Source of the DNA: an uncultured Aquimarina sp.
GTDB taxonomy: Bacteria; Bacteroidota; Bacteroidia; Flavobacteriales; Flavobacteriaceae
Direction of reading: 5' to 3'
Assembly: GCA_947498765.1 (NCBI GenBank)
Contig: CANMLG010000023.1
Span: 1 to 64,000, forward strand
Length of the DNA stretch: 64,000 bases
The notes under the pieces were generated by a model. The model searched no databases and was not told the DNA's origin. It worked only from the letters and a program-made list of their open reading frames with translations. The translations under genes were made by a program, and so were the position numbers. This document shows, piece by piece, positions 1 through 64,000 of this stretch. Numbering within the stretch: the first letter of the stretch is position 1; every line of letters begins with the position of its first letter.

Positions 1-100
1 CCACTATGCAATTGAGGCTTATTTGCTGCAGCACAAAAGTTAGAAACTTTATGTTACAGTAAAAAATGTCCTATAATTTGGGTTAAAAATAACGTAAAAC

Positions 101-134
101 AAAAAAGTCCCTTCAAAGCAAATTTGAAAGGACC
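101..134 (-). terminator. Rho-independent terminator of the GH16 gene
   Basis: Stem 107-117 pairs with 123-133 (11 positions, one mismatch) around a short loop. Read on the minus strand the stem is followed by a run of T (TTTTTTGTTTT), the classical intrinsic terminator form. It lies about 55 nt downstream of the GH16 stop codon. The first 100 bases of the window show no supportable gene. Confidence 0.75.
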
Positions 135-189
135 GTATTTTATTTTAAAAATTAATAATGAGAACGTCTATAGTTCTCTATAATTATTG

Positions 190-2319
190 TTACTTTTTAA
201 TAAACTTATAAATTGAGTTTTCTTTATTATCTAAAATGATATAATATAAGCCTGTTACTAAATCAGATAAATTTATTTGTGAATCTGTTCCATTTACCAT
301 TTCAACACCTAATAAATTGTAAATTTTCCAAGATTTGAATGCACCTACAATATTCAAAAATTCATAGGTTGGGTTTGGATATACCATTATGTTATTAGTG
401 TTAATTTCAAAATCAGTATTTGATAATGTTGCTCCTTCTTCTCTAATAATAACTTCGGTATTCGCTTCAGCAAAACCAGTTGAACTTTCATCTACCTGCA
501 TAAATATTAACAATAACAACTTATGCCCTACAGGTAAATTCTCTGTAGTTGGTATTTTTTCTGTAAATATGATTCCATTATCAGCTCCTGTCGTAAAATT
601 TGTTGGTATGGTATAATCAACAGTAACAGTATTAGTATTCACTGCGGTATCTGGCACAACTTCTTCAAAGGCACTTGTCGCCACTACAGCACCAGCCGCA
701 TCTACTTGTCTCACCTGAACAGCTACATAGGTTAAGTCTTCTTCAACACCTCCTGCCAAGCCTGATGCATAGGTAACATCTAAAGAAATTTCGCTTGCCA
801 AGGCAACTTCTGGCAATGCTCCACCAGAGGGTATAAAGGAATCTCTATTATTAAAACTAATTGCTCGTGTTCTTCCTTTTTTAATTACGATAGTATCATC
901 GGCATTTGCAAAAGCATCGTCATTGTTTACCGACATAAACATTAATAAAACTAATTCATGTCCATCAGGTAAATTTTCTGTAGTTGGAATATTAGTTCCG
1001 TTTGGAAAAGTTGTTGGTACTGCATAATTATAGGTAATACGTCCTTGATTTGCTCCTTCTGTAGGGATTGCAGTTTGGAATTCACTTGTATTTACCTCTT
1101 CTCCATTTTCGTCCAGTTGCCTTATTTGAACAGCAACATAAGTTAAGTCTTCTTCAACTGCACCTGTTAATCCCGTTGCATAAGTAATATTTAATGGCAC
1201 TACAGCACCTAAACTAAACGCTGGCTCGCTTTCTCCTACAGGAATAAAAGTATCCCTATTATCAAAACTTATAGCACGTATTCTATCACTTGTACCTGTA
1301 CCGTCACTTACTGGTTTATAAGTTCGTACCCATTCTACTTCCATTAAATTTTTAATCCTATCCTCTAAATCCGCTCTAGGTGAAATTGGTCTGGCATGAT
1401 GGCTCTCAATATCCATAATCATAAACACATCTCTAAATACCTGATTTTGAAATATGCCTTTGTCTATTGGTGGATTACCATCATTTGGAATGGGACTTTG
1501 CAATATTGCAGATTCGTAACTACCATCTAATAAAGAAGCTAAACGCCCTTCAACAAAATGATTTCCATTTTTTGCAGGCTCTCCATCAATAAAAAAGCTA
1601 ATCTCATTTGGACTTTTCCAATACACACCAAATCTATGAAAATCATCGCGCCAAAAACCCGTATTGCTTGTTTGATAATTTGGTATATCTCTGTTTGTTT
1701 GAAAAAATGCTTGATAAGTATTATCTACATTTATTGGTCCATTTGGACCTTGTCTGTTAAAAATATGAAAGTTAGTAGACATCTGTTGACTAAAAAAATC
1801 ATCTGCTGAACCACCATATACTTCTAATACATCAATTTCATTAAAACCACCTTCATCAAGCATCCAAAAATTAGAAGAGTTTTCAACATTTGCTACTTTT
1901 ATATTTGCCTCCATAAAAATAGGAAACTTTACTTTTGTTTTTGAAGATACTACTCCACAGTTTACTCCTGTAACATTTCCGCTTCCATCTAATGTACGTG
2001 GTGTTGCTCTAATTTCTAATCGATCAGTAGCTGCATTAATTGCTGAATTTTCTGTAGTCCAATAAGTCTCCCCAGGGCCTTTAAAATCTCGATCTGGATT
2101 ATATACATCATCCCATTTAGAAGTAAATAATGGACTTTGTTTCCCAAGACCATCAGCATAATTAAAATCATCTGAAAAATCATCTTGTAACTTCCATTCA
2201 AAGCCTGGATCTGGCGCTACAGGAACTGCTATTCCTTCAAATTCATAAATCCGTTGCGCATTTGTTGTAAAGGCAAATAAAGATGCTATTGCAGTTAATT
2301 GAAATACTCTTTTTTTCAT
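190..2319 (-). CDS. Secreted GH16 glycoside hydrolase (agarase/porphyranase-like) with two tandem accessory modules and a T9SS sorting domain
   Basis: Predicted extracellular endo-hydrolase of a galactan such as agar or porphyran. A signal peptide occupies residues 1-21, ending TTNAQ. The GH16 catalytic domain spans about 38-336 and carries the beta-bulge signature EIDVLE, giving nucleophile E161, D163 and acid/base E166. Two homologous modules follow at about 347-481 and 484-627, each opening RxRAISFxNRDxFIP and containing EEDLTYVAVQ; I do not recognise their family. The last 65 residues (VYPNPT onward, ending YKFIKK) are a type A type IX secretion sorting domain, so the enzyme is probably exported by T9SS and released or surface-anchored. 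The gene is monocistronic: a terminator follows it and a palindromic promoter region lies upstream. GH16 is certain from the motif. Agar versus porphyran versus laminarin specificity cannot be settled here; the ExDxxE form and length favour the agarase/porphyranase side. Confidence 0.9.
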   Translation of the reverse strand: MKKRVFQLTAIASLFAFTTNAQRIYEFEGIAVPVAPDPGFEWKLQDDFSDDFNYADGLGKQSPLFTSKWDDVYNPDRDFKGPGETYWTTENSAINAATDRLEIRATPRTLDGSGNVTGVNCGVVSSKTKVKFPIFMEANIKVANVENSSNFWMLDEGGFNEIDVLEVYGGSADDFFSQQMSTNFHIFNRQGPNGPINVDNTYQAFFQTNRDIPNYQTSNTGFWRDDFHRFGVYWKSPNEISFFIDGEPAKNGNHFVEGRLASLLDGSYESAILQSPIPNDGNPPIDKGIFQNQVFRDVFMIMDIESHHARPISPRADLEDRIKNLMEVEWVRTYKPVSDGTGTSDRIRAISFDNRDTFIPVGESEPAFSLGAVVPLNITYATGLTGAVEEDLTYVAVQIRQLDENGEEVNTSEFQTAIPTEGANQGRITYNYAVPTTFPNGTNIPTTENLPDGHELVLLMFMSVNNDDAFANADDTIVIKKGRTRAISFNNRDSFIPSGGALPEVALASEISLDVTYASGLAGGVEEDLTYVAVQVRQVDAAGAVVATSAFEEVVPDTAVNTNTVTVDYTIPTNFTTGADNGIIFTEKIPTTENLPVGHKLLLLIFMQVDESSTGFAEANTEVIIREEGATLSNTDFEINTNNIMVYPNPTYEFLNIVGAFKSWKIYNLLGVEMVNGTDSQINLSDLVTGLYYIILDNKENSIYKFIKK

Positions 2320-2412
2320 AAATTAGGTTTAATTAAAAAACAAATAGTATTGTAAATACTACATTGATATTTGTAATCTAAAACTAAAATATAAAACTGA
2401 TTCAAAATTTTG

Positions 2413-2447
2413 CAAAAGTAGTTTTCTTACATAAAAACATGTTTTTA
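2413..2447 (-). promoter_or_regulatory. Candidate promoter and operator of the GH16 gene
   Basis: On the minus strand 2420-2413 reads TACTTTTG, matching the Bacteroidota -7 element TAnnTTTG. A perfect 16-bp palindrome, TAAAAACATGTTTTTA, sits at 2432-2447, starting 11 bp upstream of it, where a repressor or activator would touch the core promoter. The predicted leader to the ATG at 2319 would be about 90 nt. No clear -33 TTTG was seen. Confidence 0.35.
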
Positions 2448-2481
2448 GACATATGTACCTAGGTGCATTTCAAAAATTAAA

Positions 2482-3261
2482 CTACTGTTCTTTTATAAAT
2501 CCAATAGCATTTTTATTGAAAACATCGTGGCGTTCAACATTTACCACATGCCCGCAGTTAGGTATAATAAATAATTGTGCTCGCTTATGAATATTTACGA
2601 TTTTTCTGATAATCGGCAAAAAAAGGTAATCCTCTTCTCCCATTATGTATAGCGTAGGAATATTAACATCTTTAGCCCTAAAAAACCGTAATAATGGATT
2701 AATTTCTGCTGTAAGTTTAAACCACTTTATAAATTCTTTTTGATATAATTTTTTTGCTTCGCGCACAAAAAGCAATCGTGATTTTTTATGGTTTTTACGC
2801 GGCATTATTATAAATGCAAACAATTGATATAGGTATATATAAGGAACAATTGATTTAAACCAAACTCCTAATCGCATTAGTACTTGCGATCGGAAATTCA
2901 TTTTCATTATAGCGCCTCCCATAATCATACTTTTCACCTTTTCGGGTGACTTTTCTGCTAAATTCCGTATTAAAATGGTACCCAATGAAATTCCGATAAA
3001 ATGCGATTTTTGTATTTTGAGGTAATCAATTACCTCAAAAATATCATCAGTTATTGCATCAAAAGTATATGTTGAAGCGTCAACTGTTAAAGTTGTAGAC
3101 TTACTTTCGCCATGTCCGCGCAAATCTAATACCAATACATTAAAATGTTTTGAAAAAGAACGTAGCTGCTTAAACCAAATATTTGAACTTCCTCCTGCGC
3201 CATGAACAAAAGTAACCCACTCTGTAGTTGTCGGATGTAAATATGTAGTATGGTGTAACAA
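2482..3261 (-). CDS. Alpha/beta hydrolase
   Basis: Cytosolic alpha/beta-hydrolase-fold esterase/lipase-like enzyme of 259 residues, the usual family length. The oxyanion HG motif is at 20-21, the nucleophile elbow GISLG gives S92, the acid is probably D211 (MGEED) and the general base H238 (NCGHVV). A DLRGHGES stretch at about 46-53 is also typical. There is no signal peptide. It lies convergent to nothing and divergent from recJ, with 222 bp between the two starts. The substrate cannot be read from sequence; homologues include esterases, acyl hydrolases and C-C hydrolases of ring cleavage products. No pathway neighbours narrow this down. Confidence 0.85.
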   Translation of the reverse strand: MLHHTTYLHPTTTEWVTFVHGAGGSSNIWFKQLRSFSKHFNVLVLDLRGHGESKSTTLTVDASTYTFDAITDDIFEVIDYLKIQKSHFIGISLGTILIRNLAEKSPEKVKSMIMGGAIMKMNFRSQVLMRLGVWFKSIVPYIYLYQLFAFIIMPRKNHKKSRLLFVREAKKLYQKEFIKWFKLTAEINPLLRFFRAKDVNIPTLYIMGEEDYLFLPIIRKIVNIHKRAQLFIIPNCGHVVNVERHDVFNKNAIGFIKEQ

Positions 3262-3483
3262 TAGATTTTTTTAACAAATATAACTTAACTTTTAAATTTT
3301 GCCCTTAATAACAAAATCAGATTTAACTTCACAGCAAATTAAGTATACTTTCAAAAATAGCTTATTTAACTTAAAATATCAATAACTTTAATTTTACACA
3401 CCACTAAAAAAACTAACTTCGTATTCTTATTTTTTTAACCTACCTAATGTAGGTCAACTATTTTAAAAAAAACAAATTTTATT

Positions 3484-5181
3484 ATGCGTTGGTCCCTAAA
3501 GCCTAAACCTAGTTCAAAAAATGTTTCTACTTTACAGCAAGCTTTAGGTGTAAGTTCTAGTATAGCTGAATTACTTGTACAACGACACATAAAAAATTAC
3601 GAAGAAGCTAAAGATTTTTTTAGACCTCAACTAACTCAATTACACGATCCTTTTTTAATGAAGGATATGAATTTGGCTGTCGCCAGAATTAAAACTGCCA
3701 TTGCCAATAATGAACGTATTATGGTATATGGTGATTATGACGTTGATGGCACCACTAGTGTTGCTTTAATGTCATCTTACTTGATTACTTTACACCCTCA
3801 TATAACCACTTATATTCCGGACAGGTATGCAGAAGGCTATGGCATATCTTATAAGGGAATTGACTTTGCCGATGATAATGAAATTAGTCTAATTATTGCT
3901 TTGGATTGTGGTATTAAAGCCATTGAAAAGGTAGCTTATGCCAAAGACAAAGGAGTTGATTTTATTATTTGTGACCACCATAGACCTGGTGATCAAATAC
4001 CTAATGCCATTGCCGTTTTAGATCCAAAACGTACCGATTGTAACTACCCTTACAAAGAGCTTTGTGGCTGTGGTGTTGGCTTTAAACTTATACAAGCTTA
4101 CCATAGCACATTACAAGCCGATTTTAAGGATATTATTCCTTATTTAGATCTTGTTGCTACTGCTATAGGTGCAGATATTGTTCCCATTACTGGAGAAAAT
4201 AGAATATTGGCTTTTTATGGGCTACAAGTTATAAACAAACAACCTAGACCAGGCTTTAAAGCATTAATTGCACAAACTAAAAAACAAGAACTCAGTATTA
4301 CCGATGTTGTATTTATGATTGCTCCTCGTATTAATGCTGCAGGCAGAATGAAACATGGCCTACATGCTGTTGAATTACTTACCGAAAAAGATTATGACAC
4401 TGCTGTAAATTATGCAAAGGCTATTGAAAGTTACAATACTGATCGAAAAGAAGCCGATAAAAGAATTACTAAAGAAGCGCTCACTCAAATAGAAAAAAAC
4501 AACGAAACCGAACAATTTTCAACCGTAGTATATCACCCCGAATGGCATAAAGGAGTTATAGGGATTGTAGCCTCTCGCCTAACCGAAACGTATTACCGTC
4601 CCACCTTAGTTTTTACTAAAAGTGGTAATAAATTAGCTGCTTCGGCCCGTTCGGTAATTGGTTATGATGTATACAATGCATTAGAGGCTAGCTCGGAGTT
4701 TATTGAACAATTTGGAGGGCATAAATATGCAGCAGGCTTGACCTTAACTGAAGAAAATTATCCCAAATTCAAATCTAAATTTGAACAAGTAGTTAAAACA
4801 CAAATTGATCCTAAATTACTCTCGCCAGAAATAGAAATAGATCAAACCTTAGGTTTTCATCAAATTGATGCTAAATTTTATCGTATACTAAATCAATTTG
4901 CTCCTTTTGGACCAATGAATCGTGCCCCTGTTTTTATGACAAAAAATGTTGTTGATACTGGCTATGCCAAAACTGTTGGCGCCGATGATAAACATTTAAA
5001 ATGTCATTTTAAGTGCCCTCAAAGCGGTATTAAATTTGCGGGTATTGGTTTTAATTTAGGTCATAAATTAGTCTTACTTCAAAACCAAGCTTTAGTAAAC
5101 ATAGTATATAATTTAGATGAAAATGAATGGAACGGAACTATAAGTCTTCAACTTCGTATTAAAGATATTAAAGAAAGTTAA
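3484..5181 (+). CDS. recJ: Single-stranded-DNA-specific exonuclease RecJ
   Basis: 5'-3' single-strand exonuclease of recombination and mismatch repair, cytoplasmic. At 565 residues it has the normal RecJ length. The DHH phosphoesterase metal motifs are clear: YGDYDVDGT (D84, D86, D88), DCG at 141-143 and DHH at 164-166. The DHHA1 domain follows at about 340-450, with a GGHKYAAG motif, and then the C-terminal OB-like domain. The start MRWSLKP matches where flavobacterial homologues begin. The gene stands alone, between a divergent hydrolase and a convergent membrane gene. Plus-strand coding here is C-rich relative to G, unlike plus-strand genes right of 50 kb. Confidence 0.95.
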   Translation: MRWSLKPKPSSKNVSTLQQALGVSSSIAELLVQRHIKNYEEAKDFFRPQLTQLHDPFLMKDMNLAVARIKTAIANNERIMVYGDYDVDGTTSVALMSSYLITLHPHITTYIPDRYAEGYGISYKGIDFADDNEISLIIALDCGIKAIEKVAYAKDKGVDFIICDHHRPGDQIPNAIAVLDPKRTDCNYPYKELCGCGVGFKLIQAYHSTLQADFKDIIPYLDLVATAIGADIVPITGENRILAFYGLQVINKQPRPGFKALIAQTKKQELSITDVVFMIAPRINAAGRMKHGLHAVELLTEKDYDTAVNYAKAIESYNTDRKEADKRITKEALTQIEKNNETEQFSTVVYHPEWHKGVIGIVASRLTETYYRPTLVFTKSGNKLAASARSVIGYDVYNALEASSEFIEQFGGHKYAAGLTLTEENYPKFKSKFEQVVKTQIDPKLLSPEIEIDQTLGFHQIDAKFYRILNQFAPFGPMNRAPVFMTKNVVDTGYAKTVGADDKHLKCHFKCPQSGIKFAGIGFNLGHKLVLLQNQALVNIVYNLDENEWNGTISLQLRIKDIKES

Positions 5182-5249
5182 ATTCATTAATAACCTTTTG
5201 ATGGACTGTAATTAAAGTTTTTCAGTCACATCTTCATAATTACGTAAAA

Positions 5250-7493
5250 TTAAAAACTCCATGAATCAATATACATACCATAAAAATAATCCATCTGATA
5301 TTTTAACACATATTCATCGTTTACACCTGTATCACTATTAATTTCATAAGCATAAGGTTTAATATTATGTTTTTTAAATTCTAGGAGCAATTTTTTATTA
5401 CGATTACTTTGATCAATAAATCTTCTTGAAATCGCTATGTTTTTAATCCCCATTTTAGCAAAATCTTCAACATCTTCTTTATCGATCCCATTAATTACCG
5501 ATTCTGAAGGCATAACAGATAAAATTTCAGCTTTTAAACCTAATTTTACTGCATTCATATCAAATAACTCCATTATTAATCTATTCTTAAACTTAAATTG
5601 AGATGCAAACTCTACAGGCTCATTAATTTTATCTGTAACTAAAATAGCATCCTTATGAAGAGAAAACCACTCATTAATTCTAGGCATATCTAAAGGTGTA
5701 TACTTTTCATATATTTCACAACTAATAAATTCATCATATAAAGCAGGCAACTCTCCTTTGAATTTAGTTATTTTAGACCAGTTTTTCCAATCATGAGCAG
5801 CAACAAATTTTCCTTCTTTAGTTTTTATAATATCTAATTCAAATAATCTAAATCCTTTTCTGTAATTTAAATCAAGTGCTTCTTTCGAATTTGTATAAAT
5901 TTTTCCATCAATCCCTCCTCCAGCATGTGCTATAAAACGCAAGGTATCTTTCTTGTAATTTTCGTAATCTTTAGATACTTCTTTTTTTTCAAAAGGTTTA
6001 GCATCAATTCTAAGTAAACCATTTGTATTTATTTCCGTTAATCCCAGTAAATTATCTTTTATGTATTGATTTTTATCCCCTTCAATATAATCCGTTAAAA
6101 ACTTTAAGTTGTGCTCTATTTCTGCTCCATCAAGTATAATTTTTGGTAAATCAATTTGATATAGTTTTTCATTATCACTCTTTTTTAGGTTGTTATTCTT
6201 TGAATTACTAATAACATACAATCCTCTACCTCCTGTATTCTCAAACATTGATGGATCTCCCATTTTCAGATGATCTGGAAAAATATATACAACAGTATTT
6301 TCTAGTAGTTTTTTTTCTTTTAAATAAGAAATAAAATCTCCTATCATATAATCTACAGCTGCAACCATAAATTCTAATTCAGAGTTCTTTTTCGAAATAA
6401 TAGATTCCATTCGATCATCATAAATTCCATTAGGAAAATGAGTATCAGTTGTTGAAATAAACATTGCAAATGGTTGATTAGATTTTTTTTGTAAATCAAT
6501 TTCCCTTTTAGCCAATTCAAATAAGTCTTTATCTCTTAAACCATAAAAACTCTCATTCTTCTGTTTCCATACTTTTTTCTTATCGATTATTTTATCAAAC
6601 TTAAATGCGTTTAACATTTGATCTACTCCCGAAAATGATGCATCGCCATTTAAAAAAATGGTATTATAGTTTGCTTTCTTTAATACATGTGATATACTGG
6701 ATATTTCTGTACTATATACCTTATCAAATATAGTATTGGCCTGAACACCAAAAAAAGCTGGAAAACCAGTCAAGCAAGTATATAAAGATCCGCTAGTCCA
6801 ATTACTACCTTCATTTTCTTCTAATTCAGAATAATTCCAACTATTCTTTAGTTTATTTAAATTAGGGGTTAATTCAGAAAATTTTTTAGATAAAAATGAT
6901 TTTTCTAAAGATTCTATAGAAAGAATAACAATATTTTTTCCTGCTTTACTCTCAACCTTATCAGGAGTGGTATAATTAAGAATATTATTTTTACTTAAAA
7001 CACTTTTAAAGCCTTCCCTATAATTAGAAGTATTAAAAACAGTAATTATAGATTTTGTATCATTTACAATACTACTTTTTTGTAAAATAACAGTAAAATT
7101 TACAATTACTATCAGCCATAAAACACTTAATCTTATTGGTCGGTTAATTTTAAATTTACTGTTAATTTTATCCGAAATATTTCCTGAAAAATAAAAAATA
7201 AGGAATAACCCAATAAAAAAAATTAAAATAAAAAAAATGTGTGGAATAAATAACCCTGAAATGCCTGTAACTGCTCCTATATTAAAATGAGTATAAAATT
7301 GATAATCAATAAATGATTGGGTAAAATAAAGAGAAATTAATTGTAACGAAATAAATAAAGCGAACAAAAAAGAAAAAAGAAATCTCACTTTTTTTATTCT
7401 AAATAATGTTACCATTAAAAAAAAAGAACTAATAAACATCAATATGACTATAACATTCTTTTTATCTCCAAATTCATGAATTAATTCTATCAT
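5250..7493 (-). CDS. Membrane LtaS/sulfatase-family phosphotransferase fused to a GDPD domain
   Basis: A 747-residue fusion. The N-terminus has four strong hydrophobic segments (about 12-32, 37-58, 83-103, 121-138), followed by an alkaline-phosphatase-superfamily domain (about 185-475) like LTA synthase or phosphoethanolamine transferases. Its metal and nucleophile pattern is visible: SIES with E194, NWTSG with nucleophile T233, and PDH with D407/H408. The C-terminal domain (about 515-747) is of the glycerophosphodiester phosphodiesterase family: AHAGG (H523), N535, ELD (E552, D554) and AHDW (H567). The usual HR of GDPD is HA here. After the membrane part both domains should face the periplasm. 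Family knowledge suggests one half adds phospho-glycerol or a related group and the other hydrolyses glycerophosphodiesters; a combined role in envelope decoration is inference. The gene is monocistronic, and its base composition is visibly AT-richer than the flanking genes. Confidence 0.8.
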   Translation of the reverse strand: MIELIHEFGDKKNVIVILMFISSFFLMVTLFRIKKVRFLFSFLFALFISLQLISLYFTQSFIDYQFYTHFNIGAVTGISGLFIPHIFFILIFFIGLFLIFYFSGNISDKINSKFKINRPIRLSVLWLIVIVNFTVILQKSSIVNDTKSIITVFNTSNYREGFKSVLSKNNILNYTTPDKVESKAGKNIVILSIESLEKSFLSKKFSELTPNLNKLKNSWNYSELEENEGSNWTSGSLYTCLTGFPAFFGVQANTIFDKVYSTEISSISHVLKKANYNTIFLNGDASFSGVDQMLNAFKFDKIIDKKKVWKQKNESFYGLRDKDLFELAKREIDLQKKSNQPFAMFISTTDTHFPNGIYDDRMESIISKKNSELEFMVAAVDYMIGDFISYLKEKKLLENTVVYIFPDHLKMGDPSMFENTGGRGLYVISNSKNNNLKKSDNEKLYQIDLPKIILDGAEIEHNLKFLTDYIEGDKNQYIKDNLLGLTEINTNGLLRIDAKPFEKKEVSKDYENYKKDTLRFIAHAGGGIDGKIYTNSKEALDLNYRKGFRLFELDIIKTKEGKFVAAHDWKNWSKITKFKGELPALYDEFISCEIYEKYTPLDMPRINEWFSLHKDAILVTDKINEPVEFASQFKFKNRLIMELFDMNAVKLGLKAEILSVMPSESVINGIDKEDVEDFAKMGIKNIAISRRFIDQSNRNKKLLLEFKKHNIKPYAYEINSDTGVNDEYVLKYQMDYFYGMYIDSWSF

Positions 7494-7569
7494 TAAGTTA
7501 TATTATTTCGGGTATTAGTATTCATGACAGCAAAATTTGGTAACCTTAGAGATAACATTTTTTAAAAAT

Positions 7570-9426
7570 CTAAGTAGGTATCATACCATTGGTTTTAGAC
7601 TCTTCTAAATCAATAGGTCTTCCTAAATAAGCTAAAATACTTCCATCTATATAATTATCAAGAATAGTATCTAATGAAGAAATAATATGAATTTCGCCAT
7701 CGGGAACCCGAATAAACAATGGTACAATATATTCATCCTTTTGTGTAATATCCATAATACTATACAAATGTTCTTTGTTAACCAATGGAATTTCAGAAAT
7801 TCCAGGATATCTAGTAGCTACTTCGGATAATTTATTAAAATCATGTGTACTAGAAAATAAACCTTTCTCGGGTAAAGCAACCTCCTTGTTCATTTCTTCT
7901 TCAGTAATCATTCGATAAGTTCCGTTTTCGCCAAATTCTTCTTTGAACTTAACAATTGCTTTTTCATTAATAGCATCATTTCCTGTTAAAGCCATTAAAA
8001 AACCGACATTACTTAATTCAATATTATCAATAAGGTAATCATTAAAAATATTAGCTTCAATAGCATCTAAACCTAAGCCTTTTGCTGTTTCAATATTATC
8101 TTGATTACTATCAACTAATACCAAATAACGTCCATTTTTTTGCAAATACAAAGCTATTAAACGCGATACTTTTGATGCACCAACAATTAAAATTCCTTCA
8201 GATTTTCGTTGAAAAACACCTACTAATTTTGCAAAGACTCGTGCTGTTGTTGCATTTAGCAATACGGTTCCTAATACTATCATAAATACCAAAGGCGTAA
8301 TATATTCGGCTCCAGGCTCACCTGCAGCACTTAAACGTGTACCAAATAATGAAGCAATACCTGCTGCCACAATACCACGAGGTCCCATCCAGCTAATAAA
8401 CAATTTCTCATTTAAACGCAATCCCGATTTTATTGAGCTTATAAAGACTCCAGCTGGTCTAACCAAAAATACTACTACCACAAATAAAATTACCGTTTGC
8501 CAATTGGCAATAAGCAACAAATCATCAATATTAATATTAGCCCCTAAAAGAATAAACAAAATAGAAATCAATAATACGCTAAGGGATTCTTTAAAATAAA
8601 GTAGCTCCTTTAAATTAGGAATATTTGTGTTTCCAAGTACCAAGCCCATAACTACTACAGCTAATAAACCCGATTCATGTGCAAAAGCATCTGATAATAC
8701 AAACACCCCTAATACAGAGGCCAATGTAAATACATTTAACAAGTAATGTGGAATCACTTTTTTCTTAATAGCAAAACCTAATCCATGGGCAAAAGTAAAA
8801 CCGAATGTACCTCCAAAAAGTAAAATTTTTCCAAATTCAACTAAAGCCGTTTGTGTAAATCCCGATTGATTTTCGACACTTATAAACTCAAATACTAAAA
8901 CGGCTACTAAAGCACCAATAGGATCAATAAGTATTCCTTCCCACTTTAAAATGGCTGACAAATCCTTTTTTAAAGGAATATTTCGGAGTATTGGTGTAAT
9001 CACCGTAGGTCCGGTTACAATAATTAATGCCGAAAATAAAAAAGAAATTTCCCAACTTAAACCTATTACATAATGAGCAGCAAACCCGGCTCCAAAAAAA
9101 GTAATAACTACGGCTAATGTAATTAACTTTAAAATTACTGGACCTACATTTAATATTTCGTCTCTTTTTAGAGTTAATCCCCCTTCAAACAGAATTATAC
9201 TAATCGCCAATGACACAAAATAAAATAAACCATCACCAGGAAATAATCCATTTGTTCCATTCCAAATAGGCTCCAATAATTTACTGTGATCTGCTGTATA
9301 AAGTGTAGAAATTGGCCCAAATAAAAGACCAATTAATATTAATGGCAAAATTGCTGGTAGTTTTAATTTCCAACCTACCCATTGTGCTAAAATTCCCAAA
9401 ATTACTATTCCAGCTAGCTCTATCAT
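7570..9426 (-). CDS. CPA1-family Na+(K+)/H+ antiporter with C-terminal RCK/TrkA-N domain
   Basis: Inner-membrane cation/proton antiporter of 618 residues. The first 390 residues contain about twelve hydrophobic segments. They include the SIILFEGGLTL stretch and the TGPTVITPILRN motif, both typical of NhaP/CPA1 transporters. From about residue 408 a Rossmann-like TrkA-N domain begins (ILIVGASKVSR), with an acidic residue after beta-2 (LVDSN) expected to bind the nucleotide ribose. A short tail ends at GMIPT. Such transporters control pH, sodium and potassium, and RCK domains gate them by NAD(H) or nucleotide binding. The ion cannot be assigned. The gene stands alone, 76 bp upstream of the fused phosphotransferase gene on the same strand; no strong terminator was seen between them. 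Confidence 0.88.
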   Translation of the reverse strand: MIELAGIVILGILAQWVGWKLKLPAILPLILIGLLFGPISTLYTADHSKLLEPIWNGTNGLFPGDGLFYFVSLAISIILFEGGLTLKRDEILNVGPVILKLITLAVVITFFGAGFAAHYVIGLSWEISFLFSALIIVTGPTVITPILRNIPLKKDLSAILKWEGILIDPIGALVAVLVFEFISVENQSGFTQTALVEFGKILLFGGTFGFTFAHGLGFAIKKKVIPHYLLNVFTLASVLGVFVLSDAFAHESGLLAVVVMGLVLGNTNIPNLKELLYFKESLSVLLISILFILLGANINIDDLLLIANWQTVILFVVVVFLVRPAGVFISSIKSGLRLNEKLFISWMGPRGIVAAGIASLFGTRLSAAGEPGAEYITPLVFMIVLGTVLLNATTARVFAKLVGVFQRKSEGILIVGASKVSRLIALYLQKNGRYLVLVDSNQDNIETAKGLGLDAIEANIFNDYLIDNIELSNVGFLMALTGNDAINEKAIVKFKEEFGENGTYRMITEEEMNKEVALPEKGLFSSTHDFNKLSEVATRYPGISEIPLVNKEHLYSIMDITQKDEYIVPLFIRVPDGEIHIISSLDTILDNYIDGSILAYLGRPIDLEESKTNGMIPT

Positions 9427-9627
9427 TGATTTTTCGTGTTAAGCATTAAAAATACAAAACCTACCCGAACTTTCAATGTTTAATTAAAGGATTGTAATTT
9501 TTAGCGTTTTTATCTGTATTTTTAATAATTATTGCTTTATCTAACTCCTTTTTCTTAATTAAAGATTAAATTCATGTAAAAAAACTTAAAACTGTTAATC
9601 TTAATCTAATCCTACTACAAATCATTT

Positions 9628-10491
9628 ATGAAAATTTATCCTGTAGAAGCTGGTAACTTTAAACTCGACGGTGGTGCTATGTTTGGTGTTGTTCCTAAAT
9701 CACTATGGCAAAAAACCAATCCAGCAGATGCTGATAATTTAATTGATATTGCCGCCAGGTGTTTACTAGTTGAAACAGAAAATAAACTTATTTTAGTTGA
9801 TACTGGTATGGGAAACAAACAAAGTGATAAATTTTATAGTTATTATAAACCTTGGGGAAATTATTCATTGGAAAAGTCAATTACTAATTTAGGTTTTGGG
9901 TTAAATGACATTACCGATGTTTTTTTAACACACCTACATTTTGATCATGTCGGTGGGGCAACTATTAGAAACAAATCAACTTCAGTTATTGAACCCTTAT
10001 TTAACCAAGCTACGTATTGGACAAATAAATCACACTGGCAGTGGGCTACACAACCTAATGCTAGAGAAAAGGCTTCATTTTTAAGTGAAAACCTACTCCC
10101 ATTACAACAAAGCGGACAATTAGATTTTTTAGATATTACGGCCAAAAATTATAGTGTAGCCACTCAACTTCCTTTTTCTATTTGTTTTATTGATGGCCAT
10201 ACCGAAAAACAAATGCTCCCAATATTGCAATATCAAAACAAAACTATCGTATTTATGGCGGATTTATTACCAACAGTAGGTCATATTCCTTTACCTTATA
10301 TTATGGGATATGACACACGTCCATTATTGACTTTAAATGAAAAATCCGAATTTTTAACTAAAGCCGCTGACAACAATTGGTATTTATTTTTGGAACATGA
10401 TGCCCATAATGAAATTATAACTGTTGAACATACCGAAAAGGGAATTCGACTAAAAAACACCTATACTTTTAACGAACTATTTAATGCTTAG
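9628..10491 (+). CDS. MBL-fold metallo-hydrolase
   Basis: Metallo-beta-lactamase-fold hydrolase of 287 residues with the zinc signature THLHFDH (H102, H104, D106, H107) and a further GGA after it. Later ligands are probably the H in DGHTEK and the acidic residue in FMADLLP. A final H in LEHDAH also fits. There is no signal peptide, so it should be cytosolic. The overall layout resembles lactonase- and phosphodiesterase-like MBL proteins (quorum-quenching lactonase relatives), but substrate assignment from this is weak. It is followed after only 3 nt by the subtilase gene, so the two are cotranscribed. Confidence 0.85.
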   Translation: MKIYPVEAGNFKLDGGAMFGVVPKSLWQKTNPADADNLIDIAARCLLVETENKLILVDTGMGNKQSDKFYSYYKPWGNYSLEKSITNLGFGLNDITDVFLTHLHFDHVGGATIRNKSTSVIEPLFNQATYWTNKSHWQWATQPNAREKASFLSENLLPLQQSGQLDFLDITAKNYSVATQLPFSICFIDGHTEKQMLPILQYQNKTIVFMADLLPTVGHIPLPYIMGYDTRPLLTLNEKSEFLTKAADNNWYLFLEHDAHNEIITVEHTEKGIRLKNTYTFNELFNA

Positions 10492-10494
10492 TTT

Positions 10495-12165
10495 ATGAAA
10501 CGAATTTTAAAAATAGTACCTATAACTTTGGGTACATCACTCCTTTTAACAAGTTGTTTTTCAACCAATCCAGCTTTTAAAACTACTACTGCCGAAAATG
10601 TAGATAATTTACCTTTAAAAATAACCTCCCTAACCGAAACACAACTTAAAAACTGGAATCAAAGTGACTTGTCATTAGATACCATTCCTGGAATGAGTGT
10701 TAATAGGGCATACAATGAATTACTTGCTGGTCGAAAAAGCAAAACTGTTATTGTAGCTGTAGTTGATAGTGGCATTGATATTAATCACGAAGATTTAAAA
10801 GGAAAAATATGGGTAAACAAAAAAGAGCGTCCTAACAACGGAAAAGACGATGACAAAAACGGTTATATTGACGATGTAAATGGATGGAATTTTTTAGGGG
10901 ATATTGTTGCCGAAAATATGGAGTTTACACGAATTATTCGTGATAATCAAAGTAAATTCGAAGGAAAAACCATTGAATCTATTCCAGCAGCCGACAGAGA
11001 AGCTTACAAAACATACGAAGCGGCTAAAATGGAATACGCACAAAAAGTTGATCAAAATAATCAACGCATGGCACAATACAAACCTTTAGCCGAAAAGCTG
11101 CAAACAGCACATGATTATGCTACCAAACAATTTAAAACCGAAAAATATACTCAAAAAGATTTATTTGCATGGAAACCAACAACCGATGAAGCTACACAAC
11201 ATAAACAACTCCTAGCAGGAATGTACCCTAATGTGGAAGAAGGCAAATACTTCGGCTCTTTTGTAACAGAAATTAGTGAATATGTTGACTATTTTAAAGA
11301 ACGTCAAGAATCCCATTTTAATCTTAATTTAAATGCGCGTAAAAAATTAAACGATGATGAAAATGACTTTAGCACTCGATACTACGGAAACAATAAAGTA
11401 GGTGGTCCTGACCCGAAATTAAAAGATTCCAAACACGGAACACATATAGCAGGAATTATAGCCGCTAACAGAAAAAACAGTATAGGTATGAAAGGTATTG
11501 CCGAAAATGTTAAAATTATGCCGGTAAGGGCAGTACCCGATGGCGATGAGTATGACAAAGATATTGCCTTAGCCATCCGATATGCCGTAGATAATGGAGC
11601 TAAGGTTATCAATGCCAGTTTCGGAAAATACTTTTCAGCACATCCGGAATGGGTACAAGAGGCTATTAAATATGCCGCAAGTAAAGATGTTTTAATTGTT
11701 AATGCTGCTGGTAATGAAGCTAAAAACTTAGACACAACTATCGTATATCCTAATGATCAAACTTTAACAGGCACCGAAATTTCAGATAACTTTATCACCA
11801 TTGGTGCCCTAAACTACGAGTATGGCACCAGATTAGTTGCCGATTTTTCAAATTACGGAAAACAAAATGTAGATGTATTTGCCCCTGGAGTAAAAATTTA
11901 TGCTACCACTCCACTAAATACGTACGAATATTTACAAGGAACTTCCATGGCAGCCCCAGCTGTATCGGGTGTGGCTGCAGTTTTACGTTCCTATTTCCCT
12001 AAGCTTTCTGCAAAACAAGTTAAAACTATTCTTATGGAAAGTGGAAATCCTACAAAAACGAATGTTATCCTTGGCCAAGGGGGCTCTATACCTTTTCAAG
12101 AAACTTCAAAATCTGGTAAAATGGTCAACTTATACAATGCCCTTTTACTAGCGCAACGCTATTAA
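10495..12165 (+). CDS. Subtilisin-like (S8) serine protease lipoprotein with a large insertion
   Basis: Envelope serine protease of 556 residues. The lipobox LLTSC places the lipidated Cys at 21. The catalytic triad is D91 (VVDSGID), H314 (KHGTHIAG) and S484 (GTSMAAP), with oxyanion N407 (NAAGN). The distance from D91 to H314 is 223 residues, whereas compact subtilisins have about 30-40, so an insert of roughly 190 residues, rich in charged helix-like sequence (about 140-300), sits inside the catalytic core. Large insertions occur in Bacteroidota subtilases, but the role of this one is unknown. It is coupled to the MBL hydrolase upstream by a 3-nt gap. A strong inverted repeat follows the stop. 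Confidence 0.92.
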   Translation: MKRILKIVPITLGTSLLLTSCFSTNPAFKTTTAENVDNLPLKITSLTETQLKNWNQSDLSLDTIPGMSVNRAYNELLAGRKSKTVIVAVVDSGIDINHEDLKGKIWVNKKERPNNGKDDDKNGYIDDVNGWNFLGDIVAENMEFTRIIRDNQSKFEGKTIESIPAADREAYKTYEAAKMEYAQKVDQNNQRMAQYKPLAEKLQTAHDYATKQFKTEKYTQKDLFAWKPTTDEATQHKQLLAGMYPNVEEGKYFGSFVTEISEYVDYFKERQESHFNLNLNARKKLNDDENDFSTRYYGNNKVGGPDPKLKDSKHGTHIAGIIAANRKNSIGMKGIAENVKIMPVRAVPDGDEYDKDIALAIRYAVDNGAKVINASFGKYFSAHPEWVQEAIKYAASKDVLIVNAAGNEAKNLDTTIVYPNDQTLTGTEISDNFITIGALNYEYGTRLVADFSNYGKQNVDVFAPGVKIYATTPLNTYEYLQGTSMAAPAVSGVAAVLRSYFPKLSAKQVKTILMESGNPTKTNVILGQGGSIPFQETSKSGKMVNLYNALLLAQRY

Positions 12166-12182
12166 AAAAAACCTAATATTCT

Positions 12183-12212
12183 CCTAAATTACTAATCTAT
12201 TAGTAATTTAGG
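12183..12212 (+). terminator. Perfect 14-bp inverted repeat, probable terminator of the MBL-S8 operon
   Basis: Arms 12183-12196 and 12199-12212 are perfectly complementary with a 2-nt loop. A T-run (12221-12226) follows about 8 nt later. It lies 17 nt after the subtilase stop. The T-run is displaced, so efficiency is uncertain. Confidence 0.6.
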
Positions 12213-12256
12213 GGCATCTATTTTTTCCTCCTTTACGCAAGAATAAACCCCTGTAT

Positions 12257-14080
12257 ATGTCTAAAAATAAATTCTTTTTTTTTGCCTTCCTAAGTTCATT
12301 TATCTCATTAGCTCAACCACATCCCAACTACTGGCAACAACAAGCCAATTACAAAATGGATGTAGATGTTAATGTTAAAAATTACACCTACGCTGGCGAG
12401 CAAATTCTCAGTTATACTAACAATTCCCCCGACACATTACAACGCGTATTTTATCACCTGTACTTCAATGCCTTTCAACCTGGATCTGAAATGGATATTC
12501 GAAATCAGCATTTAAAAGATTCTGATAAACGAGTAAAAGGACGTATCAATAAATTAAAGAAAAATGAAATTGGCTTTTTAAAAGTTACTTCTCTTTTACA
12601 AAATGATAAAAAAGTATCCCACAACGTTGCGGGTACTATTTTAGAAGTAAGCCTACAAACTCCTATTTTACCTGGTGAAACCAGCATTTTAAAAATGAAT
12701 TTTACAGGTCAAATACCTATACAAATCCGAAGATCTGGTCGAAACAACGCCGAAGGTGTTGCACTATCCATGACACAATGGTATCCAAAACTTGCCGAAT
12801 ATGATGTTGAAGGCTGGCATGCTGACCCCTATATTGGTCGAGAGTTTCATGGCGTTTGGGGAAATTATGATGTGCATATAAATATTAATGGAAAATATAC
12901 TGTAGCAGGTTCTGGAGTATTACAAAACCCTAATCAAATTGGACATGGCTATAGTACAACTGCTATAGAAAAAAATTCGAAAAAACTAAATTGGCATTTT
13001 ATTGCCAATAATGTACACGATTTTGCTTGGGCTGCTGATCCCGACTATATCCATGACTATCTTCCACTTGATGAAAATAAAAAATTACACTTTTTTTATA
13101 AAAATGACAAAGACATTATAGCCAATTGGAAAAAACTACAACCTATTGCTAAACAATTATTAACCTATTATGAAACACACATAGGCCCTTACCCTTATCC
13201 ACAATATTCCATTATACAAGGAGGCGATGGTGGAATGGAATATGCCATGTGTACCTTAATTACAGGTAAACGTAAATTTGGCAGTTTAGTTGGTGTTACC
13301 GCGCATGAAATGGCTCATGCTTGGTTTCAGCATATATTAGCTACTAATGAGTCAAAAAACGAATGGATGGACGAAGGTTTTACCACTTACATTTCTAACC
13401 TTGCCGAAAATGAAGTACGACAAAATAACTTGAGTTTTCCTAATGAAGGAAGTTACCGTTCCTACCAAAAATTAGTAGAATCAGGCTTAGAACAACCCCA
13501 AACAACACATTCTGATAGGTATCGTTTAAATTTTGCATACGGTGTTTCAGCATATAGTAAAGGAGCTATTTTTATGGAACAATTAGGCTACATTATTGGT
13601 CAAGAAAATTTATCCAAAACTATAAAAGAATATTATACTCATTGGAAATTTAAACATCCAACTCCTAATGATTTTAAACGTATTGCCGAAAAGGTTTCGG
13701 GTATACAATTGGATTGGTATGTAACCGATTGGACAAAAACTACCAATACTATTGACTATGGAATTACTGCTGTAGAAAAAAAGAAGAAAAACACCCAAAT
13801 TACTTTGGAACGTTTAGGCTTAATGCCAATGCCTATAGAGGTTTTAGTAAACTATGAAGACAACTCAAATCAGTTGTATTACATCCCTTTACAAATGATG
13901 CGTGCTCAAAAACCAGTAGACAAAACTACAAAGGTTTTAAAAGATTGGGCTTGGGCTTATCCTAGCTATACTTTTTCCATACCCAACAAAAAAAGTACGA
14001 TTAAATCAATTCAACTTAACCCAACTAAAAAAATGGCAGATATAAATATAAAAAACAATACATATAACATGAGTAATTAA
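12257..14080 (+). CDS. M1-family metallopeptidase (gluzincin aminopeptidase-like), secreted
   Basis: Zinc peptidase of 607 residues with a signal peptide ending about residue 19 (ISLAQ). HEMAH at 350-354 and the third zinc ligand E373 (WMDEGF) give the exact HExxH-x18-E spacing of gluzincins. The substrate-binding GxMEN motif of true aminopeptidases reads GGMEY here (about 323-327), a departure seen in some Bacteroidota M1 proteins. No T9SS domain or lipobox is present, so it should be periplasmic. The likely role is peptide scavenging or protein turnover in the periplasm. It lies between the S8 protease and rnpA on the same strand, and the rnpA promoter follows 33 nt after the stop. Confidence 0.9.
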   Translation: MSKNKFFFFAFLSSFISLAQPHPNYWQQQANYKMDVDVNVKNYTYAGEQILSYTNNSPDTLQRVFYHLYFNAFQPGSEMDIRNQHLKDSDKRVKGRINKLKKNEIGFLKVTSLLQNDKKVSHNVAGTILEVSLQTPILPGETSILKMNFTGQIPIQIRRSGRNNAEGVALSMTQWYPKLAEYDVEGWHADPYIGREFHGVWGNYDVHININGKYTVAGSGVLQNPNQIGHGYSTTAIEKNSKKLNWHFIANNVHDFAWAADPDYIHDYLPLDENKKLHFFYKNDKDIIANWKKLQPIAKQLLTYYETHIGPYPYPQYSIIQGGDGGMEYAMCTLITGKRKFGSLVGVTAHEMAHAWFQHILATNESKNEWMDEGFTTYISNLAENEVRQNNLSFPNEGSYRSYQKLVESGLEQPQTTHSDRYRLNFAYGVSAYSKGAIFMEQLGYIIGQENLSKTIKEYYTHWKFKHPTPNDFKRIAEKVSGIQLDWYVTDWTKTTNTIDYGITAVEKKKKNTQITLERLGLMPMPIEVLVNYEDNSNQLYYIPLQMMRAQKPVDKTTKVLKDWAWAYPSYTFSIPNKKSTIKSIQLNPTKKMADINIKNNTYNMSN

Positions 14081-14113
14081 ATTTTGATGTATCCTGGGTT
14101 ATTTAAAATGATA

Positions 14114-14121
14114 TAACTTTG
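14114..14121 (+). promoter_or_regulatory. -7 promoter element of rnpA
   Basis: TAACTTTG matches the flavobacterial TAnnTTTG element. It ends only 7 nt before the rnpA ATG at 14129, so transcription would begin at or just before the start codon, giving a leaderless or near-leaderless mRNA. No good -33 TTTG lies at 19-20 bp, which lowers confidence. Confidence 0.4.
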
Positions 14122-14128
14122 CATTTAT

Positions 14129-14509
14129 ATGAATGAAACATTACCAAAACCATTTAAGTTAAAAAGCAAAAAGTTAATTGGTTCATTGTTTGAAAATGGT
14201 AGCTCTGTAAAAGCTTTTCCCTTACTTTTAGTATATAGAAATGTAATGGAAATAGATGTTGATTTTCAAGTAGGCTTTTCGGTAAGTAAACGAAATTTTA
14301 AACATGCAGTGGATCGAAATCGTATAAAACGCTTATTACGAGAATATTTCAGAAAAAATAAGTATATTTTTAGCAAACAAGACAAACAGTTTTTGTTCAT
14401 GTTTATTTTTACAGGTAAAACCATGCCTACATATGATGATGTTAGCAAAGCTATGGATAAGATTGCCCGAAAATTAGAACAACAATTACAACAAAATCAA
14501 AAATCATGA
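14129..14509 (+). CDS. rnpA: Ribonuclease P protein component
   Basis: Protein subunit of RNase P, which with the M1 RNA removes 5' leaders of pre-tRNAs in the cytosol. At 126 residues it has the normal length. The family signature RNRIKRLLREYFR (about 66-78) is intact, as is the preceding basic, aromatic beta-sheet (VGFSVSKRNF). Unlike the classical rpmH-rnpA pairing, here it overlaps by 4 nt (ATGA) with an S41 protease gene, an arrangement I believe is usual in Flavobacteriia. No rpmH was seen next to it. Confidence 0.95.
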   Translation: MNETLPKPFKLKSKKLIGSLFENGSSVKAFPLLLVYRNVMEIDVDFQVGFSVSKRNFKHAVDRNRIKRLLREYFRKNKYIFSKQDKQFLFMFIFTGKTMPTYDDVSKAMDKIARKLEQQLQQNQKS

Positions 14510-16146
14510 AACGATCAATAATCATAGTATTAAGTAGCCTATTCATAGGCTTTGGTTTTTTAGGTTTTACTACTGATAATGACGGTTTTGAATTAAGTAA
14601 ACAAATTGAAATATTTGTTACTTTTTACAAAAGATTAAACCAAAATTATGTAGATCAAACCAATCCTGCCGAGTTAATGAATATTGCTATAAAGGCAATT
14701 ACCGACGAAATGGATCCCTATACCAAATTTTGGACGGAACAGGATATTATTGCTTCTAAAATAAGAAGTAGCGGACAGTATACCGGTATTGGTGCAGGTG
14801 TTTTTGAAAAAGATAAACGCCTATTTATATCAGAACCTTTTAAAGATTTTCCTGCTGATAAAAGCGGCTTAAAAGCTGGTGATGAAATAATTAAAATAGA
14901 TGATATCCTTGTAAGTGATTTTGAAGGAGAAGCCAAAGAACTTTTAAAAGGAGAAGCAGGTTCAAAAGTAGTATTAACTTATAAAAGACAAGGAAAAACA
15001 CAAATAACATCAGTTAACCGAAGTTTGGTAGATGTTGCTGCTGTTCCTTTTTACAAATTATTAAGCGACAATACTGCTTATATAGTACTTCAAAAATTTA
15101 ATAAAAAAGCTTCTGCAGAAACTATTGCCGCTCTTAAAGAACTAAAAGCTCGTGGTGCCGATAAGGTAATTTTAGATTTACGTGGAAATCCCGGAGGACT
15201 TTTGGTTGAAGCTGTAAACGTGTGTAATATTTTTATTCCAAAAAATCAATTAGTGGTATATACCGAATCGGTAATAAAAGCCAGCAACAAAGTGTATAAA
15301 ACTAAAAAAGAACCTATTGATACCGAAATCCCTTTAGTAGTACTTGTCAACGGCAGAAGCGCTTCTGCCAGTGAAATTGTAAGTGGTGTTATGCAAGACT
15401 TAGATAGAGGGGTAGTTGTTGGTGCGCGAAGCTTTGGTAAAGGCTTAGTACAAACCTACCGCCCTTTAGTATATAACACAAAATTAAAAGTAACCTCTTC
15501 ACGTTATTTTATTCCTTCTAAACGTTGCATTCAAGCTTTAGATTACTGGCACAAAGACAAAAATGGAAAACCAAAGCGTATTAAAAACTCCGATTATAAA
15601 GCCTTTAAAACTTTAAATTCAAAACGTACTGTTTATGATGGTGGAGGTGTTTCTCCCGACATAGAAATAGAAGCTACTAAACGCAGTGGTTTAGCTAATG
15701 CATTAATTAAAGAAAAGGCAATCTTTAACTTTGCCACTCAATATCATCATAATAATAAGTTTGATCGTTTAACTGATTTTGATTTTAAAGATAGCGACTT
15801 TCAAGATTTTAAAAGCTACCTAAAAACTATCAACTTTACCTACGAAACAAAGACTGAAAAATCACTTGATGAGGCAATGACATATGCCATAAAGGAAAAA
15901 ATGGATAAAAATATCAATAATGAATATCAATCACTTTTAAAACGTATTAATACATTTAAACAAAGTGCCTTAAAAACCCAGGAAAAAGAAATTAAAAATT
16001 TATTAATTAATGAAATTTTAAAACGCTATTTCTATCGTGAAGGTATGTATGAATATAATACTTTAAAAAGTGATGAAATAATAACTGCGCAGGCCGTGCT
16101 TAACAATACAACACGCTACAATAAAATTTTAGGAAAAAGTAATTAA
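14506..16146 (+). CDS. S41-family C-terminal processing peptidase (CtpA-like)
   Basis: Periplasmic serine protease of 546 residues. There is an N-terminal hydrophobic signal or anchor (about 1-22). A PDZ domain lies around 85-165, with GIGAGVF and GLKAGDEI. The tail-specific protease core carries the Ser in RSASASE (S287/S289 region) and the general-base K312 (SFGKGLV). Members cleave hydrophobic C-termini of envelope proteins. The start ATG overlaps the rnpA stop (ATGA), so translation is coupled. Downstream lies a convergent ATP synthase operon; this gene's terminator is probably the hairpin at 16254-16299. Confidence 0.93.
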   Translation: MKRSIIIVLSSLFIGFGFLGFTTDNDGFELSKQIEIFVTFYKRLNQNYVDQTNPAELMNIAIKAITDEMDPYTKFWTEQDIIASKIRSSGQYTGIGAGVFEKDKRLFISEPFKDFPADKSGLKAGDEIIKIDDILVSDFEGEAKELLKGEAGSKVVLTYKRQGKTQITSVNRSLVDVAAVPFYKLLSDNTAYIVLQKFNKKASAETIAALKELKARGADKVILDLRGNPGGLLVEAVNVCNIFIPKNQLVVYTESVIKASNKVYKTKKEPIDTEIPLVVLVNGRSASASEIVSGVMQDLDRGVVVGARSFGKGLVQTYRPLVYNTKLKVTSSRYFIPSKRCIQALDYWHKDKNGKPKRIKNSDYKAFKTLNSKRTVYDGGGVSPDIEIEATKRSGLANALIKEKAIFNFATQYHHNNKFDRLTDFDFKDSDFQDFKSYLKTINFTYETKTEKSLDEAMTYAIKEKMDKNINNEYQSLLKRINTFKQSALKTQEKEIKNLLINEILKRYFYREGMYEYNTLKSDEIITAQAVLNNTTRYNKILGKSN

Positions 16147-16243
16147 TTATGACACTAAATATCCAGTATGCATATATTTTATGTTAACAATTGTATTTGA
16201 AGATTTATTAGTTTGCCTTGTTTTAATAAAAAATTGTGCAATA

Positions 16244-16299
16244 ACTGCTAATAAAATGGAAATTAGCAGTACCACTATTTTCCATTTGGCATTTTTTTT
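16244..16299 (+). terminator. Pair of interleaved hairpins 3' of the S41 gene, the second terminator-like
   Basis: Stem A: 16244-16252 pairs with 16262-16270 (9 bp, perfect). Stem B: 16254-16262 pairs with 16279-16287 (9 bp, perfect), followed 3 nt later by a run of T (from about 16291). The 5' arm of B is the loop of A, so the two can form a pseudoknot or compete. The rest of the 348-bp gap 16147-16494 holds the shared terminator at 16441 and no supportable gene; a 67-codon ORF there has no family features. Confidence 0.5.
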
Positions 16300-16440
16300 T
16301 ATGTTTAATGAATACATGAGTTGTGTTTACTATTACAACTACTCAAGGTCTATTTACCCTAAAGATTTTGTGTTAAATTTATGAGAAATTAAACAATAAT
16401 CATAAATCTTATAGATGATACATAATATGATTTATAAACA

Positions 16441-16476
16441 AAAAACCTGATCCATTATAGAATCAGGTTTTGTTTT
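16441..16476 (-). terminator. Terminator of the ATP synthase operon (bidirectional)
   Basis: The stem ACCTGAT/ATCAGGT around 16445-16470 is flanked by A-runs on the left and T-rich sequence on the right, so it can act on both strands. It lies 20 nt beyond the atpG stop on the minus strand and also insulates the convergent S41 gene. Confidence 0.75.
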
Positions 16477-16494
16477 ATGTAAAAAATAATTTCT

Positions 16495-17355
16495 TTAATT
16501 ATTCAAAGCTTCAGCTCCACCAACAATTTCTAAGATTTCATTAGTAATTGCCGCTTGTCTTGCTTTGTTGTATGATAACTTAAGTGAATCTCTTAATTCT
16601 GTTGCGTTATCTGTTGCTTTATGCATGGCTGTCATACGAGCACCGTGTTCGGATGCTACAGAGTCCCTTAATGCTTTAAAAAATTGTACTTTTAATGATT
16701 TAGGAATTAACTGCTCAACAATTTCTTCTTTTGATGGCTCAAAAACATAGTCTGCTACATTAGTATCTTCACCTTCAATTTCTTGAATTGGTAAAAATTG
16801 TTCTCTTGCCACATTCTGTGTAGCTGCATTTACAAACTGATTGTAAACTAAAATTATTTTATCATAAGTACCTGCAACAAAAATATTCATCAAATTTTGA
16901 GAAATTTTAGTCACATTATCAAAAGTTAAGTCATCAAAAATAGCATTGTTATTTTCAATAACAGAAAACTCTTTAGAAAGAATATCGTTAGCTTTTTTAC
17001 CAATAGTTAATACATCAACTTTTTTACCAGCATAAGTTTCATTAATTAAGCCTTTGGTTGCCTTAATAATGTTAGAGTTAAATGCTCCTGCTAAACCTCT
17101 GTTTGATGAAATTGAAACAATTAATACATTTTCAATTTCGCGCTGTTCGCTATATGGACTTCCCTGCTCTCCTTCAAGCGAAGCACTCAAACTTTGTAGT
17201 AATTCCGTTAACTTTTCCGAATAAGGACGCATCACTTGTATGGCATCTTGTGCTTTACTCAACTTTGCTGCCGATACCATTTTCATGGCACTGGTAATTT
17301 GCATCGTTGACGATACCGACTTTATTCTATTTCTAAGTTCTTTTAAATTTGCCAT
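16495..17355 (-). CDS. atpG: F1 ATP synthase gamma subunit
   Basis: Central rotor stalk of F1, linking the c-ring to the alpha/beta hexamer. At 286 residues it has the usual length. The N-terminal helix (MANLKELRNRIKSVSSTMQI) and the C-terminal helix (ARQAAITNEILEIVGGAEAL) are the conserved coiled-coil arms. It is the last gene of the atpB-E-F-H-A-G run, 124 nt after atpA, a gap that contains two hairpins. No atpD or atpC is present; in many Flavobacteriia these are encoded separately. Confidence 0.97.
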   Translation of the reverse strand: MANLKELRNRIKSVSSTMQITSAMKMVSAAKLSKAQDAIQVMRPYSEKLTELLQSLSASLEGEQGSPYSEQREIENVLIVSISSNRGLAGAFNSNIIKATKGLINETYAGKKVDVLTIGKKANDILSKEFSVIENNNAIFDDLTFDNVTKISQNLMNIFVAGTYDKIILVYNQFVNAATQNVAREQFLPIQEIEGEDTNVADYVFEPSKEEIVEQLIPKSLKVQFFKALRDSVASEHGARMTAMHKATDNATELRDSLKLSYNKARQAAITNEILEIVGGAEALNN

Positions 17356-17376
17356 TTTTTTGTAGTAATGAGTATC

Positions 17377-17400
17377 AAGTAATCAGTAGTAAGATTACTT
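17377..17400 (-). promoter_or_regulatory. Hairpin just upstream of atpG
   Basis: AAGTAATC (17377-17384) pairs with GATTACTT (17393-17400), an 8-bp perfect stem with an 8-nt loop. It lies about 22 nt before the atpG start in the operon mRNA, where it could affect translation initiation or stop RNA decay from the 3' end of atpA. Confidence 0.4.
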
Positions 17401-17430
17401 ATCTTCATAATTTTTTGACACTATAATAAA

Positions 17431-17481
17431 AAGTATTAAGCACAAAATTACTTTGTACTTAATACTTTGTACTTAATACTT
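17431..17481 (-). promoter_or_regulatory. atpA-atpG intergenic hairpin with a duplicated 14-bp arm
   Basis: CTTTGTACTTAATA occurs twice in tandem at 17451-17464 and 17465-17478, directly after the atpA stop. Both copies can pair with 17431-17446. In the operon RNA (minus strand) the helix is 16 bp with one G-U wobble. The two copies offer alternative partners and therefore two loop sizes. Confidence 0.5.
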
Positions 17482-19057
17482 ATTGAAACTTCTTCGAAAT
17501 CTCTTTAGCTGACTCAACTAATACATCAATCACTTCATCAGTTAATTTTCCTTTTTTCAAAGTATCTAATGAGTCTCTGTGCTTAGCATTCAAATATTCG
17601 ATATAATCTTGCTCAAATTCTTTAACTTTTTCAACAGGAACATCCCTTAATAAGTTTTTAGAACCTGCATAAACAATAGCAATTTGATCTTCTACTGTGT
17701 AAGGATCATTTTGCGCTTGCTTTAAGATTTCAACGTTACGCTTTCCTTTTTCAATTACATTTAATGTAGCTGCATCAAGGTCCGAACCAAACTTAGCAAA
17801 AGCTTCCAATTCACGGAATTGAGCTTGGTCAAGCTTTAATGTACCCGCTACTTTTTTCATTGACTTAATCTGTGCTGATCCTCCTACACGAGATACCGAA
17901 ATACCTACGTTAATTGCTGGACGTACACCCGAGTTAAATAAATCTGAAGTTAAGAAAATTTGCCCATCGGTAATCGAAATTACGTTTGTTGGGATATATG
18001 CCGAAACATCACCTGCCTGTGTTTCAATAATAGGTAAAGCCGTTAGTGATCCTCCACCTTTTACTTTTCCTTTTAATGAATCTGGTAAATCATTCATGTT
18101 TGCTGCAATAGCATCATCAGCAATTACCTTAGCAGAACGCTCTAATAAACGAGAGTGTAAGTAAAAAACATCTCCAGGATACGCCTCACGCCCTGGTGGA
18201 CGACGTAATAATAATGATACCTCACGATAAGCTACGGCTTGCTTTGATAAATCATCAAATACAATTAACGCTGGTCTACCAGTATCACGGAAATACTCCC
18301 CAATAGCTGCACCAGCAAACGGTGCATATACTTGCATTGGAGCAGGATCCGATGCATTAGCAGCAACAATAGTGGTATACGCTAAAGCGCCTTTATCTTC
18401 TAATACTTTTGCAATATTTGCAACTGTAGATGCTTTCTGTCCAATAGCTACATATATACAATACACAGGCTCACCTGCATCGTAAAATTCTTTTTGATTT
18501 AGAATGGTATCAATACAAACTGTTGTTTTACCAGTTTGACGGTCACCAATAACCAATTCACGTTGTCCACGACCAACAGGTACCATGGCATCAATTGATT
18601 TAATTCCAGTTTGTAATGGTTCAGTTACCGGCTGACGGAAAACTACTCCAGGTGCTTTACGCTCTAAAGGCATTTCGAAAGTTTCTCCTTCGATAGGTCC
18701 TTTTCCATCAATTGGATTTCCTAAGGTATCAACTACACGTCCTACGATACCTTCACCAACATTAATCGATGCAATACGCTCTGTTCTTTTAACCGTATCT
18801 CCTTCTTTCACTCCTGTAGAAGGTCCTAATAATACTACACCAACGTTGTCTTCTTCAAGGTTTAATACGATTCCTTCTAGTCCGCTATCAAAAGCAACTA
18901 ATTCCCCGTATTGAGCGTTAGACAAACCGTATACACGAGCAATACCATCACCCACTTGTAATACGCTACCTACTTCATTAAGTGAAGCCGTAGCTTCGAA
19001 GCTTGATAATTGTTGCTTTAAAATTGCTGATACTTCAGCAGGATTTACTTCAGCCAT
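17480..19057 (-). CDS. atpA: F1 ATP synthase alpha subunit
   Basis: Non-catalytic nucleotide-binding subunit of F1 (three copies per complex). At 525 residues it is full length. The Walker A loop is [11 protein letters not shown] (about 170-180). The [12 protein letters not shown] stretch is the Walker B region, and the [20 protein letters not shown] region is invariant; all domains are present. It lies fifth in the operon order, 129 nt after atpH, with two REP-like palindromes in that gap, and is followed by repeat-hairpin sequence before atpG. Confidence 0.98.
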
Positions 19058-19079
19058 TACTAATTTGTTTTAAACTTTC

Positions 19080-19099
19080 ATTTCCACGAAGGTGGAAAT
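19080..19099. repeat. REP-like palindrome 1 between atpH and atpA
   Basis: ATTTCCACGAAGGTGGAAAT: a 7-8-bp stem closing a 4-nt GAAG loop. Its arms (TTTCCxC...GxGGAAA) resemble those of the second palindrome at 19154-19173, so the pair looks like dispersed intergenic repeats of the kind common in Flavobacteriia. Position is inside the operon leader of atpA. Confidence 0.55.
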
Positions 19100-19153
19100 C
19101 TTTTATTATTAATTCCCCTTTTTCAAGGAAAAAAATTAATCCTATTTATTGAG

Positions 19154-19173
19154 ATTTCCGCCTCCGCGGAAAC
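19154..19173. repeat. REP-like palindrome 2 between atpH and atpA
   Basis: TTTCCGC (19155-19161) pairs with GCGGAAA (19166-19172) around a CTCC loop. It is GC-rich against an AT-rich background and shares the TTTCC...GGAAA arms with the palindrome 56 nt away. It would form a stable hairpin in the operon mRNA a few nt after the atpH stop. Confidence 0.55.
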
Positions 19174-19186
19174 GAAATTAATCTTA

Positions 19187-19735
19187 TTATAATTTACTTA
19201 CATAAGAGGTATCATTAAAAGACCTCTTTAAACCAGCCAACTGACCAGCTACACTTGCATTGTACTCTAAATCACCTATACGCAGTATAAAACCACCAAT
19301 GATTGTTTCATCTACAATACTTTCTAATGTGGCATCTTTACCTGTTAACTCTTTTACTTTAGCTAAAATTTCTTTTTCTAAAGCTTCGGTTAATGGTACC
19401 GCTGTAGTTACTACCGCAACTTGCGAACCTTTATCTTGCTCATATAAAGCGATAAAGCTAAGTGCTACATCTGGTAATTTTTGAACGCGCTTGTTATCTA
19501 CTAAAACATCAAATAAACTATGAGTAATAGTCCCTGCTTTAGCAAATATAGCTTTTAATGCTGCCTTTTTTTCTTCCGCTTTTACTAACGGACTTTGCAA
19601 CATGTCCTTCAAGTCCTTACTTGCAGCTACAGTTTCTTTTACAGTATTCATTTCATTAAAAACTGCATCAGCAACATTTTGTTGTTTTGCTAAATCTAAA
19701 ATCGCTTTTGCGTATCGTACGGCTGCTCTACTCAT
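19187..19735 (-). CDS. atpH: ATP synthase delta subunit
   Basis: Peripheral-stalk subunit joining the b dimer to the top of F1 (OSCP homologue). At 182 residues it is full length. The N-terminal helical domain starts SRAAVRYAKAILDLA, the canonical delta N-terminus, and the C-terminal part contains the conserved DETIIGGFILRIGD motif. It starts 7 nt after atpF in the operon. Confidence 0.96.
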   Translation of the reverse strand: MSRAAVRYAKAILDLAKQQNVADAVFNEMNTVKETVAASKDLKDMLQSPLVKAEEKKAALKAIFAKAGTITHSLFDVLVDNKRVQKLPDVALSFIALYEQDKGSQVAVVTTAVPLTEALEKEILAKVKELTGKDATLESIVDETIIGGFILRIGDLEYNASVAGQLAGLKRSFNDTSYVSKL

Positions 19736-19742
19736 GTTAAAA

Positions 19743-20240
19743 TTAGTTTAAGGTTACTTCTTTAAGTAAAGATGACACCAATTCTAATTGCTTATTTTTA
19801 TCAGCTAACTCGTTTTTAACTACTTTTTCAGCAATTTCTACCGATATACCTGCTACTTGATTCTTTAAATCAGCCACGGCAGCTTTCTTTTCTGCTTTTA
19901 TAGCTTCTTGCGCTTGTTTAATTACTTTATCAGCCTCAGCTTGTGCTTCTTCTTTTGCCGATGCAATCATAGATGCTTTTAACTCACGTGCTTCTTTAAG
20001 CATTCCATCACGCTCTGCACGTGCTTCATTTAAAATGCGTTCGTTATCTGCTTGTAAATCTTGTAATTCTTTTTTAGCATTCTCAGCAGCATCTAATGCA
20101 TTTTGAATACCATCTTCACGATCATTAAGACTGTCTAAAATTGGTTTCCATGCAAATTTTCTCATTAATAAAATTAATATTAATAAGATTACTGCTTGCA
20201 TTACAAACAAGCCTGGTGAAAAGTCATTTAATAAATTCAT
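19743..20240 (-). CDS. atpF: F0 ATP synthase b subunit
   Basis: Peripheral stalk subunit of 165 residues: one N-terminal membrane helix (about 8-27, FSPGLFVMQAVILLILILLM) followed by a long charged coiled coil rich in Ala, Lys and Glu. The sequence KFAWKPILDSLNDREDGI is the conserved stretch just after the membrane segment. It lies between atpE and atpH, and a perfect 11-bp hairpin separates it from atpE. Confidence 0.96.
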   Translation of the reverse strand: MNLLNDFSPGLFVMQAVILLILILLMRKFAWKPILDSLNDREDGIQNALDAAENAKKELQDLQADNERILNEARAERDGMLKEARELKASMIASAKEEAQAEADKVIKQAQEAIKAEKKAAVADLKNQVAGISVEIAEKVVKNELADKNKQLELVSSLLKEVTLN

Positions 20241-20289
20241 ATTCTAAAAAAATAAAACTTATAATTTTTGTTCAATTACTTTAAAACAT

Positions 20290-20316
20290 TTTCCTGTAAC
20301 CAACCGTTACAGGAAA
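20290..20316 (-). promoter_or_regulatory. Perfect 11-bp hairpin between atpE and atpF
   Basis: Arms 20290-20300 (TTTCCTGTAAC) and 20306-20316 (GTTACAGGAAA) pair perfectly around a 5-nt loop, 17 nt beyond the atpE stop. On the minus strand only a short T-stretch follows, so it looks like a partial terminator or 3' mRNA stabiliser rather than a full stop. It fits the need for many more c than b subunits. Confidence 0.55.
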
Positions 20317-20333
20317 TATGTTTGTTTTTTTGG

Positions 20334-20528
20334 TTATGCTCCTAAGATTAATGCACCGAATGCAAGACCTTCTAAAAGCGCTCCAATAATAATCATTGCA
20401 GTTTGGATTTTACCAGCTGCTTCAGGTTGGCGTGCGATAGCTTCCATTGCTGAACCACCGATTTTACCTAATCCTAATCCACCTCCGATTACGATTAATC
20501 CTGCTCCTACTAAATTTGGAATAGTCAT
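20334..20528 (-). CDS. atpE: F0 ATP synthase c subunit (proton type)
   Basis: Ring-forming proteolipid of 64 residues with two membrane helices joined by the polar loop ARQPEA (about 32-37). The ion-binding carboxylate is the Glu in ALLEGLAF (helix 2). Compared with the Ilyobacter Na+ type, the Gln of helix 1 is Leu, the Ser and Thr after the Glu are Gly and Leu, and the helix-2 Tyr is absent, so proton coupling is expected. It follows atpB and is followed by a strong hairpin. Confidence 0.95.
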   Translation of the reverse strand: MTIPNLVGAGLIVIGGGLGLGKIGGSAMEAIARQPEAAGKIQTAMIIIGALLEGLAFGALILGA

Positions 20529-20596
20529 ACTAAAATAATTTATAAATAATTAAACAAATTCTCTTTTAAACAATAACAATTACGTTATCTCTTTTT

Positions 20597-21787
20597 CTAA
20601 TGTCCTTCGGCATGGTCATGGTCATGCTCCTCCACTGCCATTCCTATGAATAGTGATGATAACATGGTGAAAATAAATGCCTGTAAAAACGCTACTAATA
20701 TTTCAATAACAGAAATAAACAGTGATAATAATAATGATATTCCCGTAGATCCAACTGCACCAAATTGCGCCTTTAAAGTAATCATTAATGCTATTAAACT
20801 CATAACTACGAAATGACCAGCAGTTATATTTGCATACAACCTAACTAGCAACGAAAAAGGTTTAATTAACAAAAAACCAACTAATTCAATTAATGCTAAA
20901 ACTGGCTTCAATAAAACAGGAACACCAGGCATCCATAAAGTGTGCTTCCAAAAATCTTTACTTCCGCTAAATAAATATATTATTGTCGTAAAAATTGCTA
21001 AACAAACTGTTACTGCAATATTTCCAGTTACATTAAACCCTAGTGGTGTTAATCCTAGTAAATTTAATATCCAGATAAAGAAAAAAACTGTCAGCAAGAA
21101 ACTCATAAATTTCTTATATTTTTTCTCTCCAATATTTGGTTTAGCAATGTCATCACGCACATAGATCACTAAAGGCTCTAATACTCTTGAAAAACCAGTT
21201 GGAATTGGCCCTTTTTTGTAGCCTTTTGCCAAACTACTAAAGCCTAAAAGCATTAATAAACCTGTAATTAACATTCCAAAAACACTTTTGGTAATTGAAA
21301 AATCCCATACTTTATGTGCATTGGTAGCATGATGCTTATCATCGAACTGCACAGCACTTGCATTTGCGTCTAACTCATATATTTTGCTATGAATTTTGGC
21401 AAATTTCGCTCCTTTTTTACTTACCAATACGTTACCGTCATCATTGTGATGAAATTCAGATGACATGAAAGTTACTAGACCTTTACTCGACCAAACAATT
21501 ACTGGTAACGAAAAACCAACATGTTTACGCTTACCATGACCATCAGTGTATGAAAACAACGAAAAATCATGAGAATCTGCCAAGTGATGCTTTTTGTAAG
21601 CATCAATTTTTGATTTGGTATCTATAAGATTTCCACCAGAATTATGCGATTCTGTTGTAGCATGATGTCCATGTCCATCATTATGCTGAGCGGGTGAAGT
21701 AGCGTTTTCAACATTCGAAAACATTACTGTACTTACTAAAGAAAAAACAAGTGCAAATAAACACTTCTTAAGTTGTTGTGCAATCAT
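20597..21787 (-). CDS. atpB: F0 ATP synthase a subunit with His-rich N-terminal extension
   Basis: Stator subunit holding the proton half-channels, 396 residues. The conserved Arg lies in LLVRLYANITAGH. About 165 residues precede the first conserved membrane helix: a signal-like hydrophobic stretch (about 8-25), then a periplasmic part rich in His, Asp and Gly (for example DGHGHH and EFHHNDD). The C-terminus is also His/Asp-rich (EEHDHDHAEGH). Long a subunits of this kind are known in Bacteroidota, and the His clusters suggest metal or proton buffering, which is inference. It is the first gene of the operon and has its own -7 promoter element upstream. Confidence 0.95.
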   Translation of the reverse strand: MIAQQLKKCLFALVFSLVSTVMFSNVENATSPAQHNDGHGHHATTESHNSGGNLIDTKSKIDAYKKHHLADSHDFSLFSYTDGHGKRKHVGFSLPVIVWSSKGLVTFMSSEFHHNDDGNVLVSKKGAKFAKIHSKIYELDANASAVQFDDKHHATNAHKVWDFSITKSVFGMLITGLLMLLGFSSLAKGYKKGPIPTGFSRVLEPLVIYVRDDIAKPNIGEKKYKKFMSFLLTVFFFIWILNLLGLTPLGFNVTGNIAVTVCLAIFTTIIYLFSGSKDFWKHTLWMPGVPVLLKPVLALIELVGFLLIKPFSLLVRLYANITAGHFVVMSLIALMITLKAQFGAVGSTGISLLLSLFISVIEILVAFLQAFIFTMLSSLFIGMAVEEHDHDHAEGH

Positions 21788-21827
21788 ATACTTAATGCTA
21801 ATACAATATGAGCTCTAAATTTGGCTG

Positions 21828-21835
21828 CAAAATTA
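21828..21835 (-). promoter_or_regulatory. -7 promoter element of the atpBEFHAG operon
   Basis: On the minus strand the octamer reads TAATTTTG, matching TAnnTTTG, about 40 nt before the atpB ATG. A -33 TTTG is not evident. The remainder of the 320-bp gap 21788-22107 holds only the hairpin at 22066-22089 and AT-rich sequence. Confidence 0.4.
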
Positions 21836-22065
21836 CATTTTTAATTGATAATTCACACTAAGAATGCGTTTTTTTTCGAATAACTTAAATTTTAGCCTTT
21901 TTTATAAGAATCTTGCCTTAAAAAAATACTAATGCCTGCATATTCACTAATAAGACTGTTTTTGTTTACAAATCAATCTTATTTTAATTTTATAAATAAA
22001 ATACACTCATTAAAGCATTTATAAAAAAGCTTAGCTAATTAGTGTTTTGTGTAGAGTTATAGTTT

Positions 22066-22089
22066 AAACAATCTTCAAAAAGATTGTTT
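22066..22089 (-). terminator. Terminator of the sprE-bactofilin-atpZ run
   Basis: AAACAATCTT (22066-22075) pairs with AAGATTGTTT (22080-22089), a 10-bp perfect stem with a 4-nt loop, 19 nt beyond the stop of the small membrane gene. T-rich sequence follows the stem on the plus strand and is shorter on the minus strand. It separates this run from atpB. Confidence 0.5.
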
Positions 22090-22107
22090 TGTTTCACAAA
22101 GTACTCT

Positions 22108-22506
22108 TTACTCTATATCCGGAGAAGAATCTTTTGTTGGCGTTATATTTATTATAGGAATAATTTTAATTAAAAGAAACACTAAGTAAACAAGATAAAA
22201 AGCTAATAATACATATTTTATTTTAGGGTCTGCCTTTATTTCAATACTATAGGCGTTAATAAAAATAGCTAGAAAAATCATTTTTAATAACAAAAAACCT
22301 AATACTCCAAAACCTACAACTGAAAAAAAATGTTTAGCAACAAATTGAGTTACTAAAAAAATAACTATTGAAAAACCTCCCAAAAGCAGATGCTGTAATA
22401 CCACTGGAACAGTGTCTGAAATTTCTAAATAAGGAAGCAATACAAAATTATGTATAGCAAATAATATTAGCGTAAGTACTATAAAATGAATAACTTGTTT
22501 TAACAC
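22108..22506 (-). CDS. Small four-helix membrane protein upstream of the ATP synthase operon
   Basis: 132 residues with four hydrophobic segments (about 4-26, 41-60, 64-88, 101-124) and a short polar C-terminus. I do not recognise a characterised family; by position it is probably the flavobacterial DUF6168-type protein. It lies 8 nt after the AtpZ-like gene, where other bacteria encode AtpI, which makes an accessory role in F0 assembly or Mg2+ supply plausible but unproven. There are no catalytic motifs. Confidence 0.7.
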   Translation of the reverse strand: MLKQVIHFIVLTLILFAIHNFVLLPYLEISDTVPVVLQHLLLGGFSIVIFLVTQFVAKHFFSVVGFGVLGFLLLKMIFLAIFINAYSIEIKADPKIKYVLLAFYLVYLVFLLIKIIPIINITPTKDSSPDIE

Positions 22507-22513
22507 AGAATAA

Positions 22514-22723
22514 CTACTTAGAAAATTTGATTACTTGTACTATTACTCCAACAACTGCGATAAATACTGCTGCTAAGGTAATCCAAGTTTCATAAAATGG
22601 CTCTGAAAAATTATTTTTGACATCAAGCCAAATACCTAATCGGGAACCTCCATAGATAAGTGCTCCCATTTGAATTCCAATACCTGTAAATACGGCAAAG
22701 TTTTTAAGCGGACTTTTCGCCAT
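22514..22723 (-). CDS. AtpZ/AtpI-family ATP synthase accessory protein
   Basis: 69 residues with two membrane helices: the first contains FTGIGIQMGALIYGGSRLG, the second WITLAAVFIAVVGVIVQVIK. This is the layout of AtpZ/AtpI proteins, which help assemble the c-ring and have been linked to Mg2+ or Ca2+ transport in other bacteria. Its start overlaps the end of the bactofilin gene by 20 nt, so translation is coupled. It belongs to an upstream operon of the atp genes rather than to the atpB transcript itself. Confidence 0.85.
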   Translation of the reverse strand: MAKSPLKNFAVFTGIGIQMGALIYGGSRLGIWLDVKNNFSEPFYETWITLAAVFIAVVGVIVQVIKFSK

Positions 22724-23108
22724 TTGATTTCTTATTCAATGATTTCACATGACCTTTCATGGCACATGAGGCATTGAAAGTAGCACCTGGCTCAACTGAA
22801 AGCTTTCCAATAACTACTTCGCCTTCAATATGGGCGGTAGCTTTTAATGAAAGTGTTTCAGTAATACTTAGTTTTCCAGAAAATTTACCTTCAAAATCTG
22901 CATTTGTACATTCTAAAGTTCCATTAATACTACCTGTACGACCAACAACTACTCGACCTTCCGTTTTGACATTACCTTCAATACTTCCTTCAATCCTAAA
23001 ACCTCCTTTAGATATAATATCACCAATGATTTTTGTTCCTTCGGAAATTTTATTTTGATTTTTAGAGTAATCTATGGTCTCTTTTGATTTTTTATTATCT
23101 GAAAACAT
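22704..23108 (-). CDS. Bactofilin (polymer-forming cytoskeletal protein)
   Basis: 134 residues. The central part (about 25-115) is the bactofilin beta-helix, with regularly spaced Gly and short beta runs such as GGFRIEGSIEGNVKTEGRVV and the later HIEGEVVIGKL. Both termini are polar and disordered, as usual. Bactofilins self-assemble without nucleotide into filaments and often recruit cell-wall enzymes or help cell shape and motility. It lies between sprE/porW and the AtpZ gene; the tight spacing (23 nt, then a 20-nt overlap) suggests one transcript. Confidence 0.93.
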   Translation of the reverse strand: MFSDNKKSKETIDYSKNQNKISEGTKIIGDIISKGGFRIEGSIEGNVKTEGRVVVGRTGSINGTLECTNADFEGKFSGKLSITETLSLKATAHIEGEVVIGKLSVEPGATFNASCAMKGHVKSLNKKSNGEKSA

Positions 23109-23131
23109 GACTTGAGGTGTATTTCAATTAA

Positions 23132-25702
23132 TTAGTATATTGAGTCTTTTACTTTTAAATAATCGCTGTATTTTTTTTGCGATTGTATCACTCGATAATT
23201 ATCTGTAGTAACAAACAATCCATCACGATCAACTTCAACTTCGCTATCTTCAGTATCTCTCAAAATACTATTCATAGCACGCACTTGTCTTTTCCCTTGA
23301 AGACCATGTACTACCACAAAAATTGTATCCTTTGAATAAAAATCGACGGAAGTTTTTAAGTAATTAAAATTACGCTTTTTAATCAGAGTATCCAACTCTG
23401 TTTTAAAATTCAAGGCACTTTCGTTGTTTTCTTGCTGATAATCATATACTAATTTATATTTTTTTACTCCAGAAGTATCTTGTGTAAATGTTAAATTTTC
23501 AAGATAAGGCACTGTATTTTCAATTAAAACTTGAGCTTTTTGTCCTTCTTCGGCTTGTGGATATGTTATTGCCAAATAATTTAGAAGTTCTTTCATTTTT
23601 GAAGCGCCATGGATTTTACCTAAAGTTAGTGCTTTTAATAATTGAAATTTAGCTGCCACTGGATCCCCATCATATTGTTTAATTCGCTTTTCTAATTTAT
23701 CTAATACGGTATAATATTCTTGCTTTTCATACAACTTATAAATTTTTGTATAAATATCTTCAGGCGAAGCCCCGTCGGTTTCCGCCTTTTTAAAAGGATC
23801 TTTCACAATAGCTGCATACCTGGATTTTGGATGATTTTTTAGTATATCCTGACGCATTTGCTCCTCTCTAAACGTATTTCCGTTAGCCTGATAAATTTTA
23901 TATAAATTATATTTTGAAGGCATAATGTAACGCTCCTCTGGGTTATTGGCCAATAAGGCTTCAAAATTATCGACAGCCTTGTCATAAGCTTTTAGTTGCT
24001 CTTTGTAAACGGTTCCTAAATTAAAATACGCCTCATTAATTGAAAGACCTAAGCTATCTAATACTTTTTTATCTGTAGGAATTTTATCTACATATTGAAT
24101 AGGATTAAAAATAGGGTCTTTCTCAATATCATAATCATCGTCAATTTCTTGAATAGCTTCAGCTGCTTGACTAAATTGATTTAAGCTTGAAATTTTCCAA
24201 TTATCAATTAATTCTCTTTTTCCAAATACATCTTCGAACTGTAATTTTCCGTTAGCTAATGTAATTGGATTGTAAAAATAAAATTGTTGTTCTTCGGTTG
24301 AATTTGCTACCCTTGAACGTGCTGCTACTGTTGGGTTATTTTGCAATGAGCGTGCTTTGAGCGATTTTTGGCGCTTTAGCTCTCCTTTTTTAATTTCGCG
24401 CAAGCTGTCTGTATATTTTTTATAATAGCTTAATTGTGCTTCGCGAGGTAGGGCAGCAATTTTTAAAATACTATCATTGTTACGCACAATGCCTTCGTAC
24501 AAAATAACATCATCTAAATTGTCTCTTTTCTTTTTTATTACCCGGTAGCGCTTACTGTTTTCGTCAAGTAAAACCAAGGTGCTGTCCATATATTTACCTG
24601 CTACATCATAAAGTTCTTTATCAAACTTCATACGCCCTAAGGTTTCATAATTTAATGAACGTAAATAGTTGTCTTGGGTACCCGTTGCTAATGATTTTTT
24701 ATAGTAATCTTCGGCAATATCTAAAGAATCTACACCAAAAAAGAATATGGCTTTTTCGTAGTATATTTTATCTAAAAATGGACGGTTTTCCCAATTTTTT
24801 TCTAGTTTGGTTAAAATATCTAAAAAAGCAACTTGGTCATCAGATTCTATTTCTAAATTTCTGGCTTTAGCCAAAAAAGCATTTATTAGATACTCTCTAG
24901 GAACTCTTCGATTCAGCTTTATTATTTTATCAAATTCGAAATTTGCGCTATCACGTTCACGTACTCTATTATACAATTGACCTAAAATATAGCGATAACG
25001 ACCTTTTTCCTCGTTTATCTTCGTATTTTTAGCAGCTACCTTCATTGGGGCAATGGCACTGTCTTTATGTTTTAAATTTACATAAGCTTGGGCTAACATC
25101 GCAGAAGCATCGGCTAGTTCTTGATCAGTCATTTCAACTTTTTCTTTATACAATAGTCTTTTTAAACTGCGTATAGCCCCTTCATTATTATCTAATCTAA
25201 TGTGTGTTTTCGCTTTCCAAACTCGCGCATTATTAATACTATTACACGTTGGATATTTATATAAAATATAATTAAAGGCTTCTAAAGCTTGTATAAAACG
25301 TTGATTAAAATAGCGTGATTTTCCTAAAAGCATAAAGGCTTCGTCAATTTGCGAATTACGTTCCCTATCCTTTATATTCATTGAGTGTTTTTGAATCGCT
25401 TTAGCCGCTTTTTCTTCAGCACGATCAAATGATGGGTTTGAAACCTCGCTTTGCAGAGCAACTTCTTCTCTAATTTCTAAACGCTCAATAGGTAATTGTT
25501 TCCAATAATTATCTTGATAAGATTCTACTAAAGCATTTTTGCCTTCAATAAAAGAAACATCTCCATTGTACAACGTGTTATATTTTGTAGTTAGGGCATG
25601 CCAATTTCGGTTAATAAACTTATCTTTTTTTCTGGAACAACTTATGGTTAACAAAATAACTAAACCAACAAGTAAAAAATGAGATGAATGTTGTTTTTTC
25701 AA
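23132..25702 (-). CDS. sprE: PorW/SprE-type TPR lipoprotein of the type IX secretion and gliding machinery
   Basis: 856-residue outer-membrane-associated lipoprotein: lipobox LLTISC (Cys 22), then KFINRNWHALTTKYNTLYNG, the conserved N-terminus of this family. Many TPR-like helical repeats follow (about 90-420 and 570-720), ending in a C-terminal domain. SprE is needed for gliding and adhesin secretion in Flavobacterium johnsoniae, and PorW is its counterpart in Porphyromonas. Family membership rests on the N-terminal motif, the repeats and the length. The four T9SS-tagged proteins in this window are likely clients of the machinery. It is the first gene of the bactofilin-AtpZ run. Confidence 0.85.
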   Translation of the reverse strand: MKKQHSSHFLLVGLVILLTISCSRKKDKFINRNWHALTTKYNTLYNGDVSFIEGKNALVESYQDNYWKQLPIERLEIREEVALQSEVSNPSFDRAEEKAAKAIQKHSMNIKDRERNSQIDEAFMLLGKSRYFNQRFIQALEAFNYILYKYPTCNSINNARVWKAKTHIRLDNNEGAIRSLKRLLYKEKVEMTDQELADASAMLAQAYVNLKHKDSAIAPMKVAAKNTKINEEKGRYRYILGQLYNRVRERDSANFEFDKIIKLNRRVPREYLINAFLAKARNLEIESDDQVAFLDILTKLEKNWENRPFLDKIYYEKAIFFFGVDSLDIAEDYYKKSLATGTQDNYLRSLNYETLGRMKFDKELYDVAGKYMDSTLVLLDENSKRYRVIKKKRDNLDDVILYEGIVRNNDSILKIAALPREAQLSYYKKYTDSLREIKKGELKRQKSLKARSLQNNPTVAARSRVANSTEEQQFYFYNPITLANGKLQFEDVFGKRELIDNWKISSLNQFSQAAEAIQEIDDDYDIEKDPIFNPIQYVDKIPTDKKVLDSLGLSINEAYFNLGTVYKEQLKAYDKAVDNFEALLANNPEERYIMPSKYNLYKIYQANGNTFREEQMRQDILKNHPKSRYAAIVKDPFKKAETDGASPEDIYTKIYKLYEKQEYYTVLDKLEKRIKQYDGDPVAAKFQLLKALTLGKIHGASKMKELLNYLAITYPQAEEGQKAQVLIENTVPYLENLTFTQDTSGVKKYKLVYDYQQENNESALNFKTELDTLIKKRNFNYLKTSVDFYSKDTIFVVVHGLQGKRQVRAMNSILRDTEDSEVEVDRDGLFVTTDNYRVIQSQKKYSDYLKVKDSIY

Positions 25703-25887
25703 TCTAAAAAATTTAGTACTTAAATAACTAAAATAGGGATTATTTAGTATGTAATTGAGGCTGCAAAATACGTTTAAAACATAAAATTACATTAGTTTTT
25801 TAAAAAAACACATCAAAATATATCATAAATTTAAAAAAATGTACTCGATTTTGTAGTCCGTTTAATGGCATAGATTGTTGCTTTTAC

Positions 25888-25895
25888 TATTTTTG
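25888..25895 (+). promoter_or_regulatory. -7 promoter element upstream of the ferredoxin reductase-like gene
   Basis: TATTTTTG fits TAnnTTTG and lies about 50 nt before the ATG at 25947. The divergent sprE start is about 190 bp away. No clear -33 element at the expected distance. Confidence 0.35.
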
Positions 25896-25946
25896 CACCA
25901 CAAAATTTTCTCTGCATTGCTATTATTAGGAGATTAAAAATAACTT

Positions 25947-26990
25947 ATGTCAAAATTTGTAACGCTTACAATCAAAAAAGTAATTCAAGAAACCTCATCT
26001 GCAGTTTCTTTAGTTTTTGAGGTTCCTGTTGAAATGAAAAGTGATTTTCAGTTTATTCCTGGTCAATTTATTACCCTTAAGACTACGATAAATGGCGAAG
26101 AGTTACGAAGGGCTTATTCATTGAGTAGTAGTCCTAATGACTCGGATATAAAAGTGAGCGTTAAAAAAATTGCTGATGGTACTTTTTCTATTTATGCCAA
26201 TGAACATTTAAAAGTTGGTGACTCCATAGAGGTAATGTTACCTGAAGGTAAATTTAAGTTACAACCCCAGCCTAATAAAAAGTTAAATTACATGGCTTTT
26301 GCTGCCGGAAGTGGTATTACACCAATCATGTCCATGATTAAATCCGTACTTACCGAAGAACATGATAGCAAATTTGTATTGATTTATGGAAATAAATCAT
26401 CTTCTGAAACTATCTTTTTTAAAGAATTATTGCAGTTACAATCCATTTATCCAAATCGATTATTTTTAGAATTTATTTATAGCCGTGAAAATGCCGATGG
26501 CGCACTTTTTGGTCGTATTGATAAAAGTACCGTTAATTTTGCTGTAAAAAATAAATTTAAGAATATTGTATTTAATGATTTTTTCCTTTGTGGGCCCGAA
26601 GCGATGATTGCTACGGTTAAAGAGGTATTAGCTGAAAATAAAGTACCTAACGAATCTATTCATTTTGAACTTTTTACAACTACCGAAACTACAAATTCAT
26701 CAGAAACTGGTCATGTAACTATTAATGTAGTACTTGACGATGAAACTGATCAAATTGAAGCAGATAAATCGATTACCATACTAGATAATTTACTTAAAGC
26801 TGACATCGACGTACCTTACTCGTGTAAAGGAGGAGTATGTAGTTCGTGCATTTGTCGCGTAGTAGAAGGTAAAGCCAATATGCCTGTAAATAATTTATTA
26901 ACAGATGATGAAGTTGAAGAAGGTTTAGTATTGGCTTGTCAGGCTTATGCTGTTAGCGATTCTGTTAAAGTCGATTTTGATGATGCCTAA
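25947..26990 (+). CDS. PaaE-like flavoprotein reductase with 2Fe-2S ferredoxin domain
   Basis: 347-residue electron-transfer protein of the phenol/phenylacetate-CoA oxygenase reductase type. The FAD domain (about 1-105) has RAYSLSS, the flavin-binding RxYS motif. The NAD(P) domain (about 110-235) has AGSGITPIMSM. The plant-type 2Fe-2S domain (about 255-347) has Cys ligands C293, C298, C301 and C331. It would shuttle electrons from NAD(P)H to an oxygenase or desaturase. No paaABCD or oxygenase genes are nearby, so the partner is unknown. It is monocistronic, with 153 bp to the next gene. Confidence 0.92.
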   Translation: MSKFVTLTIKKVIQETSSAVSLVFEVPVEMKSDFQFIPGQFITLKTTINGEELRRAYSLSSSPNDSDIKVSVKKIADGTFSIYANEHLKVGDSIEVMLPEGKFKLQPQPNKKLNYMAFAAGSGITPIMSMIKSVLTEEHDSKFVLIYGNKSSSETIFFKELLQLQSIYPNRLFLEFIYSRENADGALFGRIDKSTVNFAVKNKFKNIVFNDFFLCGPEAMIATVKEVLAENKVPNESIHFELFTTTETTNSSETGHVTINVVLDDETDQIEADKSITILDNLLKADIDVPYSCKGGVCSSCICRVVEGKANMPVNNLLTDDEVEEGLVLACQAYAVSDSVKVDFDDA

Positions 26991-27143
26991 ATACACAAAT
27001 ACTAAGCAAATTATGTAAATAACATTTCTATTATACTTATATTCCCAGCAATGGTTAATATATATAATGAACAATTATTTTGTTAAACAAGCGTTGGATT
27101 ATTTCATATTCATTTACCCCCAAAATGATGAACTACACAATTT

Positions 27144-27602
27144 ATGATTAAAGCTATTATTATAGCCATTTTATGGAGCCTTTCCCCTTTTGGAGAAGCT
27201 AAAGTTGGTATTCCATACGGCATATTAAACAACGTAAATATTTATGTTGTTTTTATTGTTTGTTTTATTGCTAATGTATTGGTGTTTCCTATAATGATGT
27301 TTTTTTTAGAACACATTAACAGACACCTTTTAAAATGGAATCCTTATAAAAAATCGGCCTTGTTTGTTGCCCGAAGAGCCAAAACTGGTTCTGGTGCACA
27401 AATTAAAAAATATGGTTTTTGGGGCCTTATCCTTTTTGTTATGATTCCATTACCTGGTACGGGTGTGTATGCTGGCAGTATTGCTTCATATATTTTTAAA
27501 ATAGAAAAAAGAAAAGCTTTTTTAGGAAATGTAATTGGTATTTTCTTTTCTTCAGTAATTGTTTGGGTTGCTACTGTAGCTTCAATACAAGGTATGGGAT
27601 AA
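27144..27602 (+). CDS. Small multidrug-export-family membrane protein
   Basis: 152 residues with about four hydrophobic segments. The opening WSLSPFGEAKVGIPYGI and the later MIPLPGTGVYAGSIAS match the COG2426 / Sm_multidrug_ex family. Family naming is by annotation tradition; substrates are not established. It converges on the M50B gene with only 4 nt between the two stop codons, so there is no space for a shared terminator. Confidence 0.85.
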   Translation: MIKAIIIAILWSLSPFGEAKVGIPYGILNNVNIYVVFIVCFIANVLVFPIMMFFLEHINRHLLKWNPYKKSALFVARRAKTGSGAQIKKYGFWGLILFVMIPLPGTGVYAGSIASYIFKIEKRKAFLGNVIGIFFSSVIVWVATVASIQGMG

Positions 27603-27606
27603 AAGC

Positions 27607-28320
27607 TTAAATTCTATTTTTTCTTAAATAAAAAACATAGCTTTTATAAAGCACATATGCACTAATAACACAAATAACAATAGCCCACATCCAATAAAAA
27701 CCAAATAAATTAGTGGCTATAACTTGAGTGTCCGAATTTACGGTTTGTCCAAATCGTTCAAAAGTACCTGTAAACAAATAGTCTATTTGTAAATAAGTAC
27801 TAAATGTACACTGAATTCCTAAAAACAACAATGTCCATTTAGTAATTGATTTGTTTTTTAAGGAAGATAAAATCATTAATACCACAGCGATGAGCGATAA
27901 TACTATAGCTCCTATTAATGATCGCACCCAAATTAATATTGAGGCTACTATTAATACAATAAATGCGCGTAATACCCAAACTGACCAATTAGTTTTAGCC
28001 GAAGAAATAATTAAAATTGCTCCAAAAATACTAGGTCCTAGAAGTCCTCCTGCTGCAGTTAGTGCGCGAGCAAGGCTATAAGGTAAACTACTATTGGAGG
28101 AAAACGATGTAAAGGCTACACCTCCTCCATTTTCATATATTTCTAAATGACTAAAATTGCCTCCTAATAATATTGCCGTAAGCCCATGTCCCATTTCGTG
28201 AAACCAAGTACCTAATAAAATAAAAGGATATCTTACTATACCCAAAGCAGGTAATTGCCATATAATAAAAACAAAAATAGCAATAATAAAAATTGACCAA
28301 TTCTGTTTTTTTGCTGCCAT
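27607..28320 (-). CDS. M50B-type membrane metallopeptidase
   Basis: 237 residues, about six hydrophobic segments. The HExxH site is in the second segment: GTWFHEMGHGL (H41, E42, H45). This is the Peptidase_M50B layout, related to site-2 proteases but without PDZ. A second zinc ligand of the DG type is not obvious, so activity is uncertain. Homologues are found across Bacteroidota without known substrates. It is alone on its strand, 235 nt from the LuxR-type gene that it precedes. Confidence 0.82.
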   Translation of the reverse strand: MAAKKQNWSIFIIAIFVFIIWQLPALGIVRYPFILLGTWFHEMGHGLTAILLGGNFSHLEIYENGGGVAFTSFSSNSSLPYSLARALTAAGGLLGPSIFGAILIISSAKTNWSVWVLRAFIVLIVASILIWVRSLIGAIVLSLIAVVLMILSSLKNKSITKWTLLFLGIQCTFSTYLQIDYLFTGTFERFGQTVNSDTQVIATNLFGFYWMWAIVICVISAYVLYKSYVFYLRKNRI

Positions 28321-28555
28321 TTATGTCACAAATTTGTTGACACGAAAAATAGTAATTTTAGTATACAATTGGCTACTTTTTTCAAACTCTGTATTAAAAA
28401 ATTATAAATACATGTTTAAATTTTACTGTATGATAATATTACCTACAAGTAAACTCTAAAAAATATAAAGCTAACAATTAAAAGTAAATAGAGTATTAAT
28501 ACTTTTTACTTAAAGTTAGTAATTCACTATTTTGTTGTTCTATTCTTGGCGGAAC

Positions 28556-29236
28556 TTAAATAGCTTTTTTAAAATTAAATAATTCGTGAAAAACATTCTG
28601 GTTTTCGATTAAAAATGTAGCTAAGCTGCTCTTGTTTCCTATCAATCTTAACTTTTCAGATATATTTCTTCTGTGCGCATCTATTGTTCTTTTACTATTA
28701 CATAAAATATCTGCAATTTCATTAGTAGTTTTTCCTAATATAATGAGTTCCGATACTTTTAATTCTTTAAAAGTTAAAGATTTGAGTGATTTTACTACTC
28801 TATCTCTATCAAACAATGAATTATTCTGAAATGATTGTTTAAACTCTTCACTAACATAAGTATCCTGTTTATACATACTCAATATACAATCAATAATTGA
28901 TTGCTGATCTGAATTTAAATATAAAAAGCCACGTACTCCTTTTGCATAATAGGCTTCGTAATCTTTTTCAGACATTGACTTAGCTACTAAAACTATATTT
29001 GTTTTTTCATAATTTTCACCAACATGCTCTATAAGTTGACTTGCTAGTAAATCATCAATATTGTCTAAATTAATTACAGTAAGATCTGGTTTATATGATT
29101 TTAATAATTGAGAACATTCTTTAAAATCCTTATCTCCAGCAATAATAAAATCAACGCAGCAGTAATTTGTTGCAATTTGCTCAAAACCAACTTGGGTCAT
29201 TTTGCAATTATCTAAATGTAAAATCTTGTATGTCAT
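28556..29236 (-). CDS. LuxR/NarL-type regulator with a degenerate receiver domain
   Basis: 226 residues: an N-terminal receiver-like domain (about 1-125) and a C-terminal LuxR HTH (about 150-215, KTTNEIADILCNSKRTIDAH). The receiver lacks the phosphorylation chemistry. Aligned to NarL (PDLILLD), the phospho-Asp is N56 in PDLTVIN; the switch Ser/Thr is A85; the Lys of GYLLK is replaced by Leu/Asn (GFLYLN, 103-108). The regulator therefore probably acts without phosphorylation. No histidine kinase gene is adjacent. Target genes are unknown. Confidence 0.85.
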   Translation of the reverse strand: MTYKILHLDNCKMTQVGFEQIATNYCCVDFIIAGDKDFKECSQLLKSYKPDLTVINLDNIDDLLASQLIEHVGENYEKTNIVLVAKSMSEKDYEAYYAKGVRGFLYLNSDQQSIIDCILSMYKQDTYVSEEFKQSFQNNSLFDRDRVVKSLKSLTFKELKVSELIILGKTTNEIADILCNSKRTIDAHRRNISEKLRLIGNKSSLATFLIENQNVFHELFNFKKAI

Positions 29237-29633
29237 TATAAAATTATTTAAAGGGGGTTCATATATAAGACGCTTGAAATAAAATAAACCCTACTCTAAA
29301 AAGTTTTTTCTTACAAAGAAAAACACAACTAAAAACAATTTTATTTTTAAAAACAAAATATTAACTGAACTTTAGTTGTATTCATATCTTATTCTTAATT
29401 TTAAGTATAAAATGCTTTTGTTTTTTTAATAAATAATTGACTATTGAATCTATATTTATTTCGACTACACTATAAAGGGTCATTTTTTAAGACTAAGAAA
29501 CATTGTAACAAAAAAGAGAGCGTAAAATCATACAATTAAATGTGTTAAAACAAATTAATATAACTCGTTTATTTACAACCTCTTATTTATATTTATCGAG
29601 TTTATAAAAAATAATAATTTATAAAATGAATCA

Positions 29634-29664
29634 AAAAAACCTCGAAAGACGAGGTTTTTTTGGT
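29634..29664 (-). terminator. Terminator of the T9SS metzincin gene
   Basis: CCTCG and CGAGG pair around AAAGA, with A-runs before and T-runs after, so it works in both directions. It lies about 35 nt beyond the stop at 29699. The rest of the 462-bp gap 29237-29698 is AT-rich with no gene that I can support. Confidence 0.8.
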
Positions 29665-29698
29665 ATTAATTCCTATGTTAAACTAAAATTCAATGTCA

Positions 29699-32035
29699 CT
29701 ATTCAACAAGTAATTTATTGGTGTACGTATGCCCATTAATTTCAACTGTATAAATATAAACACCTGTAGTTAACTTAAAACTTTTTCCCTCCAATTGAAT
29801 TTCTTTTGTTTCATTATTAATAATCTGACCTTGATACAAGGTCCCTAAATTCCCACCTGTTACATTCCATAAATTAACATTTATTTCAGCTGTTTTCTTA
29901 GCGGTAACATATATGGTTGTAGCTCCATTAACAGGCATTGGGTTTGGAAAGTTATATACACTTGGAGTATTAATAGCATAATCTAATTCTTTTAGAGCAA
30001 CGTCCTCCAAATCAACTAATTGTTCATCAACACTTAGCTCCGAATTATTATTTAGTTTTTTATACCCATATTTTGAAACCGTATTTAAGCCCCATGCAAT
30101 ATTATTTACCGGATCCCCTATTGACCCTTCAATAAAACCTAATGGATCTGCTGACGAATGCACATCGGCTACAAAATCTATATCTAAAGTATTTCCATCT
30201 CCAAAAGCATCTCCTGGCAATACTCCAGATCGAGATATACTATCTGTAGCGTCCATTATTGACCTTGCTTCATTATCATCCAAAGTATGATCATTGCCTA
30301 AATAATGTCCTATCTCGTGCGATGCTATGTTACCTACAACTGTAGCTACTAGATCTTTCTTATCTGCTCCTTTTGCAAGAGGTATTGAATTTATGGAATT
30401 ATTATCTGATTCATCAGCACTAAGTCTACCTAATAATACATAAGCAAAATCGTCCAAGCTATAATTCCCAACATCAACAATTGTTGCTCTTCCAATTCCT
30501 GACCCTGTTCTCCCATAACCAGTTTCATCATATGATCCTCCTATCATCATTGTACTGTAAGGGATATTAAAACGATCTAATATTTTTGGTATTTTTTTAC
30601 CTAAAAAAGTGCTTGAATAATCGCTTACAAATAATATATCCGCATTAGGGTTTATATTAGAATCAATAACATCTCTAAAATTTTCTTTTATAACTTCTGT
30701 AATTTTAAATGCTAATTGAATTCTGTCTAATTTAGTATTTTCAAAACCCCAATTTTCCATATACTCACTAAGTGGAGATAAGGTTCTTGCTTTTAACTCT
30801 TCTTCAGTAAAATCCTTAAAACCTTCAATATAATCGGCGTGTGTAAATTCACCTCCTGTAAAATCAAGATAAACAATTTGTTTTTGTCCTTTGTTAATTT
30901 CTTGACCTGGTCTTGAAACGTTTACTTCGGCCATATAATCCCCCTTTTGGGTAGTGGAAAAAGCAAATGTATGTCTTCCAGATGTTGGGACAACATATGA
31001 CAAGTATCTGTATAATCCTTCGTTATCATCTATTCTTTTTTGTACTAATGGGGCATCTTCTGCAAAAGGAGAAGTTCCAAAAGAGTTAAACCCTATTAAA
31101 AATTTATTATTAGGATCAAAAAGTTTTACTGTTTCAATAGGACCTTCAACACCCATTGAAATTACATCTCCTTTTTTTAAATTTACTGCATAAAAATCAT
31201 TGTCCCCTAATTGTATTTCATTATTATCAAATGTAATTGTAAATGAGTAAGGACCTTCATTCATAGAAGGAAAACGAAGTTCTGGATTATCCGTTTTTGT
31301 TAAAAATGAATTTAAAGATTCCGTTAATGGTTGAAACAATGCTGGTAATGCTCCTATTAAATAAGAACCTAAAGTGACATAGTGAATACCATCATCGCTA
31401 GCGGTAAAATCCAATGAAACTGAATTTGAACTATCTTCTTGTGATTTAGGCTCTAATGTATCAAATGAAGTAACTGGTCTTCCTAAAAAAAAAGTCTCTG
31501 TAGGCGGTATAACAAAAAGTACGGGATTAATCAATTGATCTGGGTCTATTGATTCGATTTGTACATTGATTGTTTGACCTTTTTTTAAAAATATTTCGTA
31601 ATAATCATGGTCTCCAAAACCAGATCTTCCAAATGAATTGGCACCATCACCTATAAACCCATTCCCTTTAACTGTTTGTGAGGTGTTTTCAAAATCAATT
31701 ACAGTTGCTGTTGAAATGGTACCATTATCTTGATCATCAGCTTCTGACAAAGTCCCCAAATCAATTACAGGAATTTCTTCTACCTCAAAATTATTAAATG
31801 CTCCAGTAATACGTGCCCGACTAACTAAATTAGTAGTTGTATTTAAATTAGGTATAAATTGAGCCGTTTCGGAGGTATTATTAATTCTTTGTTCATCTGT
31901 TTCAGCTTCGGTTACTAAAATTTCTTTATTATTTGATGTATTTGAACTGGTTTGAGCATAAAAGCTTGAACCTATTAATGCAAATACTGTGCTAGCAAAA
32001 ATATTTTGTGTTTTGTGTTTAATTGCTTTCTTCAT
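29699..32035 (-). CDS. Secreted metzincin zinc protease with PPC-like domains and T9SS sorting domain
   Basis: 778 residues with a signal peptide (about 1-28, ending FYAQ). Two pre-peptidase-like beta domains follow (about 100-240 and 245-375, with DHDYYEIFLKKGQTINVQIE and DNDFYAVNLKKGDVISM). The metzincin site HEIGHYLGNDH gives H573, E574, H577 and H583. A C-terminal T9SS domain starts at YNFPNPMP (about residue 705) and ends with KLLVE. PPC-type domains usually help secretion or substrate docking. The specific family within metzincins (matrixin-like) is not certain. The gene is monocistronic. Confidence 0.88.
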   Translation of the reverse strand: MKKAIKHKTQNIFASTVFALIGSSFYAQTSSNTSNNKEILVTEAETDEQRINNTSETAQFIPNLNTTTNLVSRARITGAFNNFEVEEIPVIDLGTLSEADDQDNGTISTATVIDFENTSQTVKGNGFIGDGANSFGRSGFGDHDYYEIFLKKGQTINVQIESIDPDQLINPVLFVIPPTETFFLGRPVTSFDTLEPKSQEDSSNSVSLDFTASDDGIHYVTLGSYLIGALPALFQPLTESLNSFLTKTDNPELRFPSMNEGPYSFTITFDNNEIQLGDNDFYAVNLKKGDVISMGVEGPIETVKLFDPNNKFLIGFNSFGTSPFAEDAPLVQKRIDDNEGLYRYLSYVVPTSGRHTFAFSTTQKGDYMAEVNVSRPGQEINKGQKQIVYLDFTGGEFTHADYIEGFKDFTEEELKARTLSPLSEYMENWGFENTKLDRIQLAFKITEVIKENFRDVIDSNINPNADILFVSDYSSTFLGKKIPKILDRFNIPYSTMMIGGSYDETGYGRTGSGIGRATIVDVGNYSLDDFAYVLLGRLSADESDNNSINSIPLAKGADKKDLVATVVGNIASHEIGHYLGNDHTLDDNEARSIMDATDSISRSGVLPGDAFGDGNTLDIDFVADVHSSADPLGFIEGSIGDPVNNIAWGLNTVSKYGYKKLNNNSELSVDEQLVDLEDVALKELDYAINTPSVYNFPNPMPVNGATTIYVTAKKTAEINVNLWNVTGGNLGTLYQGQIINNETKEIQLEGKSFKLTTGVYIYTVEINGHTYTNKLLVE

Positions 32036-32152
32036 TAGGTGTAAAATTCATTTATTATATAACGAATGAAATCAAATATACCCTACCTCTGTTCTTTATT
32101 TTTATTATATATTATTGTAATACTTTGATAATTAATACTTAAAAATCATAAT

Positions 32153-33778
32153 TCAATCTAATTGCTCAGCTATTTCTTTAGCCTCTTTAATTATTTCTTT
32201 GGGGTAATTATTAATTTCGAGTATACGAATAGCATTTCTTTGCTTTAATTTCCCTTCTTTAAGTTTATAATCAAAACCTACACTTTTTTTATTTACTGTT
32301 TCACTAAAGTGATACAATTCGTATTCATTAGAAAGCATATCGGTAAGTTCAATATCATGAGTTGCTGCTATTACCGTATTATTATGATGTGCTAGTGATG
32401 ATAATACGGCTTTACCAGCTGAAATTCGTTCCACAGTATTGGTTCCTTTAAATAATTCATCTAAAAGAAAAAGGTTTCTTTTACCACTAATGCTTTCGGA
32501 TATCATTTGCTTAATGGTTAAAACTTCCTGAAAATAATAGCTTTTATCGTTTAATAAATCATCACTTATTCTAATAGCTGAAAATATATTTACTACTGGA
32601 AAGGCAAAAGCTTTTGCAAAACACGTATTCATAGTTAAACCTGTAATTACATTTAATCCAATGGCTCTAATAAAAGAGGTTTTACCCGACATGTTTGAAC
32701 CTGTAAGTAATATTGATTTTTTGTGTATGTTCACTGTGTTGGTAACGCAATTATCAATTAAAGGATGCCTAATTTCAGAAGCTTTTATTTGATCGGTATC
32801 ATGCATATTAGGCAAACAATAGGTTTCTAAACTGCTCCTTAAAGCAGCTATACACACAAGCATATCTACATGTCCAACAAAGGTAAATACAGCCTCAATT
32901 TCAGTTCTTTTTGTATCTAATTTTTTTAAAATTTTAAAGAGTAGTAAGGGCTCCAGTAAAAATACTATTTTAATTATTTCGAAAACAAGCCAAAATACCA
33001 TCCCAACATCACTTTGCAACTTTGCTTCGAGCTGAAAAAAGGAGCTTTTATTTTTAACGCCATTAATTAATTTAATGGACTTGGGTAAGTTTGAGTTAAT
33101 TTTTTTTAATATTCCATTGGCAAATAAGTGAGCCGCTACATTATTCAATTTTAAAAGTTGAGGAATTGAACTCATGTACTGAAAGACATTTCTTTTATTC
33201 CAAAAATGAATCACAAAATTGACACAAAATATTCCAATTAAAATAACAAAAAAGAAAGGTTCAAAAAAAGAAAGGATCGCTACTGTTAAACTTAAAAATG
33301 ATAACATTTTAACCCAAAAAAAACCTTTTGGAGGAGACACATATTCTTGTTGAAATAAGCTTGCTATGTGGTAAACATCTCTTTTATTTAGTTTTTCTAA
33401 TTGTTTTTGAATTGAAAGCCTTAAATCAACATTCTTTAATAATTCATCGATAATAATTTCGTCTAATTGAGTTTGTTGCTTATTTACTTTTATAGTACGA
33501 AGTTTATTATATAAATATTGTTGTCCAATTTTTGAATGTGTACGATCAATAAACATATATAAATCATCCATATCCAAGTCGTTACAAGTCCTATCGGACA
33601 ACACTTGATCTACAGATGAATTATCTTTGTTCCGAAAATATGTAGCTATTAAATTAAAATCGAAAGTAGCCTCTTTAACTTGACCAAATGAATTTTTTAG
33701 TCTTTCAGTTGACTTCTTTTTTTTGAAAAAACTTTGAGAAATGACATAATTAAACTGATACAAAAGATATTTTACCAT
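32153..33778 (-). CDS. Membrane-anchored MutS-family ATPase
   Basis: 541 residues. The C-terminal third is the MutS ATPase: Walker A GSNMSGKT (360-367) and Walker B LFLLDELFKGTN, with MutS helix sequences such as SYYFQEVLTIKQM. Before it lies a core-like helical region with an unusual hydrophobic pair of segments around 175-215, plus another hydrophobic stretch near 270-290. The N-terminal mismatch-recognition domain I of true MutS is missing. It is not a standard mismatch-repair MutS; it may bind DNA junctions or structure near the membrane, but no role is known to me. It follows the EnvC-like gene, 65 nt away, on the same strand. Confidence 0.85.
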   Translation of the reverse strand: MVKYLLYQFNYVISQSFFKKKKSTERLKNSFGQVKEATFDFNLIATYFRNKDNSSVDQVLSDRTCNDLDMDDLYMFIDRTHSKIGQQYLYNKLRTIKVNKQQTQLDEIIIDELLKNVDLRLSIQKQLEKLNKRDVYHIASLFQQEYVSPPKGFFWVKMLSFLSLTVAILSFFEPFFFVILIGIFCVNFVIHFWNKRNVFQYMSSIPQLLKLNNVAAHLFANGILKKINSNLPKSIKLINGVKNKSSFFQLEAKLQSDVGMVFWLVFEIIKIVFLLEPLLLFKILKKLDTKRTEIEAVFTFVGHVDMLVCIAALRSSLETYCLPNMHDTDQIKASEIRHPLIDNCVTNTVNIHKKSILLTGSNMSGKTSFIRAIGLNVITGLTMNTCFAKAFAFPVVNIFSAIRISDDLLNDKSYYFQEVLTIKQMISESISGKRNLFLLDELFKGTNTVERISAGKAVLSSLAHHNNTVIAATHDIELTDMLSNEYELYHFSETVNKKSVGFDYKLKEGKLKQRNAIRILEINNYPKEIIKEAKEIAEQLD

Positions 33779-33843
33779 TAATACGATTACTTTATATTAC
33801 ACAAATAGCTTCCATAAATGTAGCTTTTTGCGCTTACAAAGTT

Positions 33844-35061
33844 CTATTTCATTTTATAAATCCATTGTTGGGGATTCAAAAATTTTGAACCTTGATATAT
33901 AGAAAATTTAATGATAGATCGCCCTGTATTTGAATTGGTATGCACTTTACCTATAGCCTGTTTGGTAGTAACTTTGTCGCCTTCCTTAACCGAAATTTGA
34001 TCAATATTATAATACGTGGTGATAAAATTTCCATGTCGAATTTGCACTAATTTACCTGCTCCTTTAATGGCTTGTACTGTAGAAACTTCGCCATCAAAAA
34101 TAGCACGTGCTACTTGATTTTCCTCCGTTTCAATATCTACTCCACTATTATTAATTTCAATATTTTTTAACACCGGGTGACGTTGCCTTCCAAATCGCTT
34201 TATAACATCTCCTTTAATTACTGGCCAAGGTAATTTACCCCGGTTAGCAGTAAAGTTAGTCGCTAATTTTTTTGATTCGGCTGTTAACGTAAAAGTTTTA
34301 GTATTTTTTTTAATGCCCGCTTTTTTATTGGCTCTAGCAATGGCTTCTTTTATTAATTTTTCAATTTTTCGATCAATAGCTTTTGCCTTTTTTTGCTGTG
34401 CCCTTATTTGTTTGGCATATGTCGCTTGATCACTATTTATTTGAGCAATTAACTTTTGCTGCTCTAAGCGTTCTTTTTCTAAGTTTTTCTTGGTCTTTCT
34501 GTTTTCAACTACTAGTTTTTCTTTTTGCTTGCGCTGTTCTAAAAGCTGCACGTTAAGCTTAGTAAGTTTTTCGGTCTTGGTGGTAATTAAAGTTCCTTGC
34601 TTTTTTCTAAACTTAGTATATTGTTGCATATAACTAATACGCTTGTAGGCTTGTAAAAAACTTTCTGAAGAAAGCAAAAACATAACTCTATTTTGGCTTG
34701 ATTTACTTTTATAAGACTTCTGTATCATTTTAGCATAGTCCTCTTTTAAATCGGCTAATTCTGTAGTTAAATTATCTATTTCGGTCGTATTCTCTTTGAT
34801 TTTTCTATTAAGATAATTGGCTTGCCTATTGGTTAACTTTACTAAACGATTTAGCGCTGCTACTTGACGTGATAGGGCATTAACTTGCTCTAATAATGAT
34901 TTTTCTTTTTGCTGACTTTTAGCCTTTAATTTTGCAATAGAAGCTATTTTGGATTGCAATGATTTACGCTCTTGCTCCAACTGCTCCTGACTTTGTTGTG
35001 CACAAACCAAATTAGCTACAAAAAATACTAGCCCTATAATTATATGTTTCAAATTATTCAT
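33844..35061 (-). CDS. EnvC-like factor with degenerate LytM domain
   Basis: 405 residues, signal peptide ending LVCAQ (about 22). A long coiled coil covers about 22-275 (Lys/Gln/Glu-rich), followed by a LytM/M23 domain. The zinc ligands are lost: HxG is NSG before VD, the HxH motif reads IIKF, and the YxHL histidine is Asn (YYNID). This matches EnvC-type activators, which do not cut murein but activate amidases during septation. It is the last but one gene of the envelope operon, starting 3 nt after the DUF4292 gene. A role in daughter cell separation is inferred from the family. Confidence 0.87.
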   Translation of the reverse strand: MNNLKHIIIGLVFFVANLVCAQQSQEQLEQERKSLQSKIASIAKLKAKSQQKEKSLLEQVNALSRQVAALNRLVKLTNRQANYLNRKIKENTTEIDNLTTELADLKEDYAKMIQKSYKSKSSQNRVMFLLSSESFLQAYKRISYMQQYTKFRKKQGTLITTKTEKLTKLNVQLLEQRKQKEKLVVENRKTKKNLEKERLEQQKLIAQINSDQATYAKQIRAQQKKAKAIDRKIEKLIKEAIARANKKAGIKKNTKTFTLTAESKKLATNFTANRGKLPWPVIKGDVIKRFGRQRHPVLKNIEINNSGVDIETEENQVARAIFDGEVSTVQAIKGAGKLVQIRHGNFITTYYNIDQISVKEGDKVTTKQAIGKVHTNSNTGRSIIKFSIYQGSKFLNPQQWIYKMK

Positions 35062-35064
35062 GTA

Positions 35065-35862
35065 TTATGGCCAAGCAATTTTACTATATCCCTCTGGTAT
35101 TTCATACGGAAAAACTAGATCAGTATTTTTTTGTACCCCTTTAAAACCCACGTTTAATGCAACTTTTTTTGTTGGTTTAGTGGCTAAAAACTCCATGCTT
35201 TCTGGAAAAAATTGTTTATCAACCACTTGGTAATTTAAATAGTTAACAGTAACTTTTTTATCTTCTTGCGAAAGCTTATAATTAGCTACTCTCATATTTT
35301 TTTGAAAAAACTTAAGTATAAAATTATAACGCTCATCTTCTTTTTTAGGACTCAACACAAAAGTATCTGGAGCTTCCCAATTGGATTTGTATTTTTTAGC
35401 TTTTAAATCAAAAATACTTTGGCCAGTTAGTATATTTTGTACTTTTTTAAAATCTACTTCGGTTCCTAAAAATTGTGATAAGGCTTTAAAGTCACCATCA
35501 AAATAAGTTTTATTTAGTTTTACATAAAAAGAAACTCTATTAGGCGTAATGTAAGCCTTTCCCATACTAAAACCGAACACTTTAATGCTCATCCATATTT
35601 TGTTATCTTTTTCCATACGTAACGAAATGGATGGAGTTACGGATTTTTTACCGTCGTCAAAATTTACTCTTAAACGTGCTTGCAGTGTATTAAAATCAAA
35701 ATCTGCGGCTTCATGAAGAGCAATTAATTGTTTTGTAGAAGTGTTCTTTTTTACCAAAGCTCCATTGGCTACTTTGGTTGTTTTACAAGAAACTATAAAA
35801 AGGAACAGTACGCTAAATACTATTTGATAAAATGAATGCTTATTCAATAAATATTTTTTCAC
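35065..35862 (-). CDS. DUF4292 lipoprotein
   Basis: 265 residues, lipobox FIVSC (Cys 26). The body is beta-strand-rich and matches the DUF4292 family found almost only in Bacteroidota, including RLRVNFDDGKKSVTPSISLR and later VALNVGFKGVQ. I know of no experimental function; a LolA/LppX-like lipid-binding fold is possible. Its start overlaps the end of the TPR gene by 23 nt and its stop precedes the EnvC-like gene by 3 nt, so translation in this cluster is tightly coupled. Confidence 0.85.
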   Translation of the reverse strand: MKKYLLNKHSFYQIVFSVLFLFIVSCKTTKVANGALVKKNTSTKQLIALHEAADFDFNTLQARLRVNFDDGKKSVTPSISLRMEKDNKIWMSIKVFGFSMGKAYITPNRVSFYVKLNKTYFDGDFKALSQFLGTEVDFKKVQNILTGQSIFDLKAKKYKSNWEAPDTFVLSPKKEDERYNFILKFFQKNMRVANYKLSQEDKKVTVNYLNYQVVDKQFFPESMEFLATKPTKKVALNVGFKGVQKNTDLVFPYEIPEGYSKIAWP

Positions 35863-37204
35863 CTTTGGATTGGTATTTTTTGGCTTTATCTAGAGCGCCT
35901 AATGCCTCATAAGAAACGGCCATTTTTAAATATAACGCACGCTCGTACTCTGGATTGTCCACAATATAATCTAATCCGTCCATATACGAAGTAATCGCTT
36001 TTTTGTGATCTGCTTCTTTTGCTAACAAATGCCCATTAATAAGATATAAAAATGGTTGTGCCGGATATTTTTCGATGGCTGAAGTTACCAAGGCTTTTGC
36101 TTTTTTATTTTTACCATAATACAATAACAATGGTAAGGTATCTTTTATTAAATTAAAATTGTTGGAATCGATATGTAAATTTTCTTCATATACTTTTAAT
36201 AAACTTTCCGTTGATCCTTGTGCTAATTGAAAGGCAGAAAGTTCCATAAAAAACTTCATGTTTTCTTCTTCACTTAACGTAGAAGATTCCATACTATTTA
36301 AATCGGTAGTAAAATTAGGATTTTGTTTCCCATAGGTACGGTAATCATCCAATACTTTACTTTTTAACATATCGGATATGTTATTATTACTTGTTAGCTT
36401 TTTCATGATATCAGTAGCTTTGACTGTATCATTATTATGTAAATAATCTTTAAAAGTAAGATAATCCATTAATGGAGAATCGGGCATTTCCGCTTTAAAA
36501 CGTGTTAACACTTTTGAAGCTTCTTTATGTTTGTTTAATCCCTTGTATACTTCTATTAATTTTACATAGGCATTTTCATTCTGTGGGTTTTTATCTAAAG
36601 CTTTTTCTAGATGAATAATTACATCTGTTTTGTCTTTAGAAATGGTATAAATTCTATTTCGTAATTCATCAATAGATGTATCATAACCAAAGGCACTTTC
36701 ATAAGATGATAATACTTCTAATGATTTTCCGTATTGCTCAGTATATACATAAGCATGAGCAAGAGATTTTTTATATTTTGGATTAATGCTTACCAATTTA
36801 AGTAAGGTTGAAATTCTTTCGTCATATTTTCGCTGCACAAAATAAGTATTTTGCAAATTGGTTAAAATCACCTCATTTTTAGGCATTTTTTCCAAGGCAA
36901 TTTCCAAATTATCCTGTGCTAAATCATAAGCTTTTAATTCAAAATAATTTTTAGCCTTTTCATAATACAAAATGGGTTTTGTATTATCGATTTTTAAACA
37001 TTCATCAATGGCTTCAATGGCTTTTTTATTTTTTTCTATTAATCGGTAACTAAGTGCACTGTAAAACGAATCTTCAAAATCTTTGGTTACATTGGAAATA
37101 TCATTTAAAGTCGATATATCCTGCTGCGGTCCTTCTTGCGCAAGCATAAAAGCTCCACAAAAAAAACTACATAATACATTATATATCGACTTTATATTTT
37201 TCAT
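35840..37204 (-). CDS. TPR-repeat envelope protein
   Basis: 454 residues with a signal peptide (about 1-22, ending FMLAQ). Repeated helix pairs run from about 40 to 440 with TPR features such as KKAIEAIDECLKID, AYDLAQDNLEIALEKMP, and at the end ALGALDKAKKYQ. There are no catalytic motifs. It abuts the nucleotidyltransferase gene with no gap and overlaps the DUF4292 gene, so it is part of one operon. It likely organises protein complexes in the periplasm; which ones is unknown. Confidence 0.85.
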   Translation of the reverse strand: MKNIKSIYNVLCSFFCGAFMLAQEGPQQDISTLNDISNVTKDFEDSFYSALSYRLIEKNKKAIEAIDECLKIDNTKPILYYEKAKNYFELKAYDLAQDNLEIALEKMPKNEVILTNLQNTYFVQRKYDERISTLLKLVSINPKYKKSLAHAYVYTEQYGKSLEVLSSYESAFGYDTSIDELRNRIYTISKDKTDVIIHLEKALDKNPQNENAYVKLIEVYKGLNKHKEASKVLTRFKAEMPDSPLMDYLTFKDYLHNNDTVKATDIMKKLTSNNNISDMLKSKVLDDYRTYGKQNPNFTTDLNSMESSTLSEEENMKFFMELSAFQLAQGSTESLLKVYEENLHIDSNNFNLIKDTLPLLLYYGKNKKAKALVTSAIEKYPAQPFLYLINGHLLAKEADHKKAITSYMDGLDYIVDNPEYERALYLKMAVSYEALGALDKAKKYQSKGEKIFIE

Positions 37205-38212
37205 TTATTCAAAATGTGAATAATCACCAATGCTTATTTTGGTGTATTTTCCGTTATAGTGTACTTTATTTCCAATCATTGACTCTGTTAACACGGCATT
37301 TTCAATTCGTGTTTCATTTTGTACTAAACTATTATTGATAGTTACATCGATCAATTCACAATTGTTACCAATAGATACATTAGGCCCAACCTTGGTATTT
37401 ATTAATTTTACATTACTTCCTATATAACAAGGCGCAATAATTTCAGAATTTTCTAAACTTACTGTTTTACAAACCAAATGCTCTTCACCATCTTGGTGAA
37501 TAAAGTTAAGCATTTTGGAATTAGTTTCGACCGTTACGGTTTTATTTCCGCAATCCATCCACTCATTTACCTTGCCAGTTTTAAATATTTTTCCTTGGGC
37601 CATAAGACCTTTAATACCATCATTAATTTGGTATTCACCTCCGTGCATTAAATTAGCATCCAATACTTTTTGTAATGCATCTTTTAAAGCTTCTCCACTT
37701 TTAAAATAATAAATACCAATTACCGCTAGGTCAGATACCTTTTCTTTTGGTTTTTCAACAAGCTCTACAATTTCGCTAGCTTGATTTAATTTAACTACTC
37801 CGTATTGCTCTGGCTGATCCACTTGTTTTACCCAAATAACAGCATCTGCGCTTGGGTCTAACTCAAAATCGGCTTTAAATAGTGTATCGGCATAAGCTAC
37901 AATACATGGACCCGATAGTGATTCCTTAGCACACATAATAGCGTGGCCAGTACCTAAGGGTTCATCTTGATAATATATTGAAGCTTTGGCACCTAAACTT
38001 TTTGCTATGTCCGTTAGTTGTTGCTCCACTCCAAAAGAACGATCAGTTACAAAAGCAACTTCATCAATTGGTTCGTTAACTACTTTTGCAATATCTTCTA
38101 CTAAACGTTGTACAATTGGTTTTCCCGCTATGGGTATTAATGGTTTAGGAACTGTTAATGTATGTGGACGTAAACGTGAACCACGTCCTGCCATGGGTAC
38201 TATAATTTTCAT
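37205..38212 (-). CDS. Sugar-phosphate nucleotidyltransferase
   Basis: 335 residues. The N-terminal nucleotidyltransferase domain (about 1-235) has the signature AGRGSRLRPHTLTVPKPLIP and the GTGHAI and DADAVI-like metal contacts (YADTLF). The C-terminal part (about 245-325) is a left-handed beta-helix with Ile-rich hexads such as ISIGNN. It makes an NDP-sugar from a sugar-1-phosphate and NTP; the closest families are RfbA-like thymidylyltransferases and GMP/UDP-sugar pyrophosphorylases. The substrate is not decided by the motifs. It sits between dut and the TPR gene in an operon with a flippase, so surface polysaccharide synthesis is likely. Confidence 0.88.
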   Translation of the reverse strand: MKIIVPMAGRGSRLRPHTLTVPKPLIPIAGKPIVQRLVEDIAKVVNEPIDEVAFVTDRSFGVEQQLTDIAKSLGAKASIYYQDEPLGTGHAIMCAKESLSGPCIVAYADTLFKADFELDPSADAVIWVKQVDQPEQYGVVKLNQASEIVELVEKPKEKVSDLAVIGIYYFKSGEALKDALQKVLDANLMHGGEYQINDGIKGLMAQGKIFKTGKVNEWMDCGNKTVTVETNSKMLNFIHQDGEEHLVCKTVSLENSEIIAPCYIGSNVKLINTKVGPNVSIGNNCELIDVTINNSLVQNETRIENAVLTESMIGNKVHYNGKYTKISIGDYSHFE

Positions 38213-38269
38213 TTTCAGTTGGTTTTTTGAATATTCAAACTAAATATATATCTGTATCTTATCTTTTAT

Positions 38270-38704
38270 TTATTTCACTCCTGTACTTCCAAATCCTCCA
38301 CTTCCGCGAGAAGTTTCTGATAATTCAGCAACGGCATTCCATTCGGCCCTTTCGTATTTAGCAATCACCATTTGGGCAATACGATCTCCATTTTCAATAG
38401 TAAACTCATCTTTTGATAAATTGACTAAAATTACACCTACTTCTCCTCGATAATCCGCATCAATAGTACCTGGCGCATTTAAAACCGTAATTCCTTTTTT
38501 AGCGGCTAACCCACTACGTGGCCTTACCTGAGCTTCATACCCAGCGGGCAAGGCCATAAACAATCCCGTTTTTACAATTACGCGCTCCAATGGCTCTAAT
38601 TTTATTGGAGTATTGGTTACGGCTCGTAAGTCCATACCAGCAGACAATAAAGTTTCATAACTAGGCAATGCATGCCCCGAAGTATTTACAATATCAATTT
38701 TCAT
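38270..38704 (-). CDS. dut: Deoxyuridine 5'-triphosphate nucleotidohydrolase (dUTPase)
   Basis: Trimeric cytosolic enzyme of 144 residues that hydrolyses dUTP to dUMP and PPi, keeping uracil out of DNA. All five motifs are visible: [37 protein letters not shown] and the C-terminal [10 protein letters not shown] arm. It lies 57 nt before the nucleotidyltransferase gene and 47 nt after the flippase gene. It looks like a housekeeping passenger in the envelope operon. Confidence 0.97.
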
Positions 38705-38751
38705 GCAAAAATTTAATTTTTAAAAGCTAAATTACTTTATATAATATTATA

Positions 38752-40185
38752 TCAACGCTTTAACAAACGTTTGATACTATTTTTTTCAAAAGTAATGATT
38801 ATAGCTAAATATAAAAGTATTACTATTACTTTAACGAAAAAAGCTTGTGGTAATACCTCAGCACTTAGCCAACTTAACCCAAGTGCCACTCCTAAATACA
38901 AAAGTAATTGAGGTACATTATAGGGTATTTTGTAAAAACGCTGTCCAAAAAAATAGGAGAGTAACATCATACCAGCGTAGGCTATTAAAGTGGCATAAGC
39001 CGCTGCCATAAACCCTATTTTGGGAATTAACATATAATTGATCAATAAGGTCACTACTGCTCCAAAAATGGTAAAGTACATGCCATATTTGGTATTATCG
39101 GTTACTTTATACCAAACCGATAAACTTTGATATACGCCTAAACACCAATTAGCTACTAAAATTATAGGTACTATTTTTATGGCTGTTAAATAACTAGCAT
39201 CTTTAATAATAATTTTAGTAAACAACTCCTGAAAAGTAAGTACTACTAAAATGCCTAAAGAGGCAAAAATGACAAAAAATTTAAGCACCACGGCATAACT
39301 AGCTTTGGCATCCGTTTTATCGGCTTGACTAAAAAAGAAAGGCTCGATCCCCATACGGAATGCCTGTATAAAAAGCATTAAAAACACGCCAAATTTATAA
39401 CAAGCACTATAGGCTCCCATGACATCCTTACCTAACATGTCCCTTACAATCAATTTGTCGATATTTTCGATAACCAAAAAGGCAATCCCTGCTACCAAAA
39501 TAGGCAAGCCATACTGCTGCATTTGTTTAAAAATAGCTTTATCAAATTTCCAGGGAAACCTAAAGTAATTAGGAAAAACCAATACAACCATTAAGGCATT
39601 GGCTATAAAATTGGCTAAAAACACATAACTCTCTTTAGCCTCAAATACTAGCAAATTAGGTAATGAAATCTGATAGGCATCTACCCATTTTAAAAAAAAC
39701 AAATTAAGTAATCCATTAACTATAACTAATGTAAATACCCGAATACCTGCATAAGCTATTGCTTTGCCTTTAATACGGTAATAGGCAAATGGAATAACCA
39801 CCAAAATATCAAAAGCTACTAAACCTATTAACATTAAAAGCACAGGCACACTTACTTTACACCACAAAGCAATTTCACTTTTAAAAACAAAAACAATACC
39901 TATAAATACTAGTAATGACACTAATAAGCTTATTAATGCTGTGGTGTATACCACTTTTTTATTTTCGGACTTGTTATAAAACCGAAAAAAGGCGGTTTCC
40001 ATTCCGTAAGTAAGTATCACATTTATAAAACCTGCATACACATAAAAACTAGTTATTTCGGAATATTGACTGGTTTGTAACACATCGGTATACAAGCCAT
40101 TCAAAAGAAGATTAACCAATTTGGGCAATACCATGGCTAATCCATAAATAAAGGTGTCCTTAAAAAGGGTTTTGAAAATACTCAA
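38752..40185 (-). CDS. Oligosaccharide flippase (MOP superfamily)
   Basis: 477 residues with about fourteen hydrophobic segments from residue 10 to the C-terminus, and the N-terminal FKTLFKDTFIYGLAMVLPKL typical of polysaccharide transporters of the Wzx/RfbX type. It would flip undecaprenyl-linked glycans across the inner membrane. It opens the minus-strand operon flippase-dut-nucleotidyltransferase-TPR-DUF4292-EnvC-like. The glycan cannot be told from sequence; no glycosyltransferases are adjacent. Confidence 0.85.
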   Translation of the reverse strand: MSIFKTLFKDTFIYGLAMVLPKLVNLLLNGLYTDVLQTSQYSEITSFYVYAGFINVILTYGMETAFFRFYNKSENKKVVYTTALISLLVSLLVFIGIVFVFKSEIALWCKVSVPVLLMLIGLVAFDILVVIPFAYYRIKGKAIAYAGIRVFTLVIVNGLLNLFFLKWVDAYQISLPNLLVFEAKESYVFLANFIANALMVVLVFPNYFRFPWKFDKAIFKQMQQYGLPILVAGIAFLVIENIDKLIVRDMLGKDVMGAYSACYKFGVFLMLFIQAFRMGIEPFFFSQADKTDAKASYAVVLKFFVIFASLGILVVLTFQELFTKIIIKDASYLTAIKIVPIILVANWCLGVYQSLSVWYKVTDNTKYGMYFTIFGAVVTLLINYMLIPKIGFMAAAYATLIAYAGMMLLSYFFGQRFYKIPYNVPQLLLYLGVALGLSWLSAEVLPQAFFVKVIVILLYLAIIITFEKNSIKRLLKR

Positions 40186-40243
40186 TGTTACTTATTTGTG
40201 TACTGGGTAAATGTAGTGAAATAATTGGGGGGAATAAAAACAA

Positions 40244-40270
40244 CAAAAGCTATCAAATTGATAGCTTTTG
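40244..40270 (-). terminator. Terminator of the T9SS serine protease gene
   Basis: CAAAAGCTATCAA and TTGATAGCTTTTG form a near-perfect stem of about 13 bp with a 1-nt loop at 40244-40270, 22 nt beyond the stop at 40293. Minus-strand read-out is followed by TTGTTTTTA, fitting an intrinsic terminator. It separates this gene from the flippase operon. Confidence 0.75.
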
Positions 40271-40292
40271 AAAATTTTTATGTTAGAAATAG

Positions 40293-41957
40293 TTAGTTTT
40301 TAATCAATTTAGTGATTGAAAATGAGTTATCTGAGAATGTAGTTTTTAAAATATACAAATCAGATCCCAAACCTTCTAAATCAATTTTAGTTTGAGAAAC
40401 CTCATTATTACTTTTATCACTCATTACAAGCTTTCCATTTATATCCATTAATTCCCATGATGAAATTAATTTTCCACTCGATATAGTAACAAACCTACTT
40501 GTTGGATTTGGATAAATTGTAACGCTTATTGATTCATCTACTAAAGCAGTGCTAACAATTTCTGTATTTTCAGTTAATTGTTTTGCTGCAAGACCGGTAG
40601 TACTACTTCCACATCCATCTATAAAAGCTTTAAAAGATGATCCATTTGCCGCTTTAAACCCTGGTTTTAACCTAACTTTTTCGCCTGCGTTATATTTAGC
40701 TGAAGCACCTATAAAAATTATGTTAGTAGCAGTAATTGTTTTGCTAGCTTTCTGAATATCATTTTGATTCTCATTTACATTCAAATCAACGGCAAGGTGA
40801 TCTTTACAAGTATTTTTAATCGAATTCCTGGGTAAATCATCTCCTAAATCATCTATAATATCTTCAATAGGAATTCCTGCATTTGGACAGTTAGCACAAT
40901 GATGAAGCGCAACAACCAAATTATCATTATAACTAATCACTGGAGAACCTGATGATCCTCCTCGTGTATCTGCAAAGTAACCTATATCAGGGCCAGGTCT
41001 ACCGTCACATCCTGACAAAGAAAGCGAAAATATTCTTGGAACACCTCCTTGATCATTAGGATCACTTGACAAAACAGCAATTTGTTTACCCCATCCAAAA
41101 GGGTGTTGTGGAATATAAATACGCTCATTTAATTCTGCTCCACTTTCCCTTAATTGTAAAAATCCATACTCTGTTGATACGTTTTCAGGTAGCTTAAGTA
41201 AAGCATAATCTAATGAAAAATTTCCTTTAATAAATGTGGCACTTGTAGCTTCGATTTTTCCTGAACAAGCTAACCTAGATCTACAATCTGAATCACAATC
41301 TGTTCCTTCAGCCATAAACTCTATGGTAACATTATCTGCATCAGATTGATTTCTAATATTACAATGTTCATTTGTAATTAAATGTCCATCATCTCCAATT
41401 AACCAGCCCGTACACAATCCGACTCCATTAATCAACAATCTAGCTACTGTTCTAGATTTATTATATACATCAGGCTCAGTATTGGAATAACATTTTGCGT
41501 TTTCTGAATTATCTATACCACATATAGCTTCTTGATTACGATTAAATGATTCCGAAAAAAATCCTTTGGCTATTTTATCAATTTTATAGCCATAACCTCC
41601 TGATGAATTTTTACTAAAAATTTCAATTATAACTCTCTCATCGTAAATAGGTATACTCCAAAAACTATTTCCTCTTTTTTTAATTTCTGAATCTCTATAT
41701 GTCCAAGATCTAGTAGCATCAACATCACGAACAACAACGTAATCATCTGATGATAAACTAATTCTACTAAAATGTAACGCAATGTAACTTGCACCAGATC
41801 TAAATACCTCTTGACTCCAAACTAACTTCGAAAAATTATTTCCATTATGTTCATAAGGATGAGGTGATTCATAATTAGCTACTATTTCTTCACCAACTTT
41901 TTCTTGTGCCAATACCCAAAAAGGGAATAACAAAAAAAATATTTTTAAAAACTTCAT
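40293..41957 (-). CDS. Secreted trypsin-like serine protease with T9SS sorting domain
   Basis: 554 residues with a signal peptide ending VLAQ (about 18). The catalytic triad is H198 (ITNEHC), D250 (FSLDYALL) and S336 (GSSGSP), a chymotrypsin/lysyl-endopeptidase-like pattern. The region also contains about a dozen Cys (146, 156, 182, 199, 221, 225, 231 and others), so it is disulfide-rich. A module at about 415-450 contains KPGFKAANGSSFKAFI, a recurrent motif in Bacteroidota surface proteins. The T9SS sorting domain follows from YPNPTSRF to the end (IKLIKN-like tail). The gene is followed by a strong terminator. The protein at 41967 lies 9 nt upstream. Confidence 0.88.
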   Translation of the reverse strand: MKFLKIFFLLFPFWVLAQEKVGEEIVANYESPHPYEHNGNNFSKLVWSQEVFRSGASYIALHFSRISLSSDDYVVVRDVDATRSWTYRDSEIKKRGNSFWSIPIYDERVIIEIFSKNSSGGYGYKIDKIAKGFFSESFNRNQEAICGIDNSENAKCYSNTEPDVYNKSRTVARLLINGVGLCTGWLIGDDGHLITNEHCNIRNQSDADNVTIEFMAEGTDCDSDCRSRLACSGKIEATSATFIKGNFSLDYALLKLPENVSTEYGFLQLRESGAELNERIYIPQHPFGWGKQIAVLSSDPNDQGGVPRIFSLSLSGCDGRPGPDIGYFADTRGGSSGSPVISYNDNLVVALHHCANCPNAGIPIEDIIDDLGDDLPRNSIKNTCKDHLAVDLNVNENQNDIQKASKTITATNIIFIGASAKYNAGEKVRLKPGFKAANGSSFKAFIDGCGSSTTGLAAKQLTENTEIVSTALVDESISVTIYPNPTSRFVTISSGKLISSWELMDINGKLVMSDKSNNEVSQTKIDLEGLGSDLYILKTTFSDNSFSITKLIKN

Positions 41958-41966
41958 TATAATAAA

Positions 41967-42635
41967 TTATTTAATTAACAAAGCTTCTAACTTAGCCAAA
42001 CGCACTTCTAAAGCTTTATTTTGTTTTTTTAAGTCTTGTATCTCATCTAACTTTTTTTCCTGCTCAATAGTGTACAGGGTAAGTTCCTCAATTTTTTGCA
42101 GTAATCTGTTTGTCATTTCCGATACTTTCATGTCATTGGCTCTAAAATCATTAGCTGACGGCATTTCAGGCAAATGCTTGTTTCTTTTTATAAAAGCTTC
42201 CACTTCTGCTAATGGTTTTAAATTGTAATCCTCTTCAAAAACCCAATCAGCCCCATCTTCTAAACTTACAATTACTTCTTTTGCCCAAATGGTGCCATTA
42301 ACTGAAAGTTCGTTCTGAGGATCATCTGTACCTATACCTATTTTTCCTTGAAGTTCTATCGTATCTTTTCTTAAAGTAATTCTACTATCGCCACCTAATT
42401 GTTGTATGTTTAAAGCCGGAATATCTGAATTACCTGCTCCATTCCCCATATAAAAATCAGGTAATCCTTTACCATTATAAAAAAGCATTCCAGTACTAAA
42501 AGCTCCAGTGTTCTCATTTCCTTTTGGTTGAAATAATAAAAAGGATTCTAAAATTACACCTGAAAATGTTTCAAATTGTGAATACCCGAAAAAACTAGAT
42601 AAAAAAAGACTGAATACTAAAATTTTTGTTCTCAT
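41967..42635 (-). CDS. Secreted tail-fibre-like protein with coiled-coil C-terminus
   Basis: 222 residues, signal peptide ending FFGYSQ (about 20). The middle contains IGIGTDDPQNELSVNGTIWA and then KRNKHLPEMPSANDF, a motif of a widespread Bacteroidota family often annotated as tail fibre domain or peptidase S74-like, without a visible autoprotease site. The C-terminus (about 180-222) is a Lys/Glu-rich coiled coil. No T9SS domain is present. It is 9 nt upstream of the serine protease on the same strand, hence probably cotranscribed, and may act with or anchor that protein. Function unknown. Confidence 0.7.
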   Translation of the reverse strand: MRTKILVFSLFLSSFFGYSQFETFSGVILESFLLFQPKGNENTGAFSTGMLFYNGKGLPDFYMGNGAGNSDIPALNIQQLGGDSRITLRKDTIELQGKIGIGTDDPQNELSVNGTIWAKEVIVSLEDGADWVFEEDYNLKPLAEVEAFIKRNKHLPEMPSANDFRANDMKVSEMTNRLLQKIEELTLYTIEQEKKLDEIQDLKKQNKALEVRLAKLEALLIK

Positions 42636-42794
42636 TGTGTTGAAATTTAAATTGTTAATGATTTATATATCCAAAATTCAACAAAATAAGTCTGGAAAAA
42701 ATCCCTGTAAACAGTGAAAAATGAAACCTTAATAAAAAAAGCGCATTAAAATTAATTTTAACACACTTTACAACACAAGTAATGACTAATTGCT

Positions 42795-43931
42795 TTAATC
42801 AATAACAGATATATATTTTTCTTTAATCAAATCCTCCACAAACGCATCAATATGCTGCTTAGTAATATTTGGCATACATAAAATATGAGTAATACCTGCT
42901 ACAGTGGCTAACTGCCATCGCTTTTTTATATCTAACGAAGTTTCTTTAAAAAAAACGGTTATTGCCCCTGGGTTTACCCAGCTTTCTATTCCGATTTTAG
43001 CTAATTCGGCTACACAATATTCCGTAACCTCTAAACAATTGTAGTAGCGTTGTTTTAAGCCATCTACACCCATTTTTTCCATATTATACCATAAAAATAA
43101 TGGAGTATGCCCGTTTCTGGAACCTGTTACGGTGGAATCGTAAGAATCGATAACTTCCATGGGTCTTAAAATTTTATCTCTTATCGATTTTTTGGTTATA
43201 AATACACCTGCTGGCATTGGCGATCCCAAAAATTTATGAGCGCTTAAACACATACTATCTACGCCATCAGAAAAATCAAAAGGAATTCGCGGTTCAATAA
43301 AAGCGCCATAGCTACCTGATAAAGCCCCATCAATATGTATGTAATAAGATTCGATTCCGCAAGCAGTTAATTTTTCCTTTACTATAGCTACGTTATCTTT
43401 GGCTTCGGTCATAGTTGTACCAAAATTTAGATTCAATACCGCTGGCTTATCTTTATTTGCTGCTAATTTTTTTTCTAAATCAGCATAATCCATTTCGCCA
43501 TTAAAGGTAGTGGCTATTACGCAGGATTTCATGTTTAAAATATCAACACTTTTGGGTACACTATAATGTGTTGCCTCGGAATAATACACTATACCCTCTG
43601 GGTATAACTTTCGAGCCGTATGTAAACCACATAAATTATTTTCCGATCCTCCATTGGTAATATATCCCCAATAATCATTGGGATCGGCATTAAAAAGTGA
43701 GGCAAAAAAACCTATTACCTCGCGCTCTAAATTTGTTGTTTGTACCCGATAATTACAATCTTCAAATGGATCTCCGATATTGTTTATTGAAAACTTTAAA
43801 AAAGAATACAACTCTGTAAAATCAAAATCAGATGAAATTGGATACCCCAGTACCTTATTTTCGTAATGAGTAAGTTGATCTTTTAATACACTTAGTTGTT
43901 GTTCTTGTCGTGTTAAAATTAAGTTATTCAT
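42795..43931 (-). CDS. hdc: Pyridoxal-phosphate-dependent histidine decarboxylase
   Basis: Converts L-histidine to histamine and CO2. 378 residues from the chosen ATG (MNNLILTRQE), which aligns with the start of characterised bacterial PLP-type histidine decarboxylases; an ATG 11 codons upstream (43964) is also possible. Key residues: THYS with H122 stacking on PLP, D201 (HIDGA) and the Schiff-base K233 (LSAHKFLGSP), plus SRNGHTP in the next block. The group II decarboxylase similarity is strong; serine or other amino-acid decarboxylases of the same subfamily cannot be fully excluded. A divergent Lrp/AsnC-type regulator lies 151 bp away and is a candidate to control it. Confidence 0.85.
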   Translation of the reverse strand: MNNLILTRQEQQLSVLKDQLTHYENKVLGYPISSDFDFTELYSFLKFSINNIGDPFEDCNYRVQTTNLEREVIGFFASLFNADPNDYWGYITNGGSENNLCGLHTARKLYPEGIVYYSEATHYSVPKSVDILNMKSCVIATTFNGEMDYADLEKKLAANKDKPAVLNLNFGTTMTEAKDNVAIVKEKLTACGIESYYIHIDGALSGSYGAFIEPRIPFDFSDGVDSMCLSAHKFLGSPMPAGVFITKKSIRDKILRPMEVIDSYDSTVTGSRNGHTPLFLWYNMEKMGVDGLKQRYYNCLEVTEYCVAELAKIGIESWVNPGAITVFFKETSLDIKKRWQLATVAGITHILCMPNITKQHIDAFVEDLIKEKYISVID

Positions 43932-44082
43932 GTGGTTCAGTTTAAAGTTTCTTAAATTTAACACTTAATAGAATGCAATTTTGTTTGATTACTTTATTCA
44001 AAAAATAAAACTGTTTTTATTATATAATTAAGTTTTAATTTTTTTATTTAATTAACTTCAAACGATTTCAAAGAATATACTT

Positions 44083-44532
44083 ATGGATTCCATTGACCTA
44101 AAAATTATAAAAGCACTTAAAAAAAATGCCAAACAAAACACAAAAGAGATCGCTGATAGTGTTGGTCTGTCTGTTTCGCCCACTTTTCAGCGTATAAAAA
44201 AGCTTGAAAAACAAAAAATAATTAAAGGCTATGTAGCTATTGTTGATCAAAAAAAATTAGGCAATGGTATCATTGCGTTTTGTCAAATTACTATTGCAAA
44301 ACATTCAAAAAAAACCATTGATACTTTTAAAAATGAAATTGATAAAATAAACGAAGTATTAGAATGTAGCCATGTTTCTGGAAATTTTGATTTTTTACTT
44401 AAAATAGCAGTTACCGATATGGATCATTATCACAAAATTGTTGTAGAAAAATTAACCTTAGTTGCTGGGGTTTTAAATATTAAAAGCAATTTTATTATTG
44501 AAAAAAGTAAAGATGAATACCTCACTTTGTAA
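44083..44532 (+). CDS. Lrp/AsnC-family transcriptional regulator
   Basis: 149 residues. The N-terminal winged HTH (about 1-60) reads MDSIDLKIIKALKKNAKQNT then SVSPTFQRIKKLEKQKII, the canonical AsnC pattern. The C-terminal RAM domain (about 65-145) is the amino-acid sensor and includes SGNFDFLLKIAV and VLNIKSNFI. Such proteins usually sense an amino acid and regulate a divergent target. The divergent neighbour is the histidine decarboxylase, so histidine or a related amino acid is a plausible effector. The 151-bp spacer between the starts holds the operators. Confidence 0.93.
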   Translation: MDSIDLKIIKALKKNAKQNTKEIADSVGLSVSPTFQRIKKLEKQKIIKGYVAIVDQKKLGNGIIAFCQITIAKHSKKTIDTFKNEIDKINEVLECSHVSGNFDFLLKIAVTDMDHYHKIVVEKLTLVAGVLNIKSNFIIEKSKDEYLTL

Positions 44533-44773
44533 AATTAGTCTTCATTTGTTAAAATAACAGTGTCCATTTTTTTAACAAGTAATACTTATTAAAAAACGTT
44601 ATAGCCAGTAGTTTACCCGCTTTTTTTTTGGTATGTTTGTTTGCTTTTTAACAATATTTTTAGTTTGCTTGTAAATTATTCACATTCAATGTTTTGTGTT
44701 TTACTTACTTGCTTAGGTTAAGTTATGTTAAAATGTTAGACATATAAAACTATTATTAAACTATAAAATTTTT

Positions 44774-46354
44774 ATGAATTCGTATAAAAGAAATGCATTT
44801 ACCTATGCCACTATTGTAGCATTAGGTGGGTTTGTCTTTGGACTAGATGCGGCTGTAATTTCAGGTGCCACCAAATTTATAACCAAAGAATTTAATTTAT
44901 CGGCTATTCAAATTGGAACAGCGGTATCATCACCTGCTATAGGGGTACTTTTTGCACTTCCGTTAGCAGGTATTTTTAGTGATAAATTTGGTCGTAAAAA
45001 GGTATTAATTGGTATTGCTACCATTTATCTATTATCAGCTGTGTTTTCTGCTTTAGCTACCAGTTTTAACGGATTGGTTGCCGCTCGTTTTTTAGGAGGT
45101 CTGGCTTTTAGTTCTTTATCTTTAGCTTCTATGTATATTGGTGAAATCGCTCCTTCAAAATGGCGAGGAAAATTGGTATCAATGAACCAAATTAATATTG
45201 TGGTTGGTCTTTCCGCTGCCTATTTTATAAACTATCTTATTTTACAATTAGCTGGATCTGGTGAAGCTTGGGTACAAAACATTGGCCTTGCCGATAATAC
45301 ATGGAGATTTATGGTTGGATCTGAAATTATTCCAGCATTTATATGGTTAGTTTTATTATTCTTTATTCCTGAAAGTCCATCATGGTTAGTGTATAAAAAC
45401 AGAAGTGAAGAAGCTGCAGTAGTTTTAGAAAAAATATACGATAAGAGTGAAATTCCTGCCCAAATTGCTGACATGAAAGAAAGTATAGAAACTTCCGTTT
45501 CTAGTGAAAATAAACAATCTATTCTTTCGCAGTTAAAAGAAATGTTTTCTTCTCGATACAGTAAAATTGTAATTATTGCAACCACTATAGCCATTGCACA
45601 ACAAGTATCTGGTATTAATGTAGTGTTATTTTACGCACCAACTATATTTGAACAATTAGGTAACGGAACTGATGCCGCTTTTATGCAATCTATTTATACG
45701 GGATTAGTAGGTATTGTATTTACTATACTAGGTTTACTATTAATTGATAGAATTGGCCGTAGACCAATTACCATTTGGGGATTAGTTTGGACAGGAGTAA
45801 GTCTTTTAATTTGTGCTTATGGTTTTTCGCAAGCGCGTTATACATTGACACAAGAGCATATAGCCGAAATAAAACAAGAAAATGTAATTGATACCACACA
45901 ATTACAAAGCCTTGTTGGTGTTGAATTTGATAGTGATAAGGCATTCAAAGCTGCTTTAGTGAAAACTATTGGTGAAAAAAATACACGTGATTACTCAAGT
46001 ACACTTATTCAAAAAGCAGGTATAATTAGCGCTGGTTTAATATTATTTGGAATTTTAAGTTTTATTGCTGCTTTCCACTTTTCGATAGGACCCGTTATGT
46101 GGGTTTTATTTTCGGAAATATTCCCAATATCACTCCGTAGTATTGCTATTCCAACCTTTGCCTTTGTCACTAGTATTTCAAGTTTATTGGTACAATTCTT
46201 TTTCCCTTGGCAGTTAGAAAATATGGGAGCAACCACTGTATTTGCTAGTTATGCGGTTATGGTACTTATCGGATTTGTAATTCTTTATTTTTATTTAATA
46301 GAAACTAAAAATATGTCTATTGAAGAAATACAACAAAAATTAATTAAAGAGTAA
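44774..46354 (+). CDS. Sugar-porter MFS transporter
   Basis: 526 residues, 12 hydrophobic segments. Sugar porter motifs are seen: GRKKVLIG after TM2, PESPSWLV after TM6, RIGRRPI after TM8, and QQVSGINVVLFYAP in TM7. Between TM9 and TM10 an insertion of about 60 residues (about 350-410, with Thr/Gln/Glu-rich loops) is longer than in XylE-type proteins. It probably imports a hexose or pentose with H+. It follows the Lrp gene after 241 nt with no clear terminator, and an SDR gene follows after 72 nt; the substrate is unknown. Confidence 0.9.
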   Translation: MNSYKRNAFTYATIVALGGFVFGLDAAVISGATKFITKEFNLSAIQIGTAVSSPAIGVLFALPLAGIFSDKFGRKKVLIGIATIYLLSAVFSALATSFNGLVAARFLGGLAFSSLSLASMYIGEIAPSKWRGKLVSMNQINIVVGLSAAYFINYLILQLAGSGEAWVQNIGLADNTWRFMVGSEIIPAFIWLVLLFFIPESPSWLVYKNRSEEAAVVLEKIYDKSEIPAQIADMKESIETSVSSENKQSILSQLKEMFSSRYSKIVIIATTIAIAQQVSGINVVLFYAPTIFEQLGNGTDAAFMQSIYTGLVGIVFTILGLLLIDRIGRRPITIWGLVWTGVSLLICAYGFSQARYTLTQEHIAEIKQENVIDTTQLQSLVGVEFDSDKAFKAALVKTIGEKNTRDYSSTLIQKAGIISAGLILFGILSFIAAFHFSIGPVMWVLFSEIFPISLRSIAIPTFAFVTSISSLLVQFFFPWQLENMGATTVFASYAVMVLIGFVILYFYLIETKNMSIEEIQQKLIKE

Positions 46355-46426
46355 CACTCATTGAGTGCTTTATTATTCGTTATAGTAAACTTATAATAGT
46401 ATTTTCATAGCATAAAACATTAGATT

Positions 46427-47152
46427 ATGTCAATGAAAATATCCAATCAAAATCCCAAATCACAAAGTGTTCTTATAACAGGAGCAAATCGTGGTTTGGG
46501 ATTTGGTTTTTTAACGCATTATTTAACTCAAGGGGATACCGTAATTGCTACCGGCAGAAATGATGAAACTTTAGTTTTTGATAGGCTTAAAAAAGACTTT
46601 CCAAATCAATTATATATTGAAAATTTAGAACTTACTAACGAACAATCAATTATTGATTTTGCTCAAAAAATAAAAGAAAATGAAATCAAGTTTGATCTGA
46701 TTATTAATAATGCGGGAGTTTCTATAGAAGAAAACTTTGGAAATTGGACTTCTGCTACTTTTGAAGCTAATTTTAAAGTAAATACTATTGGACCAGCGCT
46801 TTTAATACAGTCTATTTGTCCTTACTTAAACCAAAATAGTAAATTGGTTCAATTATCATCTGGTTTGGGTGCTATAGCACTTAATATTAATCCTGAAGGT
46901 CCTTATGATGCCTATGCCGTAAGTAAAACCGGATTAAATATACTTACCAAGCGTATAGCTACTAAGCTTTATGCTCAAAAAATTATTGTAGTTGCTATTA
47001 ACCCTGGTTGGGTACAAACGGATATGGGTGGGGCAGAGGCCACCTCAACTATTGACGAGGCTATTAAAAATATGACTTCGACTATTAGTCTTTTAAGCTT
47101 AAAAGACTCGGGTACCTTTATGTCAGATACTGGCGAATTGCTTCCTTGGTAG
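46427..47152 (+). CDS. Short-chain dehydrogenase/reductase
   Basis: 241-residue NAD(P)-dependent oxidoreductase, cytosolic. The cofactor glycine motif is TGANRGLG (about 19-26), the NNAG motif follows at about 88-91, and the catalytic YAVSK lies near 163. The C-terminus is short. The substrate is not assigned; members reduce carbonyls or act as sugar or steroid dehydrogenases. It is downstream of the sugar porter, so a sugar-related substrate is possible. It converges on rpiB. Confidence 0.9.
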   Translation: MSMKISNQNPKSQSVLITGANRGLGFGFLTHYLTQGDTVIATGRNDETLVFDRLKKDFPNQLYIENLELTNEQSIIDFAQKIKENEIKFDLIINNAGVSIEENFGNWTSATFEANFKVNTIGPALLIQSICPYLNQNSKLVQLSSGLGAIALNINPEGPYDAYAVSKTGLNILTKRIATKLYAQKIIVVAINPGWVQTDMGGAEATSTIDEAIKNMTSTISLLSLKDSGTFMSDTGELLPW

Positions 47153-47199
47153 GGATGAAAAGATTATAAAAATACTTTTAATATATGTAGGTAGAGTGC

Positions 47200-47628
47200 T
47201 TAACACATCATTTTATCCACTCGCCTTTGGTGTCTACCGCCTTCAAATTCGGTATTTAAAAAAGTATCTACCATTTCAATGGCTTGCTTTTCGGCAGTAA
47301 ATCGAGCAGGTATTCCTAAAATATTAGCATCATTATGTAAACGTACTATAGCAGCAATTTCTTTATTCCAACACAATCCAGCACGTACTTTAGGGTATTT
47401 ATTAGCCGTCATCATAACTCCATTGGCACTACCACAAAGTAAAATACCTAAATCTACTTCGGCATCATTTACTTGCTTAGCTACTAAATGCGCAAAATCT
47501 GGATAATCCACACTACTATCGCCATCGGTTCCATGATTAATCACTTGATGCCCTAAAGCTTCTAAATGTGCTATAATAGCTTTTTTGTAACCTGTTCCCG
47601 CGTGATCATTCCCTATAGCAATTTTCAT
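47200..47628 (-). CDS. rpiB: Ribose 5-phosphate isomerase B
   Basis: Interconverts ribose 5-phosphate and ribulose 5-phosphate in the cytosolic pentose phosphate pathway. 142 residues from MKIAIGNDHAG, the canonical family start; a start 8 codons upstream (47652) would add an unconserved MCNYKKTF. Catalytic features: the Cys of LLCGSANGVMM, and the GNDHAG and DYPDF phosphate-binding stretches. The isomerase has no neighbours in the pathway here. It is convergent with the SDR gene and lies just left of the candidate origin region. Confidence 0.94.
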   Translation of the reverse strand: MKIAIGNDHAGTGYKKAIIAHLEALGHQVINHGTDGDSSVDYPDFAHLVAKQVNDAEVDLGILLCGSANGVMMTANKYPKVRAGLCWNKEIAAIVRLHNDANILGIPARFTAEKQAIEMVDTFLNTEFEGGRHQRRVDKMMC

Positions 47629-47652
47629 AAATGTCTTTTTATAGTTGCACAA

Positions 47653-47848
47653 AGTTAGGAAAAAAGATGTTCGTTTTATATTTCACCTTTAAATTAAACA
47701 ACCACCCCTAATTTAATAGAAGTGGCTGTGTATTATTCTCATTGTTGGCACTCGTCAAAGACGAAGCGCTAGTATCATTCGGGCTCCATCTGGGATTAAT
47801 TACAATCTCCTCAAATAAAACTTACAAGGCATTAATTTTTTAAATAAA
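47653..47848. other. Intergenic patch with a 37-codon open stretch lacking a start
   Basis: Between rpiB and the FG-GAP gene. On the minus strand, about 47829-47719, an open frame of about 37 codons reads INPRWSPNDTSASSLTSANN in its middle and ends at TAG, with no ATG in frame after the preceding TAA. It is GC-richer than its surroundings. It may be a decayed gene end or chance. No hairpin or tRNA is supported. Confidence 0.3.
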
Positions 47849-49345
47849 TTATTCTTTAACAAACAACTTAGCAGTATCTCCTTTATCAGTTTTAACAGTT
47901 ACCATATAAGTTCCATTAGCTAAATCTACTATTGGTATATATATATTACTTATCGAATTAATTACTTTTTTAGTAAGTAAAACTCCTTGTAAATCATATA
48001 TACTTACTTCATTTATTTTTAAGGTACTATTTACCATTTGTAAAATATTTGATGTTGGATTAGGATAAAATACCAATTCCAAATCATCAACACTTGTTAC
48101 ATCAGTTACACTCAATATAGTATCATTGGTAGTTAATACTTGTACGCGTCCAACATTATCAATTGCACCATTATCAAAACCGGGGGTACCCACGGCTAAA
48201 ACATCACCTGTAGCATTTAAACTTACCGACCTACCAGATTGATCACTTTCGGTGGTACCTTCAACATTATTTTCAACTTGTACCCAAGTATTTGCGTTAT
48301 TTTCAAAAACACGTGTTACACCAGAATTACTATTTCCATTAGTTTCATTTCCAGGTTCGCCAATAGCAATTGTAGTTCCTGCAGCATTTAAACTTACCGA
48401 ACTTCCTAACAATCTAGTTCCTAAAGCAGGGATAGCGTTACCAATTCTTGACCAAGTATTGGCTTCATTTTTATATACTTTAGCTTCACCTGTAAAACCA
48501 CCAATAGCTATAACATCTCCAACAGCATTTAAATCAACTGATAAACCTATGCCCGATAATGCGGGTGCTTCAAAATCATCACCTATTAAAGTCCAAGTAT
48601 TACTATCATTCCTATACACATTAACTTTTCCTGCAGCAATTCCCTTTTCAGAATTTCGTGGAGCGCCTACCGCTATAATAGTACCATTATCATTTAAACT
48701 TACCGATACACCAAAAAGATTACCTAGTGCTGCACCTGAAATAGTATTCCCTATTTGAGTCCAAGTACCACTATCGTTTCTATATATTTTTAACTCTCCA
48801 GATGTATCACTATTTCCATTTAAAAAATCAATCGTTCCTGGCGCACCAATGGCTAACACTGTTCCATTACTACTTAAACTTATGGAAGATCCAAAAAACT
48901 GATTTGCTATACTACCATTAATTGTATTTCCTATTTGTGTCCAAGTACCCCCATTATTTTCAAAAATACGCACACTACCCGTATTTACTAAACCTGTATT
49001 ATCACTAAACGGAGCACTCACGGCCACTATACTACCATTAAAATTTAAGCTTACGGCTCCGCCTAAACGGTCATCGGCATTATCACCATTAATAGTATTT
49101 CCTATTTGTGTCCAAGTACCCCCATTATTTTCATATACTTTTAGTTCTCCAGCATTATCATTTCCGTTTACATCTCCAAACGGAGCTCCAACAGCTATTA
49201 TAGAACCTTCAGCATTTAAACTTACCGAAAAACCAGATTCATCTCCGGTGGTTTCTCCAATAATATCATTATTAATTAATTCCCAACTTTGAGAATATAA
49301 CATACTATTACAAAACAATGCCCCAATTATAATTTTTCTAAACAT
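47849..49345 (-). CDS. Secreted FG-GAP/beta-propeller-like repeat protein with T9SS sorting domain
   Basis: 498 residues from the ATG at 49345 (MFRKIIIGALFCNSMLYSQ, a good signal peptide); an upstream ATG at 49381 would add an unlikely 12-residue prefix. The mature protein has about seven repeats of about 57 residues (SVSLNxxGxxIAVGAPxxD ... VYENNGGTWTQIGNxI), as in integrin-alpha-like propellers. The C-terminal T9SS domain runs from about YPNPTSNIL to VKE. Proteins of this kind usually bind glycans or other surfaces; the target is unknown. Two repeats share a 39-nt identical DNA block. Confidence 0.9.
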   Translation of the reverse strand: MFRKIIIGALFCNSMLYSQSWELINNDIIGETTGDESGFSVSLNAEGSIIAVGAPFGDVNGNDNAGELKVYENNGGTWTQIGNTINGDNADDRLGGAVSLNFNGSIVAVSAPFSDNTGLVNTGSVRIFENNGGTWTQIGNTINGSIANQFFGSSISLSSNGTVLAIGAPGTIDFLNGNSDTSGELKIYRNDSGTWTQIGNTISGAALGNLFGVSVSLNDNGTIIAVGAPRNSEKGIAAGKVNVYRNDSNTWTLIGDDFEAPALSGIGLSVDLNAVGDVIAIGGFTGEAKVYKNEANTWSRIGNAIPALGTRLLGSSVSLNAAGTTIAIGEPGNETNGNSNSGVTRVFENNANTWVQVENNVEGTTESDQSGRSVSLNATGDVLAVGTPGFDNGAIDNVGRVQVLTTNDTILSVTDVTSVDDLELVFYPNPTSNILQMVNSTLKINEVSIYDLQGVLLTKKVINSISNIYIPIVDLANGTYMVTVKTDKGDTAKLFVKE

Positions 49346-50261
49346 GATTTTAAATTTTAAATGATTACACATATAACACATTAATACTTGTGTACCCTAT
49401 TATTATTTTTTGTCGGCTACCTATATATACATTAATTTAATTAACCAAATACAATAAAATTACTACAATTAACTCATAATGAGTTAATTAAATATTTAAA
49501 TGAATAGTTAAAAAAATATGATCTGAATTTTATTACTATAAAAAACCACCCACTGTAATAAATGTTAATAAATAACTAATTCTGTGAATAGCTATTGTTG
49601 TTAAAATGTGAATAACTTGTAAAACTATTTTTGGAAAATCGAATTAAAAATTCAATACAAGGAACAACTCATACAAAGCAAATTTTTCTTTGATTTTAAA
49701 TCTTACAATTATGAAATCAAATTATGGGGTTTTTCACACCAGGTTTAGATAAAACTTTTAAAAATTATACTATAAAAATAGGTTATTAACAGCTGTTAAT
49801 AATTATATATTTTTCCTTTATTTACAATAAATTAACACTCCAATAACTTGTTAATAGCCTATCAAAAAAAGACGAAAACTAATAAAACAATTGAAAATTA
49901 AAAAAGTTATACCTGTTATTAACAGACTATAATAACTATCATTTTTTTTTTAATTTTTTAAAAGAAAAAGATATATATAATAAATAATGTGAATAAGTAA
50001 AAAATGAATTGAAGTTTAAATTTTAAAGTAAAAATGAATAGTATTATAAAAGTTTGTTTTATAAGTTAAAAAATAAATAAAAATTGGTTGATGAATTATA
50101 CTAGCTATAGCTATGGAAGTTTGATAGGTAAAATACATTTAAAAAATAAGAAGGTACTATTGTTTTAGAGGTAAGCCTTGGAAAAAGTATAGTCTTTAGC
50201 GGTGCCAATAAAAGAGCTTTTTTAAAAAATTATAAGTAGCTAGGTTTAGGTCTAAGTTTAT
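49346..50261. other. Candidate replication origin (oriC) region
   Basis: A 916-bp very AT-rich gap without a supportable gene. Consensus-type DnaA boxes (TTWTNCACA): minus strand at 49607-49615 and 49988-49996 (TTATTCACA) and plus strand at 49730-49738 (TTTTTCACA). Near-boxes: 49583-49591 (CTATTCACA) and several TTATTAACA copies (49563-49571, 49783-49791, 49794-49802, 49916-49924, mixed strands). Inverted repeats: 49467-49489 (10-bp arms, 3-nt loop), the 20-bp palindrome at 49783-49802, and 49913-49925. A long A/T stretch at about 49930-49987 could be the unwinding element. Gene orientation and strand composition change around here. dnaA is not adjacent, so this rests on the motifs. Confidence 0.55.
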
Positions 50262-50504
50262 TTAAACAATTCGTAAATCTGCTTGTTCGGTATTCAAATC
50301 TTCCAAAATTTTTAAAGCTTTTTCTTTATCATTTTGGTGTACTAAAAGTATAATACCACCTAAAGCATTGGAATAAAAAGGAACCATGCCTATCATAGTT
50401 TCATTTTTAAAAAAATATTGAATATTAGCTTGTTCCAATAAATGCTTTAAAATTGAATATTCATGCTCATATGTAAATTTTGCAATAGGTGTAAAGTCGT
50501 TCAT
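50262..50504 (-). CDS. DUF2007-family protein
   Basis: 80 residues. It matches the DUF2007 'putative signal transducing protein' family: an N-terminal alpha/beta fold with FTYEHEYSILKHLLEQANI, then GGIILLVHQNDKEKAL. No transmembrane segment or catalytic motif. Function unknown; related domains resemble ACT-like or PII-like folds but I cannot confirm it. It is the first gene left of rnr and is divergent from it, with 268 bp between the starts. Confidence 0.75.
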   Translation of the reverse strand: MNDFTPIAKFTYEHEYSILKHLLEQANIQYFFKNETMIGMVPFYSNALGGIILLVHQNDKEKALKILEDLNTEQADLRIV

Positions 50505-50772
50505 GGATAAAAAATTAATTTTACTATTGTTTATTTTTAATTAAAGTATATAAATAATTTAAAATGGCTGTGTTAATTATAAATGGATAATCCTTTTTTG
50601 TTATTTTTTTAATAAAATTTTATTAAAAATACTTATATCTTACATTTTAAATAATTTGTACTTAAACTTCTTAGTAAGAAGTAATTAATTCAACAATATA
50701 CAAGATTTACTTATAAATAACATAAACTACAAAGAATAGCTGTATTTTTAGCGAAAATCATCACTTAGATAC

Positions 50773-52992
50773 ATGGGAAGAAGAAGTAATAGTCAAAAGA
50801 AACAATCTAAGAGAGTAGAAAATTTGTCAGTAAAAATTCTTCAGATTTTGAAGAAAAGTGGAAAAATTGCTCTTAATTATAAACAAATTTCTGCCAAGTT
50901 ACATTTAACCGACGCCAGTAGTAGAAATCAAATTATTAAAGGCTTAGCTAAACTAGCTGCTCAACAACAAATTAATGAAATTGCTCCTGGTAAATTTATT
51001 ATCGAAATATCTAGTCATACCTATACAGGAATTGTAGATGTGACCACAAAAGGACATGCTTATGTTATTGTTGAAGATTTAGAGGAAGATATTTTTATTC
51101 CAAAAAATAGTTTAAACAAAGCATTACATGGCGATGAAGTAGAGGTATACATGTATCGCAGGCGTAGACGCGGAAAAAACGAAGGCGAAATTACCAGCGT
51201 ACTCAAAAGAAAAAGGACTGAATTTATTGGAATCATTCAGATAAAAGAAAAATTTGCTTTTGTAAGTACACAAGATCCAAAAATGTATACTGATTTTTTC
51301 GTTCCAAAAGATCGAATTAACGGAGCAAAAGATGGTGAATTAGTTTTAGTAACCATGGATGATTGGCCAGAAAAAGCAGATTCTCCTTTTGGAACTGTTA
51401 AAGAAGTTTTAGGAACACCAGGGGAACATGAAACTGAAATTCATGCCATTTTATTACAATATGGTTTGCCGTATGAGTTTCCTAAAAAAGTAGAAGACTA
51501 TGCTAATGAGCTTGATACTTCAATTCAACCAGAAGAAATAGCCAATCGTAGGGACATGCGTAAAACTTTAACTTTTACCATTGATCCTAAAGATGCCAAA
51601 GATTTTGATGATGCTCTTTCATTTAAAAAACTTGACAATGGTAATTTTGAAATAGGTATTCACATAGCCGATGTTTCGCATTACGTTAAGCCTGGTACTA
51701 TTTTAGATGATGAAGCTTATGAAAGAGCTACATCGGTATATTTAGTAGATAGAGTAGTGCCGATGCTGCCAGAAGTACTATCAAATAATGCCTGTTCACT
51801 TAGACCACTTGAAGAAAAATATACTTTTTCGGCAGTTTTTGAAATAGCTCCTAATACTAAAATTGTAAATGAATGGTTTGGTCGTACTGTAACCTATTCT
51901 GATGCTCGTTTTGCTTACGAAGAAGCACAACAAATTATTGAAACAGGTACATCAAGTATTCCAGCTGATATATCCCTTACGGGAGAAGCTTACAAAGCAA
52001 GTGCCGAAATAACTGAAGCTGTTTTAAAATTAGACGAGTTAGCAAAAATAATGCGCGAAGCCAGAATGAAATCTGGCGCCTTATCATTTGATAAAACCGA
52101 AGTTAAATTTCAATTGAATGAGGATAATGAACCCGTAGGAGTGTTTTTTAAGACTTCTAAGGATGCCAATAAACTTATAGAAGAGTTTATGTTACTTGCC
52201 AATAAAAAAGTATCCGAGTTTATAGGAAAACAAACTCCTAAAAAAACATTTGTATACCGAATACACGATGAACCTAATGAAGAAAAATTAGTAGCCTTAC
52301 AAAACATTGTTTCGCAATTTGGCCACAGTTTAAATTTACAGAATAAAAAAACAGTAACTTCTTCCTTAAATAAATTACTAAGTGATGTACAAGGTAAAAA
52401 GGAGCAAAATATGGTGGATACCTTAGCTATCCGAACCATGAGTAAAGCTGTTTATACCACACAGAATATAGGACATTACGGTTTGTCATTTGATTATTAT
52501 TCACATTTTACATCGCCAATAAGGAGGTATCCAGATGTAATGGCACATCGTTTATTACAACATTATTTAGATGCTGGTAAATCGGTTGATGAAACTGAAT
52601 ATGAAGAAAAATGTAAGCATAGTAGTGAAATGGAAGCTTTAGCGGCTAATGCCGAAAGAGATTCTATTAAATTTATGCAGATTAAATTTATGCAAGACCA
52701 TCAAAATGAAATTTTTGCTGGGGTAATTTCTGGGGTAACCGAATGGGGTATTTATGTTGAAATTACTGAAAATAAATGCGAAGGAATGATTAGACTACGT
52801 GATTTAACCGATGATCATTACCTATTTATTCAAGAAAAATATGCCATTGTAGGTAAAAAAACAGGAAAAGAATATCAATTAGGTGATACTGTATATGTAC
52901 GTGTTAAAAATGCTGATTTAATTAAACGTCATTTAGATTTTACCTTTGTTGATCCAAACGAACTAGAAGAATTGGTATTTAGTACAAACTAG
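50773..52992 (+). CDS. rnr: Ribonuclease R
   Basis: 3'-5' processive exoribonuclease of 739 residues, cytosolic. In order: an N-terminal basic HTH-like region (about 1-75), cold-shock OB domains (about 75-220), the RNB catalytic domain (about 255-590) with DPKDAKDFDDALS, which carries the metal-binding Asp residues, and the S1 domain (about 645-725, GVISGVTEWGIYVEI). It lies on the right-hand side of the candidate origin and begins the rightward transcribed block; the LysE-type gene starts 6 nt after its stop. Confidence 0.97.
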   Translation: MGRRSNSQKKQSKRVENLSVKILQILKKSGKIALNYKQISAKLHLTDASSRNQIIKGLAKLAAQQQINEIAPGKFIIEISSHTYTGIVDVTTKGHAYVIVEDLEEDIFIPKNSLNKALHGDEVEVYMYRRRRRGKNEGEITSVLKRKRTEFIGIIQIKEKFAFVSTQDPKMYTDFFVPKDRINGAKDGELVLVTMDDWPEKADSPFGTVKEVLGTPGEHETEIHAILLQYGLPYEFPKKVEDYANELDTSIQPEEIANRRDMRKTLTFTIDPKDAKDFDDALSFKKLDNGNFEIGIHIADVSHYVKPGTILDDEAYERATSVYLVDRVVPMLPEVLSNNACSLRPLEEKYTFSAVFEIAPNTKIVNEWFGRTVTYSDARFAYEEAQQIIETGTSSIPADISLTGEAYKASAEITEAVLKLDELAKIMREARMKSGALSFDKTEVKFQLNEDNEPVGVFFKTSKDANKLIEEFMLLANKKVSEFIGKQTPKKTFVYRIHDEPNEEKLVALQNIVSQFGHSLNLQNKKTVTSSLNKLLSDVQGKKEQNMVDTLAIRTMSKAVYTTQNIGHYGLSFDYYSHFTSPIRRYPDVMAHRLLQHYLDAGKSVDETEYEEKCKHSSEMEALAANAERDSIKFMQIKFMQDHQNEIFAGVISGVTEWGIYVEITENKCEGMIRLRDLTDDHYLFIQEKYAIVGKKTGKEYQLGDTVYVRVKNADLIKRHLDFTFVDPNELEELVFSTN

Positions 52993-52998
52993 TTAATC

Positions 52999-53679
52999 AT
53001 GTATTTAGAAGATTTAAGAGAAGCAATAATTATAGGATTGTTTTTAGCAATCTTACTAGGACCTGCTTTTTTTGCGCTATTAGAAACTGCCGCTATAAAG
53101 GGATTTAGAGCGGCAATTTCTTTTGATTTAGGTGTTATTTTTGCCGATGTAATTTTTATATGTATCGCGTATTTAAGTACCAATAAATTGCTTGATAAAA
53201 TAAAAGATGATCCATCACTATTTATTTTTGGTGGTGTTTTATTAACTGCCTATGGAGTAATAACTTTAATAAAAGAAAAAAAATCATTTAACGATCAGCG
53301 TGCTATTGATGTTGAATTAATTAATAAACACAATTACTTTAAATTATTTTTAAAGGGTTTTTTATTAAACTTTATCAATATTGGTGTATTAGGTTTTTGG
53401 CTTACTATTATAATTACTATTAGTCCACAATTGGAAATGGATCAAAATCGTATAATTTTCTTTTTTGGTGCGGTATTATTTGTATACTTATTAGCCGATA
53501 TTTTAAAAATACTATTAGCTAAAACTTTGAAAAAGAAATTAACTCCAACTCGTATTTACAATTTAAAGCGCCTTGTAAGTATACTTATGATATTTTTTGG
53601 AGGTGTTTTATTAAGCAAAGGTTTGTTTCCGTCAAGTGCTCAAAAAATTCAAAATAGGATTGAAAAAGTAACTTCTTAA
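52999..53679 (+). CDS. LysE-family amino-acid exporter
   Basis: 226 residues with six hydrophobic segments. It begins MYLEDLREAIIIGLFLAILL and continues GPAFFALLETAAIKGFRAAI, the LysE/RhtB pattern. It would export small amino acids or derivatives across the inner membrane. It starts 6 nt after rnr and is thus probably cotranscribed with it. A 77-nt gap follows, ending in a hairpin that abuts the start of the DinB gene. Confidence 0.87.
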   Translation: MYLEDLREAIIIGLFLAILLGPAFFALLETAAIKGFRAAISFDLGVIFADVIFICIAYLSTNKLLDKIKDDPSLFIFGGVLLTAYGVITLIKEKKSFNDQRAIDVELINKHNYFKLFLKGFLLNFINIGVLGFWLTIIITISPQLEMDQNRIIFFFGAVLFVYLLADILKILLAKTLKKKLTPTRIYNLKRLVSILMIFFGGVLLSKGLFPSSAQKIQNRIEKVTS

Positions 53680-53719
53680 GTTTATGTTATAATTTATAAA
53701 ATTTAGTTTCTTATTTAAT

Positions 53720-53756
53720 AATTATAGTAGTTTTAGTTTATAAAACCACTATAATT
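53720..53756 (+). promoter_or_regulatory. Hairpin abutting the DinB-family start codon
   Basis: 53720-53735 pairs with 53741-53756 as 15 of 16 bp around a 5-nt loop (one internal A/C mismatch). The hairpin ends at the base before the ATG at 53757, so it would sequester the ribosome-binding region. No T-run follows, so it is not a normal terminator. Confidence 0.5.
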
Positions 53757-54305
53757 ATGAACATAGCAAATCAACAATCAATTGCCACTAATCTTACTGT
53801 AAAGGATTTAAAATTTATGCCTCAATATTTTGATAGGTATATTAATTTAGTTGATCACCAAACTACTTTACTGCATGGTTTAAAAAATTCAAGTCAAGAA
53901 TTTTATGATTGTCAAGAATTACTAGAAAAATATCAAGATTATAGTTATGAGAAAGGGAAGTGGACACCTAAAGATATTTTGCAGCACATTATTGATAATG
54001 AAAGAATTCAAATGTACCGTGCTTTAGCATTTACAAGAAATGATAAAAGTACCTTACCAGGTTATGACCAAGATCTTTATGCTAATCATTCAAATGCTAG
54101 TAATAGAAGTATATCCGATTTATTAAAAGAATTTGAAGTTGTAAGTGCGTCAACAGTTCTATTTTTTGAAAGCTTAACCGAAGAAATGTTTCATAAAAAA
54201 GGAGTCTGTTTTGAAGTTGAAGTAACTCCATTAGCTATAGGATTTTTAAATATTGGCCATGCAAAACATCATTTAAATGTATTAAAAGAAAAGTATTTTA
54301 AATAA
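53757..54305 (+). CDS. DinB-family protein
   Basis: 182 residues. The four-helix DinB/YfiT-like fold is suggested by WTPKDILQHIIDNERIQMYRA in helix 2 and the C-terminal GHAKHHLNVLKE, whose His residues, with the first H of DILQH, form the usual metal triad. Members are often metal-dependent thiol (bacillithiol-type) transferases, but here the reaction is not known. There is a strong hairpin just before its ATG. A bidirectional terminator follows. Confidence 0.88.
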   Translation: MNIANQQSIATNLTVKDLKFMPQYFDRYINLVDHQTTLLHGLKNSSQEFYDCQELLEKYQDYSYEKGKWTPKDILQHIIDNERIQMYRALAFTRNDKSTLPGYDQDLYANHSNASNRSISDLLKEFEVVSASTVLFFESLTEEMFHKKGVCFEVEVTPLAIGFLNIGHAKHHLNVLKEKYFK

Positions 54306-54327
54306 TTAGTTTAAAGAAAGTATAAAT

Positions 54328-54360
54328 AAAAAAGTCTCTTAAAATTAAGAGACTTTTTCT
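54328..54360. terminator. Bidirectional terminator between DinB gene and tRNA-Cys
   Basis: GTCTCTTAA (54334-54342) pairs with TTAAGAGAC (54345-54353), flanked by AAAAA on the left and TTTTT on the right. It can stop the plus-strand DinB transcript and the minus-strand tRNA-Cys transcript. Confidence 0.85.
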
Positions 54361-54361
54361 G

Positions 54362-54432
54362 AGGTGTCGAGCGGATTCGAACCGCTGTAGATGGTGTTGC
54401 AGACCACTGCCTAGCCACTCGGCCACGACACC
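54362..54432 (-). tRNA. tRNA-Cys (anticodon GCA)
   Basis: 71 nt. The acceptor stem GGTGTCG/CGACACC is perfect (7 bp). The anticodon loop CTGCAAC carries GCA, closed by GTGGT/ACCAT. The TTCGAAT T-loop is present. The discriminator is U, as expected for tRNA-Cys. CCA is not encoded in the gene. The terminator at 54328-54360 lies directly downstream. Confidence 0.95.
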
Positions 54433-54595
54433 CTGTTGTAGGACGGCAAATATAATACAATTTTGCAGTATTTAGCAAAAACTAAATACTCATTATTACA
54501 GAAAAACTCATTATTTAGTTAAATATTAAAAAAAGCAGCTATATACAGGTAGTTTTTAGGTAGATTAAATGCAAGCTTATAATATTCCTATAGTA

Positions 54596-54952
54596 TTACC
54601 TCGTCTTAGATCGTTCAATAGTAACCATTTGCACATCACCTCCAATAGGTGGGTTTATTTTTGATACAGCTACTGTAGCTTGGGTAACTAAAATAAGTTC
54701 ATTAAAAATTCTATTTAAAATACGCTCAGCTACATGTTCTAATAATTTAGAACGAATAGCCATTTCTTCTTTTATAATTAAATTTAGGTGTACATAGTCA
54801 ACAGTATCAGCTAACTCATCACTTTGAGCCGATGCATTTAAATTGGCAGTAACCGTTAAATCAACACGGTAATCAGAACCTATTTTTGATTCTTCAACCA
54901 AGCAGCCATGGTTAGTATGTATTTTTATATTGTGAAGTTTTATTATTCCCAT
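54596..54952 (-). CDS. folB: Dihydroneopterin aldolase
   Basis: 118-residue cytosolic enzyme of folate synthesis that converts 7,8-dihydroneopterin to 6-hydroxymethyl-dihydropterin. The start MGIIKLHNIKIHTNHGCLVEES is the family signature, with later DTVDYVHLN and LLEHVAERIL, which carry the catalytic Glu and Tyr/Lys positions. No other folate genes are near. It stands between the tRNA and glnS, facing away from glnS. Confidence 0.95.
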   Translation of the reverse strand: MGIIKLHNIKIHTNHGCLVEESKIGSDYRVDLTVTANLNASAQSDELADTVDYVHLNLIIKEEMAIRSKLLEHVAERILNRIFNELILVTQATVAVSKINPPIGGDVQMVTIERSKTR

Positions 54953-55211
54953 TTTACTATTGGTTATTAATTATTTACCCAAAATTATTACAATTTGTAG
55001 TATTATACGAAATCATTATTAACAAATCGTATTAAATAAGGCTTATGCAAATTACAAAGTTTTGTGATCATTTTTTAAAATATAATTTACTATGCTTTTT
55101 TAGGATATTTTATTGGTGATGAAATTTTATAAATACATTAAATTTTAGAGGCTAAAGTGTTAAAAGGAGCATTTAAATTTTAATAACTTTACGCTTTAAA
55201 TTATACCGAAT

Positions 55212-57239
55212 ATGTCAGAGCATAAATCATTAAATTTTATAGAGCAGATTATTGAAGAGGATTTAAAAAATGGCTATACTCAAGATAAGCTGCGTTTTCG
55301 TTTTCCACCAGAACCTAATGGGTATTTACATATAGGACATACTAAAGCCCTAGGGATTAGTTTTGGAATGGGTGAAAAATATAATGCGCCTGTAAACTTA
55401 CGTTTTGATGATACTAATCCGGCAAAAGAAGAGCAAGAATATGTAGATGCTATTAAAAAAGATGTTAGCTGGATGGGGTATAAATGGGATAAAATATGTT
55501 ATTCTTCTGATTATTTTCAGCAATTATATGATTGGGCAGTTCAATTAATTAAGGATGGAAAAGCTTATGTGGATTCACAATCAAGTGAAGCCATGGCTGA
55601 ACAAAAAGGAACGCCAACTCAGCCAGGAGTTTCCGGACCCTATAGAGATCGTTCTGTTGAAGAAAACTTAGCGCTTTTTGAAGCAATGAAAGCGGGTAAA
55701 TACAATGAAGGTGAACATATTTTAAGGGCTAAGATTGATATGGAATCGCCCAATATGTTAATGCGTGATCCCTTAATGTATCGTATTTTAAAAAAGGAAC
55801 ATCACCGAACAGGAAATGATTGGTGTATTTATCCAATGTACGATTGGACTCATGGCGAAAGTGATTACATTGAAGAGATTACACATTCATTATGTTCATT
55901 AGAATTTAAGCCACATAGAGAGCTTTATAATTGGTTTTTAGCCCAAATAGATACAAAGCATAGATTACCAAAACAACGTGAATTTGCAAGGCTTAATTTG
56001 AATTATACAGTAATGAGTAAGCGTAAATTACTACAGCTTGTTGAACAAAATATAGTATCTGGCTGGGATGATCCTCGTATGCCTACCATTTCGGGTTTGC
56101 GTAGAAGAGGATATACGCCCAAAGCCATCAAAAATTTTGTAGAAACGGTAGGTGTTGCTAAACGCGAAAATGTTATTGAATTATCACTCTTAGAATTTTG
56201 TATTAGAGAGGATTTAAATAAAATAGCTACTCGTGTTATGGGAGTTTTAGATCCTGTAAAATTGGTGATCACTAATTATCCCGAAGACAAAGAAGAAATT
56301 TTGATAGCAGAAAATAATCCAGAAGATGCTAATTCTGGTACGCATGAAATTTCATTTTCAAGAGAATTATATATTGAAAGAGAAGATTTTAAAGAAGCTG
56401 CCAATAGCAAATATTTCCGTTTAAGTTTAGGTAAAGAAGTACGATTAAAAAGTGCTTATATCATTAAAGGAGAATCGGTAGTAAAAGATGCCAAAGGCAA
56501 TATTATCGAAATTCATTGTACTTATGATCCCGATAGTAAATCGGGTAGTGGGAGTGAGGCTTCATTACGAAAAGTGAAAGGGACATTGCATTGGGTTTCT
56601 ATAAAACATGCTATTCCTGCAGAAATACGTGTTTATGATCGTTTATTTTCTGATGAGGCACCAGATGCACATAAAGATAAAAGCTTTATGGAATTTGTAA
56701 ATAAAGATTCATTAAAAGTAGTACATGCTTTTGTCGAACCTTATTTAAAAAATGCTGAATTAGGATCACATTTTCAATTTCAGCGTTTGGGTTATTTTAC
56801 TTTGGACTTAGATACTTCTGCAGAAGCATTAGTATTTAATAAAACTGTAGGTTTAAAGGATAGTTGGGCAAAGCAAAAGCCAAAACCACAACAAGCTCAA
56901 GCTCAAAATTCGCAACAAAATAGAGGAGGACAAGCCAAAAATCCAATTAGTGAAATTCAAAAATTAGGTAAAAAGTATACCAACCTTCCGGTAGAAAAAC
57001 AACTAGTTACCAAGGCTAAAATTAAAGAATTAGCAAAAGATGTAGCTTATGATGAATTTGCTCCATTGTTTGGAACAGCAAAAAAGAAAGTAGGTACTCG
57101 TATTGCAGTACTATTAATTTTAGGTGAATATTTAGCAAGTAATCCAATAACTGACGCCGCTAAACAATTTATTGATGAAACTTTAGAGGATAGTAATGAA
57201 TTATTAGTTGCCGAAGCAAAACAGTTAAAATTAGATTAA
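55212..57239 (+). CDS. glnS: Glutaminyl-tRNA synthetase
   Basis: Charges tRNA-Gln with glutamine. 675 residues. The class I HIGH motif is HIGH at 40-43 (PPEPNGYLHIGHTKAL), and the KMSKS-like VMSKRKL motif follows. The anticodon-binding beta-barrel domains continue to about 560. A C-terminal extension of about 105 residues follows, starting with a Gln/Ala-rich linker and then VTKAKIKELAKDVAYDEFAP. Extensions at this end are known in some bacterial GlnRS, and I could not assign this one to YqeY. Direct glutaminylation implies that this organism does not depend on GatCAB for Gln. Confidence 0.96.
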   Translation: MSEHKSLNFIEQIIEEDLKNGYTQDKLRFRFPPEPNGYLHIGHTKALGISFGMGEKYNAPVNLRFDDTNPAKEEQEYVDAIKKDVSWMGYKWDKICYSSDYFQQLYDWAVQLIKDGKAYVDSQSSEAMAEQKGTPTQPGVSGPYRDRSVEENLALFEAMKAGKYNEGEHILRAKIDMESPNMLMRDPLMYRILKKEHHRTGNDWCIYPMYDWTHGESDYIEEITHSLCSLEFKPHRELYNWFLAQIDTKHRLPKQREFARLNLNYTVMSKRKLLQLVEQNIVSGWDDPRMPTISGLRRRGYTPKAIKNFVETVGVAKRENVIELSLLEFCIREDLNKIATRVMGVLDPVKLVITNYPEDKEEILIAENNPEDANSGTHEISFSRELYIEREDFKEAANSKYFRLSLGKEVRLKSAYIIKGESVVKDAKGNIIEIHCTYDPDSKSGSGSEASLRKVKGTLHWVSIKHAIPAEIRVYDRLFSDEAPDAHKDKSFMEFVNKDSLKVVHAFVEPYLKNAELGSHFQFQRLGYFTLDLDTSAEALVFNKTVGLKDSWAKQKPKPQQAQAQNSQQNRGGQAKNPISEIQKLGKKYTNLPVEKQLVTKAKIKELAKDVAYDEFAPLFGTAKKKVGTRIAVLLILGEYLASNPITDAAKQFIDETLEDSNELLVAEAKQLKLD

Positions 57240-57301
57240 ATCAATCTGCTATTTAAAGTTATATTATTTAGTTTGTAACCAATTTTAAATTCTACAATTC
57301 A

Positions 57302-57736
57302 ATGAATAGCGAACTACTAAACGTTAAATTATTATCACTTGATAATATTGAAGAAATGATTCCTTTAGCATTACAGTTAGGTGATTATAAAGAAGATCAA
57401 ATATACAATTATATCAATGAAATGTTTAATTATGGTAATTATGTATGTTTTGGTCTATTTGTATCTAATGAGCTTATCGGATTAACAAGTGGTTGGACCT
57501 CTACTAGATTTTATTGTGGAAAACAGCTTGAAATTGATAATGTAGTTATCGATGCTAAACACCAATCAAAAGGTTATGGTCGTATTTTTGAGTCTGAAAT
57601 AAAAGCTTGGTGTTTTGAAAGAGATTACGATACCATTGAATTAAATTCATATGTGTTTAATTCACGCTCTCATAAATTTTATTTTAATCAAGATTATAAA
57701 ATAATAGGCTATCATTTTCAAAAGAAAATTAAATAA
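57302..57736 (+). CDS. GNAT-family N-acetyltransferase
   Basis: 144-residue acetyl-CoA-dependent transferase. The core beta4-alpha3 motif VVIDAKHQSKGYGRIFESEI holds the pyrophosphate loop (QSKGYG). The acceptor is not known. It lies 62 nt after glnS and 8 nt before the phosphoethanolamine-transferase-like gene, so it is the first gene of a three-gene run. It may modify an amino sugar or protein, but this is inference. Confidence 0.85.
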   Translation: MNSELLNVKLLSLDNIEEMIPLALQLGDYKEDQIYNYINEMFNYGNYVCFGLFVSNELIGLTSGWTSTRFYCGKQLEIDNVVIDAKHQSKGYGRIFESEIKAWCFERDYDTIELNSYVFNSRSHKFYFNQDYKIIGYHFQKKIK

Positions 57737-57744
57737 TTTATTGA

Positions 57745-59226
57745 ATGAAATTTAAAAAAGAAGTTTTTGAAAATATTAAATTTCATTTAATATTAAATTT
57801 TATTTTCTTAATAAGCATAACATTAGCTTCTTATATTCATATTCCTTTAACAGGTTTTAAAGAAACTTTATTTTATTTTATACACATGTGTATACTGCAA
57901 TCTTGTTTTGCTGGTATATTATATTTTATAAGTTTAAACAAGGTAGTTTTTAAAGTTTTTTTTAGTATAATTTATCTACTATTGGGCATAGTTGCCTTTT
58001 GGGTTTATAGCATAGATATATCTATTTCTCCTTTTTTAATTGATGCTTCATTACAAACAGAAATTGAATTAATGAAGGATTTAATTTCTATTCCTTTAAT
58101 TATTTATATAGTTATATTATTAATTTGTTTGTTTATTATTTTAAAGCTTTATAATAAACTAAAAGTAAAAGCTTTTAAAGTATCATCAATACTAAGTTTA
58201 ATATTAATTTTATTCATTTTTATAGGAGAAAAAATAAGATATCAAACATTTCAATTTAAATTACCATATCAGTTTTTTTGTAGTGTTTATGGCTATTTTA
58301 ATAAGTATTCATTAGAGTTAGAGGATATTAGTGATTTAAGTTTTTCGTCAGATTTAAAGAATGATCTTCAAGTAACTTTTGTTTTAGGAGAAACTGTTCG
58401 CGCAGATCATTTAGGTATTAATGGGTATAAGCGAAATACAACGCCTAATCTTTCTAAAATAGATAAAAACTTTTTCAGTTTTAAAAATACTTATACTAAT
58501 AAAGTATACACTTCAGGGAGTATCCCTCAAATTTTATCAAATCAAAGCATTTATGATACCACTAATTATAAAATAAGAAGTGTATATGACGTTTTAAAAA
58601 AATCAGATATAAACTGTACTTGGATAGGAAATCAGTTCTTAGAATGGGGTTATAAATCAATAGCAACTAGTAATAATGAGGTTATTTTGATAGATAAATC
58701 TAAATCATATGATAGTTACCATAAATCTAAAGATGAAGAGTTACTTCCTTATTTAAAAAAGGAGTTAGAAAAAAAGAGAAAAAAAAATATGACAACTCTA
58801 CATATGATAGGCAGTCATTGGTGGTATGATAATAGGTATGATGAGCGGCATAGAAAGTATAAGCCTGTAATAGATTCTAAATACATGCCTTCATTAACAA
58901 GTGAACAAATTATTAATTCATATGATAATACTATTTTATATTTTGATTATTTTTTAAATGAAGTTATTAATTATCATAAAAATCTAGATAGGCCTTCAAT
59001 TGTTATTTATATATCTGATCATGGAGAATCTTTAGGAGAAAACGGAAAATGGTTGCATGGTCACGAATCTAAATATGTAGCTAATCCAGCGTTTATAATT
59101 TGGTATTCTGAAAAATTTAAAAAATTATATCCTAATCAAGTAACTTTCATAAATCAAATGGAATTAAACGATCTAACCACAGATATTATCTACAATTTAA
59201 TTTTAAATTTATTTAAAATAAAATGA
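57745..59226 (+). CDS. Phosphoethanolamine-transferase-like (EptA/sulfatase family) membrane enzyme
   Basis: 493 residues: five membrane helices (about 13-33, 43-62, 68-90, 115-135, 146-161), then a periplasmic alkaline-phosphatase-fold domain. It has the EptA pattern VLGETVRADHLGINGYKRNT (E216 metal ligand), nucleophile T256 in VYTSGS, and YISDHGESLGENGKWLHG with D425, H426 and H438 as metal ligands. EptA enzymes transfer phosphoethanolamine from PE to lipid A or glycans. The true donor and acceptor are not readable here. It overlaps the next gene by 4 nt (ATGA). The sequence is AT-rich compared with glnS. Confidence 0.85.
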   Translation: MKFKKEVFENIKFHLILNFIFLISITLASYIHIPLTGFKETLFYFIHMCILQSCFAGILYFISLNKVVFKVFFSIIYLLLGIVAFWVYSIDISISPFLIDASLQTEIELMKDLISIPLIIYIVILLICLFIILKLYNKLKVKAFKVSSILSLILILFIFIGEKIRYQTFQFKLPYQFFCSVYGYFNKYSLELEDISDLSFSSDLKNDLQVTFVLGETVRADHLGINGYKRNTTPNLSKIDKNFFSFKNTYTNKVYTSGSIPQILSNQSIYDTTNYKIRSVYDVLKKSDINCTWIGNQFLEWGYKSIATSNNEVILIDKSKSYDSYHKSKDEELLPYLKKELEKKRKKNMTTLHMIGSHWWYDNRYDERHRKYKPVIDSKYMPSLTSEQIINSYDNTILYFDYFLNEVINYHKNLDRPSIVIYISDHGESLGENGKWLHGHESKYVANPAFIIWYSEKFKKLYPNQVTFINQMELNDLTTDIIYNLILNLFKIK

Positions 59227-59975
59227 TTAATTTAATTAAAAAGAACCTATTGTTCAAGTTATTAATTTTATCAATTTTTGTTTTTGGTATTTATTATTAT
59301 TTCCCCTACCGAGTTGAATTTTTAGGACATTATGATAAAGTATTAGCGCATAGATGTAATAGTGTAGATCGTTTAAACGCTGCTTTAAATTATTATAAAG
59401 GTGTAGAATTAGATCTTGTTTATTATCCCAAAACTAATGTTTTGGATGTAAATCATCCTCCATCTGAATCTACTAATTTAAATTTTACAACTTATATGAA
59501 TGGGTTGATTTCTAAAGAACAACCTTTTATTTGGTTAGATATTAAAAACTTAAATGCAGATAATGCTTCTTTAATTTTTGAAAAAATAACAGCTATTTTA
59601 TCAGCTAAAAATTATAAACTTAATAAAGTATTAATTGAAACTAGACATCCCGAGGCATTGCCAATTTTTACCGAGGCTGGATTTAAAACTTGTTATTATT
59701 TGCCCAAAAGGCTTTATTTAAAATCTCCGAATGAACTTAAAAAATATATCAGTAGAATAACTAAAGTGCTAAAAAAGCAACCTAGGATTGGAATATCTAC
59801 AGATTTTCAAGATTATGATATAATGAACGAATATTTTCCAGAAAGAGAAAAATATACATGGGTCTTAGTTTTTCCAATCAATAAACATTTACTAATAACA
59901 AAAAGAATATTAAATGATCCTATGGTTAAAATTGTTTTGACTAAATATAATTCTTTATTACATCCAAGAATTTGA
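59223..59975 (+). CDS. Membrane-anchored GDPD-like phosphodiesterase
   Basis: 250 residues: an N-terminal membrane anchor (about 10-26) followed by a GDPD-like domain. The catalytic pattern is AHRCN (H43, R44), VELDL (E62, D64), VNHPP (H78) and a late LDIKN (D106, K108), the same arrangement as glycerophosphodiester phosphodiesterases. Part of the barrel seems short (250 residues in total), so activity is not certain. It overlaps the upstream transferase by 4 nt, so the two are translated together and share a side of the membrane. Confidence 0.75.
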   Translation: MINLIKKNLLFKLLILSIFVFGIYYYFPYRVEFLGHYDKVLAHRCNSVDRLNAALNYYKGVELDLVYYPKTNVLDVNHPPSESTNLNFTTYMNGLISKEQPFIWLDIKNLNADNASLIFEKITAILSAKNYKLNKVLIETRHPEALPIFTEAGFKTCYYLPKRLYLKSPNELKKYISRITKVLKKQPRIGISTDFQDYDIMNEYFPEREKYTWVLVFPINKHLLITKRILNDPMVKIVLTKYNSLLHPRI

Positions 59976-59982
59976 AAATAGC

Positions 59983-60018
59983 TATCACCTATTTTAAATA
60001 AAATTTGATAGTTTTTTC
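59983..60018 (+). terminator. Hairpin after the GDPD-like gene
   Basis: CTATCA (59985 onward) pairs with TGATAG near 60009, extended inside by the A/T arms ATTTTA/TAAAAT, followed by TTTTTTC. It lies 8-10 nt beyond the stop codon and fits an intrinsic terminator for the GNAT operon. Confidence 0.5.
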
Positions 60019-60095
60019 TTATCAAATTTAACTTTTATAAATCCATTATATTTAATGATTTTATAAAAGTGAATAAAATATATTATTATAAAATG

Positions 60096-60128
60096 AAACC
60101 CGCTTAAATCAATGTTTAAACGGGTTTT
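60096..60128. terminator. Terminator between the GDPD operon and the SPFH gene
   Basis: AAACCCGCTTAAA pairs with TTTAAACGGGTTT (one mismatch) around TCAATG, followed by TTTTTT on the plus strand. On the minus strand it lies 22 nt after the SPFH stop, with a weaker T tail. Confidence 0.75.
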
Positions 60129-60149
60129 TTGATTTTTATTGATTGAGTA

Positions 60150-61124
60150 TTAAATTTCAGTATCAGGTTTGCGTTTCGAACTTGATTTTTTGTTAGTAAT
60201 TCCTTTTGCCGCATTTTGTTCCTTCATAGCTTCTCCAATTTGATTGGAAGCCGTAAATGAAGCAATCATATTATTTAACATATCGCTACCAGCCTGTGGT
60301 GAGTTGGGTAATAAAATTAAATTACTTCCAGTATGTTCACCAATAGATTGTAACGTATCATAGTGTTGAGTAACTACAATTAGGGCAGAGGCTTCCTGGC
60401 TATTAATACCTACATTGTTTAATACATCTACTGATTCTTCTAATCCACGTGCAATTTCTCTACGTTGATCGGCTATACCTTGTCCTTGTAAACGCTTACT
60501 CTCAGCTTCAGCCTTAGCCTTTTCCACAATTAAAATACGTTGTGCGTCACCTTCATATTGTGCTGCTATTTTTTCGCGTTCTGAAGCATTTATTCGGTTC
60601 ATAGCTTCTTTTACTTGTTCATCTGGATCAATATCAGTAACTAAGGTTTTAATAATGTCATAACCATAATCCATCATAGCATCATTAAGTTCACCTTTAA
60701 CAGCAATGGCAATATCGTCCTTACGTTCAAACACATCATCTAATTTCATTTTTGGAACTTCGGCACGAACCACATCAAAAACATAGGATGTGATTTGATC
60801 GTGTGGGTAATCTAGTTTATAAAAAGCCTCATATACTTTTTCTTTAATAACCTTAAATTGTACAGATACTTTAAGTTTTACAAAAACATCATCTTTAGTT
60901 TTAGTTTCAACAATTACATCCAATTGCTGAATTTTTAAACTTAAACGACCAGAAATTTTATCAATTAAAGGGATCTTAAAATGCAGACCAGATTGTCGAA
61001 TGCTATGGAATTTTCCAAAGCGTTCAATAATAGCAGCGGTTTGTTGTTTCACGGTAAACACACCTGCAGCAATAAGTACTACAAGTAAAAAAATAACAAT
61101 GGGTAAAAATGGAATGCCAAACAT
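60150..61124 (-). CDS. SPFH/Band 7 domain protein
   Basis: 324 residues. A hydrophobic N-terminus (about 5-23) anchors it in the membrane, followed by the band-7 domain (QQTAAIIERFGKFHSIRQSG, then QQLDVIVETKTKDDVFVKLK) and a long coiled coil with the stomatin-type stretch ASEREKIAAQYEGDAQRILI. The C-terminus is Lys/Ser-rich. Such proteins form oligomers in membrane domains and can control membrane proteases such as FtsH. A terminator separates it from the small gene upstream, so it is probably its own transcript. Confidence 0.92.
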   Translation of the reverse strand: MFGIPFLPIVIFLLVVLIAAGVFTVKQQTAAIIERFGKFHSIRQSGLHFKIPLIDKISGRLSLKIQQLDVIVETKTKDDVFVKLKVSVQFKVIKEKVYEAFYKLDYPHDQITSYVFDVVRAEVPKMKLDDVFERKDDIAIAVKGELNDAMMDYGYDIIKTLVTDIDPDEQVKEAMNRINASEREKIAAQYEGDAQRILIVEKAKAEAESKRLQGQGIADQRREIARGLEESVDVLNNVGINSQEASALIVVTQHYDTLQSIGEHTGSNLILLPNSPQAGSDMLNNMIASFTASNQIGEAMKEQNAAKGITNKKSSSKRKPDTEI

Positions 61125-61170
61125 ATAGATTGATTTTTAGTTTAAAATTTTTAGTGCATAAAAGATACAA

Positions 61171-61193
61171 AAAAAGAGGCATTGCCTCTTTTT
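61171..61193 (-). terminator. Terminator of the gltX-Pmp3-like transcript
   Basis: AAAAAGAGGCA pairs with TGCCTCTTTTT with a single base between the arms, just 6 nt past the stop of the small membrane gene. The T tail on the minus strand is part of the stem itself. It is symmetrical and can act in both directions. Confidence 0.7.
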
Positions 61194-61198
61194 AAAAA

Positions 61199-61399
61199 TT
61201 ATGATTTTGATTGCATCTTTTTTTCAAGATCCTTTACTCGATTTTTATTCCGTTTATCCACAAGTGATGCCACTGCCCAAATAGAAGCTGGGATCCAGCC
61301 TATAAGTGTTATTTGTAGTAATAAGCATAAAATACCAGTAAGTATTTTACCGCGTAACATAAAAGATAACCAGGGGAGGAGTACGGCTACTAAAATCAT
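61199..61399 (-). CDS. YqaE/Pmp3-like small membrane protein
   Basis: 66 residues with two hydrophobic segments (about 2-14 and 17-45) and a basic C-terminal tail (KRNKNRVKDLEKK). The pattern ILTGILCLLLQITLIGWIPA resembles the Pmp3/YqaE family, which is linked to membrane potential and stress in other organisms. It starts 3 nt after the gltX stop and ends in a terminator, so it is in the gltX transcript. This is a short gene, so the family call is moderate. Confidence 0.7.
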   Translation of the reverse strand: MILVAVLLPWLSFMLRGKILTGILCLLLQITLIGWIPASIWAVASLVDKRNKNRVKDLEKKMQSKS

Positions 61400-61401
61400 A
61401 A

Positions 61402-62913
61402 TTATAAGTTTTTTATAGCATTTTCAAGTCTATTAATAGTCTCATTTTGACCAAGCATAGCAGCAATTTCATATACATCGGGCCCCATAAGTGAACCTAC
61501 TAAAGCCAAACGTAGTGGCATCATTACTTTTCCAAAACCAATCTCCTTACTGGTAATCCAAGCTTTAATTTCTGTAGTAGCATTTGCTGCTGAAAAGTCA
61601 GTGATGTTCTTTATTACTTCAACAAGCTCTTGCATTAATTCGGCAGTACCTTCTTTCCAAGCTTTCTTGGTTGCTTTTGGATCATATGCGGTAGGTGCTT
61701 CAAAAAAGAACTTTCCTAAATCATATAAATCAGCAGGGAAAATAGCACGCTCTTTTAGCATGCTCACTATTTTTTCTAGCGGAAGCGATGTAGTAATTCC
61801 TTTACTAGTTAAAATAGATTCAAAGGTTTTGGCTAAATCTGTGTCATTTTGTTGTTGTAAATATTGTTGTTGAAACCACTTGTTTTTTTCTGGATCAAAT
61901 TTAGCTCCAGATTTATTCACACGTTTTAAATCAAAAGCTTCAATTAATTCTACTAGGCTAAAAATTTCTTGTTCTGTACCAGGGTTCCAACCTAGTAGTG
62001 CTAGAAAGTTGACTACAGTTTCCGGATAAAAACCTGCTTCTCTATAACCAGATGATACTTCATTAGTTTTAGGATCAGTCCAATTCAAAGGGAATACTGG
62101 AAAACCTAATTTATCACCATCACGCTTACTTAATTTTCCTTTTCCAACAGGTTTAAGTAATAAGGATAAATGTGCAAATTTTGGTGCTTGCCATTCAAAT
62201 GCTCTATACAATAAAATATGTAATGCCATGGAGGGTAACCATTCTTCACCACGGATAACATGAGTAATTTCCATTAAATGATCATCAACAATATTGGCTA
62301 GGTGATAGGTAGGCATGCCATCACTTTTAAATAATACTTTATCGTCTAATACATTGGTGTCAATAGTAATTGTTCCACGTATTTCATCGTGCATTTCTAA
62401 AGTTTCTCCTTCGGGTGTTTTAAAACGAATTACGTATGGATCACCAGCTGCAATTTTCGCCTTAGTTTCTTCTACCGAAAGGCTTAAAGAATTTTTAAGT
62501 TTTAAACGATTATGCCAATTATAAATAAATGTTTTGCCTTTAGTTTCATGATCTTTTCTATGTAAATCTAATTCATCGGCAGTATCAAAAGCATAATAGG
62601 CATTACCGTTAGCAATTAATTTATCGGCATATTTTTTATATAAACTTTTGCGTTCACTTTGTTTATAGGGACCAAACTTTTCGTTTTTCCCTGGGCCTTC
62701 ATCATATGATATACCACACCAATCCAATGCTTCTTTTATATAATTTTCTGCGCCTTCAACAAAACGGGTTTGATCGGTATCTTCAATGCGTAATACAAAA
62801 GTTCCGTTGTGTTTTTTGGCAAATAGATAATTATACAAAGCAGTACGTAAGCCTCCAATATGTAAAGGTCCAGTTGGACTAGGAGCAAAGCGAACTCTAA
62901 CAGGTGTAGACAT
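61402..62913 (-). CDS. gltX: Glutamyl-tRNA synthetase
   Basis: Charges tRNA-Glu with glutamate; 503 residues. The class I HIGH motif is in SPTGPLHIGGLRTAL (HIGG form), and the KMSKS motif is KGKLSKRDGD. The anticodon-binding helical domain is complete to the C-terminus. It is followed after 2 nt by the Pmp3-like gene, and divergent from the large gene at 63102 with 188 bp between the starts. Confidence 0.97.
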   Translation of the reverse strand: MSTPVRVRFAPSPTGPLHIGGLRTALYNYLFAKKHNGTFVLRIEDTDQTRFVEGAENYIKEALDWCGISYDEGPGKNEKFGPYKQSERKSLYKKYADKLIANGNAYYAFDTADELDLHRKDHETKGKTFIYNWHNRLKLKNSLSLSVEETKAKIAAGDPYVIRFKTPEGETLEMHDEIRGTITIDTNVLDDKVLFKSDGMPTYHLANIVDDHLMEITHVIRGEEWLPSMALHILLYRAFEWQAPKFAHLSLLLKPVGKGKLSKRDGDKLGFPVFPLNWTDPKTNEVSSGYREAGFYPETVVNFLALLGWNPGTEQEIFSLVELIEAFDLKRVNKSGAKFDPEKNKWFQQQYLQQQNDTDLAKTFESILTSKGITTSLPLEKIVSMLKERAIFPADLYDLGKFFFEAPTAYDPKATKKAWKEGTAELMQELVEVIKNITDFSAANATTEIKAWITSKEIGFGKVMMPLRLALVGSLMGPDVYEIAAMLGQNETINRLENAIKNL

Positions 62914-63101
62914 AATAAAAGTTTTTTGGCAAATATACTATAGTTGTGTTAATTGATAGGATTTGAAATGGAACATTTGAAGCCTTTTTACAGCTTTATT
63001 TTATGACATATTTATGGGTTTTAAGGTGTCTTTAAAGTGAGTTTTCATTTTTTCTATGTTCTAAGCTTATTTGTGTAAATTTATAGTTCTAAGAATTTCG
63101 T

Positions 63102-64000
63102 ATGTCAGATAATTTAAATATCATTCTAAAAAAGCTTACTAGCTTTATAAAGCGTTATTATATTAACGAATTAATTAAAGGAACACTCCTTTTTTTAGCC
63201 ATTGGTTTGGTTTATTTTTTAGTAGTGCTATTGTTGGAAAATTTCCTTTGGTTGTCTACTCAAGGTAGAAGAATTTTGTTTTGGACCTTTATAGGAATAG
63301 AGGGGCTTTTGTTTGTTAAGTTTATTGGTATATCCTTAGCAAAATTGGCCAAATTTGGAAAGCGTATTTCAAGTATAGAAGCTTCCAAGATTATAGGAAA
63401 TCATTTTCCTGAAATAAAGGATCAATTAGTCAATCTACTTCAGTTAAGTTCCAATGATCAAAAATCGGAATTGCTCGAAGCTAGTATTGCCCAAAAATCT
63501 GCACAATTATCGCCTATACCTTTTAATTTGGCGATCAATTTTAAAAAGAGTTTTTCATATGCTAAGTACGCTTTAATCCCAGTGGTAGCTTTTTTACTTT
63601 TTACTTTAGTAAACGGAAAAGATTGGTTTGGTAAAAGTTTTACTCGCGTAGTAAATTACAATACGGCATATGAGCCACCAGCACCATTTCATTTTAAAAT
63701 TTTAAATGAATCTATTTCGGTTATACAACAGCAGGATTTTACATTAAATGTAACCACTAACGGAAGTATAGTTCCAAATCAAGTAGCTATTAATTATGCG
63801 AATGAAACTTATTTTTTAAAGAAAAAGGGACATAACCAATTTTCGTATACATTTAAAAATCCTATTAATGATATTCCTTTTAGGCTTACTTCGGGTGATG
63901 AAAGTAGCCGAGAGTATAATTTATTGGTTAATGCAGCACCGAGTATTAATAAATTTAAAATGATTGTTAAAGCGCCTTGGCATGTAAAGCAAAAAGAAAA
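63102..64000 (+). CDS. Large DUF4175-like membrane protein (partial, cut by window end)
   Basis: Open from ATG 63102 to the window edge with no stop (299 codons and part of one). It begins MSDNLNIILKKLTSFIKRYY, with hydrophobic segments at about 25-45 and 60-76, a further one around 160-175, and then beta-rich sequence with PPAPFHFKI. This matches the N-terminal layout of the large DUF4175 proteins of Flavobacteriia (about 1000-1100 residues). Function unknown. It is divergent from gltX. Confidence 0.65.
   Translation, partial: MSDNLNIILKKLTSFIKRYYINELIKGTLLFLAIGLVYFLVVLLLENFLWLSTQGRRILFWTFIGIEGLLFVKFIGISLAKLAKFGKRISSIEASKIIGNHFPEIKDQLVNLLQLSSNDQKSELLEASIAQKSAQLSPIPFNLAINFKKSFSYAKYALIPVVAFLLFTLVNGKDWFGKSFTRVVNYNTAYEPPAPFHFKILNESISVIQQQDFTLNVTTNGSIVPNQVAINYANETYFLKKKGHNQFSYTFKNPINDIPFRLTSGDESSREYNLLVNAAPSINKFKMIVKAPWHVKQKE

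Follow-up and report, generated by a model that had tools for sequence, protein, structure and literature searches.

Phosphoethanolamine on lipid A sets surface charge, tolerance to peptide antibiotics and immune visibility, and this decoration is usually treated as one-way. The closest described systems are summarised here. Capnocytophaga canimorsus (Flavobacteriaceae) has a 20-bp overlap between lpxE and eptA (PMC4730577). The EptA/MCR enzymes leave diacylglycerol, and phosphoethanolamine transferase genes can lie by genes of lipid metabolism, mcr-1 adjoining hpap2 and mcr-3 adjoining dgkA (PMC7559476). A gene table for Shewanella vesiculosa HM13 places HM3344 (OpgE) next to HM3345 (GDPD) and gives no function (PMC6971210). 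On GPI anchors, ethanolamine phosphate on a glycan mannose is added by PIGG and removed by PGAP5 (PMC8222316). As for the phosphodiesterases, the active-site set of B. subtilis GlpQ comprises His-43, Arg-44, Glu-70, Asp-72, His-85 and Glu-152, its Gln-188 binds glycerol, and catalysis of the GlpQ type has been proposed to use the glycerol C2 hydroxyl (PMC7086022). FAM151 belongs to the PLC-like superfamily, its substrate being given there as unknown (PMC6965129).

Here we describe a locus in the window, by which we mean the whole stretch of 64,000 nucleotides that was analysed, where the gene for an EptA-like transferase (T) overlaps that for a putative GDPD-fold phosphodiesterase (M), and we show that this pairing is conserved far beyond the source genome.

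Results

The features of the locus are listed in Table 1. Re-reading of the open reading frames reproduced, exactly to the base, the order given by the first-pass annotation: GNAT, a gap of 8 nt, T, and an ATGA of 4 nt shared by T and M. The source genome carries a second T-M pair, and neither of its two canonical GDPD genes adjoins a sulfatase gene. The lowest GC of any 2-kb bin in the window (0.243) is found at 58-60 kb.

Table 1. Features at the transferase-phosphodiesterase locus and candidate catalytic residues of M
Feature	Position	Strand	Details
GNAT	57302-57736	+	144 aa; PF00583 4.6e-10
T, EptA-like ('type B') membrane phosphoethanolamine transferase, alkaline phosphatase superfamily	57745-59226	+	493 aa; PF00884 1.7e-43
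M, membrane-anchored GDPD-fold (Menorin-like) putative phosphodiesterase	59223-59975	+	250 aa; helix 2-26, barrel about 34-245
ATGA, T stop overlapping M start	59223-59226	+	4 nt
Candidate catalytic residues of M	H43, R44, E62, D64, H78, D106, K108		conserved in relatives

To see how often T and M go together, we confirmed 117 relatives of M and kept the best 80 as survey loci, which are mostly from Flavobacteriaceae; several of those outside Bacteroidota are MAG contigs. A sulfatase-domain membrane protein adjoins M in 58 of these best 80 of 117 and is fused to it in 4 (62/80), counts that are not independent, since some loci nearly duplicate others (five from Aquimarina and some from Ferruginibacter) and several G-numbered genomes duplicate contig-collection records. 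Such a transferase is encoded immediately upstream of M in 54 of 73 cases, compared with 4 of 481 positions two to five places away (Fisher p about 1e-53, an inexact probability because the genomes are related). These position counts, again from the best 80 relatives, left out the four fusions and L084, where a longer overlapping frame masks M and no transferase lies anywhere within the locus. Eighteen loci have no transferase; in two of them, L069 and L090, the contig ends at M and the upstream gene lies beyond it. When T is directly upstream on the same strand, the two frames overlap in 36 of 44 loci of this set.

Four arrangements were seen: T then M, M then T, divergent genes, and one protein, in which M sits after the C-terminal catalytic domain of T. 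The module occurs in loci of Bacteroidota, Pseudomonadota, Thermodesulfobacteriota and Bdellovibrionota; five of the six Shewanella M genes are paired, as are both loci examined in plasmid records, an Acinetobacter plasmid carrying one copy. Marinirhabdus gelatinilytica DSM 101478 and Aequorivita sinensis (L031 and L032) are examples of cultured marine flavobacteria with the pair. The first-pass annotation had taken the linkage to suggest that the two activities work together and had named uniqueness of the 57-60 kb pairing to this genome as its refutation. The neighbour counts and the fusions bear out the linkage, and adjacency or fusion recurs across the survey.

T scores 149.5 bits with PF00884 (1.7e-43; cut-off 25), 17.7 bits with EptA_B_N (PF08019; cut-off 22.3) and 200.1 bits with the NCBIfam model NF028537 (P_eth_NH2_trans). 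Since the last value lies below the curated cut-off of 500, we file T as EptA-like and not as EptA. T can be aligned to solved EptA/MCR structures, among them entry 5fgn, a lipooligosaccharide phosphoethanolamine transferase A (3.9e-34) that we take to be EptA of N. meningitidis. Residues E216, T256, D425 and H426 of T align on E240, T280, D452 and H453 of this entry, presumably the nucleophile Thr and the metal ligands Glu, Asp and His of EptA. Identity to the M-adjoining transferases of three surveyed loci (L030, L034 and L037) is 39-47%. T is probably, as judged from its sequence, an enzyme that attaches phosphoethanolamine to the bacterial cell surface.

M is harder to place. Searches of Pfam, NCBIfam, PHROG and PDB sequences gave no match for the window's M; the GDPD model PF03009 does not match it at E 0.1 nor any of eight aligned family members at E 1, and a fused relative (L075) gives a weak PF03009 match over its M part (14 bits, cut-off 23.6). 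Menorin/FAM151 (PF10223) is the best Pfam match of the M family. Its cut-off of 25 is exceeded by two of nine scanned relatives (L016, 30.4 bits; L061, 26.8 bits), five score below it (L010, L012, L013, L015 and L049) and two give no match (L011 and L014), the matches being confined to about the initial 80-100 positions of a model that has 242. Run over 149 genomes, the PF10223 model gave no match above cut-off, in a scan that is insensitive here, since it also missed G042, the genome of the L016 protein. By these comparisons the window's M is a protein without a curated family name in the libraries searched.

Since a search of PDB sequences with the M profile returned a single match, at E 0.89, which we took as chance, the structure of M was predicted instead. 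The AlphaFold2 model (mean pLDDT 95.9) shows a GDPD-like TIM barrel after one N-terminal helix. In structure comparison it reaches Z 16.4 to the GDPDs 3ch0 and 2o55 (3ch0 rmsd 3.1 over 194 residues), and with Foldseek the top match and most of the top 20 are GDPDs. Fold matches at Z 15-16, named here by entry and not by matched domain, include a beta-glucanase of several domains (7wwc and 7ww4) and domains of phage spikes (9f5m and 9eul), while the remaining barrels have Z 12.5 or less; 8ghh and 7ymq are also among the fold neighbours. By motif order, H43, R44, E62, D64, H78 and D106 of M correspond to the GlpQ set. From the model we are confident that M is a TIM barrel nearest to the GDPDs, with a GlpQ-like active-site set.

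The presumed acid-base His/His pair and the Glu-Asp-acid metal-ligand positions are invariant in 8 of 8 members of a first alignment. In a 65-row alignment (8 rows from earlier searches, L100, and 56 of the surveyed 80 loci), H78 is present in 63 rows, H43 in 60 and R44 in 52, and E62, D64, D106 and K108 are present in all 65, an invariance that arises partly through selection, since the survey patterns included the E62/D64 and D106/K108 motifs. The Acinetobacter M, which was not found via those motifs, keeps all seven residues. H43 is replaced by K or Q in all four aligned Chitinophagaceae-type M that adjoin large sulfatase proteins (five further such loci are unaligned), and H78 is lost in L059 and L070. 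Given these losses, and those of R44, some members may be inactive. E139 in beta-4 is at least 90% conserved and lies, by strand order only, at the place of GlpQ Gln-188. Close homologues of M thus keep the GDPD catalytic residues, whose loss had been the other refutation named at the outset.

The partners of M are of several kinds: CptA-like, EptA-like, and proteins that we label LtaS/YejM-like, meaning sulfatase-domain neighbours of about 640-820 aa. PF00884 is found in 8 of 10 scanned proteins of this last kind; the loci beyond these were called by a profile built from them, which also matches two ordinary sulfatases of the source genome (L001, L005), and the large neighbour in L083 has weak NCBIfam matches. 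In quick trees (SH-aLRT only, midpoint-rooted, long branches flagged), a deep branch with full support separates the CptA-like from the EptA-like transferases, while the M proteins that go with EptA-like partners fall within those that go with CptA-like ones. Four partial or poorly matching rows (L081, L023, L044 and L060) were left out of the T tree, and six duplicates (L011-L016) additionally out of a further tree. As far as these sequences tell, the partner has been exchanged at least once, given its several kinds, and M has been kept.

The association is asymmetric. Among 149 genomes there were 44 T matches, 36 of them without an M found alongside, against 62 of the best 80 M with a T; the former figure comes from a single-protein search and from 23 of the 36 loci read with the M profile, so that a divergent M beside the other 13 could be missed. 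All five Aquimarina genomes with a surveyed M lacking an adjacent T have an EptA-like T elsewhere. Four of these T were confirmed against the window's T and lie in the same glnS-SPFH slot as in the window, one as a broken gene; the fifth was judged by score and length. Such an asymmetry is the pattern that an enzyme acting on the product of T would show. Against this, among 17 probed genomes whose M has no adjacent T, 10 have no CptA/EptA-like T anywhere, large sulfatase proteins being outside that search.

Two further elements of the first-pass annotation fared less well. The GNAT had been read as part of the run; as a third component of a conserved module it drops out, for its sole match at E 1e-3 in L001-L150 is its own copy in L006, and no other locus of that range holds a relative. 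The transferase-GDPD fusion at 5.25-7.49 kb had been linked to the pair as having the same kinds of activity; it is no second copy of this system, for the M profile does not match its GDPD domain. Nor did the two loci co-occur: among 149 genomes of the family, 7 have M and 8 have a transferase-GDPD fusion, with the source genome alone common to both, in a sample too small to exclude a weak link. On sequence grounds we regard the fusion as carrying a GDPD of a different subfamily, a separate example of similar coupling. An apparent M in genome G138 was discarded as chance (a stretch of 111 residues at 29% within a 615-aa frame). By eye, GNATs of other kinds lie close to the fused genes of L092 and L161. 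Acyltransferase-3 genes take a similar position in L149, and in L128 they adjoin T.

Discussion

Conserved pairing and fusion in distant bacteria suggest a 'writer' with its own 'editor'. Our leading proposal, to which we give an even chance, is that T and M are the two enzymes of a conserved module, M hydrolysing or trimming the phosphodiester written by T. The module would sit on the periplasmic side of the inner membrane. T would move phosphoethanolamine, or a similar headgroup phosphate, off a membrane lipid via a phospho-threonine intermediate and on to lipid A, the LPS core or another envelope glycan. M would be a metal-dependent phosphodiesterase of the GDPD fold, held beside T by its one N-terminal helix, and would cut the phosphodiester made by T. 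Either the whole substituent would come off (editing, turnover), or only the ethanolamine would, with the phosphate left in place. We infer this topology from the fusions: in EptA the C-terminal catalytic domain is periplasmic, and the fused M, which follows that domain, should therefore be periplasmic too, which in the window's M would be about residues 28-250. Since phosphoethanolamine is without the glycerol C2 hydroxyl, M would need a neighbouring sugar hydroxyl or another mechanism.

A related but unlikely reading is a two-step phosphorylation, where M invariably cleaves the alcohol from the phosphoethanolamine or phosphoglycerol that T has added and leaves a phosphate monoester on the glycan, so that M is a maturation enzyme and not an eraser. 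It would agree with M usually having a T and T often being without M, and with one M family serving several transferase kinds, as if it recognised a phosphodiester near a sugar. The Glu at the place of Gln-188 hints that glycerol recognition may be replaced, but that mapping follows strand order, and the same product could be had more simply with an LpxT-like enzyme or just a phosphatase.

We judge it quite improbable that M works on the lipid side, on donor or by-product lipids of T (lyso-PE, glycerophosphoethanolamine, or PE as a phospholipase D) and not on its product. GDPD-fold enzymes do include lysophospholipase D and glycerophosphodiesterases (8ghh and 7ymq above), and mcr-1-hpap2 and mcr-3-dgkA are precedents for transferase genes by genes of lipid metabolism (PMC7559476). 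But EptA/MCR enzymes leave diacylglycerol (PMC7559476), which has no phosphodiester. Moreover, if M recycled lipids, most T should have one, and 36 of the 44 T matches had no M found alongside. The donor recycling first offered for this locus, with GDPD cutting glycerophosphoethanolamine, fits poorly, as what these enzymes leave is diacylglycerol and not glycerophosphoethanolamine.

We are more doubtful still of a non-catalytic M that kept the GDPD barrel as a stabiliser, acceptor-binding subunit or regulator of T. Tight fusion and overlap with T would suit such a role, as would the replaced first catalytic His in the four Chitinophagaceae-type rows; against it, the metal-ligand, Lys and His positions are kept in nearly all of the 65 rows, and all of these plus R44 in the Acinetobacter copy found without motifs. 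Finally, that two unrelated envelope genes lie side by side by coincidence, as general clustering of envelope genes or the low GC, like that of recently acquired DNA, might suggest, is refuted by the survey and keeps practically no probability, since 54/73 stands against 4/481 among the best 80 relatives, fusions exist, gene order varied while proximity stayed, and the canonical GDPD genes of the source genome stand apart from sulfatase genes.

If the editing proposal is right, a phosphodiesterase wired to its transferase would make the decoration editable and supply a missing half of the system. The linkage to T also points to a substrate, open to direct test, for an orphan family whose possible animal relatives are orphans too. 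More tentatively, M could be the first of a bacterial family dedicated to erasing or trimming envelope phosphoethanolamine. Every member would act on the product of whichever transferase it is linked to, making the phosphate decoration of lipid A and surface glycans reversible in these bacteria. Bacteria would then have their own version of the PIGG/PGAP5 editing of GPI anchors, which would hint that the substrate of animal Menorin/FAM151 is likewise a phosphodiester on a glycan or glycolipid; we regard this wider view as possible, at less than even confidence.

Compared with GDPD/GlpQ proteins (PF03009), M shares the fold (Z 16.4 to 3ch0) and the active-site residue set, but is without a PF03009 match, is membrane-anchored and tied to a transferase, and apparently has Glu for the beta-4 Gln of GlpQ, by strand order. 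The likeness to Menorin/FAM151 lies in L016 and L061, which exceed the PF10223 cut-off; the window's M is unmatched, and the M family is bacterial, membrane-anchored and transferase-linked. PIGG and PGAP5 resemble T and M by analogy only, in that a membrane transferase adds and a second enzyme removes; that system is eukaryotic, and PGAP5 is not a GDPD. It is a metallophosphoesterase. The first-pass annotation had held that no such paired system was known. One exception qualifies this: the S. vesiculosa HM13 table prints an OpgE-GDPD adjacency, with no function given (PMC6971210); those neighbours, a phosphoethanolamine transferase and an inner-membrane GDPD-like protein, are likened to T and M from the table entry and not from sequence. 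As in lpxE-eptA, mcr-1-hpap2 and mcr-3-dgkA, T is closely linked to a second membrane enzyme; unlike in those pairs, the accessory enzyme is a predicted GDPD-fold phosphodiesterase and not a phosphatase or kinase, and in some species it is fused to the transferase.

The transferase-phosphodiesterase locus

Three frames, coding for a GNAT acetyltransferase (144 aa), an EptA-like membrane phosphoethanolamine transferase (T) and a membrane-anchored GDPD-fold protein (M, 250 aa), were found exactly where the first-pass annotation had placed them, with 8 nt between GNAT and T and a 4-nt ATGA common to T and M. GC content within the window reaches its minimum (0.243) in the bin at 58-60 kb. Four terminator-like sites were found (0.5 expected), two of them just downstream of M; a consensus promoter scan (31 versus a shuffle mean of 27.2) did no better than shuffles. 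The glnS-SPFH interval is a variable slot, also seen in L030, L149, L150, L155, L156, L157 and L160 (the SPFH side being out of view in L030 and L149). Its contents differ: an EptA-like transferase by itself, the transferase plus an acyltransferase-3 gene, the transferase preceded by M, or the transferase with GNAT in front and M behind.

Features of the window and of three other loci
Location	Feature	Position	Strand	Remarks
Window	LtaS/OpgB-like transferase fused to PF03009-like GDPD domain	5250-7493	-	HAGG...ELD...HD
Window	glnS-SPFH slot	54596-61124
Window	folB			Before glnS, opposite strand
Window	glnS			Between folB and GNAT-T-M
Window	GNAT	57302-57736
Window	T	57745-59226	+
Window	M	59223-59975	+
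Window	Two terminator-like sites	60096-60186
Window	SPFH/Band-7 gene			Just past GNAT-T-M
Window	Glutamyl-tRNA-synthetase-like gene			Beyond SPFH/Band-7 gene, other strand; named by eye
L010	Transposase-like frames	418-1129
L151 (NZ_CP053221.1)	Distant T-M pair	2243-4525
L154	Second M and transferase	756-1589

Identity of the two proteins

T matches PF00884 (1.7e-43), and among NCBIfam models it scores highest, at 200 bits against a cut-off of 500, with the domain of lipid A phosphoethanolamine transferases. The solved catalytic domains of EptA and MCR align with it, the threonine and metal-ligand positions being retained; we take this threonine to be the nucleophile and the other aligned residues to be metal ligands.

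M alone has no match in Pfam, NCBIfam, PHROG or PDB sequences. An AlphaFold2 model built from a 65-row alignment (mean pLDDT 95.9, pTM 0.91) predicts an N-terminal helix (2-26) followed by a TIM barrel, and its top Foldseek matches are mostly GDPDs. VIA-align gave Z 16.4 with both 3ch0 (194 residues, 3.1 Å) and 2o55, and about 12-14 with phospholipases D from spiders and bacteria. Other barrels scored 12.5 or less, except, at 15-16, a multidomain beta-glucanase and spike domains of phages, whichever of their domains was matched. Using the active-site residues of GlpQ listed in the available text of PMC7086022, we assigned by motif order the counterparts H43, R44, E62, D64, H78 and D106. E62, D64, D106 and K108 are invariant in the 65 rows, and H78 (63/65), H43 (60/65) and R44 (52/65) are nearly so or frequent, counts that partly reflect selection since the survey patterns included two of the motifs. 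Loss of the catalytic residues in close homologues had been named as a possible objection; the histidines and acids are kept in the eight members collected first and without pattern searches, and also in an Acinetobacter copy. H78 is replaced by Y or R in L059 and L070, and H43 is a gap in L078 and K or Q in L071, L074, L080 and L100. In these last four Chitinophagaceae-type loci M is divergent to a large sulfatase protein, and M is possibly inactive or mechanistically altered. The Menorin cut-off is passed by two relatives, and a GDPD match below the cut-off is seen in one fused relative; this places the family between GDPD and Menorin/FAM151.

Pairing across genomes

An M search of 149 family genomes gave matches in 8, real in 7, and all 8 M genes of these 7 lie downstream of and overlap a transferase; the pairing is thus not unique to the window's genome, as had been considered possible. 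This genome carries a second pair on another contig, where a 539-aa transferase overlaps by 14 nt a 248-aa M (46% identical to the window M over the matched stretch); near it are two frames that look transposase-like by eye (104 and 147 aa, L010) and are apparently interrupted. The module is uncommon, since M matched in only 3/395 genomes of a phylum sample, the window's genome among them.

In a survey of 80 M loci, M adjoins a CptA/EptA-like transferase in 46; in another 12 its neighbour is a large membrane protein with a sulfatase domain; 18 had no transferase neighbour and four were fused (L075, Bacteroidia; L078, Chitinophagales; L081, Oligoflexales; L092, Shewanella). In the comparison with chance proposed in the first-pass annotation, a transferase occupies position -1 of M in 54/73 cases and +1 in 4/72, versus 4/481 positions two to five genes away. 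Of the 44 transferases directly upstream and co-directional, 36 overlap M. Acyltransferase-3 (L086) and MBOAT (L096) genes occur near M and large sulfatase-domain proteins in Bacteroidales/Bacteroidota loci, which may mean that a single glycan receives both phospho- and acyl-modifications.

Shewanella and plasmid samples, drawn through M only and independently of T, agree with this survey. Six M matches were found in 5 of 97 Shewanella genomes (3 fused, including one known beforehand in G536, 2 adjacent and 1 alone), and M was present in 4 of 72,556 plasmid records, with T beside it in both loci inspected; the remaining two records are Vibrio, with identical match values. T and M overlap by 22 nt on the Vibrio replicon, and on a 9.6-kb Acinetobacter baumannii plasmid (L151) T is annotated as phosphoethanolamine transferase and M as hypothetical. 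This distant pair has an IS5 transposase directly downstream, and near-identical DNA was found in no second record among the 72,556.

Probable partner exchange and unpaired genes

A deep, fully supported branch splits CptA-like transferases (as in L011, 348 bits to NF007933, cut-off 404) from the EptA-like ones of the window, L030, L034 and L037; the window T shares 39-47% identity with those of L030, L034 and L037, against about 23-31% with the remaining transferases. The M of EptA-like pairs nest among those of CptA-like pairs (28-row fork, support 94, inner forks weaker), which suggests that the transferase partner was exchanged at least once, a single EptA-linked M clade remaining compatible with the tree. 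Gene order also varies: T-M in the window, M-T in L030, also beside glnS, and divergent in L034 and L037.

M is usually accompanied by T, and T often occurs without M. The 149 genomes contain 44 T matches (in 40 genomes), 8 of them beside M, and the flanks of 23 further T loci contained no M. Twenty of these 23, on the CptA-like side, form their own supported clade. Profile searches placed T beside polysaccharide flippase or glycosyltransferase genes in two of the 20 (L131, L141) and the other 18 look similar by eye, which points to surface glycans as acceptors of CptA-like T. No CptA/EptA-like T was found in 10 of 17 probed genomes with unpaired M, which counts against a strict rule that M needs T. 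In five Aquimarina genomes M lacks T and adjoins a DNA-polymerase-IV-like gene (by eye); each has an EptA-like T elsewhere (the fifth judged by score and length), which in the four readable genomes occupies the glnS-SPFH slot, one T being broken. In one Aquimarina genome with unpaired M (L021), a second M, which is divergent, overlaps a transferase from the CptA-like side (L154).

The fusion protein of the window

The fusion at 5250-7493 had been presented as another linkage of the same kinds of activity. Its transferase half matches a large-sulfatase profile (2.6e-11) and also phosphoglycerol transferase models. Its GDPD half, with a weak PF03009 match, is not matched by the M profile. The fusion is conserved in 5 other family genomes (48-55% identity), and two more have longer variants of nearly 1000 aa (L108, L109). 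The suggested co-occurrence of the two loci found no support in the 149 genomes, the window's genome being the only one to carry both. The most plausible reading is that the fusion is a similar transferase-GDPD coupling that arose independently. Its GDPD subfamily also exists without the transferase half (L110-L113, about 280-515 aa).

Proposed role and known systems

T would write a phosphodiester at the periplasmic face, and M, located in T's membrane, either fused to T or co-translated with it, and with an apparently intact hydrolase site, would erase or trim the phospho-linked headgroup on the acceptor. This headgroup, common to the transferase kinds, is the likeliest substrate because M mostly accompanies T, T often lacking M, and because transferases of several kinds have had M as a partner. 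Donor recycling, in which M would cut glycerophosphoethanolamine after transfer from phosphatidylethanolamine, as the first-pass annotation had also proposed, is a less likely reading, since EptA/MCR enzymes leave diacylglycerol as by-product, according to the available text of PMC7559476.

In the open-licence literature, as far as its texts were available, we found no functional account of such a pair; the sole printed adjacency is OpgE-GDPD in Shewanella vesiculosa HM13 (PMC6971210), and a large mcr survey (PMC10285318) does not mention phosphodiesterase, neighborhood, synteny, Bacteroid or fused. The mechanism proposed for GlpQ relies on the C2 hydroxyl of glycerol (PMC7086022, available text), so an M acting on phosphoethanolamine would need another nucleophile.
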